Below are positions 1-64,000 of a stretch of DNA of 64,000 bases, in pieces. The notes under the pieces were generated by a model that saw nothing but the letters and a program-made list of their open reading frames with translations, searched no databases and was not told where the DNA came from. Position 1 is the stretch's first letter, and the number at the start of each line of letters is the position of its first letter. The DNA comes from an uncultured Gemmatimonadota bacterium (GTDB taxonomy: Bacteria > Gemmatimonadota > Gemmatimonadetes > Palauibacterales > Palauibacteraceae), in assembly GCA_913043255.1 (NCBI GenBank), contig CAJWLK010000003.1:124001-188000 (forward strand), given 5' to 3'. The position numbers were made by a program, and so were the translations under genes.

Positions 1-741
1 GATTGCATCGACATCAAGCGGGCGAACGGTGCGAAGATCTAGGACCTCTACCTCGATACCCTCTTCCGACAGCTTTTGTGCGGCTGCAATCGACTGGTGC
101 ACCATCTTCGAATGACATACTACTGTGACATCCGCCCCGGATCTTTTCACCTCGGCTTTTCCTAATGGTGTCAAATATTCTTCGTCGGGAACCTCGTCTT
201 TAACGAGGTTGTACATGATCTCGCTCTCTATGAAGATTACTGGATCATTGTCTCGTATCGCGCTCTTTAGGAGTCCCTTGGCATCTTTCGCTGTGGATGG
301 TGCAACAACCTTCAGGCCGGGAACGTAGCTGTACCACGGTTCAGGTGACTGCGAGTGTTGGGCTCCGAGTTGTAGCGCCGCCCCACCTGGGCCACGGAAC
401 ACGATCGGTACGTTGTATTGTCCTCCTGACATCTGATACATCTTCGCGGCCGCATTAATGACTTCATCGATGGCCAGTAATGCGAAATTCCATGTCATAA
501 ATTCTACAATGGGTCGGAGGCCAGTCATTGCGGCCCCGACTCCAAGGCCAGCAAAGCCAAGCTCGGCTATGGGGGCATCGCGAATGCGCCATTCTCCGAA
601 TTGATCTAAAAGTCCTTTAGTGACTTTGTAGGCGCCGTCATACTCCCCGACCTCTTCGCCAATGACAAAGACGGAATCATCGCGTTTCATTTCCTCACAG
701 ATGGCGTCGTTGAGAGCTTCGCGATACGAAAGAACCGGCAT
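1..741 (-). CDS. pdhB: Pyruvate dehydrogenase E1 component, beta subunit (3' end cut by window edge)
   Basis: The reverse strand from 741 down to base 1 is open for 247 codons and runs off the window. The protein begins MPVLSYREALNDAICEEM and carries the usual E1-beta features: an early GEEVGEYDGAYKVTKGL stretch, the PIAELGFAGLGVGAAM segment, and the start of the C-terminal transketolase domain. E1 beta pairs with E1 alpha to decarboxylate pyruvate with thiamine diphosphate and acetylate the E2 lipoyl domain, in the cytoplasm. Its ATG overlaps the pdhA stop as ATGA, so the two subunits are translationally coupled. It could serve another short 2-oxo acid, but the adjacent lipA favours pyruvate dehydrogenase. 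Confidence 0.92.
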   Translation of the reverse strand, partial: MPVLSYREALNDAICEEMKRDDSVFVIGEEVGEYDGAYKVTKGLLDQFGEWRIRDAPIAELGFAGLGVGAAMTGLRPIVEFMTWNFALLAIDEVINAAAKMYQMSGGQYNVPIVFRGPGGAALQLGAQHSQSPEPWYSYVPGLKVVAPSTAKDAKGLLKSAIRDNDPVIFIESEIMYNLVKDEVPDEEYLTPLGKAEVKRSGADVTVVCHSKMVHQSIAAAQKLSEEGIEVEVLDLRTVRPLDVDAI

Positions 742-1832
742 CAAGAAAACTCCTTCCGCCAAGCATCGCGTCGTCGTAGATCATCCGGATAGCGGTCTGA
801 GTAGATGTATTGATAGATGGTGTCATGGTCTGGGAAAGGACTGTTATCCGCGAATTCGGCGGCAGCTTCACAGACGGTGATCATCTCTTGATCGATCTCG
901 TCGTATTCTTCTTCGGTGAGTCGGCCGGCATCGATCATGAGTTGGCTAAAACCTAGGATCGGATCATCAGAGCGCCACTTCTCGACTTCTTCTTTTGTTC
1001 GGTACGTGCCGTGCGAAGGATCGGCCATAGAGTGTCCCATATAACGAAAGCACTTCGCCTCGATAAATGTTGGGAGCTTCTCTGTCCTGCCACGATCGAT
1101 TGCTTCTTCCACCACCTGTCGCACAGCGAGGACATCCATTCCGTCGACGTCGATCGAGGTCAGTCCATCGTAGGCAAGGCCGCGGTCCTTGAGTTCCTTT
1201 ACTGCAGCAACTCGTTGAACGTCGGTTCCCATTCCGTACTGGTTGTTCTCAAGCAAAAATACGACAGGGAGTTTCCAACGGGCTGCCATGTTCATTGACT
1301 CATGAAATGCTCCAATATTTACAACCGAGTCGCCGAAGAAACATAGGCAGACCTGTTCTTCCCCCTGATATCGAATGGTGTAACCGACACCGACAGCAAG
1401 CGGTAGGTGGGAACCTACGATCCCGTGGCCGCCCATAAAGTTGAGCGACTTGTCAAACATATGCATCGAGCCGCCATAACCCTTCGAGCAACCATCTACG
1501 CGTCCGTACAATTCCGCCATCACGGCATTGGGGCTCATCCCACGCACGAGGGCTTGAGCGTGGTCCCGGTATGCTGTAATAACATAATCATCAGGTCGCA
1601 GCGCGGTGATAGCTCCTACGGCAACTGCCTCTTGGCCCGTGTAGAGATGGCAGAATCCACCGATCTTCCCGGTTTGGTAGACCTCTGCCGCTTTCTCCTC
1701 GAACCGGCGTGAGACAATCATTAACCGTAAGACTTCGATGCATTCTTCCGTTGAAAGACCGAGGAAATCTGGGGTCGCTCTTTCTTGATTGCCTGTCGGA
1801 GAGGTTAGAAACTCTTCGGACTTGACTGTCAT
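741..1832 (-). CDS. pdhA: Pyruvate dehydrogenase E1 component, alpha subunit
   Basis: The 363-residue protein has the normal E1-alpha length and layout. The thiamine diphosphate motif starts at GDSVVN (about residues 167-172) and continues to ENNQYG near 195-200; the YRDHAQAL segment near 88-95 and the YGGSMHMF phosphorylation-loop-like segment near 119-126 are typical of the pyruvate-type enzyme. With PdhB it forms the heterotetrameric E1 that feeds acetyl groups to lipoylated E2. It lies 45 bases after lipA and overlaps pdhB by four bases, so lipA-pdhA-pdhB looks like one transcript. The E2 and E3 genes are not in the visible part. Confidence 0.93.
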   Translation of the reverse strand: MTVKSEEFLTSPTGNQERATPDFLGLSTEECIEVLRLMIVSRRFEEKAAEVYQTGKIGGFCHLYTGQEAVAVGAITALRPDDYVITAYRDHAQALVRGMSPNAVMAELYGRVDGCSKGYGGSMHMFDKSLNFMGGHGIVGSHLPLAVGVGYTIRYQGEEQVCLCFFGDSVVNIGAFHESMNMAARWKLPVVFLLENNQYGMGTDVQRVAAVKELKDRGLAYDGLTSIDVDGMDVLAVRQVVEEAIDRGRTEKLPTFIEAKCFRYMGHSMADPSHGTYRTKEEVEKWRSDDPILGFSQLMIDAGRLTEEEYDEIDQEMITVCEAAAEFADNSPFPDHDTIYQYIYSDRYPDDLRRRDAWRKEFS

Positions 1833-1877
1833 GAATTTATTCGTCCATCAAGTATAAAGGGTTTCCGGATGACCTTT

Positions 1878-2840
1878 TCATTGCGGTGGAGCATCTGACT
1901 CCCCTCCGTTATCCATCTGAGAACTGGCCAAGCGTGCTTTCAGTTCCATGACTTGCTCACGTGCATGGTAGCTGGAACGCACCAATGGGCCACTCTCTAC
2001 ATGCATGAATCCTTTTTCCTCACCTACCTTCGCCCAGTTTTCAAATTCCTGAGGAGAGACATAACGGTCGATCGGAAGGTGGTCCTTCGATGGTCTGAGG
2101 TATTGACCGATCGTGAGAATTTGGACGCCTACATTGAGCGCGTCTATCATAAACTCCTCAATATCGTCAGCTGTCTCACCCAGTCCCAACATAATGCCGG
2201 TTTTGATAAGAGTCTCGTCGTCCATTTCGCGCCCGGTTCTAAGGACGTCTAGTGAGCGTTGGTATCGGCCTCCTGGACGTGCAGTACGGTGCAAGCGACG
2301 AACGGTTTCCATGTTGTGGTTAAATATCTCAGGTTTCGCAGCAATCACAGTTTTAATCGCATCGATATTGCCCCGAAAATCGGGCGTGAGAACTTCAATT
2401 GAACATTCCGGGCGTCGAGATCTGATTTCTCGGATCATCTCCGCAAATATCCATGCCCCTCCGTCTGGCAAATCGTCACGATCAACTGATGTGATCACAC
2501 AGTGGTTTAGCTTTAGCTTGTCGATTGCTTCAGCCACTCTCCGTGGTTCGTCTTCATCGAGAACGTCCGGGCGTCCATGCGCGATCGCGCAATATGGACA
2601 GTTCCGGGTACACACATCGCCCATAATCAAGAAAGTTGCCGTCCCTGATTCCCAGCACTCGCCGATGTTTGGGCACTGTGCCTCTTCGCACACAGAATTG
2701 AGTTCCAGCCCGTTCATCAGCTTCTTTAGGCGTGCGTAGTTGCCTCCTCCCGGTGCTCGCACCTTGAGCCACCGAGGCTTTTGCGCTGGCCACGCCACAG
2801 TCGCTTTCGGCGATTCCTTTATGACGCTGAGTGTTTTCAC
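1878..2840 (-). CDS. lipA: Lipoyl synthase
   Basis: A 320-residue radical-SAM enzyme that inserts two sulfur atoms into protein-bound octanoyl groups to make the lipoyl cofactor used by E2 proteins. Both iron-sulfur sites are visible: the auxiliary cluster cysteines C51, C56 and C62 and the radical-SAM CX3CX2C triad C77, C81 and C84 (CTRNCPYC). The C-terminal RSSYHA segment, whose serine ligates the auxiliary cluster in characterised LipA proteins, is also present. It is the first gene of the presumed lipA-pdhA-pdhB unit, so cofactor synthesis is placed with an enzyme complex that needs it. The 5' region holds a strong hairpin described separately. Confidence 0.96.
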   Translation of the reverse strand: MKTLSVIKESPKATVAWPAQKPRWLKVRAPGGGNYARLKKLMNGLELNSVCEEAQCPNIGECWESGTATFLIMGDVCTRNCPYCAIAHGRPDVLDEDEPRRVAEAIDKLKLNHCVITSVDRDDLPDGGAWIFAEMIREIRSRRPECSIEVLTPDFRGNIDAIKTVIAAKPEIFNHNMETVRRLHRTARPGGRYQRSLDVLRTGREMDDETLIKTGIMLGLGETADDIEEFMIDALNVGVQILTIGQYLRPSKDHLPIDRYVSPQEFENWAKVGEEKGFMHVESGPLVRSSYHAREQVMELKARLASSQMDNGGESDAPPQ

Positions 2841-2914
2841 GCTGAAAGGTTCTCCCTGTGGTTTGCGAAGGTCTTTATCGCCGCAAGAACTTTATGATAT
2901 ACATTTAGGACAGG

Positions 2915-2956
2915 TTTCTTAGTTCCGCCCAACCAGCTTCAGGCGGAACTAAGAAA
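2915..2956. repeat. Perfect 15-bp inverted repeat (hairpin) with 12-base loop
   Basis: TTTCTTAGTTCCGCC at 2915-2929 is exactly complementary to GGCGGAACTAAGAAA at 2942-2956, leaving a loop of 12 bases. It sits about 75 bases upstream of the lipA start, between two divergent genes, so it is not placed as an ordinary 3' terminator. It could be a 5' leader structure, an operator, or a short dispersed palindromic element; nothing in the sequence decides among these. Confidence 0.75.
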
Positions 2957-2984
2957 GATACTGGGTCTCCATTCGGTATCCAAC

Positions 2985-3014
2985 ACGGGACCGTAAACGA
3001 CGGGACCGTAAACG
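2985..3014. repeat. 15-bp tandem direct duplication
   Basis: The unit ACGGGACCGTAAACG occurs at 2985-2999 and again immediately at 3000-3014 with no mismatch. It lies in the lipA/ferredoxin intergenic region, and may be a replication-slippage duplication or a pair of protein-binding half sites. Confidence 0.7.
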
Positions 3015-3180
3015 CTCGGAAGCAAGATGTACTTGGCAAGATCATCATACTACTGTTCAGTGCGGCCCGGCAGTCCGTATCGTGATGCGCATGCCTTTCA
3101 TTGGTAAAAGTGCAAAGGTAGACCTGGTCCAAATAGAAGATAGATTGCTCAGCCCTCATAGCTCCGGTATTTTCTCGGCC

Positions 3181-3426
3181 ATGACATATATCATCACGCA
3201 GCCCTGTATCGAAGAGAACGACGCGTCGTGTGTCGACGTGTGCCCAGTTGATTGTATTTATGAGGGGGAAGATCAGTTTTTCATTCACCCTGAAGAGTGC
3301 ATCGATTGTGGCGCGTGCGTTCCGGAGTGCCCGGTCGAGGCAATTTATCCTGACGATGAAGTGCCCGACCAATGGAAGGATTTTACGGCCAAGAATTACA
3401 AACATTTTGACGTGCCACTACCGTAG
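3181..3426 (+). CDS. Seven-iron-type ferredoxin (3Fe-4S/4Fe-4S)
   Basis: The 81-residue protein starts [14 protein letters not shown] at the ATG at 3181; the longer upstream frame has no ferredoxin similarity. The cysteine pattern is C9-X7-C17-X3-C21-P for the first cluster and C40-X2-C43-X2-C46-X3-C50-P for the second. The X7 gap in the first motif is typical of FdxA-like ferredoxins with one 3Fe-4S and one 4Fe-4S cluster. It is acidic and cytoplasmic and would carry single electrons at low potential. The partner cannot be told from the neighbours; lipA next door is one enzyme that needs reductant, but that link is speculative. Confidence 0.93.
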
Positions 3427-3551
3427 TAGATGTTGTTTGGTGGGGCAGTCTCAATAGGGCGAATTGTTTCTGAAGGTCGAGCTTTTTCCTTAGTTACTCT
3501 TTCGCTATTCGAAGTATAGGTGCAACCCGAACGTAAAGGCGTGGCTAAGTC

Positions 3552-3812
3552 ATGTTACGGGTTATAGATGTTGATGGGTTCGATTACGAGGTGCTCGCGC
3601 TCCCTGAGGAAGCCGAACACGCGGGGGATGATGATTGGCATTATGCGAAAATTCGTTTTGAGCCGGTCGGTCACCATGAATATGCTGCACGTGAAGCTTG
3701 GCTCCGCTTAGAAGAAGACATTCCTGCTCGTAGTGTGCTAGATCAATACGAGGATGATTACCTGGTCGAAATCTTCCTGGTCTCCGAAGAAGTGAGTGGG
3801 GATAAAGGGTAG
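3552..3812 (+). CDS. Small acidic protein of unknown function
   Basis: An 86-residue protein starting MLRVIDVDGFDYEVLALPEE. I do not recognise the family. It is strongly acidic, has no signal peptide or membrane segment, and its alternation of short charged and hydrophobic stretches suggests a small soluble alpha/beta fold. It lies between the ferredoxin and the DUF4031-like gene on the same strand, but gaps of more than 100 bases on either side leave an operon unproven. Codon use looks like that of the neighbours, which supports it being real. Confidence 0.65.
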   Translation: MLRVIDVDGFDYEVLALPEEAEHAGDDDWHYAKIRFEPVGHHEYAAREAWLRLEEDIPARSVLDQYEDDYLVEIFLVSEEVSGDKG

Positions 3813-3939
3813 TAGAGGGGCGTGCATTGTGCGCCCATCCTTAACAGTGAATACGTAGCTTGGAAACGATATTTTTGGAGTAAAGGCCTAGGCAAAGATT
3901 CCTGGCTGCTCGCTTGACCAATGCGATTGAGGGCCCAGA

Positions 3940-4230
3940 TTGATTCGTTTTCACTACCACCGCTCCCGAAGAGATATCCCCAACCTGGGGATCGCTAAGG
4001 GTGATGGATTGTGTCACGTATACAGTGATACATCTCGGATAGAGCTAGAGAGTTGGGGGCGTTCGCATGGCCTCCGACCGGAGTGGATTCACGAAAGGAC
4101 TCTTCCTCATTTCGACGCGTTTGGGGATCGGCTGGCTTTGTGTGGAGATGGTGTTTCTGGGGCTGAACTGAAGGAGCACATTCGCGTGTGGCGTCAGATG
4201 CGTGGTGCCGCGGAGACGGCCAAAAAATAG
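3940..4230 (+). CDS. DUF4031-like protein
   Basis: A 96-residue soluble protein. The segment LCHVYSDTSRIELESWG followed by GLRPEWIHERTLPHFD resembles DUF4031 proteins, which share a histidine-containing 'H...aarIGL..eWf' core and a later 'pHYD'-like motif. Function is unknown. The TTG start at 3940 is preferred because GAGGG lies at 3929-3933, six bases upstream, and no in-frame ATG is available. It is convergent with the fused dehydrogenase gene that follows. Confidence 0.6.
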   Translation: MIRFHYHRSRRDIPNLGIAKGDGLCHVYSDTSRIELESWGRSHGLRPEWIHERTLPHFDAFGDRLALCGDGVSGAELKEHIRVWRQMRGAAETAKK

Positions 4231-4316
4231 TGATTGGGGAGTTCCTAAAAGCAGACTTCTACAAACGTTTGGTATTCCGTCTGTAAGGATCCAACCCAGA
4301 TGTGAGCTGGTGTAGA

Positions 4317-6491
4317 TTAATAGCTAGCCAGTTCGACCATGGCCTCAGCTAGATCGTCAACCTGCGGTAAAGTGGCGGTCTCAAGAGACGGTGCGTATCC
4401 GACGAAGGTGTCGGTGGATGTGACCCGACGTATTGGAGCGTCCAGCCATTCAAACAGTTCGTCTGCAAGGCGTGCTGAGATCTCGGCCCCAAAACCCCAT
4501 GATTTTGCGTCCTCGTAGGCCACCAGTACTCGGTTCGTCCGCAAAACCGATTCGCGTATTGTTTCCATGTCTAAAGGGTTTAACGAACGTAGGTCGATCA
4601 GATCTACACTTACGGGCTCACCGGCTTTATCTAGTTGCTTGATTGCTTTCCGTGCTCGTTCCACGAGAGCACCGTACGTCACCACGGTGATGTCGCTTCC
4701 GGACTCTACGATCCGAGCTTTTCCAAATGGAATCATGTAGTTCGGACCGGGATAAGGTGACTTGTTATATGTCTGGCGGTACAGGTGCTTGTGTTCGAGG
4801 AAAAGAACGGGATCATCGCACCGGATTGCAGTCCGCAGGAGTCCGTTTGCGTCGAGAGCGTTTGACGGACATATGACATGCATACCTGGGGTGTGGGTGA
4901 ATAACGATGCGCCGGTCTGAGAATGATAAATCGCGCCTCCCGTCAGATATCCTCCATAGGTGGTCCGAACCACTAGGGGGCATTTAAACGCACCATTTGA
5001 GCGCCACCGATAGGTAGCCACTTCGTTTCGAAGCTGATGATATGCTGGCCATATATAGTCGAAGAACTGTACTTCGGGGACAGGTTTGAGCCCACGGACC
5101 GCCATCCCAATTGCCCGTCCCACGATATTCGCTTCAGCGAGTGGTGAGTTGAACACACGATCGGACCCGAACTGTCGCTGTAGTCCGTTCGTAACCTTGA
5201 ACACCCCACCCTTACCCTTGACTTCTTCTAGGTTTTCTTCACGGCTCACATCGGCAACATCTTCTCCGAAAATCACTATACGCGGGTCGCGTTTCATCTC
5301 GTCGAGCAGGCACGCATTTAGGAGATCCACCATTGTGGTTGGTTCTCCCTCGAAGGCGGGTTCCGTCTCGAACTCGTCTGAAGTTGGATCGACTCCATGC
5401 GAGTACACATGTGTGTAAATGCTCTCTGGACTGGGCTGTGGGCGTTCAAGCGCTTGATCCGCCGCATCTGCCACTTCTTCCTCAACCTCTTCTTTGAGAG
5501 TCGTCAGTTCTGCTTGGTCGATTAGACCTTGATCGATGAGATACTCGCCAAATGTGAGCAGTGGATCACGGACGGCTTCTTCTTTTCGTTCATTTTCCGA
5601 TTTGTAGAGGCTTTCGTCGTCTGACATTGAGTGACTGTAGGGGCGGATCACATGTGCATGCACCAAAGCAGGTCCTCGTCCAGAACGACATCTTTCGACA
5701 GCTTTTTGCATGGCTGCATAACTGGCCAGCGGATCCGTTCCGTCTATCTCCTGGATCATTAAACCAGGGAAGCCGCTTACGAGCTTGGAGATGCTCCCTC
5801 CGGCTGTGTTGACTTCGACAGGGACAGAGATTGCGTATCCGTTATCCTCTACCAAGAAAATGATTGGCAGCGCAAGATTAGATGCGGTGTTGAGTGCCTC
5901 CCAGAATTCACCTTCCGAGGTGGTTCCATCTCCAGTGCAGACAAGTACTACCTCATCTTCAGCAACGTTGAGCCTTACCGTATCCGACTGGTCTATGGCC
6001 CTTATGTTTTGTGCGCGCTTGATAGCCTCAGCACAACCCACTGCCTGGTTAAACTGGGTGCCCGTAGGGCTCGACGCCGTGACGATTCTATAATCCGCGT
6101 GTCCAAAATGTCCTGGCATTTGGCGTCCGCCCGTCGCTGGGTCGTCGGCGGCACCGACAGCCTGCAGAAACATTTCATAAGGCGTCATGCCAAGCTCGAG
6201 TGCGAGAGCTCGATCTCGGTAATATGTGAAAAACCAGTCGTGCCCTGACCGAAGCGCTCGCCCTGCTGCGACTAGTGCCGCTTCATGTCCCGCACTCGAA
6301 ATCTGGAAGAAAATTTTGTTCTGACGTTTGAGCGCAATTTCCCGATCGTCCACCTTTCGGGATGTGTACATCGTTCGGTACATGGCAATGAGGTCTTCCG
6401 GTTGCAGATCGAGCCATTCCGAATTCGATGCTTCAGATATTACGCCATCGAGAGTAGCTGTTTGTTCTATAGGGGTAGCCATATCATCCAA
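4317..6491 (-). CDS. 2-oxo acid dehydrogenase E1, fused alpha and beta subunits (branched-chain type)
   Basis: One 724-residue polypeptide contains both halves of a thiamine diphosphate-dependent E1. Residues 1 to about 365 are the alpha domain, with GDG at 187-189 and EDNGYAIS following as the cofactor motif; about 385-724 is the beta domain, starting near [19 protein letters not shown] and containing the [12 protein letters not shown] segment. The closest families I recognise are branched-chain 2-oxoacid (2-oxoisovalerate) dehydrogenases, several of which are natural alpha-beta fusions. Substrate is inferred, not shown. It stands alone, without E2 or E3. Start may be the ATG at 6491 or the one at 6482, the latter with GGATGAT upstream. 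Confidence 0.88.
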
Positions 6492-6668
6492 AAAGTTATC
6501 GGGGAGGCTAGCGAGGGATTTTGTGCGGTATTACCTGCTATGCCTTCGAAGCGGTCCCGTTCAAGAATGGTCAGGTGAGCGTAAAGCTAGCCAAGAGAGG
6601 GGTCAAAGACCACCAATCGGCTATTCTTTGAATGTGATTTACTGTGTTTTACACCGCGTCGGATCTTT

Positions 6669-7358
6669 TTAAAACCCCACCTGTTGCAGGCGGCGAAGGG
6701 TTGGTCCCCGTGAATATTGATATTCAGAGGCTCGGTCTCCTTCTCCTGAATCCGGCATTAGCTGCATCAGGGCATGCAGCATTGATACAGCATAGTCAGC
6801 GAACGCTCTGTAAGGAGGTGCATGCTGAAATCCCCATATGCCTAGTGGACATAGCACTAGCCAACGGAGATCGCCGGCCAGTTCAAGTAGCTGTTCTTCA
6901 TCGATGGCCATGTCAGGCTCCCCCATCGCGATACGAGTGAGCCCTGCCATGAATAGTGCGGAAGCTTCCGGCGAGAGTAATTCGAGATCTGGGTAGCGTT
7001 CGAGAACTTCTGCGGCGAAGCGAGAGCCTTGCCGCGTTGGCTCGTCTGTTTCTCGTGCACGCGCCTCAATCCCCTCTGGAGAGGCAAGGCTTTCCGCCAC
7101 TTCGGTGGGTTGACCTTCTCCCAAAATCAACCATTCCAAACGAATTTCGGGGAATGCTCTCTTTAGAGCTGCGATGAAATCGGCTCGTGGAGCAGCACGC
7201 CGCGCCCTGTCCGCGGGCCGTTCGTAATTGGAAACTGTGCCGAGGCTGAGTTGTTCTTCAGCTACTAGTTCGGCGTTAATTCGTGCACGAAACTCCCGTA
7301 AAGACAACCCTTTCACGTTTTCTCGCAGGTGACGAAGTCTCTCGTGGACAGTGTTCAT
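6669..7358 (-). CDS. XRE-type DNA-binding regulator
   Basis: The N-terminal 65 residues (MNTVHERLRHLREN, then SLREFRARIN and SLGTVSNYER) form a Cro/CI-like helix-turn-helix in which SLGTVSNYE is the probable recognition helix. The next residues, PEIRLEWLILGEG, are the typical end of this domain. The C-terminal 150 residues match nothing I know and may be a sensor or oligomerisation part. The start at 7358 is chosen for the fit to the HTH family; ATG 7370 is an alternative, and neither has a clear ribosome site. The 18-bp palindrome over the start suggests self-repression. Confidence 0.75.
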   Translation of the reverse strand: MNTVHERLRHLRENVKGLSLREFRARINAELVAEEQLSLGTVSNYERPADRARRAAPRADFIAALKRAFPEIRLEWLILGEGQPTEVAESLASPEGIEARARETDEPTRQGSRFAAEVLERYPDLELLSPEASALFMAGLTRIAMGEPDMAIDEEQLLELAGDLRWLVLCPLGIWGFQHAPPYRAFADYAVSMLHALMQLMPDSGEGDRASEYQYSRGPTLRRLQQVGF

Positions 7359-7369
7359 AATAATGAACA
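7352..7369. promoter_or_regulatory. Palindromic operator candidate over the XRE regulator start
   Basis: TGTTCAT at 7352-7358 and ATGAACA at 7363-7369 are perfect inverted arms around the centre AATA. The element covers the regulator's start codon region and lies in the upstream region shared with the divergent DUF5916 gene. Symmetry and place fit a dimeric XRE-type repressor site; binding is inferred. Confidence 0.5.
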
Positions 7370-7546
7370 TAATGTGGGAAAGATTATTAAGAAAGCGCTA
7401 TGATAGTTTTAATCGTATAGTAACGGTGGTGAGGTTGCCATCGTGAGGGTGGACGAAGACATTGCTGTCCGCTGGAATACCACGTTCGTTCCGAACGGGT
7501 AAGATCCCATTCCGCATGACTGCTCAGATAAGGGAGCACGCCTAGT

Positions 7547-9811
7547 ATGAGAGCTGGCCGAAACTATCAAGTTTACCCGGTGACTGTTCTTGTTTTAATG
7601 GTCTCAGTGCTGGGTGTTGGACGTATGGCTGCACAAGCCGTGACATCGACCACAAATGTTTCCCAAGACTCTGAGCGAAAAGCTTTGGCCTCGCGCATCG
7701 ATGCGCCTCCGGTAATAGATGGGATACTCCGCGAGGGAGTGTGGACTGACGGGGTGGAAATTACTGGCTTTACCCAAAGAGAACCGTTCACGGGAGAGGT
7801 GGCGTCTGAAAGAACCGAGATCAAGGTGCTTTTCGACGATGGAGCCATCTATGTAGGTGTTTGGGCTTTTGACGGGGATGCAAATGCAATTATTCCCGGT
7901 GATAGAATCCGCGATACGGAACTTTCGAATTCTGATGCTGTGGTGCTGGCCTTTGACACCTATGATGATGAGCAAAACGCGTTTGTTTTCGCCACAACAC
8001 CATCCGGCATTGAATACGACGGACAGGTCTCAAATGAAGGGCGAGGGGGAGGCTATTTTCTGGGTGGCGGGTTCGGTGGAGGACGGCAGCAATCTGGTGC
8101 AGGTGGTGGATTTAACAAGAACTGGGATGGTTCGTGGAACGTGGCCACGTCTCGAGATGAATCGGGATGGTATGCGGAATTTCGCATACCGTTCAACACG
8201 CTCCGTTTCGGATCCAATGACACGTGGGGTTTTAATGTTGCGCGTCAGATTCGGCGACGTAATGAAGAATCATTTTGGGCCCCTATTCCGCGCGAATTTA
8301 ACCTCTATCGGCTGAACTACGCAGGAGAACTGGCAGGACTTGAACTTCCCTTTCGGCGCCTTGCTTCTTTGACGCCCTACACCCTGACATCGACTTCGCG
8401 AAATTACGCGGCGGGTGATAATGAGTTTGACGAACAGTTCGAGTTGGGTGGTGAAGCCAAGGTCCAGTTGACCCAAAGCTTGACCCTGGATGCGACATAC
8501 AACACGGATTTTGCCCAAGTTGAGGTTGATGATCAGCAGGTTAATCTTACAAGATTCAGTCTTCTCTTCCCGGAAAAACGGCCTTTTTTCCTCGAGAACG
8601 CAGGGTTTTTTGCAGTCGGCGGTAGTGGGGCGGATTTATTTTTCAGCCGGCGCATTGGCATTGCAAATGGCCAACAAGTTCCTATTCAGGGTGGTGCGCG
8701 GGTATCGGGGCGTGCTGCTGGTTTCAACGTGGGGTTACTCCATATCGGAACGGATGGCCTCGAGGGTACACAAGACCCAAACCGTTACTCCGTAGCACGA
8801 GTGGCCCGGGAACTCCCGAACCGATCGCGGATTGGGGGGGCCTTCATTAGTCGGGACGGCGACGCGACTGGTGACTATAACCGTACCTATGCCGTAGATG
8901 GCCAGCTCGGCTTAGGAGAGGCGTTCACTTTGACGACATGGGGTGCGCGGACCGCTACGCCTGGTTTAACGGGAGAGGACGCTGCGTTCAATGCTACGGC
9001 CGGTTGGAGTTCTCTGAACTGGCGTGGAAACGTACAGTACCAACATTTCGGCGAAAATTTTAATCCCGAAGTCGGTTACTTGAGACGAACTGGTCACGAC
9101 TACTACCAGGTCTTCCTGATGAGGAACCTTCGTCCGGCGAAGGTCTTCCGGGAGATTCGGCCGCACGTCTCATATTTCACGTATCGAAGTGATAAGACGG
9201 GAATAGAGGACGGATTCGAGGAATCGGCACGGCTTCACATCGATACGCACTGGGAATTTCCTGACGGTATGGAGTTACATACCGGAGCCAATTGGATACG
9301 GGAAGGTCTTACGGAACCATTCACATTTTTTGGCACTGACGTCACTGTGCCTGCTGGCACTTATGATGGGTGGGAGTTCGCAACAAGATTCTGGACTGAC
9401 GAGTCAGCCAAGGTCTCGTTCAATGGAGGAGCCAACATCGGCTCTTTCTTTTCTGGATCAAGGCGTAACATCAACGGAACGGTGACTTTGCGTAGTGGAG
9501 CGTCGTTAAGCACGGCTCTCCGACTTGACCATAACGATGTCACCTTGGCGGAAGGTGATCTGGCTACGACACTTGCGGGTGTCAACTTTGGCTACTTCTT
9601 CACGCCGAGGATATATCTGCAATCTCTGGTTCAGTACTCCACGCAGCTCGACAACTGGTCGGCAAACGTGCGGTTCGGTTGGCTCAACACAGCAGGAACT
9701 GGCCTCTTCATCGTGTACAACGATGTGCGGGGAATCCAAGACCTCTCAGGTCCACAAGGTCGATCACTCATCATAAAATTTAGCCGCCAGTTCAACGTAT
9801 TAGGAGGATAG
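7547..9811 (+). CDS. Exported DUF5916/CBM9-like outer-membrane protein
   Basis: A 754-residue protein with a Sec signal (hydrophobic VTVLVLMVSVLGV near residues 12-24, cleavage after AQA). Residues about 45-240 resemble the family-9 carbohydrate-binding fold: PPVIDGILREGVW, the FDTYDDEQNAFVFATTPSG stretch and WYAEFRIPFNTLRF. The rest is rich in alternating aromatic strands and contains QVNLTRFSLLFPEKRPFFLEN, as in DUF5916 proteins, and probably forms an outer-membrane beta-barrel. The ligand is unknown. This family is abundant in Bacteroidota and Gemmatimonadota. GGGAG upstream supports the start. It is divergent from the XRE regulator, which may control it. Confidence 0.85.
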   Translation: MRAGRNYQVYPVTVLVLMVSVLGVGRMAAQAVTSTTNVSQDSERKALASRIDAPPVIDGILREGVWTDGVEITGFTQREPFTGEVASERTEIKVLFDDGAIYVGVWAFDGDANAIIPGDRIRDTELSNSDAVVLAFDTYDDEQNAFVFATTPSGIEYDGQVSNEGRGGGYFLGGGFGGGRQQSGAGGGFNKNWDGSWNVATSRDESGWYAEFRIPFNTLRFGSNDTWGFNVARQIRRRNEESFWAPIPREFNLYRLNYAGELAGLELPFRRLASLTPYTLTSTSRNYAAGDNEFDEQFELGGEAKVQLTQSLTLDATYNTDFAQVEVDDQQVNLTRFSLLFPEKRPFFLENAGFFAVGGSGADLFFSRRIGIANGQQVPIQGGARVSGRAAGFNVGLLHIGTDGLEGTQDPNRYSVARVARELPNRSRIGGAFISRDGDATGDYNRTYAVDGQLGLGEAFTLTTWGARTATPGLTGEDAAFNATAGWSSLNWRGNVQYQHFGENFNPEVGYLRRTGHDYYQVFLMRNLRPAKVFREIRPHVSYFTYRSDKTGIEDGFEESARLHIDTHWEFPDGMELHTGANWIREGLTEPFTFFGTDVTVPAGTYDGWEFATRFWTDESAKVSFNGGANIGSFFSGSRRNINGTVTLRSGASLSTALRLDHNDVTLAEGDLATTLAGVNFGYFFTPRIYLQSLVQYSTQLDNWSANVRFGWLNTAGTGLFIVYNDVRGIQDLSGPQGRSLIIKFSRQFNVLGG

Positions 9812-9867
9812 TTGCCTCGTCGGCCGACAGCCTTAGACGTTCCATTATAGCGCGATGAAGTGATGTG

Positions 9868-10299
9868 ATGAACGATTCGTTAGTTAATCGAATCCGACCT
9901 AAGCTTCTGTTCGTGTGTGTCGAAAATTCCTGTCGCAGTCAAATGGCTGAGGCATTTGCTCGAATCCACCGAACTGACTTGCTAGAGGTCTTTAGCGCGG
10001 GTTCGCAACCATCTGGAGATGTGCACCCGCATGCCATTCACCTGATGGCAGAAATTGGCTATGACTTAACTGTGCATCGTTCACAAGGTTTAGATGAAAT
10101 ACCCTCGACCATTTTTGATGTCGTTGTTACGATGGGTTGTGGCGATGCGTGTCCCAATATTCAGACACACCATCGATTGGATTGGAATATCCGAGACCCT
10201 AAAGACCTTCCTTTACATGAGTCCCGTAAGATCCGAGATGATCTTGGCAACCGAGTAGTCGATATTCTGGATCAAATTGTGTTAACTGGTGGATCATAA
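9868..10299 (+). CDS. arsC: Arsenate reductase, low-molecular-weight phosphatase fold
   Basis: A cytoplasmic protein of about 143 residues with the phosphatase P-loop C17-VENSC-R23 (CX5R), including the second cysteine at 22, and the later MGCGDACPN segment carrying resolving cysteines. NIRDPKDLP supplies the catalytic aspartate. Such proteins reduce arsenate to arsenite using thioredoxin or a low-molecular-weight thiol. GTG at 9865 is an alternative start three bases upstream of the ATG at 9868. Only two bases separate its stop from mobA, so the two are co-transcribed. No arsenite pump or ArsR is nearby, so a general LMW phosphatase role is possible. Confidence 0.85.
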   Translation: MNDSLVNRIRPKLLFVCVENSCRSQMAEAFARIHRTDLLEVFSAGSQPSGDVHPHAIHLMAEIGYDLTVHRSQGLDEIPSTIFDVVVTMGCGDACPNIQTHHRLDWNIRDPKDLPLHESRKIRDDLGNRVVDILDQIVLTGGS

Positions 10300-10301
10300 C
10301 C

Positions 10302-10988
10302 GTGAATTTGTCAGATAGATCTTTGATCATTCTTGCCGGTGGTCGATCTAGTCGGCTAGGGCAGGACAAGGTTTTTCTGGAGATCGCAGGAAGCCCACCG
10401 ATCCTCCGCATTCTGGACGCTACGCCCAATCTCGATGTCGTTATTTCTGTGCGCGAAGTCGCTCCGTTTCAAACGATACTTGAAGCGAATGCGTGGAAGT
10501 TCGTTCCGGATGAAAGCGATTTCGTTGTGACGGTCACTCGTGAGGATCGTACAGCCCAGATTGTACCAGATCCGGAGCCCAACCTAGGTCCCGTCGCGGG
10601 TCTTGCTTCCGCGTTAAAATACACTGAGGGTCAAACCGTGCTTGTCATGGCTGGAGATTTACCATTTGTAACTTCAACGTTTTGCGAACGGATTTTTGAG
10701 ATATTAGAAGCGAATTCTGATCTGGACGCTGTGGTACCCATGGCCGGTGGTCGCGAACAACCATTATGTGCCGCTTATCGCAATAACGTTCGTAAACAAG
10801 TTGAAGCTTTGCTGGAGGCATCTCTTCATGGTGAGGAGCCCCTGTCGATGATGCGCCTCCTCTCGAGAATAAAATTTCGGCGCGTAGAAGCGGACGTGTT
10901 TGCAGATGTGGATGACCTTGAGATCATCACCCGTGGGATTGATACGGCCAAAGATGTCTTGTGGGCTGAAGAAATTGGGCGTTCTTAA
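10302..10988 (+). CDS. mobA: Molybdenum cofactor guanylyltransferase
   Basis: The 228-residue protein starts with GTG and carries the nucleotidyltransferase signature LAGGRSSRLGQDKVFLEI near residues 11-28, and VMAGDLPFVTS, whose aspartate binds the metal. MobA attaches GMP to molybdopterin to make the bis-MGD form of the cofactor. Part of the Moco pathway is therefore here; moaA is about 5 kb away, and a molybdenum hydroxylase is at 32.6-35.4 kb. That enzyme class uses MPT or MCD rather than MGD, so the MobA client lies elsewhere, or the protein is a MocA-like variant. It directly follows arsC. Confidence 0.88.
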   Translation: MNLSDRSLIILAGGRSSRLGQDKVFLEIAGSPPILRILDATPNLDVVISVREVAPFQTILEANAWKFVPDESDFVVTVTREDRTAQIVPDPEPNLGPVAGLASALKYTEGQTVLVMAGDLPFVTSTFCERIFEILEANSDLDAVVPMAGGREQPLCAAYRNNVRKQVEALLEASLHGEEPLSMMRLLSRIKFRRVEADVFADVDDLEIITRGIDTAKDVLWAEEIGRS

Positions 10989-10998
10989 CTTAGATTTT

Positions 10999-11778
10999 CT
11001 AATGTGTTGAGATGGCACCACCATCTAAAACAATGGTTTGGCCGTTGATCGATCGTGCCTCATCTGTACATAGAAAAGCAATAGAAGCTGCCACCTCTTC
11101 TGACGTAATAAGTCGATGTTGCGGGGAAGTCGCGAGGATTGCATTGAGGGCTTCCTCTTCGTTCATCCCGGTCTTATCTGTAATGTTAGCGATGGTGGCG
11201 TCTGTCATGGGAGTGTCTACGTAGCCGGGACAGACGGCGTTGACTGTTACCCCCGCTGAGGCGACTTCTGCCGCTGCCGACCGAGTGAGCCCGATCTGAG
11301 CATGCTTGGAAGCTGCGTACCCTGAGATGTAAGCAGCTCCTCGAAGTCCAGCGATCGAGGCGACGTTAACGACACGGCCCCAGCCGTGCTCCACCATCTG
11401 GGGGAGTGTAGCCCTCATACAAAGGAAACTTCCGGTTGTGTTTACAGCCCACATCTGGGTCCATGTTGACAGTGACATCTTTACTAAAGGGGCTGCGGTT
11501 GCGATGCCCGCATTATTGACCAAGATGTCGATTCGTCCCAGCCGTTCAATCGATTGATTAATCAGCGACTCAATACTTTCGGGGTCCGTGACGTCACAGC
11601 AAATGGCCCAGGCCTCTCCCCCATTTCCCCGAAGTGCTTCGGCGACACTGTCTATTTCGGCTGAGGTCCGTGCCGCGACCACAACTCGGGTTCCTTGGTT
11701 TGATAGCGCCTCTGCCGTAGCAGCCCCAATACCACGCCCTCCACCGGTTACAACTGCTCCCCGACCTTGGACGGTCAT
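10999..11778 (-). CDS. Short-chain dehydrogenase/reductase
   Basis: A 259-residue classical SDR with the NAD(P)-binding TGGGRGIGAA near residues 11-20, NNAG near 88-91, a catalytic serine in VASIAGLRGA and the catalytic YAASK pair. The C-terminal INGQTIVLDGG motif is common in FabG and 3-hydroxyacyl-type members. The substrate cannot be named from sequence. Its ATG overlaps the stop of the upstream FMN oxidase gene as ATGA, so the pair is translationally coupled and probably acts on related hydroxy or keto acids. Confidence 0.88.
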   Translation of the reverse strand: MTVQGRGAVVTGGGRGIGAATAEALSNQGTRVVVAARTSAEIDSVAEALRGNGGEAWAICCDVTDPESIESLINQSIERLGRIDILVNNAGIATAAPLVKMSLSTWTQMWAVNTTGSFLCMRATLPQMVEHGWGRVVNVASIAGLRGAAYISGYAASKHAQIGLTRSAAAEVASAGVTVNAVCPGYVDTPMTDATIANITDKTGMNEEEALNAILATSPQHRLITSEEVAASIAFLCTDEARSINGQTIVLDGGAISTH

Positions 11779-13046
11779 TCTTCGACCTCTGGCTCGATTG
11801 GCTCAACACCAATGGAATGCGTCCCGATATCAGCCAACGTTGGTGTTCCGACTGCCCTCATAGTGATTGCAAGTTCCTCTATCAGGAGTTCCAGTACGCG
11901 TTCCACACCTTCTTGTCCAAACGCCCCAAGTCCCCATAGGTAGGGCCGTCCTATAGCCACGGTAGTTGCCCCTCTCCCAATAGCCTTGAAGATATCCGTT
12001 CCACGCCGAAATCCCCCGTCAACGATGATGGGCATCCGTCCAGAGATGGCGTCAGCGATTTCCGGTAGAGCGTCAACAGTAGCTCGTCCGCTCCCCTCAG
12101 CACGTCCCCCATGATTTGATACCCAGATTGCATCAATGCCGTGTTCTATAGCGAGTTCTGCATCTTCACGGGTGACGAGTCCCTTAACAATAATCTTTTG
12201 GTCAGTAATATCACGAAGGCGGTGGATGTATTCCCAAGTCATGCCTGCGCCACCGCTGTCGCCAATATCGCGTGGACCGCTTGGTAGCCCACGCATCATG
12301 GGTTTCACGGGGTCGGCTCGACCACCACTCCGATGACAAATGTCACAGTTTCGATCGTCGCTTCGCCGGTAGCGTTCCAATGTGAGACGATTACTACCTC
12401 CGTTCAGGTCTACCGTTAGAACGATGACGGGGCAGCCCGCTTCACGAGTCCGGTTTACCATTGCTACGGTCCCGTCCCAGTTTTCACGAGGATATAGCTG
12501 ATACCAAACAGGCTCACCTCTTGCTTCGTTGACTTCCTCAACGGATGTAGAGGTTACGGTCGACAAGGTTTGGAGGTGATTCTTAGTTGCAGCAGCACGT
12601 GCGGTCGCCAATTCACCATCGGGATGGAAGGCTTTTTGATATCCAGCCGGAGCGATCATCAGCGGCGTTGGCCATTCTCGACCGAATAAATTGACTTTCA
12701 TATCAAGGGTTGAAACATCGATCAATCGGCGGGCCCTGATGTATATCCGTTCGAGGGCGGCCCGATTGTTAGCTTGTGTACTTTCGCCGTCAACGCCCGT
12801 CTTTATGTAACCCCAGTGTGCTGTGGGCAGAGTTTGCTCAGCAACCTTTTCAAAATCAAAGACATCGAGTGCTTCTTGAGATGAAGTTACAAGAGAGTTG
12901 AGGGGACGCGTTGGAGCTTCTTGGGCAATTGCTCCCGCGACTTTTCCAAAACCGAATCCGCCTAGTGTGGTTAGGAACGGGGTAGCGGTTAACCAGCGAA
13001 GGAATTCTCTGCGTTGTAGATCTTGCATTTCGCGAGCACGCGCCAT
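11775..13046 (-). CDS. FMN-dependent alpha-hydroxy-acid oxidase, exported
   Basis: A 423-residue member of the glycolate oxidase/lactate oxidase/L-lactate dehydrogenase family. An N-terminal RREFLRWLTATPFLTTLGG suggests a twin-arginine signal, unusual for this mainly cytoplasmic family. FMN-barrel motifs are clear: PLMIAPAGYQKAFH, VKGLVTREDAELA, the active-site WVSNHGGR and IIVDGGFRRGTDIFKA. It would oxidise a 2-hydroxy acid to the 2-oxo acid. GGAGAG before the ATG supports the start. It is transcribed ahead of the coupled SDR and divergently from the PQQ dehydrogenase. Confidence 0.88.
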   Translation of the reverse strand: MARAREMQDLQRREFLRWLTATPFLTTLGGFGFGKVAGAIAQEAPTRPLNSLVTSSQEALDVFDFEKVAEQTLPTAHWGYIKTGVDGESTQANNRAALERIYIRARRLIDVSTLDMKVNLFGREWPTPLMIAPAGYQKAFHPDGELATARAAATKNHLQTLSTVTSTSVEEVNEARGEPVWYQLYPRENWDGTVAMVNRTREAGCPVIVLTVDLNGGSNRLTLERYRRSDDRNCDICHRSGGRADPVKPMMRGLPSGPRDIGDSGGAGMTWEYIHRLRDITDQKIIVKGLVTREDAELAIEHGIDAIWVSNHGGRAEGSGRATVDALPEIADAISGRMPIIVDGGFRRGTDIFKAIGRGATTVAIGRPYLWGLGAFGQEGVERVLELLIEELAITMRAVGTPTLADIGTHSIGVEPIEPEVEE

Positions 13047-13255
13047 GCCACTCTCCTAGCAAAGGAAATCTCCAGCCAGGGTGCGTACTAACTAGGCCTG
13101 CGTCAACGAGGTAAGCCTGGGCCCAGTATGGATGAATAGTCGGTCGAGGTCTCGCCCATGTGTATTCCGGCACCTTACCATTGTGTACTAGATGACCACT
13201 TTATCTTAAAGAGTGATGGTCAATCGATAGGTTCGAACTGGTAAGGAATACTATC

Positions 13256-15346
13256 ATGACAGACAACCGATGCTCTCAGTTCCAGCGATCTTTTTCTTCC
13301 GCATTGTGCGTGTCAGTTCTGGGAGCTTTGGTTTCCATACCGATTCCGGTTATGGCACAGGGGCCAGGTACGGAAAATGCTCAATGGACGTTTCTAGGTG
13401 GAGACGCGTGGCATACACGGTACACACCGGCAACCCAAATTAATGCATTGAATTTTGAAGATATTGAAGTGGCGTGGCAGTGGAATGCATCCAGTTTTGG
13501 TCCAAGCACCTCACGTGCTACCCCGTCTTACGTGGGCGGTAAATTAATCACAGTCAGTGGAGACCGTCGGCATGTCGTCGCGTTGGACCCAGCGACGGGA
13601 GAACTTCTATGGAGCTTCACCGAGCCCAATACTCCTCGGTACGAGTATTCAATGAGAAAAGGCTATGGAAAAGGGGTCGCGTACGGTGAAATTGATGGGC
13701 GCGGAGTCGTTTACATTGTAACCCCAGGGTTTTTCCTCCATGCACTCGACGCAGAGACTGGGTTGCCTCTCGAAGATTGGGGAGAAGCTGTGCCGATTGA
13801 TGGCTTTCCAGCCTCGGGGAGTGTGGATCTCGTGGCCGATCTGATTGAAGGTTGGGGGCCGTGGGAGAACCTAAATCAGACCTACGATCCTTATGTGGGA
13901 ATGCCGCTAGAGATCGGCTATATCACTAATTCGTCACCGCCGATCGTAGTCAACGATGTGGTGATCGTGGGAAACTCTGCCCAACAAGGTTACAATCAGA
14001 CACGGCAAGAGATGGTTCCAGGTGACATCTTGGCTTACGATGCCCGAACGGGAAAGCAAAAGTGGAAATTCCACGTCATTCCCCGTCCAGGCGAGTTCGG
14101 GCACGAAACTTGGGAAAACGATGCCTGGGAGTGGACGGGAGATGTTTCGTCCTGGGCTCCGATGTCTGCCGATCCGGAGTTGGGAATTGTCTATATTCCC
14201 ACAAACGGTGCAACAATTGACTACTACGGTGGTTTTCACCCAGGAGACAACCTCTTCAGTACGACACTTCTTGCTCTAGATGTCGAAACTGGTGAACGAG
14301 TATGGCATTTTCAGATGGTCCACCATGACATTTGGAACTACGACACGCCCACAGCTCCGGTGCTGATGGACGTGACGGTTGATGGTGAAGAGGTGAAAGG
14401 TGTATTTCAGGCTACGAAGCAGTCTTTTCTCTACGCGCTTAACCGAGAGACAGGTGAGCCGATCTGGCCGATCGAAGAACGGCCCGTGCCACAGTCGAAT
14501 GTTCCGGGGGAGAAGCTTTCGCCTACACAACCGTTCCCAACCCGACCGGCACCGCATGATCTGCAAGGACGCACTGAAAAAGATCTCATAGACTACACAC
14601 CTGAAATTCGACAGCAAGCACTGGAATATGCGCGCAAGAATGACCTCTTCGCGCCCCTCTTCAATCCGCCGACACACGTTGGCAACGCGGAGGGAGCAGG
14701 ACCCGCGCTAATTTGTCCGGGTGGTGGAGGTGGCGTGAATATCACAGGTCCCCCCGTGGCAGACCCGCTGGAGGGGATCATCTTTATCACTTCGACTAGT
14801 GGTTGCTCACCTGTGATGGTTGCGCCTGGTGTCGAGTCTCCGTTAGACGGACCCGAACAGACGGGAACGACGCATTCCGACTGGTCTCGTGGTATCGGTG
14901 TTGGTGAACGAGGGCGTGCTGACTTGGCGACAATTGATGGTCTTTCAATCTGGAAAGGGCCTGTCGGGAGAATCACTGCCATCGACCTGAATACGGGTGA
15001 TCACATCTGGGCCACCCCCCACGGCGATGCTCCGGATGAGGAGCAAGATTTTATCCGAAACCATCCATTACTTCAGGGTGTCGAGGGAGTCCCAATTAAC
15101 CCTGGTCGAAGGGGGCACGCAGCGATGGTTGTAACCCCTACGTTGCTCTTGGCCTCAGGCCAGACTAGTGACGGGACCCCTCATCTGTTCGCAATCGACA
15201 AGCGCACCGGCAAACGTGTTGGAGCGATTGAACTCCCGGGAAGCACACGGTATGGCATGTCGAGTTGGGTGCATGAAGGGAGACAGTTTGTGATTATCCA
15301 ACTCGAAGACGGTTTGGCAGCGATAGCAGCTCCGCTTACGTCTTAG
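13256..15346 (+). CDS. PQQ-dependent dehydrogenase (quinoprotein), periplasmic
   Basis: A 696-residue protein with a Sec signal ending near PVMAQG. It contains the repeated tryptophan-docking motifs of eight-bladed quinoproteins, for example [48 protein letters not shown] and [12 protein letters not shown]. The family oxidises alcohols, aldoses or similar compounds in the periplasm with pyrroloquinoline quinone and passes electrons to a c-type cytochrome or quinone. No fused cytochrome c domain or membrane anchor is seen. The substrate is not identifiable. No PQQ biosynthesis genes are in the window. It is divergent from the FMN oxidase. Confidence 0.88.
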
Positions 15347-15427
15347 TTAGCGGTCGCTTTCTACTGAGGTTGATAGGTAGCCTTGGGTCACAGGGCGTTT
15401 TCCCTTTGGCTTGAGGTTTACTTTAGG

Positions 15428-16468
15428 TCAGCCACCAATGTGGGACATCTCAACCTTATGCCCCGGAGTGGTTTCGGCGGTGCGGATCTCTGAATATCGA
15501 TCTCTTCGGGCTGCCCAGATATTACGAAGGAGATCAGCGATTTCTTCGTCCGCGCGATTTTCGCGAAGAAGTTCACGGAGGTTATGGCCCGCTGTGGCGA
15601 ACAGGCAGGTATAGAGAACTCCTTCTGCTGAGAGTCGGGCTCGCGTACAGTCTCCACAGAATGGCTGAGTAACCGAGGAGATCATGCCGATCTCTCCCTG
15701 CCCATCAATATATCGATACCGTTTTGCGACCTCGCCACGATAGCTCGCTTCAACTGGTTCAATGGGTAACTCTTGATGAATCTTTGAGATGATTTCTGCG
15801 GCGGGAACGACATCATCCAGTTTCCAACCATTGGTTGTTCCAACATCCATGAATTCTATAAAGCGAAGGATGCAATCCGTGCCTCGGAAGAAACGAGCCA
15901 TCTCAATCACGGCATCTTCATTTAACCCTCGTCTCACAACCATGTTGATTTTGATTGGATACAGACCAGCCTCTTTTGCGGCTTCAATACCCTCCAGAAC
16001 TCGTTCGACGGGAAAGTCAACATCGTTCATGAGCTTAAATACGGTGTCATCTAAAGAGTCGAGGCTCACCGTAACTCGTTGTAGGCCTGCGTCCCTAAGG
16101 GTTTGTGCTTTCTTGGCTAACAGTGCCCCGTTTGTGGTAAGCGTTAAATCCTGCACGCCATCAAGTTTTGTGAGCATATGGATCAACTGCTCTAAGTCCC
16201 TGCGAAGCAGTGGTTCTCCGCCAGTAATTCGAATTTTTTCCACGCCGTGGGCAGTGAATATTTTTGCAAGGCGAGTGATTTCTTCGAATGTGAGGAGGAG
16301 GTCTCGGGGAAGGAACTGATATCCTCGTCCGAACACCTCTTTAGGCATGCAGTATGTGCATCGGAAATTACATCGATCAGTCACTGACACTCTAAGGTCG
16401 CGCAGCGGACGATCCAGCGCGTCGGTTACGTCTCCATAGTCTGTTTTATACACGCGGCCTCGCTTCAC
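15428..16468 (-). CDS. moaA: GTP 3',8-cyclase (molybdenum cofactor biosynthesis)
   Basis: A 346-residue radical-SAM protein with the N-terminal C33-X3-C37-X2-C40 cluster motif (CNFRCTYC), the [11 protein letters not shown] segment and the C-terminal 4Fe-4S ligands in [13 protein letters not shown] with a later cysteine in YTCLF. It ends in Gly-Gly, the conserved MoaA tail needed for catalysis. It converts GTP to 3',8-cyclo-dihydro-GTP, the first step of Moco synthesis. The GTG start at 16468 is backed by GGGAG. It is 39 bases downstream of the bacilliredoxin-NfuA fusion on the same strand, which could supply or repair its clusters. Confidence 0.95.
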
Positions 16469-16507
16469 CGGCTCCCGTTCGGGGTTTGGCCGGGCCCTCC
16501 TTTAAGC

Positions 16508-17563
16508 TCACTCGTCGGAAGAAAAATATGGGTCTGTTCCGGCGGAGTGATCGGTAACATCCTGAATGTCAACAATCTCCGGAATGGCTTCAAAGAGTGC
16601 TTGTCGAATCCCTTGAGTCAGAGTTACAGAGGCCATGCCACAACCTTGGCAGCCTCCCCCCATTTGCAAGTACACAACGTTGTCTCGAACGTCGACCAGG
16701 CTGACAGTTCCTCCATGTGTTGCTACGCCAGGATTTATACGCTCATCGAGGACACGTTGTACTCGCTCCACAAGCGGTCCTGCGAGTGGTTGTGAACCGA
16801 TCGGTTTGATATTGGGATTGTCGAATTGAAATCCACTTCCTTCGAGATTTTCTACCCAGGCAACCGTTGTTCCGAAGAGTATTTTTGCACTTTCAGGGTC
16901 AACAACTACGTCGAACCCATCCGTGTGGAATGTCTCGTCGTCGAGCTTCTTTTCGGTCTCTTCAATTAATGACATCTCATATTCAGGAGACACCGGACTG
17001 GGATTGGGAATGGCGACACGTACTGAAAGCTCAGCTCCTTCATCCTCGGCGATGAAGCTCCGAATTCGATCTGCAGCTGCATCTGTGAATGCGATCATCG
17101 GAGCATTCCCATTTTCAAGTGTCGGTTCTGTCTCTACCTGCTCATCGCCACAGAATTGGTCAAAAGCTTGGCTTAAATCTTGCGCGATCTGCTCGGCAGC
17201 TCGTCCCTCGATCTGATGTCGTTCAAGCATGAAGACGAGTTCGCCGTCTTTTTGTAGGGCGATTGAGGGTGATGAAGGGTTGACGCCTACGAAGTACGTG
17301 CGAGCTTGTTCCGTTGCTTCAAGGTCCTGTCCGGCGAAAACAGTTACAACCTGCTCAGGACAGATGTCATTCTGCATCGCAAGGGCCACTGCAGGTCGTG
17401 CATTCGCAGCAGCACATCCGCAAACGGAATTGACGACGACCATTGTCGAACCCGTTGGTTTTCCGAGGGCAGTATCGACTTCTTCGGCTGTACGGAGCTC
17501 TTGCACGCCCAGGCGTGTGAGTTCTTCTCGCATAGGTTGTACGAGTATCGGATCGTATGGCAT
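16508..17563 (-). CDS. Bacilliredoxin (BrxA/BrxB) fused to NfuA-like iron-sulfur carrier
   Basis: A 351-residue protein with three parts. Residues 1-140 match BrxA/BrxB bacilliredoxins, including VVVNSVCGCAAANARP with the CGC active site at 48-50. Residues about 155-255 resemble an A-type (HesB/IscA-like) domain lacking all its cysteines, as in NfuA. Residues about 260-340 are a NifU C-terminal domain with GGGCQGCGMA (C305 and C308) for a bridging 4Fe-4S cluster. Bacilliredoxins remove bacillithiol from protein cysteines; NfuA delivers clusters under stress. I chose ATG 17563, which fits BrxB N-termini, over 17596. It lies just upstream of moaA. The fusion is unusual in my experience. Confidence 0.85.
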   Translation of the reverse strand: MPYDPILVQPMREELTRLGVQELRTAEEVDTALGKPTGSTMVVVNSVCGCAAANARPAVALAMQNDICPEQVVTVFAGQDLEATEQARTYFVGVNPSSPSIALQKDGELVFMLERHQIEGRAAEQIAQDLSQAFDQFCGDEQVETEPTLENGNAPMIAFTDAAADRIRSFIAEDEGAELSVRVAIPNPSPVSPEYEMSLIEETEKKLDDETFHTDGFDVVVDPESAKILFGTTVAWVENLEGSGFQFDNPNIKPIGSQPLAGPLVERVQRVLDERINPGVATHGGTVSLVDVRDNVVYLQMGGGCQGCGMASVTLTQGIRQALFEAIPEIVDIQDVTDHSAGTDPYFSSDE

Positions 17564-17761
17564 CGGGTATCGCTTGGGTGGGGTTGGGATAAACAAATAC
17601 GAAATTTGAGTCTAAAACTATCCTACCATTGCCTAAGATCAAATTGGTGGCGACGCTGTGACCCATTGGCGGGCTAAATTGCAGTCTGCCTACTTTGGGG
17701 GTGGGTGTCGCCAGTTTTGCACATATCATGTTTTTTTAGACACGAAAATTTGGAGAAAACC

Positions 17762-19402
17762 ATGGTAGATCGCCGTCGCTTCATCGCAACAACTGTTGTT
17801 GGGGGAGTAGGGGTTGCAATGGGCACCACAGGCTGTGCTCCTAGTGATGGCCCAGGAAGTATTGTGGCAACCGGGAGTGGTGGCAGCTCACCAATTCCGC
17901 CCTTCGAGCTCGACGAGATTTCAGTAGATGAACTTCAACAGACCATGGAGTCCGGTGAGCGTACGGCGCGCTCGATCACCGAGTTGTACCTCGAGCGCAT
18001 CAATGAAATGGACCGGCAGGGGCCGGAGCTACGTTCGATAATCGAAACGAACCCAGAGGCGTTGGCGATAGCTGATGACCTAGATGCGGAACGCCGCACC
18101 AATGGACCTCGGGGACCGCTCCATGGCATCCCGGTTGCCATCAAAGACAACATCGACACACACGACCAAATGACCACCACAGCGGGTTCCTTGGCGCTTG
18201 AGGGGTCAATTTCGCCTATGGATTCGTTTATTGCGCAAAAATTGCGAAGCGCTGGTGCCATCATCCTCGCGAAGGCCAACATGAGTGAGTGGGCGTATTT
18301 TCGGGGTCTCCGTGCGACCAGTGGTTGGAGTGCACGAGGTGGGCAGTGCCGAAACCCCTATGCACTTGATCGCAACCCATGTGGATCGAGTTCCGGGTCT
18401 GGTGTGGCAGCTTCGGCTAACCTGGCTGCTCTCACTATAGGGACCGAGACGGGAGGCTCAATCATGTGTCCTTCGTCGAGCAATGGTGTGGTTGGGATCA
18501 AGCCGACTGTAGGCCTTTGGAGCCGATCCGGTATCATACCGATATCGCACTCACAAGATACGGCAGGGCCGATGTGTCGAAACGTAAAGGACGCGACAAT
18601 CCTGCTTGGTGCTTTAACCGGAGTGGATACGCGAGACAGCGCCACTTTACCCAGCCAAGGCAAGGCCCATAATGATTATACACCGTTCCTCGACCCGGCT
18701 GGTCTTAAAGGAGCTCGCATCGGTGTCGCCCGGAGCTTCACCGGTTTTGATCCGCGCATCATCACACTCTTTGATGAAGCAATCGAAGTTATGCGTGCCG
18801 AAGGTGCTATTATTGTCGATCCAGCCAACCTGGATGCCGCGGCCTGGAATGATCCCCTCTCGCTTGTACTATTAGAATACGAGTTTAAGGCTGATCTCAA
18901 TGCCTATCTGGCGGGTTTGGGGCCCAATGTTCGAGTCAAGAGTCTTGCAGATGTGATTGAATTCAATGAGCAGCATGCAGATCTGGAAATGCCGTACTTT
19001 GGCCAAGAACGAATGATTGCTTCACAGGCACGAGGTCCGCTAACCGATCCAGAATATCTGAATGCAATGAGTACGATTCAAAAGGCCAACCGCGAAGATG
19101 GAATCGATAGGCTCGTGAGGGAACACAACTTGGACGCCATTGTCGCCCCTACTCGGGATATCCCTTGGCCGACAGATCATATCAAAGGGGATCGTAGTGA
19201 TGGGGGGAGTTCTGCCGGCCCGGCAGCGATTGCCGGCTACCCTGATATAAGTGTCCCCATGGGGTTTGTTTCCGGGTTACCAGTTGGAGTGTCATTCTTT
19301 GGTAGGGCATGGAGTGAAGCAACGCTGATCAAGGTTGCCTATGCTTATGAGCAGGTGACTCAGCATCGGAGAGCACCCACTTTCGCGGAAACGCTTGGGT
19401 AG
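17762..19402 (+). CDS. Exported amidase (amidase signature family)
   Basis: A protein of 546 residues starting MVDRRRFIATTVVGGVGVA, which combines a twin-arginine-like signal with a possible lipoprotein cysteine (TTGCAP). The amidase Ser-cisSer-Lys triad is visible: lysine in GIPVAIKDNID, serines in NPCGSSSGSG and the glycine-rich IGTETGGSIMCPSS. It would hydrolyse an amide outside the cytoplasm and is not a GatA subunit, since it is exported and has no gatB/C nearby. The start at 17762 is chosen because TTGGAGAAA is just upstream. A second, paralogous amidase is at 24.3 kb. Confidence 0.87.
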   Translation: MVDRRRFIATTVVGGVGVAMGTTGCAPSDGPGSIVATGSGGSSPIPPFELDEISVDELQQTMESGERTARSITELYLERINEMDRQGPELRSIIETNPEALAIADDLDAERRTNGPRGPLHGIPVAIKDNIDTHDQMTTTAGSLALEGSISPMDSFIAQKLRSAGAIILAKANMSEWAYFRGLRATSGWSARGGQCRNPYALDRNPCGSSSGSGVAASANLAALTIGTETGGSIMCPSSSNGVVGIKPTVGLWSRSGIIPISHSQDTAGPMCRNVKDATILLGALTGVDTRDSATLPSQGKAHNDYTPFLDPAGLKGARIGVARSFTGFDPRIITLFDEAIEVMRAEGAIIVDPANLDAAAWNDPLSLVLLEYEFKADLNAYLAGLGPNVRVKSLADVIEFNEQHADLEMPYFGQERMIASQARGPLTDPEYLNAMSTIQKANREDGIDRLVREHNLDAIVAPTRDIPWPTDHIKGDRSDGGSSAGPAAIAGYPDISVPMGFVSGLPVGVSFFGRAWSEATLIKVAYAYEQVTQHRRAPTFAETLG

Positions 19403-19603
19403 GTTAGGAGTAGAATGACCTGCCAATAAAAAATGTGTGAGGACCAAGTCGACGGGTCGCGGTTTGAGCCTTCTAGCTAGAGGGTCGCGGTTAGGACCTG
19501 TGGTCGGCAGATTAACAGTGCGGTCACAATAGGCTGCGAAATTGATGTGATCGGTCAAATGCATGGAGTTTGTTGAAGCACGTCCGTCGGCTTGGAGGAG
19601 CAG

Positions 19604-20677
19604 ATGAACTTGACTCGCGCAATACCATTTTTTGCCAGTTGTCGTGCAGTCATTTTGTTTGCGTTCTTCTTGTCTATTGCTCCACTTCTTTCGCAAGTCG
19701 CTGCACAGACTACCTCCGCCAATGACGGAGACTGGCAGGTGCCACGAACTCCATTCGGACACCCAGATCTACAGGGAAACTGGACTAACGCGACGCTTAC
19801 GCCCTTTGAGCGTCCTTTAGGTTGGGACCCTGTTCTTACGTGGGATAAAGTTGCTGAGATTGAGGCTGGTCAGGCGGAGATCGTTGCTTTGGCAGCGGCT
19901 CCAAGCGATCCGAACCGCCCACTGCCTCCGGGTGGTGATCACCCAGTGTGTATTGATGCGCCGACTACGTGCTACAACGAAGTGTACAGAGAGCCGGGTG
20001 ACCGAGTAGCTGTCGTTAGGGGTGAGCCAAGAAGTTCACTTGTGATGGATCCGTTGGACGGTCGTGTGCCAGAGCTGACGGCCGAGGGACGCCGCCGGGT
20101 TGAAGAGTATGAGGCCCTAGGTAACCAGCATGGTCCGTACGATCATCCGGAACTAAGACCCCTTGCTGAGCGTTGCATTGTGTCGTTCGGGTTTAGCGCA
20201 GGACCTCCGATGCTCCCCAATTACTGGTACAATAATAATTACACGATCGTGCAGAACCCCGATTACGTAATGATCATGGCAGAAATGGTCCACGATGTAA
20301 GGATCATCCGACTCAGTGATCCTAAAACATTGTCAAATGAAGTCCGGCCGTGGTTTGGTGATTCTCAAGGTCGGTGGGAGGGGAACACGCTCGTGGTTGA
20401 GACGACCAATCTCAATCCTAATCACGCATTTCGTGGAGTCCCTCCGTCTAAGGACCGGACAGTGATTGAACGTTTTACCCGGGTAGATGAAGAGACTGTC
20501 CTTTATGAATTTACGATTGATGATCCAGAGACCTATACCAGCGTTTGGGGAGGTCAAATCCCATTCAAGCAGTTCGATGACCAGCTTTACGAGTATGCCT
20601 GCCACGAAGGCAACTACTCAATGTCCAACGTATTGAGTGGGGCTCGCTATCAAGAGAGAAGGGAAGAGCCGAAGTAA
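19604..20677 (+). CDS. Exported protein of unknown function
   Basis: A protein of 357 residues with a Sec signal ending near SQVAAQ; GGAGGAG immediately upstream fixes the ATG at 19604. After cleavage comes WQVPRTPFGHPDLQGNWTN, a start I associate with a large uncharacterised family of exported proteins in Acidobacteria, Gemmatimonadota and some Proteobacteria. Later features are NPDYVMIMAEMVHDVRIIRL, WFGDSQGRWEGNTLVVET and a TVIERFTRVDE segment, suggesting a mainly beta soluble domain. No catalytic motif is apparent. Two internal cysteine pairs may form disulfides. Confidence 0.75.
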   Translation: MNLTRAIPFFASCRAVILFAFFLSIAPLLSQVAAQTTSANDGDWQVPRTPFGHPDLQGNWTNATLTPFERPLGWDPVLTWDKVAEIEAGQAEIVALAAAPSDPNRPLPPGGDHPVCIDAPTTCYNEVYREPGDRVAVVRGEPRSSLVMDPLDGRVPELTAEGRRRVEEYEALGNQHGPYDHPELRPLAERCIVSFGFSAGPPMLPNYWYNNNYTIVQNPDYVMIMAEMVHDVRIIRLSDPKTLSNEVRPWFGDSQGRWEGNTLVVETTNLNPNHAFRGVPPSKDRTVIERFTRVDEETVLYEFTIDDPETYTSVWGGQIPFKQFDDQLYEYACHEGNYSMSNVLSGARYQERREEPK

Positions 20678-20750
20678 TTTTTCCAATCCGTATTAATGAG
20701 ATAGCGATCACCTTCGTATAGCTGCCGCAACTCAGACACGGCTTTACCAT

Positions 20751-21704
20751 TCATAAGCTTTCGTAGAATTCTGCCATCCGTCGCCGTGCATCTGCATCGA
20801 GGAGGCTCCCCCTGCATGCTCCCATGTTATCGACTAAGTGCCCGGGGTCGCTTGTGGCCGGAATGGCAACCGTCACAGCCGGATGGGACACGATAAACTT
20901 TAGGAAAAACTGCCCCCAACTCTCGATGTCGTAGCCTGCGGCCCAGCCAGGAAGCGAGCGACCAGCAACGCTTGCGAAGAGGGCGCCACTGGTGAACGGG
21001 CGATTTACCATTACTGCCACGCCCTGCTCCTGGGCCAAGGGAAGCAGTGTTTCCTCTGCATCACGATGGCCGATCGAGTAGTCAAGCTGCACGAAGTCTA
21101 GCTCGTGTTGCCGCAGAGCCGCTTCAATTAAGTCGTACTGGCGCGGAAATGAAGTGGTAATTCCTACGTAGCGTGCTCTCCCCTGGGACTTCCACTCACG
21201 GACAGCTTCAAGATGAGCGGCAAGATATCGATCACTTAGATTTTGGAAATTGTCCCCAAGATTCCATACCTGCATCAGATCGATTGTGCGCTTGCCCAAC
21301 GTATCCGATGATGCATTCATCTGGTCGAGTGCCGCCGGCACACCTTCATTCTGTACGTTGACCTTAGTTGCCAAGAAAAGATCCTCGGCCGCATTGATTG
21401 TTTGGATCGCATCGCCTACGAACGGCTCAGCACGTCCGTAGGAGGGTGCCGTGTCGATGACAGTGCCTTCAAGCTCATGAAAGAGTCGCACGACCTCGAA
21501 TGGTTCATACGCCTCTGGTGAAGAAGCGTCGAGGTTGAAGGTGCCCGCCGAACCGAGACCGATCACCGGAACTCGCTCGCCGGTTGACGGGATTGCTTTA
21601 GTAAGTAACGGCAACTGTTGCTGGCCAAAAAGAGAACGGCTATCGAATAGGGCTGCAGCTCCTAGGCTTGCCCCCACCTTGAGCGCATTTCGGCGAGATA
21701 GGAC
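20751..21704 (-). CDS. Exported aldo/keto reductase
   Basis: A protein of 317 residues with an N-terminal twin-arginine-type signal, LSRRNALKVGASLGAAALF, then an aldo/keto reductase barrel. VIDTAPSYGRAEPFVGDA carries the catalytic Asp and Tyr, LFLATKVN the Lys, and DLMQVWN follows. The usual C-terminal NADPH-binding loop is poorly conserved here, in keeping with a Tat-exported member of unknown substrate. The start at 21704 is preferred because it places the RR motif at the N-terminus. It converges on the exported protein gene at 19.6-20.7 kb. Confidence 0.82.
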   Translation of the reverse strand, partial: VLSRRNALKVGASLGAAALFDSRSLFGQQQLPLLTKAIPSTGERVPVIGLGSAGTFNLDASSPEAYEPFEVVRLFHELEGTVIDTAPSYGRAEPFVGDAIQTINAAEDLFLATKVNVQNEGVPAALDQMNASSDTLGKRTIDLMQVWNLGDNFQNLSDRYLAAHLEAVREWKSQGRARYVGITTSFPRQYDLIEAALRQHELDFVQLDYSIGHRDAEETLLPLAQEQGVAVMVNRPFTSGALFASVAGRSLPGWAAGYDIESWGQFFLKFIVSHPAVTVAIPATSDPGHLVDNMGACRGSLLDADARRRMAEFYESL

Positions 21705-21955
21705 CATCTTCAACCTCCGACTTTTCAACTCTTCTCTGGTGTGCTTCTGCGGCTCCTGAATCTGGGGATTTTTTTCCTTAAGTGCGACACTAAAGCCAAT
21801 TTTATCTTTTTAGTGTGACTTTTCGGTGGCATGCTCCGTCTTAGATGTGTTCGGTTCCATGGCGAGTCGCGTAAGGCATTAGCGTCTTGATTGAAACCGT
21901 TGTGGTAGGGAGGGCGACACATCGAAACAGACCGTTATTGTCTGAGAGGCGGAAA

Positions 21956-22714
21956 ATGTTGATCTCTAAACGCTTTCAACATCTTTGGGTAGTCTTTGGT
22001 GTGGCCATGCTCGCAGGGGTTGTGTCCACCGAGAGTGTGACAGCCCAGCAGGCTGACTTTCTATTCAAATGTCCGAAAGCATCCCTCGGTGTGAGGCTTG
22101 GGCATGCGTCTCCCCGCGCCCAAAGTGAGGTGTTCGATTTCACACGCGAACACCTTACGATCGACAGAAGTGATTTCGATGGATTGTCGATTGATGGAGA
22201 ACTAAGTGTCCGGATGACACGTCATTTAGATGCGGCACTGAGTGTGGGGGTCGAGCAGAGTAATACCCGATCCGAACTTAGAGATTGGGTCGACGAAAAT
22301 AATCTGCCTATCGAACAGAGCACACGATTTACTCGCGTGCCCGTGACCTTAGGCGTTAAGGCCTATTTGTTGGAACGGGGTCGCTGCGTCAGTCGGCTCG
22401 CATGGATTCCCAAGAAGTTGGCCCCCTATCTAGGTGCAGGTGTAGGGATCGTCTGGCATAATTTTAGACAGATTGGCGATTTCGTCGACTTTGATACGAA
22501 CGACATCTTTTTTGATGTATTTGAGTCGCAGGCCACTTCTTCTCTCGTATACCTCGCCGCCGGGTTCGACTTATCACTCGGACCACGTTGGTTTTTAAGC
22601 AGCGAGGCTCGTTACTCATGGGCCAGTGCTGAGATGGGCCCTGACTTCGTCGGTTTCAATGACATTGATCTCACCGGCTTAAAGGCGACGGTGGGTGTGT
22701 CAATACGGTTCTGA
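21956..22714 (+). CDS. Outer-membrane beta-barrel protein (porin-like)
   Basis: A 252-residue protein with a Sec signal (LWVVFGVAMLAGVV, cleavage near TAQQ). The mature part has alternating amphipathic strands such as LSVRMTRHLDAALSVGVE, RVPVTLGVKAYLL, PYLGAGVGIVWH and LKATVGVSIRF. The last strand ends in an aromatic phenylalanine, the outer-membrane barrel signature. It resembles the small OmpA/OmpW-like barrels annotated as 'outer membrane beta-barrel protein'. GGCGGAAA precedes the start. It ends 19 bases before the next gene, so the two are likely co-transcribed. Confidence 0.78.
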   Translation: MLISKRFQHLWVVFGVAMLAGVVSTESVTAQQADFLFKCPKASLGVRLGHASPRAQSEVFDFTREHLTIDRSDFDGLSIDGELSVRMTRHLDAALSVGVEQSNTRSELRDWVDENNLPIEQSTRFTRVPVTLGVKAYLLERGRCVSRLAWIPKKLAPYLGAGVGIVWHNFRQIGDFVDFDTNDIFFDVFESQATSSLVYLAAGFDLSLGPRWFLSSEARYSWASAEMGPDFVGFNDIDLTGLKATVGVSIRF

Positions 22715-22733
22715 TTTCCCTGAGGATGATTCC

Positions 22734-24011
22734 ATGACCCTAAAAAACATGATGAAAACAGAGCGATTCGTCGGGTTATTCCTAGTAGCATTTCTCTTAG
22801 GTTTTAGTCCGGGTGCGGGTACTGCCTTAACCGGTGAAACGGACGACCGATGGCTGGCATTCAGTGGTTGTTGGAAGCCTGTTAAAGAGACGACGGGTTC
22901 GGAAACTTCTGGTACGTTGCTCTGTTTCCGACCAGGAATCGAAGATGTCGGTGTGCAGATGATATGGGTCGAAAATAATAAGATTGTTCGTGAAGAGAGG
23001 TTTCGTGCAGATGGACGCCCCCAAGACGCAAACTTAGAAGGCTGCACTGGTTGGAAACGCGGAGATTTTTCTGCTCGTCCAGGTCGAGTCTTCCTATCAT
23101 CGGAGCATGTCTGTGCTGGTGGTGTGACCCGCGCATCGACCGGGTTGTTCGCCATTCTATCCTCTAACGAATGGGTAGATGTTCAGGTCACAACGGTGGG
23201 TGACGAGAAGTTGACGTGGGTGACAAAATATCAGTTAGCCGCGTCCAGCCTCGCTGAAGTCACGGGGCTGGTCGATATCGCGATGGATATGAACATGGCC
23301 GTCCAATCGGCTCGGGTCGCGGCTTCGGCCCGACCGGCTGTCGATGACGTAATCGAGGCGATTGGCTATGTCGATGCACAAGCTATCCCGGCATGGCTTG
23401 TCGAACGGGATGTTCCGCTCCAACTCAACTCAAAACAGCTAGTTCGGATGGCCGATGCCGGAGTCCCAGCAGAAGTGATTGATATGGTGGTGGCGATCAG
23501 TTACCCCGGACGGTTCGTCGTTGATCGTCAGCCCTCTGATTATCGTGAGTCATACGATATCTATTCAACGTATCGCAGTGGCTACCACGGATCCTTTTTC
23601 CCATACGCCTACGGATCCTACGGAGGGTGGGGTTACTACGGGTACGGACCTCTTTTCTATTCGAGATACCCATATGGATACGGGTATGGATATGGGTCCC
23701 CATATGGATACGGGTATGGATATGGGTCCCCATATGGATACAGGTATGGATATGGGTCCCCATACGGGTATGGATACGGGATGGGAGGACGCTACTATGG
23801 CCCCACGATTACCAGAACAGGTCCTAGTGAGAATAGGGGTGGCCGCGTGATTAATGGACAAGGTTATCGCCGTGGAGGTCAATCCGGTGCAACTCCGGGT
23901 CGAAGTCGAACCCCTTCAACGCGAGGCGCGGGAGTTAGCAGGTCCTCCGGAGGTTCTTCTCGTGGCACATCAACGGGCCGCACGGCCCGACGTCGAGGTG
24001 GAGGGTTCTGA
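22734..24011 (+). CDS. Exported protein with Gly/Tyr repeats and Arg/Ser/Gly-rich tail
   Basis: A protein of 425 residues with a signal peptide (VGLFLVAFLLGFSPGAG). Residues about 40-190 are a beta-rich domain, and VRMADAGVPAEVIDMVVAIS near 240-260 is a short helical segment common in exported proteins of this kind. From about residue 290 the sequence is dominated by Tyr and Gly, including three decapeptide repeats PYGYGYGYGS beginning near residue 313, and ends in an Arg/Ser/Gly-rich basic tail. The tail suggests binding to a polyanion or the cell surface. No function is recognised. ATG 22734 is preferred; 22749 is an alternative. Confidence 0.72.
   Translation: MTLKNMMKTERFVGLFLVAFLLGFSPGAGTALTGETDDRWLAFSGCWKPVKETTGSETSGTLLCFRPGIEDVGVQMIWVENNKIVREERFRADGRPQDANLEGCTGWKRGDFSARPGRVFLSSEHVCAGGVTRASTGLFAILSSNEWVDVQVTTVGDEKLTWVTKYQLAASSLAEVTGLVDIAMDMNMAVQSARVAASARPAVDDVIEAIGYVDAQAIPAWLVERDVPLQLNSKQLVRMADAGVPAEVIDMVVAISYPGRFVVDRQPSDYRESYDIYSTYRSGYHGSFFPYAYGSYGGWGYYGYGPLFYSRYPYGYGYGYGSPYGYGYGYGSPYGYRYGYGSPYGYGYGMGGRYYGPTITRTGPSENRGGRVINGQGYRRGGQSGATPGRSRTPSTRGAGVSRSSGGSSRGTSTGRTARRRGGGF
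23671..23760. repeat. Three tandem 30-bp repeats inside the Gly/Tyr-rich gene
   Basis: Units at 23671-23700, 23701-23730 and 23731-23760 differ by one base (cgggta versus caggta in the third) and are followed by a diverged partial copy. Each encodes PYGYGYGYGS in frame. The near identity at DNA level points to recent slippage or expansion. Confidence 0.9.
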
Positions 24012-24040
24012 GCTCGTCTCCCCTTCGCAACGAATGTGAA

Positions 24041-24075
24041 GAGGTTTGAAGGTGTACTTCGCACCTTCAAACCTC
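24041..24075 (+). terminator. Strong 14-bp hairpin after the Gly/Tyr-rich gene
   Basis: GAGGTTTGAAGGTG at 24041-24054 pairs perfectly with CACCTTCAAACCTC at 24062-24075 around a seven-base loop, 30 bases after the stop codon. It is placed as a transcription terminator, but it is followed by AGTGTTGTCT rather than a clean U-run. Confidence 0.55.
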
Positions 24076-24279
24076 AGTGTTGTCTAGACAGCCCCTGCGG
24101 TATTAGGCCCAATAGGGCTAAGATTATTCCCAAGCTGGTTTATTAGGCTCATTCGTCCTTAACAGGTCACTCGTTAGTTTGTGCCGAAATCATCAGCAAT
24201 ATCTAGTCGGTCAAAATAACCAAGTCTGTCGAAGTCAAATTTACACTTTTAGCCTGTGATTTTGATACGGAGAAGACCC

Positions 24280-25851
24280 TTGAATAATCGTCCCCGATTG
24301 CTGATCTGCATGCTTTTTATAGTCCCTCTTTTGATCACGGCTCCCCTTGGTGCACAGACATTCCAACTTGCTGAGGCAACGATCCGTGATGTACATACGG
24401 CGCTTCGGGCCGGGGAAATCAATTGTCGCGAATTAGTGCAGCTTTATTTTGATCGAATTGACGCCTACGACCAACAGGGCCCGCAGTTGAACGCTATCCA
24501 ATCCCGTAATGAACAGGTGTTCGAAGAGGCTGATGCGCTGGATTTGGCAATGCAAACGGATGGAATGGTTGGCCCACTGCATTGCATTCCCGTCCTGCTC
24601 AAAGATCAAGTTGAGACTAAAGATATGCCTACCACGTTTGGTTCGGCGCTCTTTCAGGACTTCATTTCGTTTCGAGATGCGACCATAGTGACACGGCTTA
24701 AAGCAGCGGGCGGTATTATTCTCGCCAAAACAACTATGGGTGAGTTTGCATCTCGATATGTTGGGTCAGCATTCGGTGTGATTCGAAACGCGTATGACCC
24801 TACCCGCAATCCAAGTGGTTCTTCGGGCGGGTCTGCCACCGGAATTGCAGCAAACTTTGGGATGATTGGGATTGGTGAAGACACGGGCGGATCGGTCCGC
24901 GGTCCAGCAGCCGTGCATAGCCTCGTCGGATTACGGCCAACACTCGAGCTTGTAAGTCGGCATGGGATGATGCCAGCGAATCCTACGCAAGACACAATGG
25001 GCCCAATCACGCGGACGGTAACAGACGCGGCTATCGTTATGGACGCCATCGCTGGGTATGACTCAGAAGACCCGATTACAGCGTATTCCGTTGGACACGT
25101 ACCGGAGACGTACACTGCTTCGCTTAATGTCGATCAATTGCGTGGCGCACGCATTGGCGTTTTACGGACACCCATGGATACTAGGACCGATCGATCGTCA
25201 AATGACTACCAAAAAGTCCAAGCGGTCTTCGATCGCGCGGTTCGCGAATTAGCGGCCCTAGGCGCTGAAGTCCTAGACCCACTGGTTATTCCCGAACTGG
25301 AGACTTCGGAGGGAGGAGGCTATGGGAATAATTTTGAGACCGAACGTGCTACGAACGAATATTTGGCAGAGCATCAGAACGCAAAAGTTTCCACCCTTCG
25401 AGAAATTCTACTCTCCGGTGTCGTGGTCCCTCTTCGTGAACGCGCAATGATGGTTTACGTCGGGAGATCAACGGACGAGGTGGGTTATCTGGAGGTCATT
25501 CATAAGAGGGAGGAATTACGGAGGGGTGTTTTAAAGATTATGGCAGACAAGGCGCTAGACGCGATTGTCTATGCGACCTTTGACCACCAGCCGACGCGCA
25601 TCCCTCACGATGTCGAGACGAATCCTTATCCTGCGGATGACTATGGTTGGGGTGACAATCGAGGGTTGAGTCCTGCTGTGGGGTTTCCGGCGCTTACAGT
25701 CCCCGCCGGTTTTACGACGGACGAACTGCCGGTGGGACTAGAGTTTTTGGGTAGACCTTTTACTGAAGAGAAACTGCTTGGTTTCGGTTATGCATTTGAA
25801 CAGGCAACGCACTACCGTCAACCGCCGCCGAATATGCCGCCGGTAAAATAA
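24280..25851 (+). CDS. Exported amidase (amidase signature family), second copy
   Basis: A 523-residue amidase with a Sec signal ending near APLGAQ. The catalytic elements are present: lysine in CIPVLLKDQVE, the serine stretch NPSGSSGGSATG and IGEDTGGSVRGPAAVHS. It shares the general layout of the amidase at 17.8-19.4 kb (short N-terminal DVHTALRAGEINCRELVQLY helix pair, then the signature domain), so the two are paralogues. The start is best read as TTG at 24280 because GGAGAAG lies at 24269-24275; GTG 24256 is the longer option. Substrate is unknown; many exported members act on peptide amides. Confidence 0.84.
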   Translation: MNNRPRLLICMLFIVPLLITAPLGAQTFQLAEATIRDVHTALRAGEINCRELVQLYFDRIDAYDQQGPQLNAIQSRNEQVFEEADALDLAMQTDGMVGPLHCIPVLLKDQVETKDMPTTFGSALFQDFISFRDATIVTRLKAAGGIILAKTTMGEFASRYVGSAFGVIRNAYDPTRNPSGSSGGSATGIAANFGMIGIGEDTGGSVRGPAAVHSLVGLRPTLELVSRHGMMPANPTQDTMGPITRTVTDAAIVMDAIAGYDSEDPITAYSVGHVPETYTASLNVDQLRGARIGVLRTPMDTRTDRSSNDYQKVQAVFDRAVRELAALGAEVLDPLVIPELETSEGGGYGNNFETERATNEYLAEHQNAKVSTLREILLSGVVVPLRERAMMVYVGRSTDEVGYLEVIHKREELRRGVLKIMADKALDAIVYATFDHQPTRIPHDVETNPYPADDYGWGDNRGLSPAVGFPALTVPAGFTTDELPVGLEFLGRPFTEEKLLGFGYAFEQATHYRQPPPNMPPVK

Positions 25852-25871
25852 GCTCAGTTCATAGGAATGGT

Positions 25872-27761
25872 TTACCGTGGGTGCATAATCGGCAGTACCA
25901 CGTGCGATGTCCTCTCTGTAGAGTGATAGATCGTGTTGTCAGCTTTGATCCAACGTCGATTACGACCGAGAGGTTCTCCGGTATTTGGGTTCACATCAAA
26001 CCGGGGGAAATTGCTGCTTGAGATGTCGAGTCGGATACGGTGCCCAGCCTTGAATAAGTTTGCGGTTGCGAATGGCTCAATCACAATCTCGTATACTTGT
26101 CCTGGTTCGATCAGATCTCGCTCAGTGCGTCCATCCCGATAGCTTGCTCGAACGATTGCATCTGAGATGTTCATGTCATATCCAGTCGGATAATCTGTGC
26201 TGGGCGGATAGACGTCGATGAGTTTCGCGGTAAAATCTGTATCCACGGCGGTCGATGAGACAAAGAGCCGAACTTTAATTGGACCAACCACTTCGATGTC
26301 TTGCTCCAAGAGGTCGGTTTGAAAGACGACTACGTCTTCACGTGCACTCTGGGGGAGGTAGGGTGATATCCCTCCCGGGAAGTCTGGACGTTCGCGCTGA
26401 TGATACGCACCATCGTTCAGCCGGCCCGACACAGTGCCACCCAGTGTTTGTACTGGGCGGTTTGGGTCAAACGTATATGTTGTGGATGAAGTGGTCGCAG
26501 CGGATGCGCTGGTCTGTAAACTTCCATCGCCATGAAGGTAGTAACGAGTGGGGGTAGCATCTGGTAGCGGCCACGCGTCGGCGCCTCGCCAGTACCCACC
26601 GTGTGCTAGTCGACCCGCCGCGGTTTTCTCCCCAGTTCCCCCGCCCATGACGAAGATTTGAACAGGTTTCTCGGACTCGACACCCGTTGCTTGTCCTTTA
26701 AGGAAATGGTCAAACCACCGAACGTGAAAATCTGTGTAAAAATCGGCCACAGCAGACTCAGGTCCAAAATCAACATCCCCAGCAAATGTGCGGTTGTTAC
26801 CGCCGTGGTCCCACGGTCCTACGAGTAGCCGAATAGACGAAGATTTTAGGCGCGCGAGATTTTCATAGTTTGCAATGGTTCCACGAAGGAAAATGTCGTA
26901 CCAGCCCCCAACATGGAGCATGGGTATGTCCGCTGTTTGTTCGAAGTACTCAACCCAATTGAGCCCGATGCCTTTCCAGAATTCATCGTAATCCGAACGT
27001 GTCAGTTCGTTCAAGAAATACGCCTCGAAATTTGGTGCGATGGAAAGCGGATTAAGGCCAGGGCGCAGTGGAAGGGCAGAATACCAGTCACTCACATTTT
27101 CTTGTGCGAATAACGCTTGTACAACAGGATCATCGATTTCCGCCGGAATCTGTTGAAAAGCCCACGTGAGTTCGCGGCCGAGTTCGAACGCCCCACCCTG
27201 CCGGATCGCATGATCCCAACCATTAGTCATGCCACCTTGATTGAGCACGACAGTTCGAAGGCTTGGCGGGTTCATTTTCGCTGCATCTGCTTGGGTGTGA
27301 GCTCCATAGGAAGTCCCCCACATTCCCACCTGTCCGTCAGTGTACGATTGATTCGCTAACCACTCGATCGCATCGTATCCATCCACTGCGTCGAAGCGAT
27401 GGTATTTGCTGAATTCGCCCTCTGAATCAAATCGGCCGCGGATGTCTTGGACGGCTACCACGTACCGACGTGCCGCAAAATATCGAGCTTGCTCTTCTTG
27501 ACCTGATTTTCCATAAGGTGTTCGGTGGAACAGAAGAGGGAGCCGTTCCGACAACGGTTTTCCATTTATAGCGGGTTGGTAGATGTCCGTCGCCAGATGG
27601 ACCCCATCCCGAGCGGGAATCATGACGTTACGTGAAACAATAACTTCCTCTTCCTTGAGAACGGAACCGGAAGTTTGCGCTACTAAGTTTGTTTCGTGAC
27701 CGAGCCCAAATGTATATAGGACTATGGTAAAACGAAGTAAGTGGTATGTGATCGAGTTCAA
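25872..27761 (-). CDS. CocE/NonD-family hydrolase (X-Pro dipeptidyl peptidase-like)
   Basis: A 629-residue exported protein (N-terminal hydrophobic stretch before VAQTSG) with an alpha/beta-hydrolase domain: FHRTPYGKSGQEEQARYF, the nucleophile motif GMWGTSYGAHT with its serine, and the PWDHGG segment supplying the histidine. The C-terminal third (VQTLGGTVSGRL to HVVLPIMH) is the jelly-roll X-Pro dipeptidyl peptidase C-terminal domain. Such enzymes cleave esters (cocaine esterase), beta-lactam side chains or X-Pro peptides. Its exact substrate is unknown. It converges with the amidase gene, whose stop is only about 20 bases away. Confidence 0.88.
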   Translation of the reverse strand: MNSITYHLLRFTIVLYTFGLGHETNLVAQTSGSVLKEEEVIVSRNVMIPARDGVHLATDIYQPAINGKPLSERLPLLFHRTPYGKSGQEEQARYFAARRYVVAVQDIRGRFDSEGEFSKYHRFDAVDGYDAIEWLANQSYTDGQVGMWGTSYGAHTQADAAKMNPPSLRTVVLNQGGMTNGWDHAIRQGGAFELGRELTWAFQQIPAEIDDPVVQALFAQENVSDWYSALPLRPGLNPLSIAPNFEAYFLNELTRSDYDEFWKGIGLNWVEYFEQTADIPMLHVGGWYDIFLRGTIANYENLARLKSSSIRLLVGPWDHGGNNRTFAGDVDFGPESAVADFYTDFHVRWFDHFLKGQATGVESEKPVQIFVMGGGTGEKTAAGRLAHGGYWRGADAWPLPDATPTRYYLHGDGSLQTSASAATTSSTTYTFDPNRPVQTLGGTVSGRLNDGAYHQRERPDFPGGISPYLPQSAREDVVVFQTDLLEQDIEVVGPIKVRLFVSSTAVDTDFTAKLIDVYPPSTDYPTGYDMNISDAIVRASYRDGRTERDLIEPGQVYEIVIEPFATANLFKAGHRIRLDISSSNFPRFDVNPNTGEPLGRNRRWIKADNTIYHSTERTSHVVLPIMHPR

Positions 27762-27785
27762 GATAAAGTCCTAGAGATCAGGTGA

Positions 27786-29306
27786 TCATACGTTCCGATT
27801 TTGAGATGCTTTATTCGCAGCGTGTAAACCAGAAATCCGTCCAAATACTGCCCCCGAAGCCAGTCCCGACCCTCCAGGGTAGCCGTTGAAAAATAGCCCT
27901 CCCACCATTTCGCCGGCCGCGAACAGCCCGGGGATGGGAGCACCACCGTCATCTAATACCTCTCCACCTTCACCTACATCGACTCCTCCGTAGGTGAAGG
28001 TTATTCCGCACCGTACAGGAAAGGCACGGAAAGGAGGCTGCTCGATTCGAAGAGCCCAGTTCGACTTAGGTGGCGACAGTCCCTTCGTTCCTTTTCCATC
28101 TAATACGTGTGGAACGTAAGCTTTATTTTGAACCGCTTGATTGTAATGAGTGACAGTCCGCAAGAATGCCTTTTGGTCAATATCTAGTTGGTTGGCTAGG
28201 GCCTGTAAGCTAGGTGACTCGTAACCCGTTGAGTTTTTCCCGAAATACTCGGACCTCAGCAACGACTCTACCTGTTGGTCGAATATTTGATAGGCGATTC
28301 CACCCGGCTGTTCTAAGAGTGCCCGGCCGTAGCGCGCGTAGGTGTAGTTTCGGAAGTCCGCCCCCTCGTCAACGAAACGTTGTCCGTTCTGGTTCACCAC
28401 GATCCCGTAGGGATAGCTATGTTTTTTGAAAATGTCTCCACCGATCGCGAAGTCCCCAAATTCAGGAGCCCCTTGATCCATCGCGACTGAGTGGCAGCCC
28501 GTCCAATCTCCACTCTGAACAGCCCCCGCTTCGAGGGCCATAGTGAGTCCACCTCCCGTATTATATGGTGTCCCTCGGACAATAACGTTCTTCCACTTCG
28601 ACCCGAGATGCATTGAGCGCAATTCGGGATTTGCTTCGAACCCGCCGCACGCCAGCACTACAGCGCCGCAGTCAAATTGAATCTGCGAAGGTCCCACAAT
28701 GACTCCTGTAATTGTGGGACCTTCGCGGAGTAACCCAACAGCTGCATTCCCATAAACTATTGGAATATCGAGATGTTTTGCCCGAGCAAAGAGACGATCG
28801 GTCAATCCCACGCCTCGACCGACTGATCGGAGCACGAGGCCGCCCCAAAATTGATATCGGCCCTCTTCGCGGACAGCTTGGTTGTCAAAAATTAGTTCGA
28901 ACTCTACACCTTGGCTAAGCATCCACCTGACCGTATCAGTCGATTGCTCGGCTAGACGGATGGCAAGATTTTCTTTGGTTCGCCCGCCAGACATCCGCAT
29001 CATGTCGTTTACGAACGCTTCTATCGGATACGGTTCGAGGTCAATCCGTGCAGCTTCCTCATCGGTGAGGTTGGGGATTAAGCTTCGGAGATCCGGAAGT
29101 CCGCCGTGAGCAAGTCGAATCGCACCATCCGTAAATCGGGAATTGCCCCCCCGTTGATCTGGTTTGGCAGCCTCGATCATCACTACGTCCGCTCCTGATT
29201 CGCGGGCGGAAAGGGCCGCACAAAGAGCCGCATTCCCGGCCCCGACAACTACAACGTCCCACCGTTTTTGTGCGGCTGATTTCAGGTCGGATTTAGGGAC
29301 TATCAT
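27786..29306 (-). CDS. tcuA: FAD-dependent tricarballylate dehydrogenase-like flavoprotein
   Basis: A 506-residue flavoprotein with an N-terminal FAD-binding VVVGAGNAALCAALSARESG, the GGNSRFTDGAIRLA segment typical of TcuA and fumarate-reductase-like flavoproteins, and the C-terminal GLFAAGEMVGGLFFNGYPGG FAD loop. TcuA oxidises tricarballylate to cis-aconitate. It is the last gene of a four-gene operon with a tripartite tricarboxylate carrier, and the pairing supports uptake followed by oxidation of a citrate-like acid. The ATG at 29306 overlaps the tctB stop as ATGA. Function is by similarity; related flavoproteins act on other substrates. Confidence 0.83.
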   Translation of the reverse strand: MIVPKSDLKSAAQKRWDVVVVGAGNAALCAALSARESGADVVMIEAAKPDQRGGNSRFTDGAIRLAHGGLPDLRSLIPNLTDEEAARIDLEPYPIEAFVNDMMRMSGGRTKENLAIRLAEQSTDTVRWMLSQGVEFELIFDNQAVREEGRYQFWGGLVLRSVGRGVGLTDRLFARAKHLDIPIVYGNAAVGLLREGPTITGVIVGPSQIQFDCGAVVLACGGFEANPELRSMHLGSKWKNVIVRGTPYNTGGGLTMALEAGAVQSGDWTGCHSVAMDQGAPEFGDFAIGGDIFKKHSYPYGIVVNQNGQRFVDEGADFRNYTYARYGRALLEQPGGIAYQIFDQQVESLLRSEYFGKNSTGYESPSLQALANQLDIDQKAFLRTVTHYNQAVQNKAYVPHVLDGKGTKGLSPPKSNWALRIEQPPFRAFPVRCGITFTYGGVDVGEGGEVLDDGGAPIPGLFAAGEMVGGLFFNGYPGGSGLASGAVFGRISGLHAANKASQNRNV

Positions 29307-29812
29307 AGGAGCCCCAATGCACGGAGCGGATCTACGAAGGAAAGGGGCCATCGAAGCGAAAAGAGGTTCCCCAGGACAAGGAGAGAACCCAGCACCGCTA
29401 GAGAGCCGACTATGCATAGAGTCCACCGAACGTTGGCTTCACGACGCAAAAACGCGGCGGTGAAGATTGCGGCAGCGGATACGAACCCGACCAATGCAAC
29501 TAGAGTAAATAACCCCAACAGCCAAAAGAGATAGGGAAGGGTGTGATAGAAATCAGTTCTAATTCCGGCGATATCACTTGGCTTCCACGGTTCGTGTTCA
29601 TTGTTGGTGTGCAAAACTTTTGCGTGATGGTGGGACCTCATCCGTCTCATTGACCCCCACTCCGCAAGAGCAAGTACGGTACCCAAAATTCCAACGAATA
29701 GAGGAAAGATTTGTGCTCGAATTGGAAATGTAAGAGACGCCGCACCCGCAGCGGCGAAGATCAAGCCCAACGAAGTGAGCCCGATGATTTGTCCCCTTTC
29801 CGGAAGTCTCAT
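29303..29812 (-). CDS. tctB: Tripartite tricarboxylate transporter, small membrane subunit TctB
   Basis: A 169-residue membrane protein starting MRLPERGQIIGLTSLG with about four hydrophobic helices (GLIFAAAGAASL, QIFPLFVGILGTVLAL, FWLLGLFTLVALVGF, LCIVGSLAVLGSLLVL), as expected for TctB. The annotated frame extends upstream to 30055 with an unlikely sequence, so the ATG at 29812 is used; it overlaps the tctA stop as ATGA. TctB forms the small membrane part of the secondary carrier and pairs with TctA. Confidence 0.82.
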   Translation of the reverse strand: MRLPERGQIIGLTSLGLIFAAAGAASLTFPIRAQIFPLFVGILGTVLALAEWGSMRRMRSHHHAKVLHTNNEHEPWKPSDIAGIRTDFYHTLPYLFWLLGLFTLVALVGFVSAAAIFTAAFLRREANVRWTLCIVGSLAVLGSLLVLGNLFSLRWPLSFVDPLRALGLL

Positions 29813-31281
29813 GTTGCTGCCTTCTGGCTTAGGCGGACCCCCAAAATCGTCATGCCCACCGTGATTGCACCAATTGCTATCACGGCCGGTGCAGTGAGCC
29901 ATGACCAGCCATACCGCGTCACTGATATAAAGAGGTTTCGCTCGATACTTGCCGCGAGAACGAAACCGATGAGGATCGGGGGGAGAGGGAACCGAAGTCG
30001 GCGCAGTACCCAGCCCATCAGGCCAACTACGAGAAAGGCCCACATATCGCCCCAACTTCGACTACTCTGAAATGCTCCGGCAAGCATGATCACAAAGAGA
30101 AATGGTGCTAAAACAGACGGTCGCAAGGTAGCTAATCGCGCTACAAGACCTGATAGAAGTAGACAGGTGAGCGCACCGAATACGTTTGCGATGGCGAGCG
30201 TCCATATAATGAGAAGTGTGAGGTCTAGGTCGCCTCGTATCATACGTGGGCCCGGTTGGAGTCCCAGAAGAACTAATCCGCCCAGAAGAATTGCGGTTGT
30301 TCCGCTCCCTGGGATCCCAAATAACAAGGTTGGGATGAGCGCACCACCTTCCTTGGCGTTATTTGAACTTTCAGGGGCGATCACACCTCGAATATCTCCT
30401 TTACCAAAACCTTCCGAGTTCTTCGATGTTTGGGCTGCGATTCCGTAGCTCAGCCAGTCCACTACGGCGCCCCCGAGCCCGGGGATGAAACCGACTGCCA
30501 CGCCAAGGACAGCTGACCGCACGACGAGAAGTCGTTCTCGAATCACATCGCGAAGGCCTTCACGCCAACCGCTTACCCTCCGGGTCGTTGTGCCTTCTGC
30601 GATGCTTTTACCTTTCACCAGTAAATCGAGGAGTTCTGGCATTGCAAACAATCCCAACGCGAACACTGCGAGCGGGATTCCGTCATATAGATAGAGGTTA
30701 TCGAACGTGAACCGGTAAAACGGTGTCGCTGGTGCCGCCCCGATCGCCGCAATCAACAACCCTAGTACGGCCATCAGTGCACCTCGAATCGGTCGATCCC
30801 CCGATAAGATACCGACCATAGAAAGCCCAAGGATAGCGAGCATAAAGAGCTCAGGTGAACGGAATGCGAGCACTAACGGTCGAGCGATTGGAAGGATCAA
30901 AAGTAGAGTGATCGCCCCGACTAATCCTCCAAACATTGACGAAAGGAATGCTGCGCTCAGTGCTCGACCCGCCTGACCCTTCTGGGCTAAGGGATACCCA
31001 TCCATGATCGTGGCTTGGGACCCTGACGAACCCGGCGCGCCCAGTAAAATGGAAGGGAACGTATCCGCTGTATGAACGACCGCCGCCATTCCAATCAACA
31101 TGGCGATTGCGGGCCCCTGTTCCATACCGAACAGGAACGGCAGCAGGAGCGATAACCCGACCGTGCCCCCCAGCCCCGGAAGCACTCCGACTACCATCCC
31201 GACCACTACGCCCCCAAGCATGAAGGCGAGGTTTGAAGGCTCAAGCAGAAGGAGCAGTGCCTGAAATGCAGCTTGGATCAT
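29809..31281 (-). CDS. tctA: Tripartite tricarboxylate transporter, large membrane subunit TctA
   Basis: A 490-residue protein with about twelve predicted helices. The family motifs are clear: VVGMVVGVLPGLGGTVGLSL, ILLGAPGSSGSQATIMDGYP, VGFIPGLGGAVVDWLSYG and PESSNNAKEGGALIPTLLFG. It forms the main transport channel of the TctABC secondary carrier for tricarboxylates in the inner membrane. Both ends are coupled: its ATG overlaps the stop of the binding-protein gene and its stop overlaps the tctB ATG. Confidence 0.92.
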   Translation of the reverse strand: MIQAAFQALLLLLEPSNLAFMLGGVVVGMVVGVLPGLGGTVGLSLLLPFLFGMEQGPAIAMLIGMAAVVHTADTFPSILLGAPGSSGSQATIMDGYPLAQKGQAGRALSAAFLSSMFGGLVGAITLLLILPIARPLVLAFRSPELFMLAILGLSMVGILSGDRPIRGALMAVLGLLIAAIGAAPATPFYRFTFDNLYLYDGIPLAVFALGLFAMPELLDLLVKGKSIAEGTTTRRVSGWREGLRDVIRERLLVVRSAVLGVAVGFIPGLGGAVVDWLSYGIAAQTSKNSEGFGKGDIRGVIAPESSNNAKEGGALIPTLLFGIPGSGTTAILLGGLVLLGLQPGPRMIRGDLDLTLLIIWTLAIANVFGALTCLLLSGLVARLATLRPSVLAPFLFVIMLAGAFQSSRSWGDMWAFLVVGLMGWVLRRLRFPLPPILIGFVLAASIERNLFISVTRYGWSWLTAPAVIAIGAITVGMTILGVRLSQKAAT

Positions 31282-32354
31282 CGAACTGGCTCGGGAAGTG
31301 CCACATCGAACCCGTGTTCAAGGAACTCGACCAACCAGCGTCTAGCCTCTAGTGAAATGCGAGCCGTTTCGGCTAGTGCCGCGTCCACGTTATCGCCTAC
31401 GTAAAAGTCGTAGCCGCCAATAAGCCGCGAGGCACGTTCAAGAAACTCCGGATCGCCCGTCGCTTTTTCGGCAGCAGTAATGAGTTCTTGAACTCGGTCC
31501 TCTGGTGCGTTCGCGTGGACCCATAACCCTTTCTGTGCTGCGAAACCGGCCATGAGTACAGCACGGTAGGCTTCCCACGCCACTCCGGACGGTTCATGCC
31601 CGCGGCAGGCGCGGTAGGCTTTCCTCATCCCGGGCAGATCCGGAAAGACGGGGTCATCGATTACCTGTCCATCACCATCGATCAACCCAAAACTGAAGAG
31701 CGGAACCGCGCGCCCTTCCTCGACAAGTGGTAGGACATTAGCGAGATAGGCTGGGCTTGTCTGATAATCGAGGTTGGTTTCTCCTTGTTCGAGCGCAACC
31801 CGAGCTGCTCCTTTTCCCGCGTATCCGAGAATGTCTATCACTTCGACGCCAAGGAGTTCAAAACTTAGGAGGGGGGCCATGTCGAGACCGGTTGGTGAGA
31901 TGCCTCCGTAAATCAGGGTTTGATCCGATGCGCATAACTCTTCGACCGAACGTATGCCAAGGTCTGCGGATGCATAAACCACCCCGCCAACCGGCGAACC
32001 TGCAATTCCCCGCATGTTTTCGAAGTCGTAACGCACTGCGGGCTCGCCGAGAAGCCATGGCAGCACTTGTGATCCGCTAGAAACGAAGAGAGTCCGCCCG
32101 TCGGGTTTACGTCGGAGCGCGAAGACGTTGCCCCCCTGTACGCCAGCCGCACCCGTAATGTTGACGACTTGGACAGTGAGCGAATTGTCCAGGTAGCGTT
32201 GGAGATAAGGTGCTAAGGCGCGTGCCCACTGATCGGATCCGCCCCCCTCTCCTACCGGAACGATGATTTCCAAGACTTGCCGGTTGCCATCAGTACAGCC
32301 GGAGATGCCCCAAACTGAGAGAAGCATGACGAGGATCCGGAGCGCACAACGCAT
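31278..32354 (-). CDS. tctC: Tripartite tricarboxylate transporter, binding lipoprotein TctC-like
   Basis: A 358-residue substrate-binding protein of the Bug/TctC type. The signal ends in a lipobox (WGISGC), so the protein is anchored in a membrane instead of free in the periplasm. Recognisable elements are IIVPVGEGGGSDQWARALAP, the PDGRTLFVSSGS segment and YDFENMRGIAG. It would deliver a carboxylic acid to TctAB. It is the first gene of the tctC-tctA-tctB-tcuA operon, each junction overlapping by four bases (ATGA), and is divergent from the molybdenum hydroxylase genes. Confidence 0.82.
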   Translation of the reverse strand: MRCALRILVMLLSVWGISGCTDGNRQVLEIIVPVGEGGGSDQWARALAPYLQRYLDNSLTVQVVNITGAAGVQGGNVFALRRKPDGRTLFVSSGSQVLPWLLGEPAVRYDFENMRGIAGSPVGGVVYASADLGIRSVEELCASDQTLIYGGISPTGLDMAPLLSFELLGVEVIDILGYAGKGAARVALEQGETNLDYQTSPAYLANVLPLVEEGRAVPLFSFGLIDGDGQVIDDPVFPDLPGMRKAYRACRGHEPSGVAWEAYRAVLMAGFAAQKGLWVHANAPEDRVQELITAAEKATGDPEFLERASRLIGGYDFYVGDNVDAALAETARISLEARRWLVEFLEHGFDVALPEPVR

Positions 32355-32567
32355 CGATCGAAACTCCGGCAGCGGGACGGTTTGGTCAACCAGTTAGAGA
32401 TTTGAGTAAATCTCAGATTATAGAAACCTCTTACAGTTGAGTGCCTCTCGCGAATCAGGGCCGAGACTGAGAGAATTCTAGATGACAAAGCATCGCATCG
32501 GATCCCTACGCACGACACAGTGCAAACAATCTCCTTATCAAATCCTACGCGCACTGAGGAGAAACGC

Positions 32568-33068
32568 ATGAGTGAGATCACACTTCGGGTAAATGGAGAA
32601 ACCCACACGTTGGACGTTGAGCCTTCCACCCCACTGCTCTACATCCTTCGCAATGATCTCGGGCTTCGGGGACCGCGGTTTGGCTGTGGTCTTGGGCAAT
32701 GCGGGACCTGTACCGTACTGATGGACGGTCGGGCGGTGCGCTCCTGCATGCGGCCAGTTGAGCGGGTTAACAGTGAAGTTACTACGCTCGAAGGTCTTTC
32801 GACGGAGGGTGAACTCCACCCAGTTCAACAGGCTTGGATCGATGAACAGGTGCCTCAGTGTGGGTATTGTCAGAACGGTCAGATCCTTACTGCTAAGGCC
32901 CTATTGGACGAGAACCCTGACCCAACTGATGCAGAGGTGCGCACGGGGATGAATGGTGTTCTCTGTCGGTGCATGACTTATTACCGGATTCAAGCGGCCG
33001 TGAAGCGTGCCTCGGAGATGATGGCAACGGGCGAAGCGGGATCGAGTGAGAGAGGGGTGGATCGATGA
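32568..33068 (+). CDS. Molybdenum hydroxylase, 2Fe-2S subunit (xanthine dehydrogenase family)
   Basis: A 166-residue protein with two 2Fe-2S domains: a plant-type ferredoxin site GCGLGQCGTCTVLMDGRAV plus a following cysteine, and a helical site QCGYCQNGQIL with LCRCMTYYRIQ. The family includes the small subunits of isoquinoline oxidoreductase (IorA), nicotinate and aldehyde dehydrogenases. It passes electrons out from the molybdenum subunit. GAGGAGAAACGC before ATG 32568 supports this start. It is coupled to the large subunit by a four-base ATGA overlap. Confidence 0.92.
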   Translation: MSEITLRVNGETHTLDVEPSTPLLYILRNDLGLRGPRFGCGLGQCGTCTVLMDGRAVRSCMRPVERVNSEVTTLEGLSTEGELHPVQQAWIDEQVPQCGYCQNGQILTAKALLDENPDPTDAEVRTGMNGVLCRCMTYYRIQAAVKRASEMMATGEAGSSERGVDR

Positions 33069-35440
33069 AGTGGACTCCTCATGCTTCGACGTCGCTCGAT
33101 GATGCGCTCGCGCCTTGGGAGGGGGCAACATCGCGGCGCGATTTCCTGAAGAGTTCGGGCCTTTTCGTACTGGGATTTGGTGCAACAGGTGGGGCTGGTT
33201 TCGTCGCATCGGCCAACGGACAGCGACCGAACGGAGACACGGTGCCGTATCCCGAACCGGACTTTCACGACCTCGATTCTTGGCTCGTCGTTCACGAAGA
33301 TGAGACGGCAGTTTTCTATGTCGGAAAGACAGATGGAGGGCAGGGTACCGGGACTGCCATCCGTCAGATGATGTGCGATGAACTCGATATCGGGTTTGAC
33401 CAGACGACACTCGTTATGGGTCGGACAGATTTGACTGTGGATCAAGGTGGATCTGGCGGGTCAGATGCGATCGAGCGAGACGGTGCAGTCGCGCGTCGTG
33501 TCGCCGCCGAAGCTCGGCGCGCACTGCTTGAGTTGGCATCCGACCGGCTTGGTGTGCCGGTCGATGGGCTTAATGCAAGGGAGGGCGTCATCTTTTCAAA
33601 CGCCAACTCTTCGAAGCGTGTGAGCTACGGTCAACTCGTTGGCGGACAGCGCTTCGATGTCATCCTGACGGGCGCAAACGTTAACGCAATCACCGGGATC
33701 GCGCCGATTAAGTCAGTGCAGGATTTACGGCTTGTCGGCCAATCGATCCCACGATACGACATCCCCGCTAAGGTTGATGGGTCACTCGAATGGGCAGTGG
33801 ATGTGAACCTGCCTGGTATGGTCCACGCGCGGAATGTTCGGCCGCCGATAGTTGGAGCGACACTGGTCGCGATTGATGAATCTTCGGTTCGGGATTTACC
33901 AGGTTTCATTCAGGTCGTGAACCGAGGTAACTACGTTGCCGTGGTGTGCGAGCGTGAAGAACAAGCGATCGAAGCAGCACAAAAGCTCGAGGTCGAGTGG
34001 GCGTCGCCGGAGTTCGCGCCGTTTCCATCTTCTGAGAACCTTTTCGATTACCTGAGAAATACGACACCTGAACCTGGCGGTTTCGCGCGGGACAACGGTG
34101 ACCCAGAGGCTGCATTTGCTGATGCTGAGACAATCGTCGCAGCTGCTTATGACGTTCCTTTCCAGGGGCATACGGCAATCGGTCCGGCCCACGGAATTGC
34201 AGACCCGTCGGATGGACAACTCACGATCTACACAAACGACATGAAGCCATATAGCCTGAGGACTGGTGTAGCCGAGTTTCTGGGGATCCCAGCCGAACAG
34301 GTGCGAGTCATCTGGATGGATGGCCCGCAACTTTACGGGCGAACCGCTGCAGATGATGCAGGGTTCGAGGCTGCGTTTCTTGCTCACGAACTGGGACGCC
34401 CAGTGCGTGTCCAATGGATGCGGAACGAGGAGACTGCATGGGATACCAAAGGCCCAGCCTTTGCATTTAACCTTCGCGGTGGATTGGATCCCAAGGGGAA
34501 CGTTGTTGCATGGGACTATCGGGCACGTGTCGCAAATTACGCACATGTCGGCTACAACGAACCAGACACAGTTCTGATCGCACAGCTCATGGGGATCCGC
34601 CCCGAGCGACCTTCACCGGGCGGTGCTCGCCCGCCCGACGAGATGTATGCAATTCCGAACCGGCGTCATGAGACGCGGGTTGTTCGCTTTCCACAAGCTT
34701 TCGAAACCCCGCTTCGCACCGGAAACCTGCGAGATCCTAACGGACCGCAGACAACTTTTGCTGGAGAGTCGTTCATCGATGAGATGGCTGCGGCCGCAAA
34801 AGCCGACCCGGTCGAGTTCCGGCTCCGGTTACTCCGCGGAAGTCAGGATGATGACGCGGCCTTCCGGCGCACTCGATCGATTGCCGTCGTTGAAGCCGCG
34901 GCAGATGCTTACGGTTGGACTCCACGCTCCGCTGCAAGCAATATCGGGACAAGCCGTATCCTCACAGGTCGCGGTTTTGCATATGCGTACCGTATTAGCA
35001 CCACCATCGCTCATGTAGTGGAGGTGGAAGTGGACCGTGAGACGGGGCGTGTCTGGGTTAAACGTATGGTGTGCGCGCATGACTGCGGTCTCGTTATTAA
35101 TCCGGATGGGCTTGAGAGCACTATCCAGGGTAACCTTCTTCACGGAATCAGCCGCACCCTTTTCGAAGAAGTCCAGTTCGACGAAGAAAAGGTTACCAGC
35201 GTTGACTGGCGTACCCACCCGACGATCACGCATATGGATGCCCCTGACCAGATCGATATCGTGATCGTCAACGGTGACCCGAACCCCGACCGACCCGACC
35301 TCCCGCCCTATGGTGCGGGAGAGCCGTCGCACCGACTTGTCGCCGCCGCCATCGCGAACGGGATTTACGATGCGACTGGCGTTCGTCTTCGTCGTATTCC
35401 CTTCCGACCTGAACAGGTGCTCGATGCATTGGATACCTAG
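33065..35440 (+). CDS. Molybdenum hydroxylase, molybdopterin-binding subunit with Tat signal
   Basis: A 791-residue large subunit of the isoquinoline 1-oxidoreductase (IorB)/aldehyde dehydrogenase type. SRRDFLKSSGLFVLGFGATG at 23-42 is a Tat signal, so the folded Mo enzyme and its partner are exported. GGQGTGTAIRQMMCDELDI and the C-terminal YGAGEPSHRLVAAAIANG, whose glutamate is the catalytic base in this family, mark the active domain. It would hydroxylate an aldehyde or N-heterocycle in the periplasm. No cytochrome c subunit or XdhC-type insertion factor adjoins it, so the electron acceptor is unknown. Confidence 0.9.
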   Translation: MKWTPHASTSLDDALAPWEGATSRRDFLKSSGLFVLGFGATGGAGFVASANGQRPNGDTVPYPEPDFHDLDSWLVVHEDETAVFYVGKTDGGQGTGTAIRQMMCDELDIGFDQTTLVMGRTDLTVDQGGSGGSDAIERDGAVARRVAAEARRALLELASDRLGVPVDGLNAREGVIFSNANSSKRVSYGQLVGGQRFDVILTGANVNAITGIAPIKSVQDLRLVGQSIPRYDIPAKVDGSLEWAVDVNLPGMVHARNVRPPIVGATLVAIDESSVRDLPGFIQVVNRGNYVAVVCEREEQAIEAAQKLEVEWASPEFAPFPSSENLFDYLRNTTPEPGGFARDNGDPEAAFADAETIVAAAYDVPFQGHTAIGPAHGIADPSDGQLTIYTNDMKPYSLRTGVAEFLGIPAEQVRVIWMDGPQLYGRTAADDAGFEAAFLAHELGRPVRVQWMRNEETAWDTKGPAFAFNLRGGLDPKGNVVAWDYRARVANYAHVGYNEPDTVLIAQLMGIRPERPSPGGARPPDEMYAIPNRRHETRVVRFPQAFETPLRTGNLRDPNGPQTTFAGESFIDEMAAAAKADPVEFRLRLLRGSQDDDAAFRRTRSIAVVEAAADAYGWTPRSAASNIGTSRILTGRGFAYAYRISTTIAHVVEVEVDRETGRVWVKRMVCAHDCGLVINPDGLESTIQGNLLHGISRTLFEEVQFDEEKVTSVDWRTHPTITHMDAPDQIDIVIVNGDPNPDRPDLPPYGAGEPSHRLVAAAIANGIYDATGVRLRRIPFRPEQVLDALDT

Positions 35441-35547
35441 CGGACTATGGTGAGAATCGTGCCGGTAGCGAACCTTTGGGCACGAGCACTCTTACGAGAC
35501 AGGGCGGGGCAACTGAGGCCAGGTCTGGGGGTCTGCTGTTGATATGT

Positions 35548-35577
35548 CGGGCTTTGGGATAGACGCACGAAAGCCCG
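35548..35577. terminator. Hairpin between the Mo hydroxylase and the tRNA array (possible two-way terminator)
   Basis: CGGGCTTT at 35548-35555 pairs with AAAGCCCG at 35570-35577 over a 14-base loop. It lies where the Mo hydroxylase transcript and the opposite-strand tRNA transcript meet. There is no strong U-run on either side, so the terminator role is only positional. Confidence 0.4.
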
Positions 35578-35602
35578 TGGTATACGTGGACTTTTCGCGT
35601 AA

Positions 35603-35676
35603 TCGGGGCGGCGAGATTTGAACTCGCGACCTCCTGAACCCCATTCAGGCGCGCTACCGGGCTGCGCCACGCCCCG
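35603..35676 (-). tRNA. tRNA-Pro (anticodon GGG)
   Basis: Seven acceptor pairs (CGGGGCG with CGCCCCG), discriminator A, a CCTGA/TCAGG anticodon stem and loop ATGGGGT give anticodon GGG with G37. The T-loop reads GTTCAAATC. CCA is not encoded. It is the last gene of the seven-tRNA array on this strand. Confidence 0.95.
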
Positions 35677-35754
35677 AAGTAGTCGGAGAAGCTAGCTGGA
35701 AGCCAACCTCCGTCAACCTACAGCCCATGCAGCTAAATCCTTGCATCGAGGGAA

Positions 35755-35828
35755 TCGGGGCGCCCGGATTTGAACCGGGGACCTCTGCGTCCCGAACGCA
35801 GCGCTCTACCGGACTGAGCCACGCCCCG
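35755..35828 (-). tRNA. tRNA-Pro (anticodon CGG)
   Basis: Acceptor CGGGGCG/CGCCCCG with discriminator A, D arm GGCTCAGTCCGGTAGAGC, anticodon stem CTGCG/CGCAG and loop TTCGGGA give anticodon CGG. CCA is not encoded. Shares its acceptor stem with the other tRNA-Pro downstream. Confidence 0.96.
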
Positions 35829-35880
35829 AGGTTTTTTTACCTTGCGCTCAAGGCGCGGTGCCACCGAGAAGAGCAACAAA

Positions 35881-35953
35881 AGCGGGTGACCGGATTCGAA
35901 CCGGCGACCTCAACCTTGGCAAGGTTGCGCTCTACCAGCTGAGCTACACCCGC
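35881..35953 (-). tRNA. tRNA-Gly (anticodon GCC)
   Basis: Acceptor GCGGGTG/CACCCGC, discriminator U as usual for bacterial tRNA-Gly, anticodon stem CAACC/GGTTG and loop TTGCCAA give GCC. The T-arm is CCGGTTCGAATCCGG. CCA is not encoded. Confidence 0.96.
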
Positions 35954-35990
35954 AATTTCTCAGGACAATTTGTGCTACCAGCGACACTAG

Positions 35991-36062
35991 AGCCACCGGG
36001 CGGACTTGAACCGCCGACCGCCGCATTACGAATGCGGTGCTCTACCACTGAGCTACGGTGGC
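35991..36062 (-). tRNA. tRNA-Thr (anticodon CGT)
   Basis: Acceptor GCCACCG/CGGTGGC, a short D loop (CTCAGTGGTAGAG), anticodon stem CCGCA/TGCGG and loop TTCGTAA give CGT. The discriminator is U. CCA is not encoded. Confidence 0.95.
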
Positions 36063-36104
36063 AGGTCATACCCTATAAACAAGATATTGCAGGGTACCAC
36101 CAAG

Positions 36105-36177
36105 TGGAGCCGAGGGGATTTGAACCCCTGACCTCCACGTTGCGAACGTGGCGCTCTCCCAACTGAGCTACGGCCCC
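36105..36177 (-). tRNA. tRNA-Ala (anticodon CGC)
   Basis: Acceptor GGGGCCG/CGGCTCC contains the G3-U70 wobble pair that defines alanine identity; anticodon stem CCACG/CGTGG and loop TTCGCAA give CGC. Discriminator A, CCA not encoded. Confidence 0.97.
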
Positions 36178-36193
36178 AAGGATTCTCTTAGTA

Positions 36194-36268
36194 CGGGGCT
36201 GACGGGATTCGAACCCGCGACCTCCGGTGTGACAGACCGGCACTCTAACCAGGCTGAGCTACAGCCCC
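36194..36268 (-). tRNA. tRNA-Asp (anticodon GTC)
   Basis: Acceptor GGGGCTG/CAGCCCC, discriminator G (an aspartate identity element), anticodon stem CCGGT/ACCGG and loop CTGTCAC give GTC. CCA is not encoded. Confidence 0.96.
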
Positions 36269-36329
36269 CCGTAATGCGATGCGGCAAAACCCCAACGTCG
36301 ATCATCCCGGCTCAAATCTTGCCGCCGAA

Positions 36330-36403
<74 letters not shown>

Positions 36404-36416
36404 GCAAAGACAAAGA

Positions 36417-36446
36417 CGAGCGGGTCCCCGTAAGGAAGCCCGCTCG
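36417..36446 (-). promoter_or_regulatory. Leader hairpin immediately upstream of the tRNA array
   Basis: CGAGCGGG at 36417-36424 and CCCGCTCG at 36439-36446 form an 8-bp stem with a 14-base loop, followed on the transcribed strand by TCTTTGTCTTTG and then the tRNA-Val 5' end. It may be an attenuator-like or processing structure at the start of the tRNA precursor. Confidence 0.5.
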
Positions 36447-36453
36447 CCCATAT

Positions 36454-36482
36454 ATGGTAAATGAAGCGTGGAGATGGGTCAA
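36454..36482 (-). promoter_or_regulatory. Sigma-70-type promoter for the tRNA array
   Basis: On the minus strand TTGACC (36482-36477) is followed after 17 bases by TACCAT (36459-36454). The predicted transcript would start near 36447, right at the leader hairpin, and read into tRNA-Val. Consensus match and spacing are good; activity is inferred. Confidence 0.6.
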
Positions 36483-36622
36483 CCCGATAATTGGTTGTGT
36501 CGACGGATTTTTTGGGTGTTTGTATTTACTCCCCCGATGCCAACTTGTACCTGTGGCGAAGTCGTTCAGTCGCCATATCAGGATGCCATTGCGAACCGGG
36601 TTCTGTCATCACCGCTCGAACT

Positions 36623-36763
36623 ATGATTAGACCATTTGCTGTAATGATTCTTCTTCTTGCATCCCTTCCATACGGATATACCTTATCCGCGACCCATGGC
36701 TCCGGGGATCGTCCCGTTAGCTTCGGTTTCAAGTGCGAATTTTCCCCTCAGAGAGGCGGATGA
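36623..36763 (+). CDS. Small exported peptide candidate ahead of actA
   Basis: An open frame of 46 codons begins at the ATG at 36623 with MIRPFAVMILLLASLPYGYT, a plausible signal or membrane helix, then a short polar part. Its TGA overlaps the actA ATG as ATGA, the same coupling used through the rest of this operon, and the actA ribosome site GAGAGGCGG lies inside it. No ribosome site is evident before its own start and I recognise no family, so it may be a chance frame. Confidence 0.35.
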   Translation: MIRPFAVMILLLASLPYGYTLSATHGSGDRPVSFGFKCEFSPQRGG

Positions 36764-37575
36764 AGATAAATTCTCGCATGGCGGCGCTTGTCGCTGGCCT
36801 GGTTTCAATTGCCATGTTAGCGGTACTTCGCCAACCCTTCTCGGGCGATGTCGGGGTCGCTACGGCGAGTCTCGATCCCTCTTCGTTCCTGCATGATTAT
36901 GCGGTTGAGGCTGTTAACCCCTATGGTATGGGGGACGCTACTATCAAGAGCCCAGTGCAAGCTTCTGGGGCACAAGGTCAGGATACCGTTCCGGCCCAAT
37001 GGCAGGCGATCGAAGATCACAACAATGCGTCGCGTGGCCCGGTCCAACCAATCCCCTTCAACCACCGCTTCCATGTCTCCGACCTTCAGATCGATTGCAT
37101 GTATTGCCACACGGGCACAGAGCGATCTGTATCCGGGGTTGTGCCATCACTTGAGGTCTGTATGGGGTGCCATCGGCTTGCAGGTACAGGACTTCCACCG
37201 GTAGAGGAACTGCGGGAGTACGATGCGCGCAGCGAACCCATTCCATGGAAATGGGTGAACAAACTTCCAGAATTCGTCCAGTTCAGTCACCAAGCCCATC
37301 TTCGTAATGGATTGGACTGCGCTGAGTGCCACGGGCCAGTCGAAGATATGGATCGAGTATACCAGTGGGCTTCATTTGAAATGGGTTGGTGTCTCGAGTG
37401 TCATAGACAGTCTCCGGTCGACACCGATGTTGCGACGGACCATATCTTGGCCCAGACCGTTTCCATATCCGAGCCTGAATCGGATCGGCAGCCTGGAAGC
37501 TTTTATCCGAGAGCCATTAACACTGACTACGGCGCTACTCGCGCCCCTACGGACTGTGCAGCATGCCACTACTAA
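36760..37575 (+). CDS. actA: Alternative complex III, pentaheme cytochrome c subunit ActA
   Basis: A protein of 271 residues with one N-terminal membrane helix (MAALVAGLVSIAMLAVL) and five CXXCH heme motifs: CMYCH, CMGCH, CAECH, CLECH and CAACH. This matches the pentaheme ActA of alternative complex III, which oxidises quinol and passes electrons to periplasmic acceptors in place of the bc1 complex. GAGAGGCGG lies just before ATG 36760. The stop lies 13 bases inside actB, the first link in a chain of overlapping act genes. Confidence 0.93.
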   Translation: MKINSRMAALVAGLVSIAMLAVLRQPFSGDVGVATASLDPSSFLHDYAVEAVNPYGMGDATIKSPVQASGAQGQDTVPAQWQAIEDHNNASRGPVQPIPFNHRFHVSDLQIDCMYCHTGTERSVSGVVPSLEVCMGCHRLAGTGLPPVEELREYDARSEPIPWKWVNKLPEFVQFSHQAHLRNGLDCAECHGPVEDMDRVYQWASFEMGWCLECHRQSPVDTDVATDHILAQTVSISEPESDRQPGSFYPRAINTDYGATRAPTDCAACHY

Positions 37576-40500
37576 CAGACAGTAGCTGCGCTTGTGGTTC
37601 GGCGTGTGGGGGTGGTGAGGCGAAGGATAGCCCGCGCCAGCTTCCGATTGCTGAGCAGAACGTCACCCAAACAGGCTCTGACACACCAATGGAGGGTCGT
37701 TCACGACGCGACTTTCTCAAGGTTATGGGAGTTTCTGGGGTTGGTGCAGCAACGTTTACAGCGTGTGGTCCTCCCGATTTTGCCGACAAACTCATTCCGC
37801 ATCTGGTGCAAGAGGAGGGGATTACGCCCGGTGTCTCTGAGACATACGCAACCGTAATCCATGATGCTGGCCCAGAACCGGTTCCGGTCCACGCACAGGT
37901 CCGCGATGGACGGGTCTTGAGCCTCGGGCCCAACCCTAGAATCAGCGATAATGGCTCCGGCTTGTCGGCACTCTCCCATTCCACTCTCCAGGATCTTTAC
38001 GATCCCGACCGAGCCCAGACACCGTTACAACGCACTGAAACGGTCGATTCGACAGGCTTTACTTTTCAAGCGCAAACATGGGAAGCTGCAACTGATGCTC
38101 TTAAAACGGCAGTCGATGCGGGGAATACGGTACTTCTCACGGGCCGTGTTACCGGGACAAGCGCAGCGTTCATGGCCGAATGGGCACGCGTCATGGGAGT
38201 TGAACACATCGCCTATGAGCCATTCAGCCTCGACGCGCTCGCGCTGGGAACTTCCGATATTAGTGGGGGTTCGGGGTTGCCGCGGTTCGATTTGAGTTCG
38301 GCTGATCACATAGCTTGTTTTGGGGCAGACTTTTTGGGCACATGGCTGGCACCCATGAGTCAGTCTCGTGGCTTCTCTGAGGCCCGTGATATAGAAGCGG
38401 GGCATCACGCGAAGTTTTCGTTTGTCGGGCCGCGGATGTCACTCACAGGGGCCAACGCTGATGAGTGGTTCGAGGCGCGCGCTGGGGCCGAGGGCGCTAT
38501 AGCACTCGCGGTCGCCGGAGTTGTTGCTGCCGAGCGTGGCGCTCAGTTGCCACAGGGTGTGCCACAGCTGAGCCCGGAATCGGTAGCGGATATTGTGGGG
38601 GTTTCCGCCGATCGGATTCGTGCCCTAGGAGAAGAGCTTGCCTCGGCTTCGGCAGCAGTGGCTATACCACCAGGCATAGAGTCTCAGGATGGGAATGCAC
38701 GCCAGGCCCAGGTAGCAGTCGCCATTTTAAACGAGGTGTTGGGCGCTGTTGGACAACGTGTCTATCCGTCTGAGGGAGCTCCTGGCGGAACCACTGCAAC
38801 CTTTGCCGACATGATGAAGCTGATTGAGCGCATTGAGGCCGGTTCGGTGACGACACTCATAGTGGCGGGGACCGATCCAGTGTACTCTCTGCCAGCTTCC
38901 GCTGGGTTCATGGCTGCAATGAATAAGGTCGACAACACCTTCGCACTGTCTTCTCATCTGGACGATACTGCATCATCCGCAAGTTGGGTGCTGCCCTGTA
39001 ACCATGTCTTCGAATCGTGGAGCGATGCGGAACTAGGTGGTGAAACGTGGGCGCTTGGTCAACCACTCATGAATCCACTCTGGGATACGCGACAGCGTGA
39101 AGATGTACTGCTTGAGGTTGCGGCCGCTGCCGGTCAGGCTTCGGCATTCGACACACCAGACTTCGCGACACTCCTTAAGGATTCTTGGGTGATGCGACTC
39201 GGAGGAGAGGGGGCTTGGCTAGAAGCACTCCGAGCAGGTGGCGCCTCAGTGCCTGGTGCTTCTACCGCTTCGTCTAATGGTGTTATGAGCGCCGACCTTT
39301 CTGAGCTGACAACGTTGAGTTTGGTTGATTCCCAGCCTGCTTCAGGGGTCCAGTTGGTTGTTTACCCGACGGCGCAATTCTATGACGGGCGTGGAGCAAA
39401 TCGATCTTGGATGCAGGAACTCCCCGATGCGATCACCAAGGCCGTCTGGAACTCTTGGGTTGAGATGCACCCTGATATGGCTGCGTCATTGAATGTGAAG
39501 ACCGGCGACATCGTGCAAGTAGAATCAGGGCAAGGCACGATTGAGGCACCTGCGTATTTATACCGTGGCATTCGACCGGATACAGTCGCGATTCCGCTCG
39601 GCCAGGGGCACGCGGCCTATGGTCGTAATGCAGAGGGGCGTGGCGTGAACCCGCTCGACCTTCTTGCCAGCACCACAGACAAGAACTCAGGTGTTTTCGC
39701 TTATGCTGGGACAAGCGTAACTGTAACGTCTGCCGGAAGGCGTGGACGGCTCGTCGTCACGCAGGGGTCTACTGACGATTTAGGTCGCGAGATCGTGCAC
39801 GCGATGAACGTCGAAGATGCACTCCATGAGATCGAGGAACACGAGGTCGACCTCGTCGAGATGGTAGAGGCAGCTTGGGACTCAGACCCAAATAGCCCGT
39901 ATCGCTGGGGGATGGTCATCGATCTCAATGCGTGCACCGGATGTGGTGCGTGCGTCACCTCCTGCTACGCCGAAAACAACATTCCTGTGGTCGGCGAAGA
40001 TCTGGCTGCTCAGCGACGCGAAATGTCGTGGATGCGGGTCCACCGTTACGAAGAAGAAACAGAAGATGGTGGGTTCGTGACCGTCCAACAGCCAATGCTG
40101 TGTCAGCAATGCGGAGATGCGCCGTGTGAGCCGGTATGTCCCGTCTACGCCACCTATCACAATCCGGAGGGATTGAACGTTCAGGTATACAACCGCTGCG
40201 TCGGTACCCGATATTGTGCCAACAACTGCCCCTACAAGGTTCGACGGTTCAACTGGTTTACGTATGATTTTGACTACCCGCTCAACCTCCAGCTGAACCC
40301 CGATATCACGGTCCGTGAGACCGGGGTTATGGAGAAGTGCACCTTCTGCGTGCACCGGATCAATAAAGCGAAAATCGATGCAAAAGATGAAGGTCGTCTC
40401 GTCCAGGATGGGGACGTCACTTCAGCCTGTGCGCAGAGTTGCCCCGTGAATGGCATTACATTCGGGAATCTCAAGGATCCGAACAGCGCAGTCTCCCGTA

Positions 40501-40649
40501 AAGCCAAGAGCGCACGCGGGTATCACGTTTTGGGTGAACTCGGAGTTCGGCCTGCAGTCACATACCTAGAGGATGTGACGCATGCTCATCTGCCGGCGTC
40601 TGGGCATGCTGCCGAAACAGATGATAGTACCGATACGGAAGCTCACTGA
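37563..40649 (+). CDS. actB: Alternative complex III, fused molybdopterin-like and iron-sulfur subunit ActB
   Basis: A 1028-residue protein with a Tat motif RSRRDFLKV at 46-54. Residues to about 740 resemble a molybdopterin oxidoreductase, which in ActB proteins has lost the cofactor. The C-terminal part holds ferredoxin-like cluster motifs CTGCGACVTSC, CQQCGDAPCEPVCPV, CVGTRYCANNCPYK and CTFCVHRI with CAQSCPVNG, as for three 4Fe-4S and one 3Fe-4S clusters. It lies on the periplasmic side of the membrane complex. Its TGA and the actC ATG overlap by one base. Confidence 0.94.
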   Translation: MPLLTDSSCACGSACGGGEAKDSPRQLPIAEQNVTQTGSDTPMEGRSRRDFLKVMGVSGVGAATFTACGPPDFADKLIPHLVQEEGITPGVSETYATVIHDAGPEPVPVHAQVRDGRVLSLGPNPRISDNGSGLSALSHSTLQDLYDPDRAQTPLQRTETVDSTGFTFQAQTWEAATDALKTAVDAGNTVLLTGRVTGTSAAFMAEWARVMGVEHIAYEPFSLDALALGTSDISGGSGLPRFDLSSADHIACFGADFLGTWLAPMSQSRGFSEARDIEAGHHAKFSFVGPRMSLTGANADEWFEARAGAEGAIALAVAGVVAAERGAQLPQGVPQLSPESVADIVGVSADRIRALGEELASASAAVAIPPGIESQDGNARQAQVAVAILNEVLGAVGQRVYPSEGAPGGTTATFADMMKLIERIEAGSVTTLIVAGTDPVYSLPASAGFMAAMNKVDNTFALSSHLDDTASSASWVLPCNHVFESWSDAELGGETWALGQPLMNPLWDTRQREDVLLEVAAAAGQASAFDTPDFATLLKDSWVMRLGGEGAWLEALRAGGASVPGASTASSNGVMSADLSELTTLSLVDSQPASGVQLVVYPTAQFYDGRGANRSWMQELPDAITKAVWNSWVEMHPDMAASLNVKTGDIVQVESGQGTIEAPAYLYRGIRPDTVAIPLGQGHAAYGRNAEGRGVNPLDLLASTTDKNSGVFAYAGTSVTVTSAGRRGRLVVTQGSTDDLGREIVHAMNVEDALHEIEEHEVDLVEMVEAAWDSDPNSPYRWGMVIDLNACTGCGACVTSCYAENNIPVVGEDLAAQRREMSWMRVHRYEEETEDGGFVTVQQPMLCQQCGDAPCEPVCPVYATYHNPEGLNVQVYNRCVGTRYCANNCPYKVRRFNWFTYDFDYPLNLQLNPDITVRETGVMEKCTFCVHRINKAKIDAKDEGRLVQDGDVTSACAQSCPVNGITFGNLKDPNSAVSRKAKSARGYHVLGELGVRPAVTYLEDVTHAHLPASGHAAETDDSTDTEAH

Positions 40650-41995
40650 TGGCCACAGCTGAAGTGGACGTGCGAGCAGCAAGTCCCACGCTCGCGGATG
40701 CCAATAGGGATATCACTCGACCGATCAGTAGGCCTGAACGACGCTTCTTTCTGATCCTAGGTGCCGCTATGGCGGGGATAGGGCTCGGCGCAGGTGCTTG
40801 GTTCTATCAGATCGGCAAAGGAATTGGTGTTGCCGGGATCACTCACCCGGTTTTTTGGGGCGTATACATTACGACCTTTGTTTTCTGGGTTGGTATTGCA
40901 CATTCAGGAACGCTTATCTCTGCAATCCTCTATCTCTTCCGCTCAGGATGGAGGACGACAATCAATCGGACCGCCGAGGCGATGACGATCTTTGCGGTTA
41001 TGACCGCAGGGCTCTTCCCACTCATCCACCTTGGACGTGTCTGGTACTTTTATTACCTGATGCCATACCCGTCGCAGCGGCAGATCTGGCCAGATTTCAG
41101 GTCGCCACTCGTGATGGATGTGTTCGCAGTGAGTACGTACTTGACAATCTCGGCGTTATTCTGGTACACGGGCCTTATTCCTGACTTCGCAGTCCTACGG
41201 GACAGAGCTAAGGGGTTGGCATACAAGATCTATGGTGCGCTCTCACTGGGCTGGCAGGGGACCGTATCTGAGTGGCGACATTATCGACGCCTTTACCTTT
41301 ATATGGCAGGCATAGCGACGCCACTGGTGCTCTCCGTACACAGTGTTGTGTCTTGGGACTTCGCGCTTGCCATTGTTCCGGGTTGGCACTCTACAATCTT
41401 TGCGCCTTACTTCGTCGCGGGAGCCATTTTCAGCGGTGTAGCTATGGTGATCACACTTATGATCCCACTCCGGTGGGCCTTTGGCCTTGAGGCGTACATC
41501 ACGAAGAATCACTTCGAAAACATGGCGAAACTGATTCTTCTCACCTCGAGCATTGTCGGATTTTCCTACGCGACGGAGTTTTTCGTTGCCTACTACTCCG
41601 CAGATCCAATCGAAATAGAGAGTTTTCGTTGGCGGGCATTTGGGGCCTATGCGCTTCCGTTCTGGGCGATGGTTTTCTGTAATGTTGTCGTACCGCAGGC
41701 ACTGTGGTTTAGAAAGATTCGCAGGAGCCTTCCGGCACTGTTTGCTATGACAATATTCATTAACATCGGTATGTGGTACGAACGCTTCGTGATTATCGTG
41801 ACGTCGTTGGCGCATGAATACGATCCGGCGAGTTGGGGGCTCTACACGCCGAGTTGGGTGGAAATCGCGATTCTTATTGGCAGCTTCTGTTGGTTCTTCT
41901 TCTGGTTTCTTCTGTTCTCGAGATCTCTGCCAGTGATTTCAATCGCTGAAGTCAAAGAACACTTGGCTCATGAACAGGGAGGACACCATGAGTAG
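40649..41995 (+). CDS. actC: Alternative complex III, NrfD-like membrane subunit ActC
   Basis: A 448-residue integral membrane protein of the NrfD/PsrC family with about ten helices. GVYITTFVFWVGIAHSGTLI and HLGRVWYFYYLMPYPSQRQIW are typical quinol-site regions of ActC. It binds menaquinol or ubiquinol and may couple its oxidation to ion movement. It overlaps actB by one base and actD by eight. Confidence 0.94.
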   Translation: MATAEVDVRAASPTLADANRDITRPISRPERRFFLILGAAMAGIGLGAGAWFYQIGKGIGVAGITHPVFWGVYITTFVFWVGIAHSGTLISAILYLFRSGWRTTINRTAEAMTIFAVMTAGLFPLIHLGRVWYFYYLMPYPSQRQIWPDFRSPLVMDVFAVSTYLTISALFWYTGLIPDFAVLRDRAKGLAYKIYGALSLGWQGTVSEWRHYRRLYLYMAGIATPLVLSVHSVVSWDFALAIVPGWHSTIFAPYFVAGAIFSGVAMVITLMIPLRWAFGLEAYITKNHFENMAKLILLTSSIVGFSYATEFFVAYYSADPIEIESFRWRAFGAYALPFWAMVFCNVVVPQALWFRKIRRSLPALFAMTIFINIGMWYERFVIIVTSLAHEYDPASWGLYTPSWVEIAILIGSFCWFFFWFLLFSRSLPVISIAEVKEHLAHEQGGHHE

Positions 41996-42491
41996 TGGTG
42001 TCCTCGCACAATATGACACGCTGCATGGAACCGTCGCCGCAATTGAGCGGTTAAGAACGGCCGGTCACACTGATATTGAAGTTTTTTCGCCGATTCCTGC
42101 CCCTGAAATTGAAGAGGCGATGGATATTCACTCCTCGCCAGTCCGGATCTGGGCACTTGTTGGGGGCATTACAGGTTGCATGACCGGGCTATTATTGGCG
42201 GCTGGGACTTCGCTAGGTTATCCCCTTGTGACACAAGGGAAGCCGCTTGTTTCCTTCCCGCCATTCGTGGTTTTCATGTTTGAACTGACGGTGTTGTTGA
42301 CTGGGATCTTCGGTCTTGTAGCGCTGCTGGTGCATGCTAGGCGTCCCGTCATCAATCTTGACCCCAACTACCGCGCGTCATTCTCCGTTGATCGGTGGGG
42401 TGTTTTTATTTCGGCGGATGGTGACGAGCGCATAAAAGCAGAGAACCTCGTGCGCGAAACGGGAGCCCTGGATATCGAGGTTAAAGCATGA
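41988..42491 (+). CDS. actD: Alternative complex III, DUF3341 subunit ActD
   Basis: A 167-residue DUF3341 protein with two central helices (WALVGGITGCMTGLLLAAG and FVVFMFELTVLLTGIFGLVA) between two soluble arms. The motif HGTVAAIERLRTAGHTDIEVFSP is characteristic. ATG 41988 is preferred over 41970 because GGGAGGACACC precedes it. It overlaps actC and is coupled to actE by ATGA. Confidence 0.92.
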   Translation: MSSGVLAQYDTLHGTVAAIERLRTAGHTDIEVFSPIPAPEIEEAMDIHSSPVRIWALVGGITGCMTGLLLAAGTSLGYPLVTQGKPLVSFPPFVVFMFELTVLLTGIFGLVALLVHARRPVINLDPNYRASFSVDRWGVFISADGDERIKAENLVRETGALDIEVKA

Positions 42492-43054
42492 ACGTGCGTG
42501 CGTGCTCCTTAGCCCTGTTGATCACGACCGCGCTTAGCGGATGTGACGATCAGATTAAACGCGTCCCGATATTCAAGACTATGTCGTGGCAGTCCTCAGT
42601 GGAGGCATTCGAGGAAGAGCCTCGTACACGTGTTTCTGGGACCATGCCCATTGATGGTGCGCGCACCTACGATTTGCTTATGGCCGACAGCGTTCTAACG
42701 AGTCCGATTGGCGGCACCGAATCCGAACTTGCTCGCGGTGCAGAGTTATTCCAACAGTTCTGCACACCGTGTCATGGATCTTTGGGTGCGGGAGATGGCT
42801 CCGTTGTGGGACCAAACCGTATCCCGGACATCCCATTGCTTAATCTCCGGTCTGTGCTAACGCGAAGTTACTCGGACGGCTACTTGTGGGGCATGATCAC
42901 GAACGGTCGTGGCTTAATGCCCTCCTATAGGCGTATTCCGGCGCATGAACGCTGGTATATCGTAGCCTACCTTCGCCAGCTCCAGGACGACGCAGTGGCA
43001 GCGGGCGAGATTCCTCCCTTGGATGCTCCGGCTATCAACGGAGGCGCCCCGTGA
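42488..43054 (+). CDS. actE: Alternative complex III, monoheme cytochrome c lipoprotein ActE
   Basis: A 188-residue lipoprotein (lipobox LSGC in TTALSGCDDQ) with one heme site, CTPCHG, and a distal methionine candidate in NGRGLMPSY. ActE is the small cytochrome of the complex and delivers electrons to the oxidase or a soluble cytochrome. It overlaps actD (ATGA) and actF (GTGA). Confidence 0.93.
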   Translation: MNVRACSLALLITTALSGCDDQIKRVPIFKTMSWQSSVEAFEEEPRTRVSGTMPIDGARTYDLLMADSVLTSPIGGTESELARGAELFQQFCTPCHGSLGAGDGSVVGPNRIPDIPLLNLRSVLTRSYSDGYLWGMITNGRGLMPSYRRIPAHERWYIVAYLRQLQDDAVAAGEIPPLDAPAINGGAP

Positions 43055-44325
43055 CGACTGACCGTCACTCCGTCACCCGCGATCAAGCGCTCAGCACTAT
43101 CGGGGGTCGTATTCCGAGGCTCTGGCTGTTTGTCTGGGTTATTGCAGTCGCAGTTGGGGCTATTGGTTTCGCCACTACCGTTGGAAACGATGCCCAGCGC
43201 GCTTGGATGAGCGTTTGGTCCAATTTCTTGTTTTGGACGGCTCTTTCGATGGCAGGGATCACGTTCGGGGCCGTCCTTCAAGTTGCGAAAGGACATTGGG
43301 GGAAGGGCTTTAGCCGGCTGGCTGAAGCCGCTGGCGCGTTTCTTCCCGTTTCATTTGTACTGTTCTTAACGCTTCGCTTAGGAGCTGAGCACATATTTCC
43401 TTGGCTGGGGCCTGTTGAGACCGAGCATATAAACCTTGACTGGCTCACGCTGGATGGGGTTTTCTTCCGTAATGGAGTGTTATTGGCGATCCTCTATGGG
43501 TTCGGCTTTGTTTGGCTGTGGCACTCGATTCGAGTCGACGCTCCATTGATAGCCGCTGAGCATTCCGGATGGCGAAAGACTGTAATGTTGTTGTTCGCGC
43601 GAAAATGGCGTGGTGATGAAGAGGAAGTGGTACGCTGCCGAAACCGGATCGGTCGTATGTCACCTGCGCTGATCATTCTCTGGGCCATAATCTTTTCGCT
43701 ATTGGCATTTGACTTTGCCATGTCACTAACCCCGGGCTTCGTTAGCATGATCTGGGGTGTCTACTACTTCATTGGTGGATGGCTTTGTTTGCTTTCTCTC
43801 GTCGCGTTCATGGCGCATCACTACAACGGTCGGTTCAACGGGCTTAGATTGTGGGGGAAATGGGACTTTCACGACTTGGGTAAGATGATGTTTGCCTTTG
43901 TTGTGTTTTGGACTTACACCTGGTTTGCTCAATTTCTTGTAATTTGGTACGGGAATATCCCACGTGAGGTGAACTTCTTCGAACCACGAACGAGCGGTCA
44001 ATTTAGTCCGCTCTTCTGGCTACAGATGGTGCTCATCTTTGTACTCCCGTTCTTTTTCCTCCTGGGGAGAGGCCCCAAGATGAGCTCGAAGTGGCTCGCC
44101 TTTGTAGCGGTTGTGATCCTGCTCGGATTTTGGCTTGAACGCTACAACATGGTTGCACCTTCACTCTGGCATCACGAAGGACTTCCACTCGGAATGCCAG
44201 AAGTCTTTATCTCATTAGGATTTGTCGGTCTCTTCGCCTTATCTTACTCGTTGCATGTGACTACCTTACCGAAGGTTCCGATAAACGAACGCATAGCAGT
44301 TGGTAGTCCAGGGCATGGTCCATAG
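43051..44325 (+). CDS. actF: Alternative complex III, second NrfD-like membrane subunit ActF
   Basis: A 424-residue protein with about ten membrane helices, related to ActC. FWTALSMAGITFGAVLQVAKG and AFVVFWTYTWFAQFLVIWYGN are typical of the family. It starts with GTG overlapping the actE stop. It closes the operon: no actG and no cytochrome c oxidase genes follow, in contrast to many act loci, so the partner oxidase is elsewhere. Confidence 0.92.
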   Translation: MTTDRHSVTRDQALSTIGGRIPRLWLFVWVIAVAVGAIGFATTVGNDAQRAWMSVWSNFLFWTALSMAGITFGAVLQVAKGHWGKGFSRLAEAAGAFLPVSFVLFLTLRLGAEHIFPWLGPVETEHINLDWLTLDGVFFRNGVLLAILYGFGFVWLWHSIRVDAPLIAAEHSGWRKTVMLLFARKWRGDEEEVVRCRNRIGRMSPALIILWAIIFSLLAFDFAMSLTPGFVSMIWGVYYFIGGWLCLLSLVAFMAHHYNGRFNGLRLWGKWDFHDLGKMMFAFVVFWTYTWFAQFLVIWYGNIPREVNFFEPRTSGQFSPLFWLQMVLIFVLPFFFLLGRGPKMSSKWLAFVAVVILLGFWLERYNMVAPSLWHHEGLPLGMPEVFISLGFVGLFALSYSLHVTTLPKVPINERIAVGSPGHGP

Positions 44326-44491
44326 TGCGTTTCCACGTTCAATTGATTGCAGCTGGATAAGCAGCTGTGAGATACGGATGGGGTGCCTAATCTTGCTCCC
44401 GTCCCCACTTTAGTATGATGACGGATGGTCACCGCCTCGTTTCTGAAGGGTAGGAGCGTCCGCGACTTTTTATGGAACGAGGTTGGATGGG

Positions 44492-44791
44492 ATGGTAACA
44501 ATCGAAAGTTATGAGCAGATGCTGGAGCGTACGACGGCTACTCTCGAAAAGTACCGTGAGGGCGCCGACGAGTTGAAAGTAGAGCTTCGGCAGGCCCGGG
44601 CTGGCCGCAAGGTTCAAATCATGGCCATGATCGATCGGCTAGAAAAGAAGTACGACGGTAATAAGATGAAATTAGAAGCGCTGACTGATTTTGATGAAGA
44701 GGCGCCAAGCAAAGAACTTGGAGACCTCCACCAAAAAATCGCATCAGAACTCTCCGATATGCGCCGTACGATCGAACGCCGAATTCGTTAA
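44492..44791 (+). CDS. Small coiled-coil protein of unknown function
   Basis: A 99-residue, strongly charged, all-helical protein (YEQMLERTTATLEKYREGADELKV, then MAMIDRLEKKYDG) with heptad-like spacing and no membrane segment. I recognise no family. The start is the ATG at 44492 with GAGG at 44479-44482; TTG 44483 is an alternative. It is 166 bases after actF and faces sucA at its 3' end. Confidence 0.65.
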   Translation: MVTIESYEQMLERTTATLEKYREGADELKVELRQARAGRKVQIMAMIDRLEKKYDGNKMKLEALTDFDEEAPSKELGDLHQKIASELSDMRRTIERRIR

Positions 44792-44846
44792 GGAATCTCT
44801 CCTTAGTCCTAAGCTGGGAAGAAGAGTTCTTGAAGTGCATCGTGCC

Positions 44847-47606
44847 CTACTCTAGGCGGAGTGCGGCACCAACAATTTCCTTTTGTCGGCTTGCATACCG
44901 TCTGGCGAATCCTTCCGCTGGGCTGGCTCTTGCAATTCTCCCAATGTAGAGCGGTTCACGCCCACTAGTCTCTCGCAGTTGTGACCGAATAAAGTTCCAA
45001 GCACCCATATTTTGGGGCTCTTCCTGTACCCAACAGACTTCTGCTGAATTTGGATAAGCCGCGAGTGCTTCACGAAGCTTTTCCTTGGGAAAAGGGTAGA
45101 GAAGGTCAAGACGGAGGATCGAGATGTTGCGATTCGTGGGGGCTTCTGCAAGAAGATCATAGTAGACTTTTCCACTACATAGGATCACCCGATCCACCTT
45201 GGAGCCTACTGCGACGGCTCCAGGGTCCTGGATGACCGACTGGAATGAACCGGTAGTCAGTTCCCTTATATTTGAATAAGTCTTCGTCTTTCGTAGCAGA
45301 CTCTTGGGGGTCAGAATTATCAGTGGCCGGCGAGTCTCACGCAGTGCTTGCCATCGGAGCAGGTGGAAATACTGGGCTGGAGTCGTGCAGTTGGCGATTC
45401 GAATGTTGGACTCAGCGGCAAGTTGAAGGAAGCGTTCGAGGCGGGCACTTGAGTGTTCGGGCCCTTGGCCTTCGTAACCGTGGGGGAGTAAAAGAACGAG
45501 ACGTGATTCTTGCCCCCATTTTGATCTTCCTGCCACGATGAATTGATCAATAATGGGCTGTGCTACATTCACAAAGTCGCCAAATTGTGCTTCCCAAATG
45601 ACTAATGCGTCAGCGGCTACGGTCGAGAATCCGTACTCGAACCCGAGTGTGGCAATCTCCGACAATGGACTGTTTGCGATCTCGAAAGTCGCCTGGTTCG
45701 AATCCAAGTGTGCAATGGGTGTATATGTTTCTCCGGTGGTTGGTTCATGAAGTACAAGGTGCCGGTGGCTGAAGGTCCCACGTTCCGTGTCTTCTCCCGT
45801 GAACCGGATTGGAATCCCATCTGCGAGCAAACTCGCGAAGGCGAGAGCCTCGCCATGGGCCCAGTCGATTCCATCATTGAAAATATCGTGCTGTTGTTGA
45901 CGTTGACGGGCCAGCTTGTGAAACAGTGAAAACGGTTCGGGGCAACTATTCATCCCATTATTGAAATTGCGCAATTGGGCTTCGGGCACCGCGGTCACCA
46001 GTGCCGCATTCTTCGGCTCGGTAAGCCATTTTAGATTGGGATACTGTCCCGATTTGTTCTTGCGTTCTTTTTCAACTTCGATCGACTTTCTAGCCTCGGA
46101 AAGCTGTGTATACACCTCATCGGCCATGGCGTCGGCGGTTGATTGGGTAAGAACCCCATCGGCGACAAGGGCAGTGGCGTACTGTTTTCGTACACTGGGA
46201 TGTTCGGAAATTTGGTCGTACAGCAACGGCTGTGTGTACCCGGGTTCATCTGCTTCGTTGTGACCATGACGGCGATAACCAACTAGGTCAATCACGAGAT
46301 CTTGGCCGAACTCAGATCGGTAGTCGACGGCGAGTTGTGCCGCGGCAAGACACGCTGCCGGATCGTCTGCGTTCACGTGCACAATAGGAATGCGGAAACC
46401 AAGTGCTAAATCGCTCGCATAGCGGGTGGAGCGGCTATCCTTGGGTATGGTTGTGAACCCGAGTTGGTTATTGGCAACGATGTGAAGGGTTCCCCCCGTT
46501 TCGTATGCTTTGAGTCGGCAGAGGTTCAGCGTCTCCGCAACAATTCCTTGTCCTGCGAACGACGCGTCACCGTGAACTAGAATGGGGAGAACTACCGAAG
46601 GGTCCTGTGATTTGCTAAGGAAACGTTCCGCTCGAGCCATCCCGAGCACAACTGGATTTACGTGTTCTAAATGGCTTGGGTTTGGGGCAAGTCGCACATC
46701 AAGTTCAACATCTTCGTCTGCCACGTGGGCCTGTCCGCCGACATGGTACTTAACGTCACCGGATCCAAGTTCTGGTAGGATCGGTTGGATTCCTCGTGAC
46801 ATCTGTTCCTCGAACTCGGCCACGATGGACTCATAAGAAAGACCAATCACATGTGCGAGCACATTGAGGCGTCCACGGTGTGCCATGCCAATAAAGACGC
46901 TCCGGGTGCCACGCTGTCCAGCCCCTACAAGTATTTCCCGAAGCATGGGCAGGAGCATGTCCAGACCTTCGATCGAGAACCGTTTTTTTCCTATGTAGGA
47001 CCGGTGCAGAAAACGCTCGAGACCTTCAACGCGGGTAAGTCGTTCTAAAACGCGATACGCGCGCTCTGGGTGAAGTGGTTGGGTGTGACGGCTAGACTCG
47101 ATGTAACCAGCTAACCATTCGCGTTGGTCAGGGTCCTCCACTTGATCGATCTCGTATCCAATCCGACCGCAGTAGATGCTCTCGAGTCGATCGAGAACCT
47201 CGACTACGGTATTGCCCAAGTGTTCTAGTTGAACCGCAGATGATGGGACTCGAGCCAAGTTCTCCCGTTGCACACCATAGAAGTCGGGAGTCAGCATTGG
47301 GTGGTGTGGCGGTATAGATCCCAAAGGGTCGATAGATGCTGCCAAGTGCCCATAGGCGCGGTATGCTTCGACCAAAGCCCCTGAGATTGCAGCGAGCTGT
47401 AAATCTTCGACAGCAACAACCTTGGTGACCGAGGGGATGATACCGCTCACCGCCGGTAGAGCGGGTACAGGTGAAGGACTCCAGGGTGCAAGCGATGGTG
47501 GAATCAATCCATTGTCGCGTACCCGGCGTTCGTAGAGATCTTCGGCGTATCCTGCGTTGTACCCGTCAGCGGCTCGTTCGTAATCGATGGGGCTACTATC
47601 GTCCAT
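44847..47606 (-). CDS. sucA: 2-oxoglutarate dehydrogenase E1 component
   Basis: A 919-residue, full-length SucA/OdhA. It has the N-terminal DLYERRVRDNG-like region, GMAHRGRLNVLAHVIG near the active site, the HLGN and HGDASFAGQGIVAETLNL thiamine diphosphate motif, and the C-terminal QEEPQNMGAWNFI. It decarboxylates 2-oxoglutarate in the TCA cycle and transfers succinyl to lipoylated SucB. sucB is not adjacent, which is unusual. Its ATG overlaps the stop of the upstream metallo-hydrolase gene (TAATG), so they share a transcript. Confidence 0.95.
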   Translation of the reverse strand: MDDSSPIDYERAADGYNAGYAEDLYERRVRDNGLIPPSLAPWSPSPVPALPAVSGIIPSVTKVVAVEDLQLAAISGALVEAYRAYGHLAASIDPLGSIPPHHPMLTPDFYGVQRENLARVPSSAVQLEHLGNTVVEVLDRLESIYCGRIGYEIDQVEDPDQREWLAGYIESSRHTQPLHPERAYRVLERLTRVEGLERFLHRSYIGKKRFSIEGLDMLLPMLREILVGAGQRGTRSVFIGMAHRGRLNVLAHVIGLSYESIVAEFEEQMSRGIQPILPELGSGDVKYHVGGQAHVADEDVELDVRLAPNPSHLEHVNPVVLGMARAERFLSKSQDPSVVLPILVHGDASFAGQGIVAETLNLCRLKAYETGGTLHIVANNQLGFTTIPKDSRSTRYASDLALGFRIPIVHVNADDPAACLAAAQLAVDYRSEFGQDLVIDLVGYRRHGHNEADEPGYTQPLLYDQISEHPSVRKQYATALVADGVLTQSTADAMADEVYTQLSEARKSIEVEKERKNKSGQYPNLKWLTEPKNAALVTAVPEAQLRNFNNGMNSCPEPFSLFHKLARQRQQQHDIFNDGIDWAHGEALAFASLLADGIPIRFTGEDTERGTFSHRHLVLHEPTTGETYTPIAHLDSNQATFEIANSPLSEIATLGFEYGFSTVAADALVIWEAQFGDFVNVAQPIIDQFIVAGRSKWGQESRLVLLLPHGYEGQGPEHSSARLERFLQLAAESNIRIANCTTPAQYFHLLRWQALRETRRPLIILTPKSLLRKTKTYSNIRELTTGSFQSVIQDPGAVAVGSKVDRVILCSGKVYYDLLAEAPTNRNISILRLDLLYPFPKEKLREALAAYPNSAEVCWVQEEPQNMGAWNFIRSQLRETSGREPLYIGRIARASPAEGFARRYASRQKEIVGAALRLE

Positions 47607-48583
47607 TAGTGTGGGTGGGTCCCTGTCCCCCTCTGTCTACCTGAGTGTTTTTCCCTGTTCTGGGAAGATGGGTGGGCGGGTTCGTGACCATGTTCTATAT
47701 AGTCGCCATTGGAACTCCCAGAGAGATCCTGGTAAATGGTATCTAACCATCGATCAGTGCTAACGAAGCCAGTGCCCCACTCGCTCCATTCTTCTGATAC
47801 GCCCTCATCTTGGATCTGCTCAATTAAGAGCCCACGTTCCATTTTCTGTTTCACCATAGCGACTGTTTCGAGTAACATCCTGTGATACAACTCTAGGTCT
47901 TCTACGGTTGAAAGTGGACCATGACCCGGAATGATTGAGATGTTTTCAGGGACGTGTTGCAGAATGTCGCTGACTCCGCGTTCGACACCTGCGATGCTAC
48001 CTCCATTTGCGATATCAACAAAAGGGAACAGGCCGGAGAAGAAGTTGTCGCCCATGTGGACCACATTAGAGCCCATAAACCAGATGACTGCATCTCCATC
48101 AGTATGCGCGCCAGGAATATGGAAAGCGCGTATCTCTTCTCCGTTGAAATGAATTGAGAGAGCGTCGTCAAATGTTATGATGGGTAGAGCTCGGGCAGTG
48201 GCGTCCCCTGGCGCAGCTAATCGCTCCCGGACGTTGGTGTGTGCTATGATCGTCGCTTCTTCTCCAAACTCGATATTTCCGCCCGTATGGTCACCGTGGA
48301 AGTGTGTGTTGAGAAGAAACTTAATGTCAGAGGATGTTCCAGCCTTTTGGAGTGCCGCCCGAATCTTATCGGCGAGCGGTGCAAATTGATCATCGATCAT
48401 CAATACCCCATCGGGTCCCGATGAAACACCGATATTTCCACCGCGGCCGCTTATCAAAACCCAGACAGGCCCGGAAACTTGCGTAACCTCAAACTCAACG
48501 TCTGAGAAGTCCTCCTGCGCAGTTACCGGGAGTGTGGGTAGGCTGAATGCGAACACCAGCGAAAATATGAAGAGAGCCTTCAT
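47606..48583 (-). CDS. Exported metallo-beta-lactamase-fold hydrolase
   Basis: A 325-residue protein with a Sec signal (ending near TAQED). The metal-binding motif H94-F-H96-G-D98-H99 (NTHFHGDHTGG) is intact, followed by HIPGAHTDGDAVIWF and IIPGHGPLST, so two metal ions can be held. It is like the many exported MBL-fold enzymes of unknown substrate. The C-terminal 40 residues are His- and polar-rich and not conserved in the fold. AAGGAGT precedes the start. It is translationally coupled to sucA, an odd pairing. Confidence 0.87.
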   Translation of the reverse strand: MKALFIFSLVFAFSLPTLPVTAQEDFSDVEFEVTQVSGPVWVLISGRGGNIGVSSGPDGVLMIDDQFAPLADKIRAALQKAGTSSDIKFLLNTHFHGDHTGGNIEFGEEATIIAHTNVRERLAAPGDATARALPIITFDDALSIHFNGEEIRAFHIPGAHTDGDAVIWFMGSNVVHMGDNFFSGLFPFVDIANGGSIAGVERGVSDILQHVPENISIIPGHGPLSTVEDLELYHRMLLETVAMVKQKMERGLLIEQIQDEGVSEEWSEWGTGFVSTDRWLDTIYQDLSGSSNGDYIEHGHEPAHPSSQNREKHSGRQRGTGTHPH

Positions 48584-48631
48584 GGCGTACTCCTTAATAA
48601 TAGGGTCGACTGTGCATCGGTATTTTTCACC

Positions 48632-49669
48632 TTAGCGGGAAGCCCCTACGACCCTGTGCCGTAGTGTCCCACCGAATGGGTCCACTCCAACCGGATACCG
48701 AGCCTCTTCCTCCATCGATTCCATGTCAATTACTACGATGTCCGCCTCCCGAGAGTTCATTACGTAAAGTTTCTTACTATCGGGTGAGAATAAGGGGAAC
48801 CCTGGACCCGCGCCCAGCGACACCCTGGTTACGACCGCTCGACGTTGCACATCAATGATTGCTACATCCTTGGTCTCCCCACGTGTCGATGCCGCGTACC
48901 TTCCGTCGGGAGAAACTGCAATGCGACCCGGTCCGCTCCCCCCCGTATCAATTACCTGGACGACTTCGTCTTTTTCCATGTCGATTACAGTTACTGATCC
49001 GTTGTAATCCGAATGTATCCAAGCCTCGCCGTCTGGAGTGAAGTCGACACCAACTGGGCCTCCTTCGACGTCAATGATCTTTAGGATGTCGTCATTGGTG
49101 GTGTCCAAAACGACCACGCGGTCATCGTCTCGGTGAGGGTAATAAAGTTTGTCGGTTCGATGATCGACTGCAAAGAAATGCCCTCCCTCGAGAAGAAGTT
49201 CTATCTTGTTGGTAACGCGACCTTGGGTCACATCGTACACTACTAAGCCTGGTACTTCGGCCCACTCAACACCGATGTAGAGCTTAGTACCGTCACTGTT
49301 AAGAGCAACGCCATGCGGAAGCGCAGATGTGTTGGTGATGGTTTGATCACCGTAGGGGCGGATGTCAGGTGATCGGTGGAAATAAGGGCTTTCGATCCTC
49401 CCTTTTTCCTCGAACGTTTGAGGGTCGAGGATGACAACAGAGGGGTGATTCAATGGGATCGCCACGAACAGGTTGCGACCATCAGGTGATACAACACCCT
49501 CATGCGGCTGATCGGCAGCCGTGAATTGATTTAGGATGTCACCCGTTGTTGGGTCAACTTCATAAGCAGTAAAGTCGGAATGACTTAGTGCGATAATGGT
49601 GTGATCTTGAGCAGAGACCCCGACGCAAAAAAACAGTGCGCACAGGGTGGTGGTGAGCGTCCGTCTCAT
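48632..49669 (-). CDS. Exported seven-bladed beta-propeller protein (YncE-like)
   Basis: A 345-residue protein whose repeats follow the pattern VDPTTGDILNQF, VVSPDGRNLFVAI, GVALNSDGTKLYIGVE and RIAVSPDGRYAASTRG, as in YncE/surface-layer-type propellers. The start at 49669 is favoured because a Sec signal (LTTTLCALFFCVGVSAQ) and GGGAGGT precede it; the longer frame to 49822 is not supported. Substrate or partner unknown. It is divergent from the acyltransferase gene. Confidence 0.84.
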   Translation of the reverse strand: MRRTLTTTLCALFFCVGVSAQDHTIIALSHSDFTAYEVDPTTGDILNQFTAADQPHEGVVSPDGRNLFVAIPLNHPSVVILDPQTFEEKGRIESPYFHRSPDIRPYGDQTITNTSALPHGVALNSDGTKLYIGVEWAEVPGLVVYDVTQGRVTNKIELLLEGGHFFAVDHRTDKLYYPHRDDDRVVVLDTTNDDILKIIDVEGGPVGVDFTPDGEAWIHSDYNGSVTVIDMEKDEVVQVIDTGGSGPGRIAVSPDGRYAASTRGETKDVAIIDVQRRAVVTRVSLGAGPGFPLFSPDSKKLYVMNSREADIVVIDMESMEEEARYPVGVDPFGGTLRHRVVGASR

Positions 49670-49820
49670 ACCGACCTCCCGTAAGATTTCTAAAACTACA
49701 TAGTCTCGGAGATGCAGGTGCGCAACGCTCAGCGGTGTAGCTCGCTCAGACTGATATAAACAGGGTCGGCTTGAGCGCTCGCTTGACCTGGACGCATGCC
49801 AATGGGCACACTCTGTGTTC

Positions 49821-50525
49821 ATGAGAAGCTATGTGGTGTTTCTTCTGCTCTATACGATCAAAGTTGTGGCGCGACTCTTGTGGCGGGTGCAGCTAGAGTG
49901 GGTCCAACGCAATGAGGACCCATGGGCAAACCTACGGGTTCTCGTTTTGCTCAATCATACCAGTCTTTATGAGCCAGTTTTCCTGGCAGCCGTGCCTAAT
50001 CGTTTTTTATGGCAATTGGCGGCGCATGGGGTAGTCCCAATTGCGGACAAAACGATAGCAAGGCCCATCGTGGGTTATTTGTTTAAGTTCATCGCCCGAC
50101 ATGTGGTGCCAATTACGAGGGAGAGGGATGCCACATGGAGCGAATTGCTATCAAATATTCACGATCCAAAGGGTCTCGTCCTAATCGTTCCGGAGGGTCG
50201 AATGAAGCGTACTAGTGGGTTGGACCGCCATGGAAACCCATTGGTAATTCGGGGTGGGATTGCTGATGTCCTTCAGGCAGTACCCGACGGTCGCTTATTT
50301 ATCGCATATAGTGGTGGGCTCCACCACGTTCAGGTGCCAGGCGAACGGTTCCCGCGTTTCTTTAAACGAGCGTGGCTCGGTGCTGAGGTTGTTGACATCC
50401 CGTCCTATCGAGAAGAAATCCGTGCTACCATGGGTTCCGGGAGCTTCAAGGGTGCTGTCATTTCAGACCTCACAAGGCGACGCGATACCCATTGTGATCG
50501 AGAAGGATACCCCGATTCAGTCTGA
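49821..50525 (+). CDS. 1-acylglycerol-3-phosphate acyltransferase-like (PlsC) protein
   Basis: A 234-residue protein of the PlsC family. The acyltransferase motif is H46-TSLY-E51 (HX4E where HX4D is usual), and VPEGRMKR is the second block. An N-terminal hydrophobic stretch (SYVVFLLLYTIKVVARLL) anchors it to the inner membrane. It probably acylates a lysophospholipid; the exact acceptor is not clear. The ATG at 49821 is used; GTG 49815 is six bases upstream. Its 3' end overlaps the opposite-strand MscS gene by nine bases. Confidence 0.78.
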   Translation: MRSYVVFLLLYTIKVVARLLWRVQLEWVQRNEDPWANLRVLVLLNHTSLYEPVFLAAVPNRFLWQLAAHGVVPIADKTIARPIVGYLFKFIARHVVPITRERDATWSELLSNIHDPKGLVLIVPEGRMKRTSGLDRHGNPLVIRGGIADVLQAVPDGRLFIAYSGGLHHVQVPGERFPRFFKRAWLGAEVVDIPSYREEIRATMGSGSFKGAVISDLTRRRDTHCDREGYPDSV

Positions 50526-51626
50526 CTGCGATTTTTCCATTGGGCGTAGATAGATTTCCTGTTTTGGATAGGGAATCTCGACGTCGCCTTTAGAAAACAT
50601 CAGTATAGCCTGTTCTGTTATCTCGTCGGCGATCCGGCGTCGAGCTCTCGCATCTTCTATCCATACACGGAGCTGAAGATTCACTTCGGATGGCCCACAT
50701 CCTCTAACGATCACAACAGGTAGCGGATCCAGTTTGACGCCATTAACCTCCCGTGCGGTACTAATAAGCAGGTCTTTTGCCTTTTCGATATCGGATTCAT
50801 ACGCGATACCAAATGGAATGCGTAAGCGGATGTCCGAACCCGACATTGTGTAGTTGATGATATCTCTTCGCATGATTTCGTTATTAGGGACGACCACCAC
50901 GAGGTTGTCAGGGTTACGGATTTTGGTTGCTCGAAGGCCGATTTCAATAACATCGCCCCACGTCCCTGTCTCAGACGGGGCCATCCAAAGCTCAATTCGA
51001 TCTCCAACTTGAAAAGGGCGGTCGATAATCAAGAGAACGCCTGCTATTAGGTTTGAGAGTGTGTCTTTTGCCGCAAGGGATAAGGCCAGCCCCATGACTC
51101 CAGCCCCTGCCAGAAGTGGCGCAATGTTCAGCCCGATGTGATCTAGTGCGAGGATGATGCCTAGTGCGAGTATTAGGAATCGCACGACCGTGTTGAGTAG
51201 CGGGAGTGCCGTGTCATCGATTGCCGTGCTGGTTCGCTGGACGAACTGTGTTTCTATCGTAGTGAGCATTTCGCCCACGAATCGGCTAATTGGGATGAAT
51301 AACAGGCCGATCCACGCGGCTACCACCCACTGAGCAAGAATACCTAAGGACCAGATAGAGAACAGTCGCCAGAGTGCCCACATAACTGCCGAGAGAAGAA
51401 ACGCTCGGCGTAACAGTAGGACGACATGATCATCAAGATCGGTCGCCGTTCTCGTCACTAAACGCTTCTGGATACGGGTGAACACAGCGCGACCGATCAC
51501 GTAAGCAAGAATGGCGGCGAGTATTACTCCAATACTTGGAAGCCACCGCGATCCAGCATACTCGACGAAATCGTTCCACCGTGCTTGCAGAGCCATAACA
51601 TTGAGATCGAACCCTAGGTTTTGCAT
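50517..51626 (-). CDS. MscS-family mechanosensitive channel
   Basis: A 369-residue protein with about four N-terminal helices and the MscS core: GVMGLALSLAAKDTLSNLIAG, the beta domain GDVIEIGLRATKIRNPDNLVV, PNNEIMRRDIINY and a C-terminal domain ending IPYPKQEIYLR. It would open under membrane tension to release solutes during hypo-osmotic shock. ATG 51626 is preferred because GAGGCGCT precedes it; 51656 is the longer choice. Confidence 0.93.
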   Translation of the reverse strand: MQNLGFDLNVMALQARWNDFVEYAGSRWLPSIGVILAAILAYVIGRAVFTRIQKRLVTRTATDLDDHVVLLLRRAFLLSAVMWALWRLFSIWSLGILAQWVVAAWIGLLFIPISRFVGEMLTTIETQFVQRTSTAIDDTALPLLNTVVRFLILALGIILALDHIGLNIAPLLAGAGVMGLALSLAAKDTLSNLIAGVLLIIDRPFQVGDRIELWMAPSETGTWGDVIEIGLRATKIRNPDNLVVVVPNNEIMRRDIINYTMSGSDIRLRIPFGIAYESDIEKAKDLLISTAREVNGVKLDPLPVVIVRGCGPSEVNLQLRVWIEDARARRRIADEITEQAILMFSKGDVEIPYPKQEIYLRPMEKSQSD

Positions 51627-51815
51627 AGCGCCTCGCTGGCTAACGGGTGGTCTCATAGTACCGCGATAGAGCCCAACCGGATAATCTTATATTACAATCA
51701 AGTTGCCCACACTGGCTTATATGGAGTGTTGGGCTGTCATATGAAACTGAATTTGCACAGTCTATTGGTAGTGCGCGGTCGAGATCCACTGCTCGCATTC
51801 AGAGAAGGAGCGGAG

Positions 51816-52313
51816 ATGTCTAGAATGCCAACAGCCATAACTTTAGCGTTTAGTCTGACACTGCTTTTTAACGCGTGTGCTCCTGAAGCGACAGCTGAGG
51901 GAACGGACGTGTCAGCTGTGGGAACCTTGGCTGTAGCGAATACGCCAACTGCAGTGGTGTACAAATCGCCTACCTGAGGCTGCTGTGGTGATTGGGTCAA
52001 TCACTTTCAAAAAGCTGGATTCGAAGTTGAAGTTCACGACACAAACCAGATGGCTTTGATTAAAGCTGATGCCGGCGTTCCTCTGCAGCTTCAGTCGTGT
52101 CATACGACCTTGATTGGAGACTACGTCTTCGAGGGGCACATCCCCGCAGATGTTATCGCGAGGTTTCTTGATGAGAAGCCGAATGCGAAGGGGCTTGCAG
52201 TTCCGGGAATGCCAATCGGATCACCGGGTATGGAGATGGGTGACCGAGTCGACTCGTACAACGTAATTGCCTGGAATGACAAGGGTGGCGCGATGGTATA
52301 CGAAAGCCGATAG
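51816..52313 (+). CDS. DUF411 lipoprotein with in-frame TGA (probable selenocysteine at residue 54)
   Basis: A DUF411 (PF04214-like) protein of 165 residues if the TGA at 51975-51977 is read. A signal and lipobox are present (LLFNAC), and GGAGCGGAG lies before ATG 51816. Upstream of the TGA the frame reads VVYKSPT; downstream, in the same frame, GCCGDWVNHFQKAGF, SCHTTLIGDYVFEGH and GLAVPGMPIGSPGMEMGD follow, all matching the family. DUF411 proteins normally have CGCC here, so the TGA sits exactly at the first cysteine. The rest is intact, so selenocysteine insertion is the best reading; a nonsense mutation is the alternative. Metal-binding or redox role likely; exact function unknown. Confidence 0.8.
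51988..52004 (+). promoter_or_regulatory. Candidate bacterial SECIS hairpin
   Basis: GTGATT at 51988-51993 pairs perfectly with AATCAC at 51999-52004 around loop GGGTC. The loop begins 16 bases after the in-frame TGA, within the distance range of bacterial SECIS elements, and has guanines at its first positions, a feature SelB recognises. It lies inside the coding sequence, as expected. Confidence 0.6.
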
Positions 52314-52320
52314 GGTCTCT

Positions 52321-52458
52321 TTATGGGTTGGTGACACCCGTGGCGAGGACAGTTAGCGTGATCCTGATTGCAAATGCGATCAGGAGTAAAACCAGGACGT
52401 ATTTGATTACACCCTGAGAGGATTCATTCCCCCCAATTTGTTTGAAGAAGTTACGCAT
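52321..52458 (-). CDS. Small single-helix membrane protein
   Basis: A 45-codon frame, MRNFFKQIGGNESSQGVIKY at its start and then VLVLLLIAFAIRITLTVLA, which is one clear membrane helix. GAGGTGGGGG lies just upstream of the ATG. The composition (charged N-terminus, one helix, short tail) fits a genuine small membrane protein, but no family is recognised. It faces the DUF411 gene: the two stops are seven bases apart. Confidence 0.5.
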   Translation of the reverse strand: MRNFFKQIGGNESSQGVIKYVLVLLLIAFAIRITLTVLATGVTNP

Positions 52459-52690
52459 CCACCCCCACCTCATTCATCCCCTCACGATTCCACCAAGACC
52501 CTTCTTTGGTGACGACGGCATTTTCAGGGTCCTGCATGGATGATGCACAACCGAGATCCTTATAACTCTCTTTTTCAAGAAGATTATAACCTTTTGTAGC
52601 CTGAGAGGCTTTTAAATGGGCTACGCGGGTGTCCCTAGCCTGTGTTGATTACTGGCCCTGTTCGGACTGTGTCTATGGTTTTTCGTTGGG

Positions 52691-53710
52691 TCAGCGCGAA
52701 GAACCATTCGTCGGTGTCGCGAGCAAATGTGATGTGAAAGTGGTTAGGTCGATATTGGATCCAGAAAGGACAAGAGCAATCCGCTTGCCATGAAGCCGGT
52801 TTCGGAGAGGCCCGCATATTGCAGCGAGTGGGGCCGCCGAGGCGGGCTCAGAAACCAACTTTCCATCCTCAAACAATGCCCTCATTGCAACTCGGATCTC
52901 TTCATCGTCAACCAAAACGATATCGTCAACAAACTGTTGGATCAAAGAAAAACTATAGGGAGCTGCGTGTGGGGCTCCCAGACTATCCGCGATGGTGTTT
53001 ACCGCATCGATCGCCACAGGCGTACCTGCATCAACACTTCGTCTCATCGAGTCCGCGCCGACGGGTTCAACTCCGTACACGGCACAGCTGGGAAGCTGTT
53101 GTTTGATGGCTGCAGCCACCCCAGATATCAGCCCACCGCCACCGATCGGGACAACAACTGCTTCAACAGAAGGTAGATCTTCGGCCAACTCGAGTCCGAC
53201 GGTCGAAGTTCCGAGAGTTGTGTGAACGCCTTCAAACGGGTGGATGTAGAGTCGTTCATCCTCACGCTCAATTTCCTGGGCACGGGCAAACCCACTCTTT
53301 CCGTCGGAGGAAAACTCAATCTCTGCACCATATCGGCGGCAGCGGTCTACTCGAGCAGCATTAGCAGACTGGAGCATCACCACGCGCGCAGATGTGCCAA
53401 ATTCACGTGCGGCGTACGCGACTGCGATCGCGTGGTTGCCAGCACTGACGGCAGTGACTCCGCGCCGGATGGCTTCGTCATCAGCGCTGAGGATGTTCAT
53501 CAATGCGCCCCGGACTTTGAAGGAACCAGTGCGCTGAAAGAGTTCGAGCTTGAGGAATAGCTCGGCCTGATCGGGCAAAGTGGCGATATGATCATCGGGA
53601 GCCCAGTGACGAACAGGAGTTCGATCGATTTGGCCGTTGAGCTGTGCCATCGCCGCTCTACTCTCCTCAAGTGTAGGAGGTCTAGTTGAGTGCGAGCTTA
53701 ACTTTGGCAT
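52691..53710 (-). CDS. Threonine/serine dehydratase (PLP-dependent)
   Basis: A 339-residue fold-type II PLP enzyme. K65 in GSFKVRGA binds PLP, VSAGNHAIAVAYAAREFG is the phosphate-side substrate loop, and VVVPIGGGGLISGVAA is the PLP phosphate-binding glycine loop. It would deaminate threonine or serine to the 2-oxo acid. It lacks a C-terminal ACT regulatory domain, so it resembles the catabolic TdcB/serine racemase type more than IlvA. No isoleucine pathway genes are near. The ATG at 53710 is used. Confidence 0.88.
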   Translation of the reverse strand: MPKLSSHSTRPPTLEESRAAMAQLNGQIDRTPVRHWAPDDHIATLPDQAELFLKLELFQRTGSFKVRGALMNILSADDEAIRRGVTAVSAGNHAIAVAYAAREFGTSARVVMLQSANAARVDRCRRYGAEIEFSSDGKSGFARAQEIEREDERLYIHPFEGVHTTLGTSTVGLELAEDLPSVEAVVVPIGGGGLISGVAAAIKQQLPSCAVYGVEPVGADSMRRSVDAGTPVAIDAVNTIADSLGAPHAAPYSFSLIQQFVDDIVLVDDEEIRVAMRALFEDGKLVSEPASAAPLAAICGPLRNRLHGKRIALVLSGSNIDLTTFTSHLLATPTNGSSR

Positions 53711-53840
53711 TCGTCTCCGGGGAGTTAGTTACGATACGCATAGGCTAAAACTCACCATTGAAGAAAACTAGGCTATACACCAATAATGATAGCAGGTGAA
53801 CCACTAGAGGTCTGGGCAAGATCAAGTGAGCGTTAATGTA

Positions 53841-54053
53841 ATGAAACTTATCGGTTGGGTCCTGCTGGTTGTCGGATGGATTATCGTCACTGTTTATGGG
53901 GCATACTTTTTTTTGGCGGATCCCGAAGAAAGCGGATGGGAAAAGTGGGGTGGCGGACTACTCTGGGCTGGGGTTCTAGCACTCTTGATTTCAGTGGTTC
54001 GAGAACGTTACAAAGAATCGAAAACTGACCCCTATAAGGATGTATTAAGATGA
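53841..54053 (+). CDS. Small two-helix membrane protein
   Basis: A 70-residue protein with two hydrophobic helices (IGWVLLVVGWIIVTVYGAYFF and GGGLLWAGVLALLISVV) separated by an acidic, tryptophan-rich loop, and a basic tail ending TDPYKDVLR. I have the impression of similar small proteins beside YbjQ genes but cannot name a family. ATG 53841 is preferred; GTG 53826 is in frame. Its stop overlaps the YbjQ-like ATG as ATGA, so the two are coupled. Confidence 0.7.
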   Translation: MKLIGWVLLVVGWIIVTVYGAYFFLADPEESGWEKWGGGLLWAGVLALLISVVRERYKESKTDPYKDVLR

Positions 54054-54373
54054 TCATAGTTACCACGGAGCACGTGCCTGGGGCGCGGACAACCGTAAAC
54101 TTGGGGTTAGTCCGCGGCAGTTCGATTCGGGCACGGCATGTTGGGAAAGATATTTTGGCATCTTTCCGAAACCTCGCTGGTGGCGAGGTCCATGAGTATA
54201 GCAAACTGCTAGGAGAGTCTCGGGAACAGGCAGTAGATCGGATGAAAGAAGAGGCGGAAGCTTTGGGCGCAGACGCAGTAGTCGGAGTCCGATTTCAAAC
54301 CTCTATGGTGATGCAAGGGGCTGCAGAAATGCTCTGCTATGGGACAGCGGTCAAGCTAGAAACATCTCTCTAG
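54050..54373 (+). CDS. YbjQ-family (DUF74) protein
   Basis: A 107-residue protein matching the UPF0145/YbjQ family: VNLGLVRGSSIRARHVGKDI, ASFRNLAGGEVHEYSKLL, REQAVDRMKEEAEALGADAV and a C-terminal GTAVKLE. Members form ring-like pentamers of unknown function and are often annotated as heavy-metal-binding by structure only. It is translationally coupled to the two-helix membrane protein just upstream, which suggests a membrane-linked role. Confidence 0.9.
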   Translation: MIIVTTEHVPGARTTVNLGLVRGSSIRARHVGKDILASFRNLAGGEVHEYSKLLGESREQAVDRMKEEAEALGADAVVGVRFQTSMVMQGAAEMLCYGTAVKLETSL

Positions 54374-54391
54374 ATAACCCGGAAAAATTTG

Positions 54392-55852
54392 ATGAGGCTA
54401 CGCCTAAGGCCCATTTCCTTCGCAGCGGTGATCACTACTGGACTGACGATCACTGTAGGAGGTGTTGGGGCTCAGAGCGCGAAAACCGGGATTGAAGGTC
54501 GCTGGGGAGGCGCACTCACAATTATGGGGGCCGAACTACCCTTTTCGGTAACGTTCGAAAGGGTGGGCATTGAACTGCGCCCCTTCTCGGTAACGGAGGA
54601 CAGTCTTTCACGCCCGAAGGCCACCATGGATATCCCGGCACAAGGGGCATTTGATCTTCCACTCACCTCGTTTTCATATGAAAACAGCCGCGTCCACTTT
54701 GAGCTCCAGGCTGGCATAGGACTCGCCGTATGGGATGGGATTCATGAAGGGGACGTGATCGAGGGTGAGTTCACACAGAACGGTGCTCTCGGGACGTTTC
54801 GTATCGAACGAGACGATGTTGATGAAGTGGAAGAAGAACCCGAACTGCTTCCGTATCAACAAGAAGTGGTCACATTTGAGAACGGACAGTTCCACTTTGA
54901 AGGCACACTCACCCTGCCACATGGTCCTGGCCCATACCCGGCCGTGGTTATGATCACAGGATCGGGTCCCCAAGACCGTGATGAGCAAATCTTCGGATTC
55001 CGTCCGTTTAAGATCATCGCCGACCACCTGACGCGACTGAAGATTGCAGTCTATCGATACGATGATCGTGGGGTTGGCGGTTCGACGGGAAGCGTGTCCG
55101 AGGCGACAAGCTCCGATTTCGCTGATGATGTGTTGGCGGCGGTGGCCCGGGTCGGCGCTGACCCTAGAATAGATGCAGCCCGCATCGGACTTATTGGTCA
55201 CAGTGAAGGTGGCATAGTTGCGCCCATCGCAGCGAACCGGTCCAAGGCAATCTCTTTCGCGGTTCTGCTCGCGGGTACGAGTGTTACCGGGGCGGAAGTC
55301 ATCTATGAACAAGCTATGTTGATTGCACGTGCTGCAAATGCTTCAGAAGCTGACATCGCAGAGCAAACTCATTTCCAACAGCGAATGTTCGAAGCACTGA
55401 GTCGTGGCGAAGATCTTGAACAATTTCGAGATGAAATGGAGGCGGATTTTCGACAAGCGCTCGCTATGGCGTCTCCGGAAGAAAGGGAAGCCATCTCAGA
55501 TATCGACGAGTTCATCGAGACTCGTGTGAATGCTGAGATTGGGCGGATTCAGACGCCATGGTTCCGATATTTTTTGTCCTATGATCCGGCCGACGCCCTT
55601 CGACAGGTCAAAATCCCAATTTTGGCATTATTTGGAGAGATGGATCTGCAAGTTTCCCCGGCGCAAAATTACGAACTAATGGTCGAAGCTCTTAGCGGAA
55701 ACGACGATGTAACAATCGAACTGATTCCAGGAGCGAACCACTTATTCCAAGAGGCGGTAACGGGTTCGCCGAACGAGTATCCGACGCTGGACAAGTCCTT
55801 TATTCCGGGTTTCCTCGAGAAGATCTCTGACTGGATTCTCGCGCGCACGTAA
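54392..55852 (+). CDS. Exported alpha/beta hydrolase
   Basis: A protein of 486 residues with a Sec signal ending near GAQS. After an N-terminal beta-rich domain (about residues 30-140) comes an alpha/beta-hydrolase fold: PAVVMITGSGPQDRDEQIFG, RYDDRGVGGSTG, the nucleophile elbow GLIGHSEGGIV, the acid in LFGEMDLQV and the base in PGANHLFQEA. The triad is complete. Proteins of this layout are usually annotated as esterases or dienelactone-like hydrolases; substrate unknown. ATG 54392 is used; TTG 54389 is in frame. It starts a run of exported hydrolases on this strand. Confidence 0.86.
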   Translation: MRLRLRPISFAAVITTGLTITVGGVGAQSAKTGIEGRWGGALTIMGAELPFSVTFERVGIELRPFSVTEDSLSRPKATMDIPAQGAFDLPLTSFSYENSRVHFELQAGIGLAVWDGIHEGDVIEGEFTQNGALGTFRIERDDVDEVEEEPELLPYQQEVVTFENGQFHFEGTLTLPHGPGPYPAVVMITGSGPQDRDEQIFGFRPFKIIADHLTRLKIAVYRYDDRGVGGSTGSVSEATSSDFADDVLAAVARVGADPRIDAARIGLIGHSEGGIVAPIAANRSKAISFAVLLAGTSVTGAEVIYEQAMLIARAANASEADIAEQTHFQQRMFEALSRGEDLEQFRDEMEADFRQALAMASPEEREAISDIDEFIETRVNAEIGRIQTPWFRYFLSYDPADALRQVKIPILALFGEMDLQVSPAQNYELMVEALSGNDDVTIELIPGANHLFQEAVTGSPNEYPTLDKSFIPGFLEKISDWILART

Positions 55853-55970
55853 CACGTAACAAGTGACTGGTCCTAGATTCGCTGAGGGTTGCGAGATTTT
55901 CACCCTGGCGCAGACTGCGTCGCTTGGTACCTTCGCCCTCCACTGAACCGTTCGACTGTGAGACTGAATT

Positions 55971-57275
55971 ATGAGACCGATTTTCGCCGCTTTATTAGTA
56001 GTGCTTACAATGCCAATCGTTTTGAGCGCACAGGATGCCATCGATGAGGTGCGTAAGTTAGCTGGCCATCCAACCATCGAGCGTGCATTTGAAATTATTG
56101 AGGAACTCGAACCACGAACCATCAGTGACCTGGTAAAACTAACACAGGTTGCGGCGCCGCCGTTCATGGAAGAAAAGCGAGCTGCTGTTTATGCGGAATG
56201 GCTTGCAGAAGCTGGGGCAGACTCGGTTTTCATCGACGATGAAGGCAATGTGGTTGCGATTCGATTTGGGCTTGGTGGTGAGCGGAGTCAGACGACGGGT
56301 GGCGAAGTGCGCACGGTAGCCATCTCCGGGCACCTCGACACCGTTTTTCCAGACGATATGGATGTGACGGTTAGACAGCGTGGAGACACGTTGTTTGCGC
56401 CCGGGATCGGTGACGATACGAGAGGTCTCGTTTCAGTACTTACGGTGCTAAGAGCACTAGAAGGGGCAGGGGTCGAAACTCAGGCCGATGTTCGCCTCAT
56501 CGGAGTCGTCGGGGAAGAAGGGGTGGGTGATCTGAGAGGGATGAAGCACCTGTTCCGGGAGGGAGGGGATCCGATCCATACCTGGATCGATGTCGACGGG
56601 ACGGGGCTTGGTAGTATCGTTAACAAGGGTTTGGGGTCCCACCGATTCCGCGTCACATTTCGCGGACCAGGTGGCCACTCATGGGGTGCCTTTGGGCTTG
56701 CAAACCCCGCCCACGCACTTGGCCGAGCAATTCGTTACTTCCAGGATGTCGCAGACACGTTGACCCGGACCGGTCCCCGGACGAGCTATAACGTGGGCCG
56801 CCTTGGAGGTGGGACTTCGGTTAACTCAATTCCATTTGAGGCTCAGATGGAAGTTGACATGAGGTCTGAAAGCGAAGGAAGTCTCGAACGGATTGACGCT
56901 GCATTTCGGGCGGCCATGGCACGAGCGCTGACAGAAGAAAATGATCTCAGACGGGGAGGCCCAGAACTCGAGCTTGAACTCGATCAAATCGGAGATCGGC
57001 CTTCGGGCGAAATCTCTGATACTGATCCACTTGTCGTGCGGGCACAGGAGGTCATGCGGATATTCGGTTCTGAGCCTCAACTGCGGCGCTCATCGACCGA
57101 TTCTAATATTCCGATCTCCCTGGGTATCCCAGCGGTGACCATTGGGAGTGGGGGTGTCGGTGGTGGTGCGCATTCACCCGGCGAATGGTGGATCAACCGT
57201 GACGGTCACTTGGGAATTCAGGCAGGACTGCTTCTCCTTGTCAGTGAAGCGGGGCTGGCCCAACCAGTTCCCTAA
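55971..57275 (+). CDS. Exported M20-family metallopeptidase
   Basis: A 434-residue protein with a Sec signal (ending near LSAQD). M20 metal ligands are in ISGHLDTVFPDD, GIGDDTRGLVS and VVGEEGVGDLRG, where the two glutamates are catalytic base and ligand; the dimerisation domain carries FRGPGGHSWGAFG. It resembles tripeptide aminopeptidase/carboxypeptidase-type M20 members. Exported M20 enzymes degrade peptides or amides outside the cell membrane. It follows the alpha/beta hydrolase by 118 bases and precedes an EamA transporter. Confidence 0.88.
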   Translation: MRPIFAALLVVLTMPIVLSAQDAIDEVRKLAGHPTIERAFEIIEELEPRTISDLVKLTQVAAPPFMEEKRAAVYAEWLAEAGADSVFIDDEGNVVAIRFGLGGERSQTTGGEVRTVAISGHLDTVFPDDMDVTVRQRGDTLFAPGIGDDTRGLVSVLTVLRALEGAGVETQADVRLIGVVGEEGVGDLRGMKHLFREGGDPIHTWIDVDGTGLGSIVNKGLGSHRFRVTFRGPGGHSWGAFGLANPAHALGRAIRYFQDVADTLTRTGPRTSYNVGRLGGGTSVNSIPFEAQMEVDMRSESEGSLERIDAAFRAAMARALTEENDLRRGGPELELELDQIGDRPSGEISDTDPLVVRAQEVMRIFGSEPQLRRSSTDSNIPISLGIPAVTIGSGGVGGGAHSPGEWWINRDGHLGIQAGLLLLVSEAGLAQPVP

Positions 57276-57345
57276 CCGGGCGAAAGATTTGACGAAGAAA
57301 CCTATTAGTGTTTGACGTGATTGTTATTCGAATAGTTTGCGAAAC

Positions 57346-58284
57346 ATGAACCCTGGCCCTGCTTCGGCTAAAAAGGTGGCCATTGGCCTAGCGGCCGTGT
57401 ATCTGGGGTGGGGGTCGACGTATCTTGCCATCCGCTTTGCAGTGGAAACTATTCCACCGTTTTTCCTAGGTGGAGTAAGGTTTCTTGTGGCTGGGGTCAT
57501 TGTTTTTCTCTGGCTGCGTGCCCGTGGTGCACCGATGCCTGGCCGAGTGGAGTGGAAGGTTGCTCTCATCTCGGGGAGTTTAATGATCACGGCAGGAAAC
57601 GGTCTTATCAATTGGTCCGGTCAGTTTATACCATCAAGCCTTATCGCTTTGCTCGTCGCCCCCGTTCCTCTATGGCTCGTCGCGATAGCGCGATTTGGTC
57701 CAGATCAGGAAAGTCCAGGTCGCAGCGAGATGCTTGGCCTTTTCTCCGGCCTGCTGGGAGTCGTTGTACTTCTGGGGGGATCTGATGCAAAAATTGGACT
57801 CGGAAATGCCACTGCTGGACTTGTACTTTTAGCATCCTTGGCCGTGATCCTTGCGTCGATCATTTGGTCTTTCGGCTCCTTGTATATTCGTCGAACCCAA
57901 CTGCCACAGTCTGCCCTTTATATGTCATCCATAACGATGATTGCGGGGGGTGCAATGCAGTTGCTGGTCAGCGTCGGAACTGGAGAGATGGGGCGTCTCT
58001 CACCGAGCAACATTTCAGCTGCATCATGGGGGTCTCTCGCGTATTTAATTGTTGTGGGTTCGATCATCAGTTTCTCGGCCTACTCCTGGTTACTAAGGGT
58101 CGTCCGTCCTGCTCTGGCCGGAACGTATGCGTACGTTAACCCAGTGGTTGCATTGTTCTTGGGGTGGTGGTTGGCAAACGAAACCATGACAGTACCTATG
58201 TTGTTCGGAACCTTAATTATCGTATTGGCTGTTAGCTTGGTTCAGCGCAACCGGCCTGGCACTCCAACTCCGCGGCCGTCTTAG
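57346..58284 (+). CDS. EamA-family transporter (drug/metabolite exporter superfamily)
   Basis: A 312-residue protein with ten predicted helices in two EamA repeats. Segments such as GLAAVYLGWGSTYLAIRFAVET and the second-repeat AYTWLLRVVRPALAGTYAYV-like region (here AYSWLLRVVRPALAGTYAY) resemble YedA/RhaT-type permeases. It would export a small metabolite; substrate unknown. ATG 57346 is used; TTG 57337 is in frame. It precedes the serine hydrolase gene by 14 bases. Confidence 0.88.
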   Translation: MNPGPASAKKVAIGLAAVYLGWGSTYLAIRFAVETIPPFFLGGVRFLVAGVIVFLWLRARGAPMPGRVEWKVALISGSLMITAGNGLINWSGQFIPSSLIALLVAPVPLWLVAIARFGPDQESPGRSEMLGLFSGLLGVVVLLGGSDAKIGLGNATAGLVLLASLAVILASIIWSFGSLYIRRTQLPQSALYMSSITMIAGGAMQLLVSVGTGEMGRLSPSNISAASWGSLAYLIVVGSIISFSAYSWLLRVVRPALAGTYAYVNPVVALFLGWWLANETMTVPMLFGTLIIVLAVSLVQRNRPGTPTPRPS

Positions 58285-58298
58285 ATAGGAGGTTTCGT

Positions 58299-59759
58299 GT
58301 GCGTACACATCGTCTGATTCCAGCGACGACAATGTTGCTGGTATCCATGGCTTCACCGGCTGATGGACAATCAAACGAGGTTGAATACATTGATCCGGTC
58401 GAAGTTCGAACAAACAAAGCGGGCATGGCGGCTCACCACATCTGCTCCGGTATGTTTGTGGTTGGGCGTGATTACGAGCGAATAGCCAGCCAGGTTGTTG
58501 CTCAGGACATTCGCCGGTTCGAGATCTTCGACTGGCAGGATGATTTCGAATACGAAGTGAACTGGGGAAGTCGCACTGCTTCCGTGTGGGGTGATGACAT
58601 CCCTAGACAGTCGGCCGAATACAACGGTGACCAAGGGTGTACGATCCTGCCGGAGGGCTTCGATGACGTCACCTTTGAACCCGTGGTTGTCCCGCGTCGT
58701 ATCCCCGATCCGTCGACCACCATGTGGCCGATGGGTGATATGGGAGCGTATCACGAGACGATGCCACGCGAAGTGGATGAGTCGAAGCTTAACTATGCGC
58801 TCGATTGGGTTATGGGACAGGAAGAACACAACACGCGAGCGCTAGTTGTTGTCTACAAGGGGAAGATCATTGGTGAACGATATGCCTCTGGTTTCTCGCG
58901 TAACACACCTCAGATCTCTTGGTCACAAGGGAAGAGTGTCGCGAGCGCTTTGGTCGGTGCAGCTATGGAATCGGACCATCTTCAGGTTGGGCTTGATGAC
59001 CCGGCTCCCGTCGCGGCATGGCATAAGGGAGATGACCCGAGACGCGAAATTCAAATGCGCGACCTCCTCCAGATGAGTTCTGGCCTCGATTTTCTGAACT
59101 GGGGGCTAGGTCAGCCTGAATCGTGGACAGACGAGAATGAACACTTTCGCATTTATTTCGAAGGGATCGATGTATATACGCACGCCATCGAACAGCCTAT
59201 GGACCTTGGCCACGGTGAGCAGATGCGCTACCGCAACTCAGACCCGCTAACGCTTAGTTTTATCCTTAAACAGGCGGCGGAAGCTCGCGGCGAGGAGTGG
59301 CTTACGTACCCTCAACGGTTGCTATTCGACCGAATAGGTGCCCGGAACTTTGTTTTGGAAACCGATGCGTGGGGCAACTTCATCATCACGGGATACGACT
59401 ATGGTAGCGCGTGGGACTGGGTACGGTTCGGGCTTCTCCACCTGTGGGATGGCGTTTGGCCGTCTTCGAGGGGCGGCCCGAGCGACCGGATTCTGCCCAA
59501 AGGTTGGGTCGATTTTGTACGGTCTCCTTCGCCCGGAGAAGGTGGACAAAACTATGGTGGTCTATTTTGGCTGAACTTAGGGGAGAGCTTGCCACGGGCC
59601 CCGTCGGACACCTACTACGCGGCTGGATTTATGGGGCAATACACCGCGATCATTCCATCTTATGATATGGTGATCGTTCGTTTGGGCCCTAGTCCTGGAA
59701 ACACGACGCAGTTTTTATCCGACATAATAGGTGAGATTGCCGGTGCTATTAGCCCTTAG
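58299..59759 (+). CDS. Exported serine hydrolase of the beta-lactamase (class C-like) family
   Basis: A 486-residue protein with a Sec signal ending near ADGQS. The active-site motif S209-Q-G-K212 (WSQGKS) and the second tyrosine motif RYRNSD are present, as in AmpC-like/esterase EstB members. GGAGG just before the GTG at 58299 fixes the start. About 150 residues precede the catalytic domain and match nothing known to me. It is likely a peptidase or esterase at the cell envelope instead of a true antibiotic lactamase. Confidence 0.84.
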   Translation: MRTHRLIPATTMLLVSMASPADGQSNEVEYIDPVEVRTNKAGMAAHHICSGMFVVGRDYERIASQVVAQDIRRFEIFDWQDDFEYEVNWGSRTASVWGDDIPRQSAEYNGDQGCTILPEGFDDVTFEPVVVPRRIPDPSTTMWPMGDMGAYHETMPREVDESKLNYALDWVMGQEEHNTRALVVVYKGKIIGERYASGFSRNTPQISWSQGKSVASALVGAAMESDHLQVGLDDPAPVAAWHKGDDPRREIQMRDLLQMSSGLDFLNWGLGQPESWTDENEHFRIYFEGIDVYTHAIEQPMDLGHGEQMRYRNSDPLTLSFILKQAAEARGEEWLTYPQRLLFDRIGARNFVLETDAWGNFIITGYDYGSAWDWVRFGLLHLWDGVWPSSRGGPSDRILPKGWVDFVRSPSPGEGGQNYGGLFWLNLGESLPRAPSDTYYAAGFMGQYTAIIPSYDMVIVRLGPSPGNTTQFLSDIIGEIAGAISP

Positions 59760-59851
59760 TTAGAGAAAATTTCCGGTGGTTCCGTAACGTTTTGGGCCCC
59801 GGACTACAAAGATACGCAGCTATGTCAGTGTCCCCCAGAAGGAGGTTCACC

Positions 59852-62530
59852 GTGTCGAAGTTGCACGTATGGGTCGCAGTAATTCTGCTCGCTACCACAC
59901 TACCGAAGATTGCGTCTGGCCAAAATGTGGAGGCGATCCCAACCATCGAAGAAAAGACTTCTTCGATGGAAAAAATGGACGGGTTTATTCCGCTCTATTG
60001 GGACAATTCGACAGGTAAGCTCTGGTTGGAGGTGGGAAGATGGGATACGGATATGCTCCATATGACCGGGTTAGCATCGGGCCTGGGATCAAATGACATC
60101 GGACTCGATCGCGGTGCGCTCGCAGGATCGCGTGTTGTTCGTTTCCATCGAGTAGGACCCAAAGTTCTTCTAATCCAGCCGAATCTCGATTTTCGCGCAA
60201 GCAGTTCCAACGCGATGGAAGTCCGTGCCGTAGAAGACGCATTCGCACCGTCTACGCTTTGGGGGTTCACGGTAGCAGCCGAGACCAATGGGCGTGTTCT
60301 CGTCGACGCAACTGAATTTTTCGTCCGCGATATGGTGAACTGGAGCGCACGGATGCGTCCGGGATCGTACCGGCTCGATAGCAGTCGGAGTGCAGTGTAT
60401 CTGCCAATGACAAAAGGTTTTCCAGAGAACACCGAAATTGAAGTCTCTTTGACTTTTGTTCTCCAACCAGGTGGGACAGGAAGGGTTGTGGATGGTCCAT
60501 GGCCGAGTGCTCCGGGTTCAACACGGGCCTTTGAGGGGGTACGGAATGTTGCGGCCAATGGTGAAGCAGCTACGCTTCGGTTGCACCATTCGTTCGTTCA
60601 GTTACCTGAGCTGGGCGAATATACGCCTCGGGCTTTTGACCCACGGGCAGGGTATGGGGCGATGACCTATGCTGACTACTCGGTGCCCCTCGGTGAATCC
60701 ATGGAACGCCGGTTCATCCGCCGACACCGATTAGAGAAGGCCACCCCGGCAGCCGAGATCAGCGATCCGGTGGAGCCGATCGTCTATTATCTGGATCAGG
60801 GAGCACCAGAACCGATTCGGACGGCACTTTTGGAAGGGGCTCGCTGGTGGAACCAGGCTTTTGAAGCGGCGGGGTATCGTGATGGGTTCCAAGTGAAAAT
60901 GCTCCCCGAAGGCGTCAGCTCACACGATGTTCGGTACAATGTGATCAACTGGGTGCATCGGTCCACACGCGGTTGGAGTACGGGAGGTTCAGTAACGGAT
61001 CCTCGAACTGGTGAAATTCTCAAAGGTGTGGTGACACTGGGGTCACTCCGGTGGCGTCAGGATTATATGATCGCCGAAGGTCTTCTTTCTCCATACGCAA
61101 ACGGAGACGAGGATCCCGAGGGCCTTGCTGAGTGGGCCCTTGCCCGTATTCGACAACTTTCCGCTCACGAGGTAGGGCACACACTTGGGCTCGGCCACAA
61201 TTACTACGATAGCGATAAGGGTCGGATCTCGGTTATGGATTACCCGCACCCTCTAGTTACGCTCGCATCTGACGGAAACCTCGACTACTCGGAGGTCTAC
61301 GACACAGATATTGGTGAGTGGGATAAGGTCGCCATCCAATACGGATATAGCGATTTTCCGGAAGGCACTGATGAGACGGGCCGTCTTCAACAGATCCTCG
61401 ATGAAGCCTGGGCAGAAGATGTGATCTATTTAACGAACCAGGATGTCAGCACTCACCCGCGTGCCGACCAGTGGTCCAATGGTACTGACGCTGCGGCGGA
61501 ACTCACGCGAATGATGCAGGTGAGACGAAACGCACTCGATCGTTTCGGCGAGAACGCGATCCGAGAGGGACGCCCGATGGCGACCATGGAAGAGGTGTTG
61601 GTGCCGCTTTACATGCACCATCGATATCAAGTGGAAGCAGCAGCCTCCATGTTAGGTGGCATCGACTATATTTATGCACTTCGGGGGGATGATCGAACTC
61701 CGATGAAACGAGTGTCTGCCGAGGCGCAGCTAGCAGCATTGGACGCGTTATTGGGCACTCTCCAGCCCGAACAACTTACGATCCCAGTCGAAGTGTTGGA
61801 TTTGCTGCCACCAAGGCCGCCGGGGTTTGGGCGTACGCGCGAGCTTTTCCCCCGTTACACGGGCATTGCGTTCGACGCGATCACCCCCGCGGTGGTAGCG
61901 GCAGACCACACAGTCTCGCAAATGTTGCAGCCGTCACGGGCGGCGCGACTCCTTGAGCAGGCTGTGATCGACCCTTCGCTTCCCGGCCTATCTTACATCC
62001 TCAATTCTCTGAGAAGCTTAGTGACGTTCGCGCCCGTCAATTACATTCCAGAGTTAGGACCCTATGCGTCCGTAGAGTCATACGAGAACGAAATCAGGCG
62101 TTCTGTTAGTCGAGTGATTGTGGAACGAATCATGGCGCTGGCAGCAAGTTCACCAATGCCGCAGGTACGGGGACACGCCACGGCATGGCTTGCTGATACT
62201 TATCGTGTCTTGCAAACCCAGCTTTTTGATCCTGGTTGCGTTGCTTGGTGCAGATATGACAACGATGAGTACCGTTCATGGCGATGGTTTTGGTATGCAA
62301 TGTACCAGGACATTGAGCGGTTCCTTACGCGACCGGCAAACCCTTATTCACTTCCTTTGACGCCTGGTGCCCCACCAGGTGCTCCGATCGGTCAGCCGGC
62401 CATGGATTGGTTGGGTGGGTCTGCAGCGATAACGGAAGATGTTTTGTGGAACACTTCCGGTCCTGCCGGTTGGGGGTATGCCTGGCTTCAGGCAGGGGCT
62501 CCGTCATGTTCGGTGGAACCGAAAAGCTAA
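59852..62530 (+). CDS. Exported zinc-dependent metalloprotease (DUF5117/DUF4953 type)
   Basis: An 892-residue protein with a Sec signal (VWVAVILLATTLPKIASG). The extended zinc motif H439-E440-VG-H443-TLG-L-G-H449 (HEVGHTLGLGH) with VMDYPHP downstream is a metzincin-like active site. The N-terminal LYWDNSTGKLWLEVGRWDTD and C-terminal regions match the DUF5117 and DUF4953 domains of this large family, which is common in Gemmatimonadota and Bacteroidota. GTG 59852 is chosen for AGGAGG upstream; ATG 59822 is the longer option. Substrate unknown. Confidence 0.89.
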   Translation: MSKLHVWVAVILLATTLPKIASGQNVEAIPTIEEKTSSMEKMDGFIPLYWDNSTGKLWLEVGRWDTDMLHMTGLASGLGSNDIGLDRGALAGSRVVRFHRVGPKVLLIQPNLDFRASSSNAMEVRAVEDAFAPSTLWGFTVAAETNGRVLVDATEFFVRDMVNWSARMRPGSYRLDSSRSAVYLPMTKGFPENTEIEVSLTFVLQPGGTGRVVDGPWPSAPGSTRAFEGVRNVAANGEAATLRLHHSFVQLPELGEYTPRAFDPRAGYGAMTYADYSVPLGESMERRFIRRHRLEKATPAAEISDPVEPIVYYLDQGAPEPIRTALLEGARWWNQAFEAAGYRDGFQVKMLPEGVSSHDVRYNVINWVHRSTRGWSTGGSVTDPRTGEILKGVVTLGSLRWRQDYMIAEGLLSPYANGDEDPEGLAEWALARIRQLSAHEVGHTLGLGHNYYDSDKGRISVMDYPHPLVTLASDGNLDYSEVYDTDIGEWDKVAIQYGYSDFPEGTDETGRLQQILDEAWAEDVIYLTNQDVSTHPRADQWSNGTDAAAELTRMMQVRRNALDRFGENAIREGRPMATMEEVLVPLYMHHRYQVEAAASMLGGIDYIYALRGDDRTPMKRVSAEAQLAALDALLGTLQPEQLTIPVEVLDLLPPRPPGFGRTRELFPRYTGIAFDAITPAVVAADHTVSQMLQPSRAARLLEQAVIDPSLPGLSYILNSLRSLVTFAPVNYIPELGPYASVESYENEIRRSVSRVIVERIMALAASSPMPQVRGHATAWLADTYRVLQTQLFDPGCVAWCRYDNDEYRSWRWFWYAMYQDIERFLTRPANPYSLPLTPGAPPGAPIGQPAMDWLGGSAAITEDVLWNTSGPAGWGYAWLQAGAPSCSVEPKS

Positions 62531-62574
62531 TGACCATACGACTAGACAGGGCACCGAGCGGCCGGTGCCTTCGT

Positions 62575-63957
62575 CTAGCTGTATCCGATTGCGATGGCCA
62601 GGGTGATTGCCAATCCGCCAAGTGCCATTAGCATCAAATATCTTGGGAAAACAAAGCGAAACCACTCTCCGAAGCTCACGGAACTCGCCGCGAGGATCGC
62701 CATGAGCGCCCCATTTGTCGGTGTCACAAGGTCGCATAGTCCGGCCCCAAACTGATATGCGAGGATGGTGACCTGGCGTGAAAGGCCGAGCAGATCTGAC
62801 AACGGGATGAGCACGGGGAGGGTCAACACGGCTTGTCCACTCACGCTTGGTACCGGGACATGAAGCACAGCTTGGGCCACAGACATCCCGAGCGCAGATA
62901 GTGCGAGCGGAAGGTGCTCGAGTGGGATGAAAAGCCCGCGTACAATCGTGTCGATGATGACCCCCTCATCCAACACGACGTAAATTGATCGGGCGAACCC
63001 AATGAGTAATGCGGCGAATGCCATCGCACGAAATCCTTCGACATAAGCCTCCGCTGTCCCGGTGACCCCGAGTCTGCCCACGATACCCACAATCACGCCC
63101 ATGATGAAGAACAGGGCGGAGAGTTGGTCGAAGCCCCAACCCAAGCGGAGTAGTCCGAAGACGACCATTCCAAATGTGGCACCTACAATGGCGAAAAGCG
63201 CACCGTCCCGACGACTCGGCGGATCTTCAAACTCAAGAGAAATTGTCACCTGAGGCTCGCTTCGAGTACGTGCCGCGTATCGCATGATCCACCAGATCCA
63301 CAATCCCAGCGCGAGTGCCAAAAATATTAATCGGAACCCACTTCCCGAGAGTAGTGGTACGTCGGACACTTTTTGTGCGATTCCGACTTGAAATGGGTTG
63401 ATTGGGCTGAAGGCGGAACCCACGAATGCCGCACCCGCACTCACCAAAACTGCAGTCATGGGCGTATAGCCCAATCTTCCAGTAAACAGTAGGAGTGCAG
63501 GAACTAAGGCAATTATCTCTTCTTGTAAGTTTTGGACGATCCCACCTGTCGCAAATGCCAAGGTCACTACAGGGATTGCCAGGATTTCTCGACCATCAAG
63601 ACGTTGTACCAGCCAAGCTATCCCTCTACGGAGTGCGCCCGTCGCATCGAAAACAGAAAATGCGCCTCCGATCAAGAATACCAGAAAGACAACGTCACCT
63701 GCGGCCAGCATCCCGCGGGGAATGGCAACGATTGCGTCGAAAAAACCCACGGGGTTTGGTTCGACTTCGTGATATGTGCCAGGGATAACAACGCTGCGAC
63801 CCGTGACGGGATCATCGCGTCGATCGTATTGGCCGCTGGGGATGATGTACGAGAGGGCAGCCGCAAACAAAATGAACGCTGTTAGAAGTGTGAGCGTATG
63901 TGGAAAACGGAAACGTCGTTGAGATTCGCTCAGTGACCCCTCCTCTTGGCTGGGCAA
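62575..63957 (-). CDS. YfcC-family carrier (C4-dicarboxylate/arginine-ornithine type)
   Basis: A protein of about 460 residues with some twelve helices. LTLLTAFILFAAALSYIIPSG followed by the periplasmic GTYHEVEPNPVGFFDAIVAI is typical of YfcC/DcuC-like (PF03606) carriers, and SPINPFQVGIAQKVSDVPLLS is a family motif. Substrate unknown; relatives move basic amino acids, dicarboxylates or peptides. The start is uncertain: TTG 63957 fits the frame, but GAGGAGGGG lies a few codons inside, so the true start may be slightly later. It converges with the metalloprotease gene. Confidence 0.8.
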   Translation of the reverse strand: MPSQEEGSLSESQRRFRFPHTLTLLTAFILFAAALSYIIPSGQYDRRDDPVTGRSVVIPGTYHEVEPNPVGFFDAIVAIPRGMLAAGDVVFLVFLIGGAFSVFDATGALRRGIAWLVQRLDGREILAIPVVTLAFATGGIVQNLQEEIIALVPALLLFTGRLGYTPMTAVLVSAGAAFVGSAFSPINPFQVGIAQKVSDVPLLSGSGFRLIFLALALGLWIWWIMRYAARTRSEPQVTISLEFEDPPSRRDGALFAIVGATFGMVVFGLLRLGWGFDQLSALFFIMGVIVGIVGRLGVTGTAEAYVEGFRAMAFAALLIGFARSIYVVLDEGVIIDTIVRGLFIPLEHLPLALSALGMSVAQAVLHVPVPSVSGQAVLTLPVLIPLSDLLGLSRQVTILAYQFGAGLCDLVTPTNGALMAILAASSVSFGEWFRFVFPRYLMLMALGGLAITLAIAIGYS

Positions 63958-64000
63958 CGGTATAACGGCAGTGCCACCATATTGCCTTTGACTTTGTATG

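Follow-up and report, generated by a model that had tools for sequence, protein, structure and literature searches.

A probable selenocysteine form of the CopG/DUF411 family encoded in a Gemmatimonadota genome

The closest described relatives of the protein considered here are the two solved structures bearing the entry title 'Copper resistance protein copG' (PDB entry IDs, 6WIS and 6WJE), the source of which we take to be P. aeruginosa. According to PMC7558416, CopG-like proteins hold a tetranuclear copper cluster by a CxCC motif and two adjacent Met residues, and have been proposed to oxidize Cu(I). Among the prokaryotic selenoproteins catalogued in a 2026 review, those linked to metals include the mercuric transport protein, the SO_0444 Cu/Zn efflux transporter, and CopZ-like 2Fe-2S proteins; for SaoB, SaoC, and UXX-star, the review suggests that selenocysteine (Sec) could coordinate a metal (PMC13188914). 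The same review gives Sec bound to Mo/W and Ni, with predicted contacts to Mo, Fe, Zn, Hg, and As, and its section on selenoproteins names no copper site (PMC13188914). Table 1 of the review (119 prokaryotic selenoprotein families/subfamilies) has no entry for DUF411, CopG, or PF04214, and no paper treating DUF411 together with a selenoprotein was found in the open-licence literature.

The gene described here lies in the window, by which we mean the whole 64,000-nucleotide stretch of DNA analysed, from an uncultured Gemmatimonadota bacterium. In common with the selenoprotein families catalogued in PMC13188914, it has a UGA codon at a conserved Cys position, a candidate SECIS element downstream, a predicted thioredoxin-like fold, and Cys-containing homologues; it is set apart by its U-G-C-C motif and by the absence of DUF411 from that catalogue. 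This new Sec variant of the known DUF411/CopG family is very probably real, and would add to the selenoproteins a widespread family unlisted in the 2026 catalogue.

The gene and its in-frame UGA codon

The gene occupies positions 51816–52313 of the forward strand and would encode 165 residues, with UGA read as Sec54. It runs from an ATG at 51816, preceded on the same strand by a Shine–Dalgarno-like AAGGAG (51805–51810, read directly, ending 5 nt before the ATG), to a TAG ending at 52313; on re-reading the sequence, the single internal stop was the TGA at 51975–51977 (forward strand), just as the first-pass annotation had stated. The residues around this codon read VVYKSPT-U-GCC, with the proposed Sec in the first position of a UGCC motif that aligns with the Cys of CGCC, and a full DUF411 domain follows. 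PF04214 matched (E 2.1e-26; 91.8 bits, cut-off 27) over residues 92–139, which lie entirely after the TGA, and the Pfam DUF411 core (52089–52232, forward strand; SCHT, EGHIPA, and PGMPxGSPGME) contains the invariant Cys95, His96, His108, Met132, and Met139. This match, together with the aligned homologues (126 with U and 81 with C in the column), agrees with the earlier placement of the TGA on the first Cys of the DUF411 motif CGCC. A single DUF411 copy was present in the window's genome among the matches listed.

Beyond the TGA, 111 codons remain open; extensions of at least 80 codons behind the stop were found for 2 of the 38 window ORFs of at least 200 aa. Since 15 of these 38 ORFs end in TGA, there is no general reassignment of this codon, and general TGA recoding in the window's genome was rejected. 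Downstream of the TGA, the gene differs from Cys relatives of the same genus mostly at third codon positions (for L025, at 20, 14, and 61 sites in codon positions 1, 2, and 3, respectively); on this account the stretch looks like that of a selected protein, and the earlier reading of a frame free of any other defect holds. The N-terminus is lipoprotein-like, with Cys21 in LLFNAC and a Cys at the matching place in the genus relatives, and the protein is probably an exported lipoprotein, as predicted by eye from this segment.

A phmmer search of the PDB with the single sequence returned 6WIS/6WJE as the only solved relative (6wis, E 5.7e-31), and a profile search scored the same pair at E 1.2e-41, the next matches being two thioredoxins (E 0.002). 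The AlphaFold2 model of the window protein, with block-mean pLDDT of 93–97 from residue 51 on, has a thioredoxin-like fold as in CopG: in the Foldseek comparison (E 4.7e-16), the TM score was 0.92 by target length and 0.70 by query length, with an rmsd of 1.3 and 44% identity over the whole domain, and CopG chains accounted for all five PDB matches at E ≤ 0.001. The two proteins are thus alike in whole-domain homology, SCH, EGHxPA, and GMPxGSPGM; CopG has C-G-C-C, whereas the window protein would have Sec for the first Cys of CxCC, two of the three Cys being kept. In the alignment of the window protein with 32 other Sec forms, position 54 (U), Cys56, Cys57, Cys95, His96, His108, Met132, and Met139 are invariant (33/33), and 6wis, too, has the additional Cys, the two His, and both Met. 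From the invariance of position 54 and the reported CxCC ligands of CopG, it follows that the UGA stands in the place of the first Cys in the reported copper-binding motif. Most likely, the window gene encodes a CopG that carries Sec within that motif.

UGA-containing relatives and the selenocysteine machinery

The first-pass annotation had proposed a selenoprotein and had named the Sec machinery, relatives with TGA at the same codon, and a SECIS element among the points to check. All four components of the machinery were found in the window's genome (a single draft assembly of 2.45 Mb in 28 contigs, 93.9% complete): tRNA-Sec (74.1 bits; called tRNA-SeC with anticodon tca by ARAGORN), SelA (500.6 bits, cut-off 268), SelB (361 bits, cut-off 242), and SelD (371.8 bits, cut-off 125). 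The SelD (L020, G000:C1:189470–190399) is itself a UGA-containing selenoprotein with the sequence HGAGUGCKIG. As SelA occurs in 284 of the 394 genomes of the class, the presence of the machinery is only weakly informative there. It is this canonical machinery that points to Sec, not Cys, as the residue inserted.

A DUF411 match occurs in at least 311 of the 394 class genomes. Scanning all of them with the pattern P-[T/S-like]-U-G-C-C-x-x-W gave matches in 22 genomes, of which 20, the window's included, carry DUF411 with TGA at the same codon and 2 are not DUF411; the backwards-pattern control over the same genomes gave 3 matches. tRNA-Sec was found in 19 of the 20 TGA genomes and SelA in 18; every one of them has tRNA-Sec, SelA, or both. 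Within the genus, the gene is present in 16 of 17 genomes, with TGA in the window's genome alone and CGCC in the other 15.

GTDB genomes were scanned with a stricter pattern, in which PT must precede the UGA and W must follow the motif. At least 94 DUF411 stretches with TGA in register were obtained (23 of the 117 listed matches were not DUF411), a lower bound given the stricter pattern and the listing; some stretches come from one genome (for example, L101 with L157 and L127 with L159), and at least L089, L117, L138, L180, and L184 are shared with the 20-genome set. Ten named phyla are represented, in addition to three stretches without a phylum: Chloroflexota (at least 24), Acidobacteriota (at least 22), Pseudomonadota (at least 16), Gemmatimonadota (at least 11), Myxococcota (at least 8), Rokuibacteriota (at least 5), Campylobacterota (at least 2; Helicobacter brantae and H. 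cholecystus), and Tectimicrobiota, Methylomirabilota, and Actinomycetota with one listed stretch each; most of the listed stretches are from metagenome bins, so that single phylum assignments may be wrong. The TGA is accordingly shared by relatives in many phyla, but not in the genus, where all 15 relatives with the gene have Cys.

Among 50 genomes of this wider set, chosen by us for diverse loci, SelA was found in 48, in 46 above the model cut-off. One of the two genomes lacking SelA (L184) has tRNA-Sec; in the other, an Anaerolineae MAG (L128, G429), neither was found, and either the bin is incomplete or the gene stands without machinery. The two Helicobacter genomes (L099 and L140) have the Sec form and SelA, without a tRNA-Sec match to the Rfam model at E 1e-9; their tRNA-Sec may be divergent. 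Annotation programs that treat every TGA as a stop would truncate such Sec-DUF411 genes.

The hairpin downstream of the UGA codon

Directly after the UGA, a candidate bacterial SECIS element spans 51978–52016 of the forward strand (the RNA being that of the coding strand), with a whole-fold energy of −12.1 kcal/mol. Its apical hairpin (51987–52005, forward strand) has an 8-bp stem and a GGU loop (51995–51997) located 17 nt after the UGA. With these values the element lies within published bSECIS limits; the near-symmetric hairpin alone misses −7.5 kcal/mol, our stricter version of those limits. The whole fold, lower stems included, was equalled by 7 of 200 dinucleotide shuffles, and 32 of 3000 synonymous shuffles attained the energy of the apical hairpin (−7.0 kcal/mol; retested with a loop range of 16–37 nt). 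The overall 45-nt folding energy was unexceptional, 459 of 3000 synonymous shuffles being as low. None of the 13 Cys genes of the genus included in this test, out of 15, has a similar apical hairpin. Judged by published limits and shuffles, the check suggested earlier yields a SECIS-like hairpin.

Across the family, a strict bSECIS scan with the −7.5 kcal/mol hairpin limit was passed by 53 of 106 Sec genes and by 33 of 40 Cys genes, but not by the window gene. As it does not discriminate, an apical-hairpin test was used in its place, the control being synonymous-codon shuffles. The set consisted of 207 aligned hits, of which the 126 with U represent 125 loci, including four copies of the window gene; 106 unique complete Sec genes and 80 of the 81 Cys genes, the latter from one class only, were kept. 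With limits of −5 kcal/mol and a loop 16–24 nt after the UGA, chosen after the strict-scan results and folds had been seen, 65 of 106 Sec genes have a SECIS-like apical hairpin (14.0 expected) versus 6 of 80 Cys genes (15.4 expected). In sets filtered at 60% redundancy, the counts were 28 of 40 (5.6 expected) and 2 of 24 (4.7 expected), respectively. The Mann–Whitney p for Sec versus Cys was 4e-14 unfiltered and 5e-6 filtered, relatedness being handled by the 60% filter alone. The folding difference between Sec and Cys genes fades with longer windows of folding (nt 0–39, p 2e-7; 6–45, p 0.002; 0–54, p 0.013; 12–66, p 0.18).

The loop lies 21 nt after the UGA in 38 of the 65 Sec genes that pass, and 17 nt after it in 11, including the window gene; L144 has the same GGU loop at 17 nt, and the notion that this register is peculiar to the window was dropped. 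At codon 8 downstream of the UGA, where the loop at 21 nt is formed, Asp/Glu is encoded in 64 of 80 Cys forms versus 22 of 106 Sec forms, while Gly, Ala, or Val is found in 60 of the 106 Sec forms. When Gly is encoded there, GGT is used in 23 of 35 cases, against a background of 191 of 1547 Gly codons (240 nt after the UGA or Cys codon, all hairpin-test genes). At codon 8, the protein sequence thus appears to have yielded to the RNA element, a shift that would be hard to explain without Sec insertion. In the window gene, which uses the loop at 17 nt, codon 8 (51999–52001) encodes Asn.

On the basis of the machinery, the same-codon TGA relatives, and the SECIS-like hairpin, the window gene is predicted with high probability to encode a selenoprotein, as first suggested. 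The UGA would be decoded as Sec by SelB and tRNA-Sec, aided by the hairpin. The alternative that a Cys codon was changed to TGA in this strain or assembly, by mutation or sequencing error, giving a truncated protein, draws on the single draft genome and on the uninterrupted, Cys-encoding gene of 15 relatives in the genus. We consider it very improbable in view of the same TGA codon in 19 further class genomes and in at least 94 GTDB stretches (overlapping sets), of a gene without any other defect whose divergence after the TGA is biased to third positions, and of a well-placed hairpin absent from the 13 Cys relatives tested. Opal-reading variant tRNAs exist in other bacteria, and this, like the Cys of the homologues at the UGA position, would suit a decoding of the UGA as Cys or Trp, or plain read-through. 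Such decoding is very improbable, as it has to contend with the use of TGA as a terminal stop in the window, with a genome holding tRNA-Sec, SelA, SelB, and a Sec-type SelD, and with hairpin statistics that tie the UGA to a SECIS element.

Copper handling and the origin of the Sec form

The earlier guess of a redox or metal-handling enzyme can be narrowed, by CopG homology and the fold match, to a CopG-type copper protein. The model places Sec54, in lieu of the first Cys of C-x-C-C, just before the first helix of the thioredoxin-like domain of a predicted exported protein. There it could serve as a selenolate ligand of the copper cluster, or as a redox nucleophile beside it, in periplasmic copper handling; for CopG itself, a change in the oxidation state of copper has been proposed. 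We regard a copper role for the window protein as likely, and a Sec-containing CopG would link selenium to copper handling.

Linkage to copper-export genes is frequent for DUF411/CopG, although not defining, and was seen neither among the scanned neighbours of the window gene nor at the sampled Sec loci. The six window neighbours scanned comprise an MscS-type channel, a PLP enzyme, an acyltransferase, a beta-propeller, a hydrolase, and YbjQ, with no copper gene among them. At 46 other Sec loci (redundancy-filtered), 131 neighbour proteins were tallied, namely 131 of the first 150 ORFs of up to 700 aa drawn from the 220 nearest ORFs, and no copper family was among the commonest 25 of the 160 Pfam families matched. 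The YbjQ-family gene (54050–54373; PF01906, 'putative heavy-metal-binding') is located 1.7 kb downstream, past the PLP-enzyme gene on the opposite strand.

These neighbourhoods would also suit a selenoprotein of CopG ancestry that has not kept its metal, acting as a thioredoxin-fold thiol/selenol oxidoreductase. In the same direction point the weak profile similarities of other Sec forms to the glutaredoxin-like (seleno)protein models of NCBIfam (June 2026): YruB (TIGR02196) in 26 of 33 (best E 8.4e-05) and Uxx-star (NF041212) in 12 of 33 (best E 0.0026), other NCBIfam matches being scattered single ones. At E 0.1, the window protein itself matched no NCBIfam model, these two included; we take the Uxx-star/YruB proteins to be without the C-terminal His/Met part of DUF411. 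Redox roles are also what the review expects for most uncharacterised selenoproteins (PMC13188914). Nevertheless, the identity of 44% to CopG over the whole domain, and an additional Cys, two His, and two Met residues, invariant in all 33 sequences and shared with 6wis, make an oxidoreductase without copper unlikely.

In the phylogenetic tree (143 rows, 121 columns), the window protein groups with the Cys proteins of its genus, with a best identity of 72% over the 121 columns. Sec is scattered on the tree, requiring 13 changes, or 9 without the long row L172_Secb, with few forks supported; in the AU test, a single Sec clade stays acceptable (p 0.396). Given this and the short alignment, independent origins are suggested: the window lineage may have undergone a separate Cys-to-Sec change, or its congeners may have lost Sec. 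Taking the copper reading further, we tentatively propose, at somewhat less than even chances, a natural selenolate–copper centre, in which an encoded Sec would ligate a multinuclear copper cluster in an exported thioredoxin-fold protein of ten or more phyla, and which the window lineage may have acquired through a recent Cys-to-Sec change of its own.

Cys and Sec forms both occur among the relatives, and in three genomes of the class they occur together (L067/L193 in G042, L224/L202 in G092, and L221/L201 in G154), so that the effect of selenium in a copper-binding motif is directly testable. One betaproteobacterial contig (L172) carries two UGA-containing DUF411 copies, one of which has apparently decayed after the UGA.
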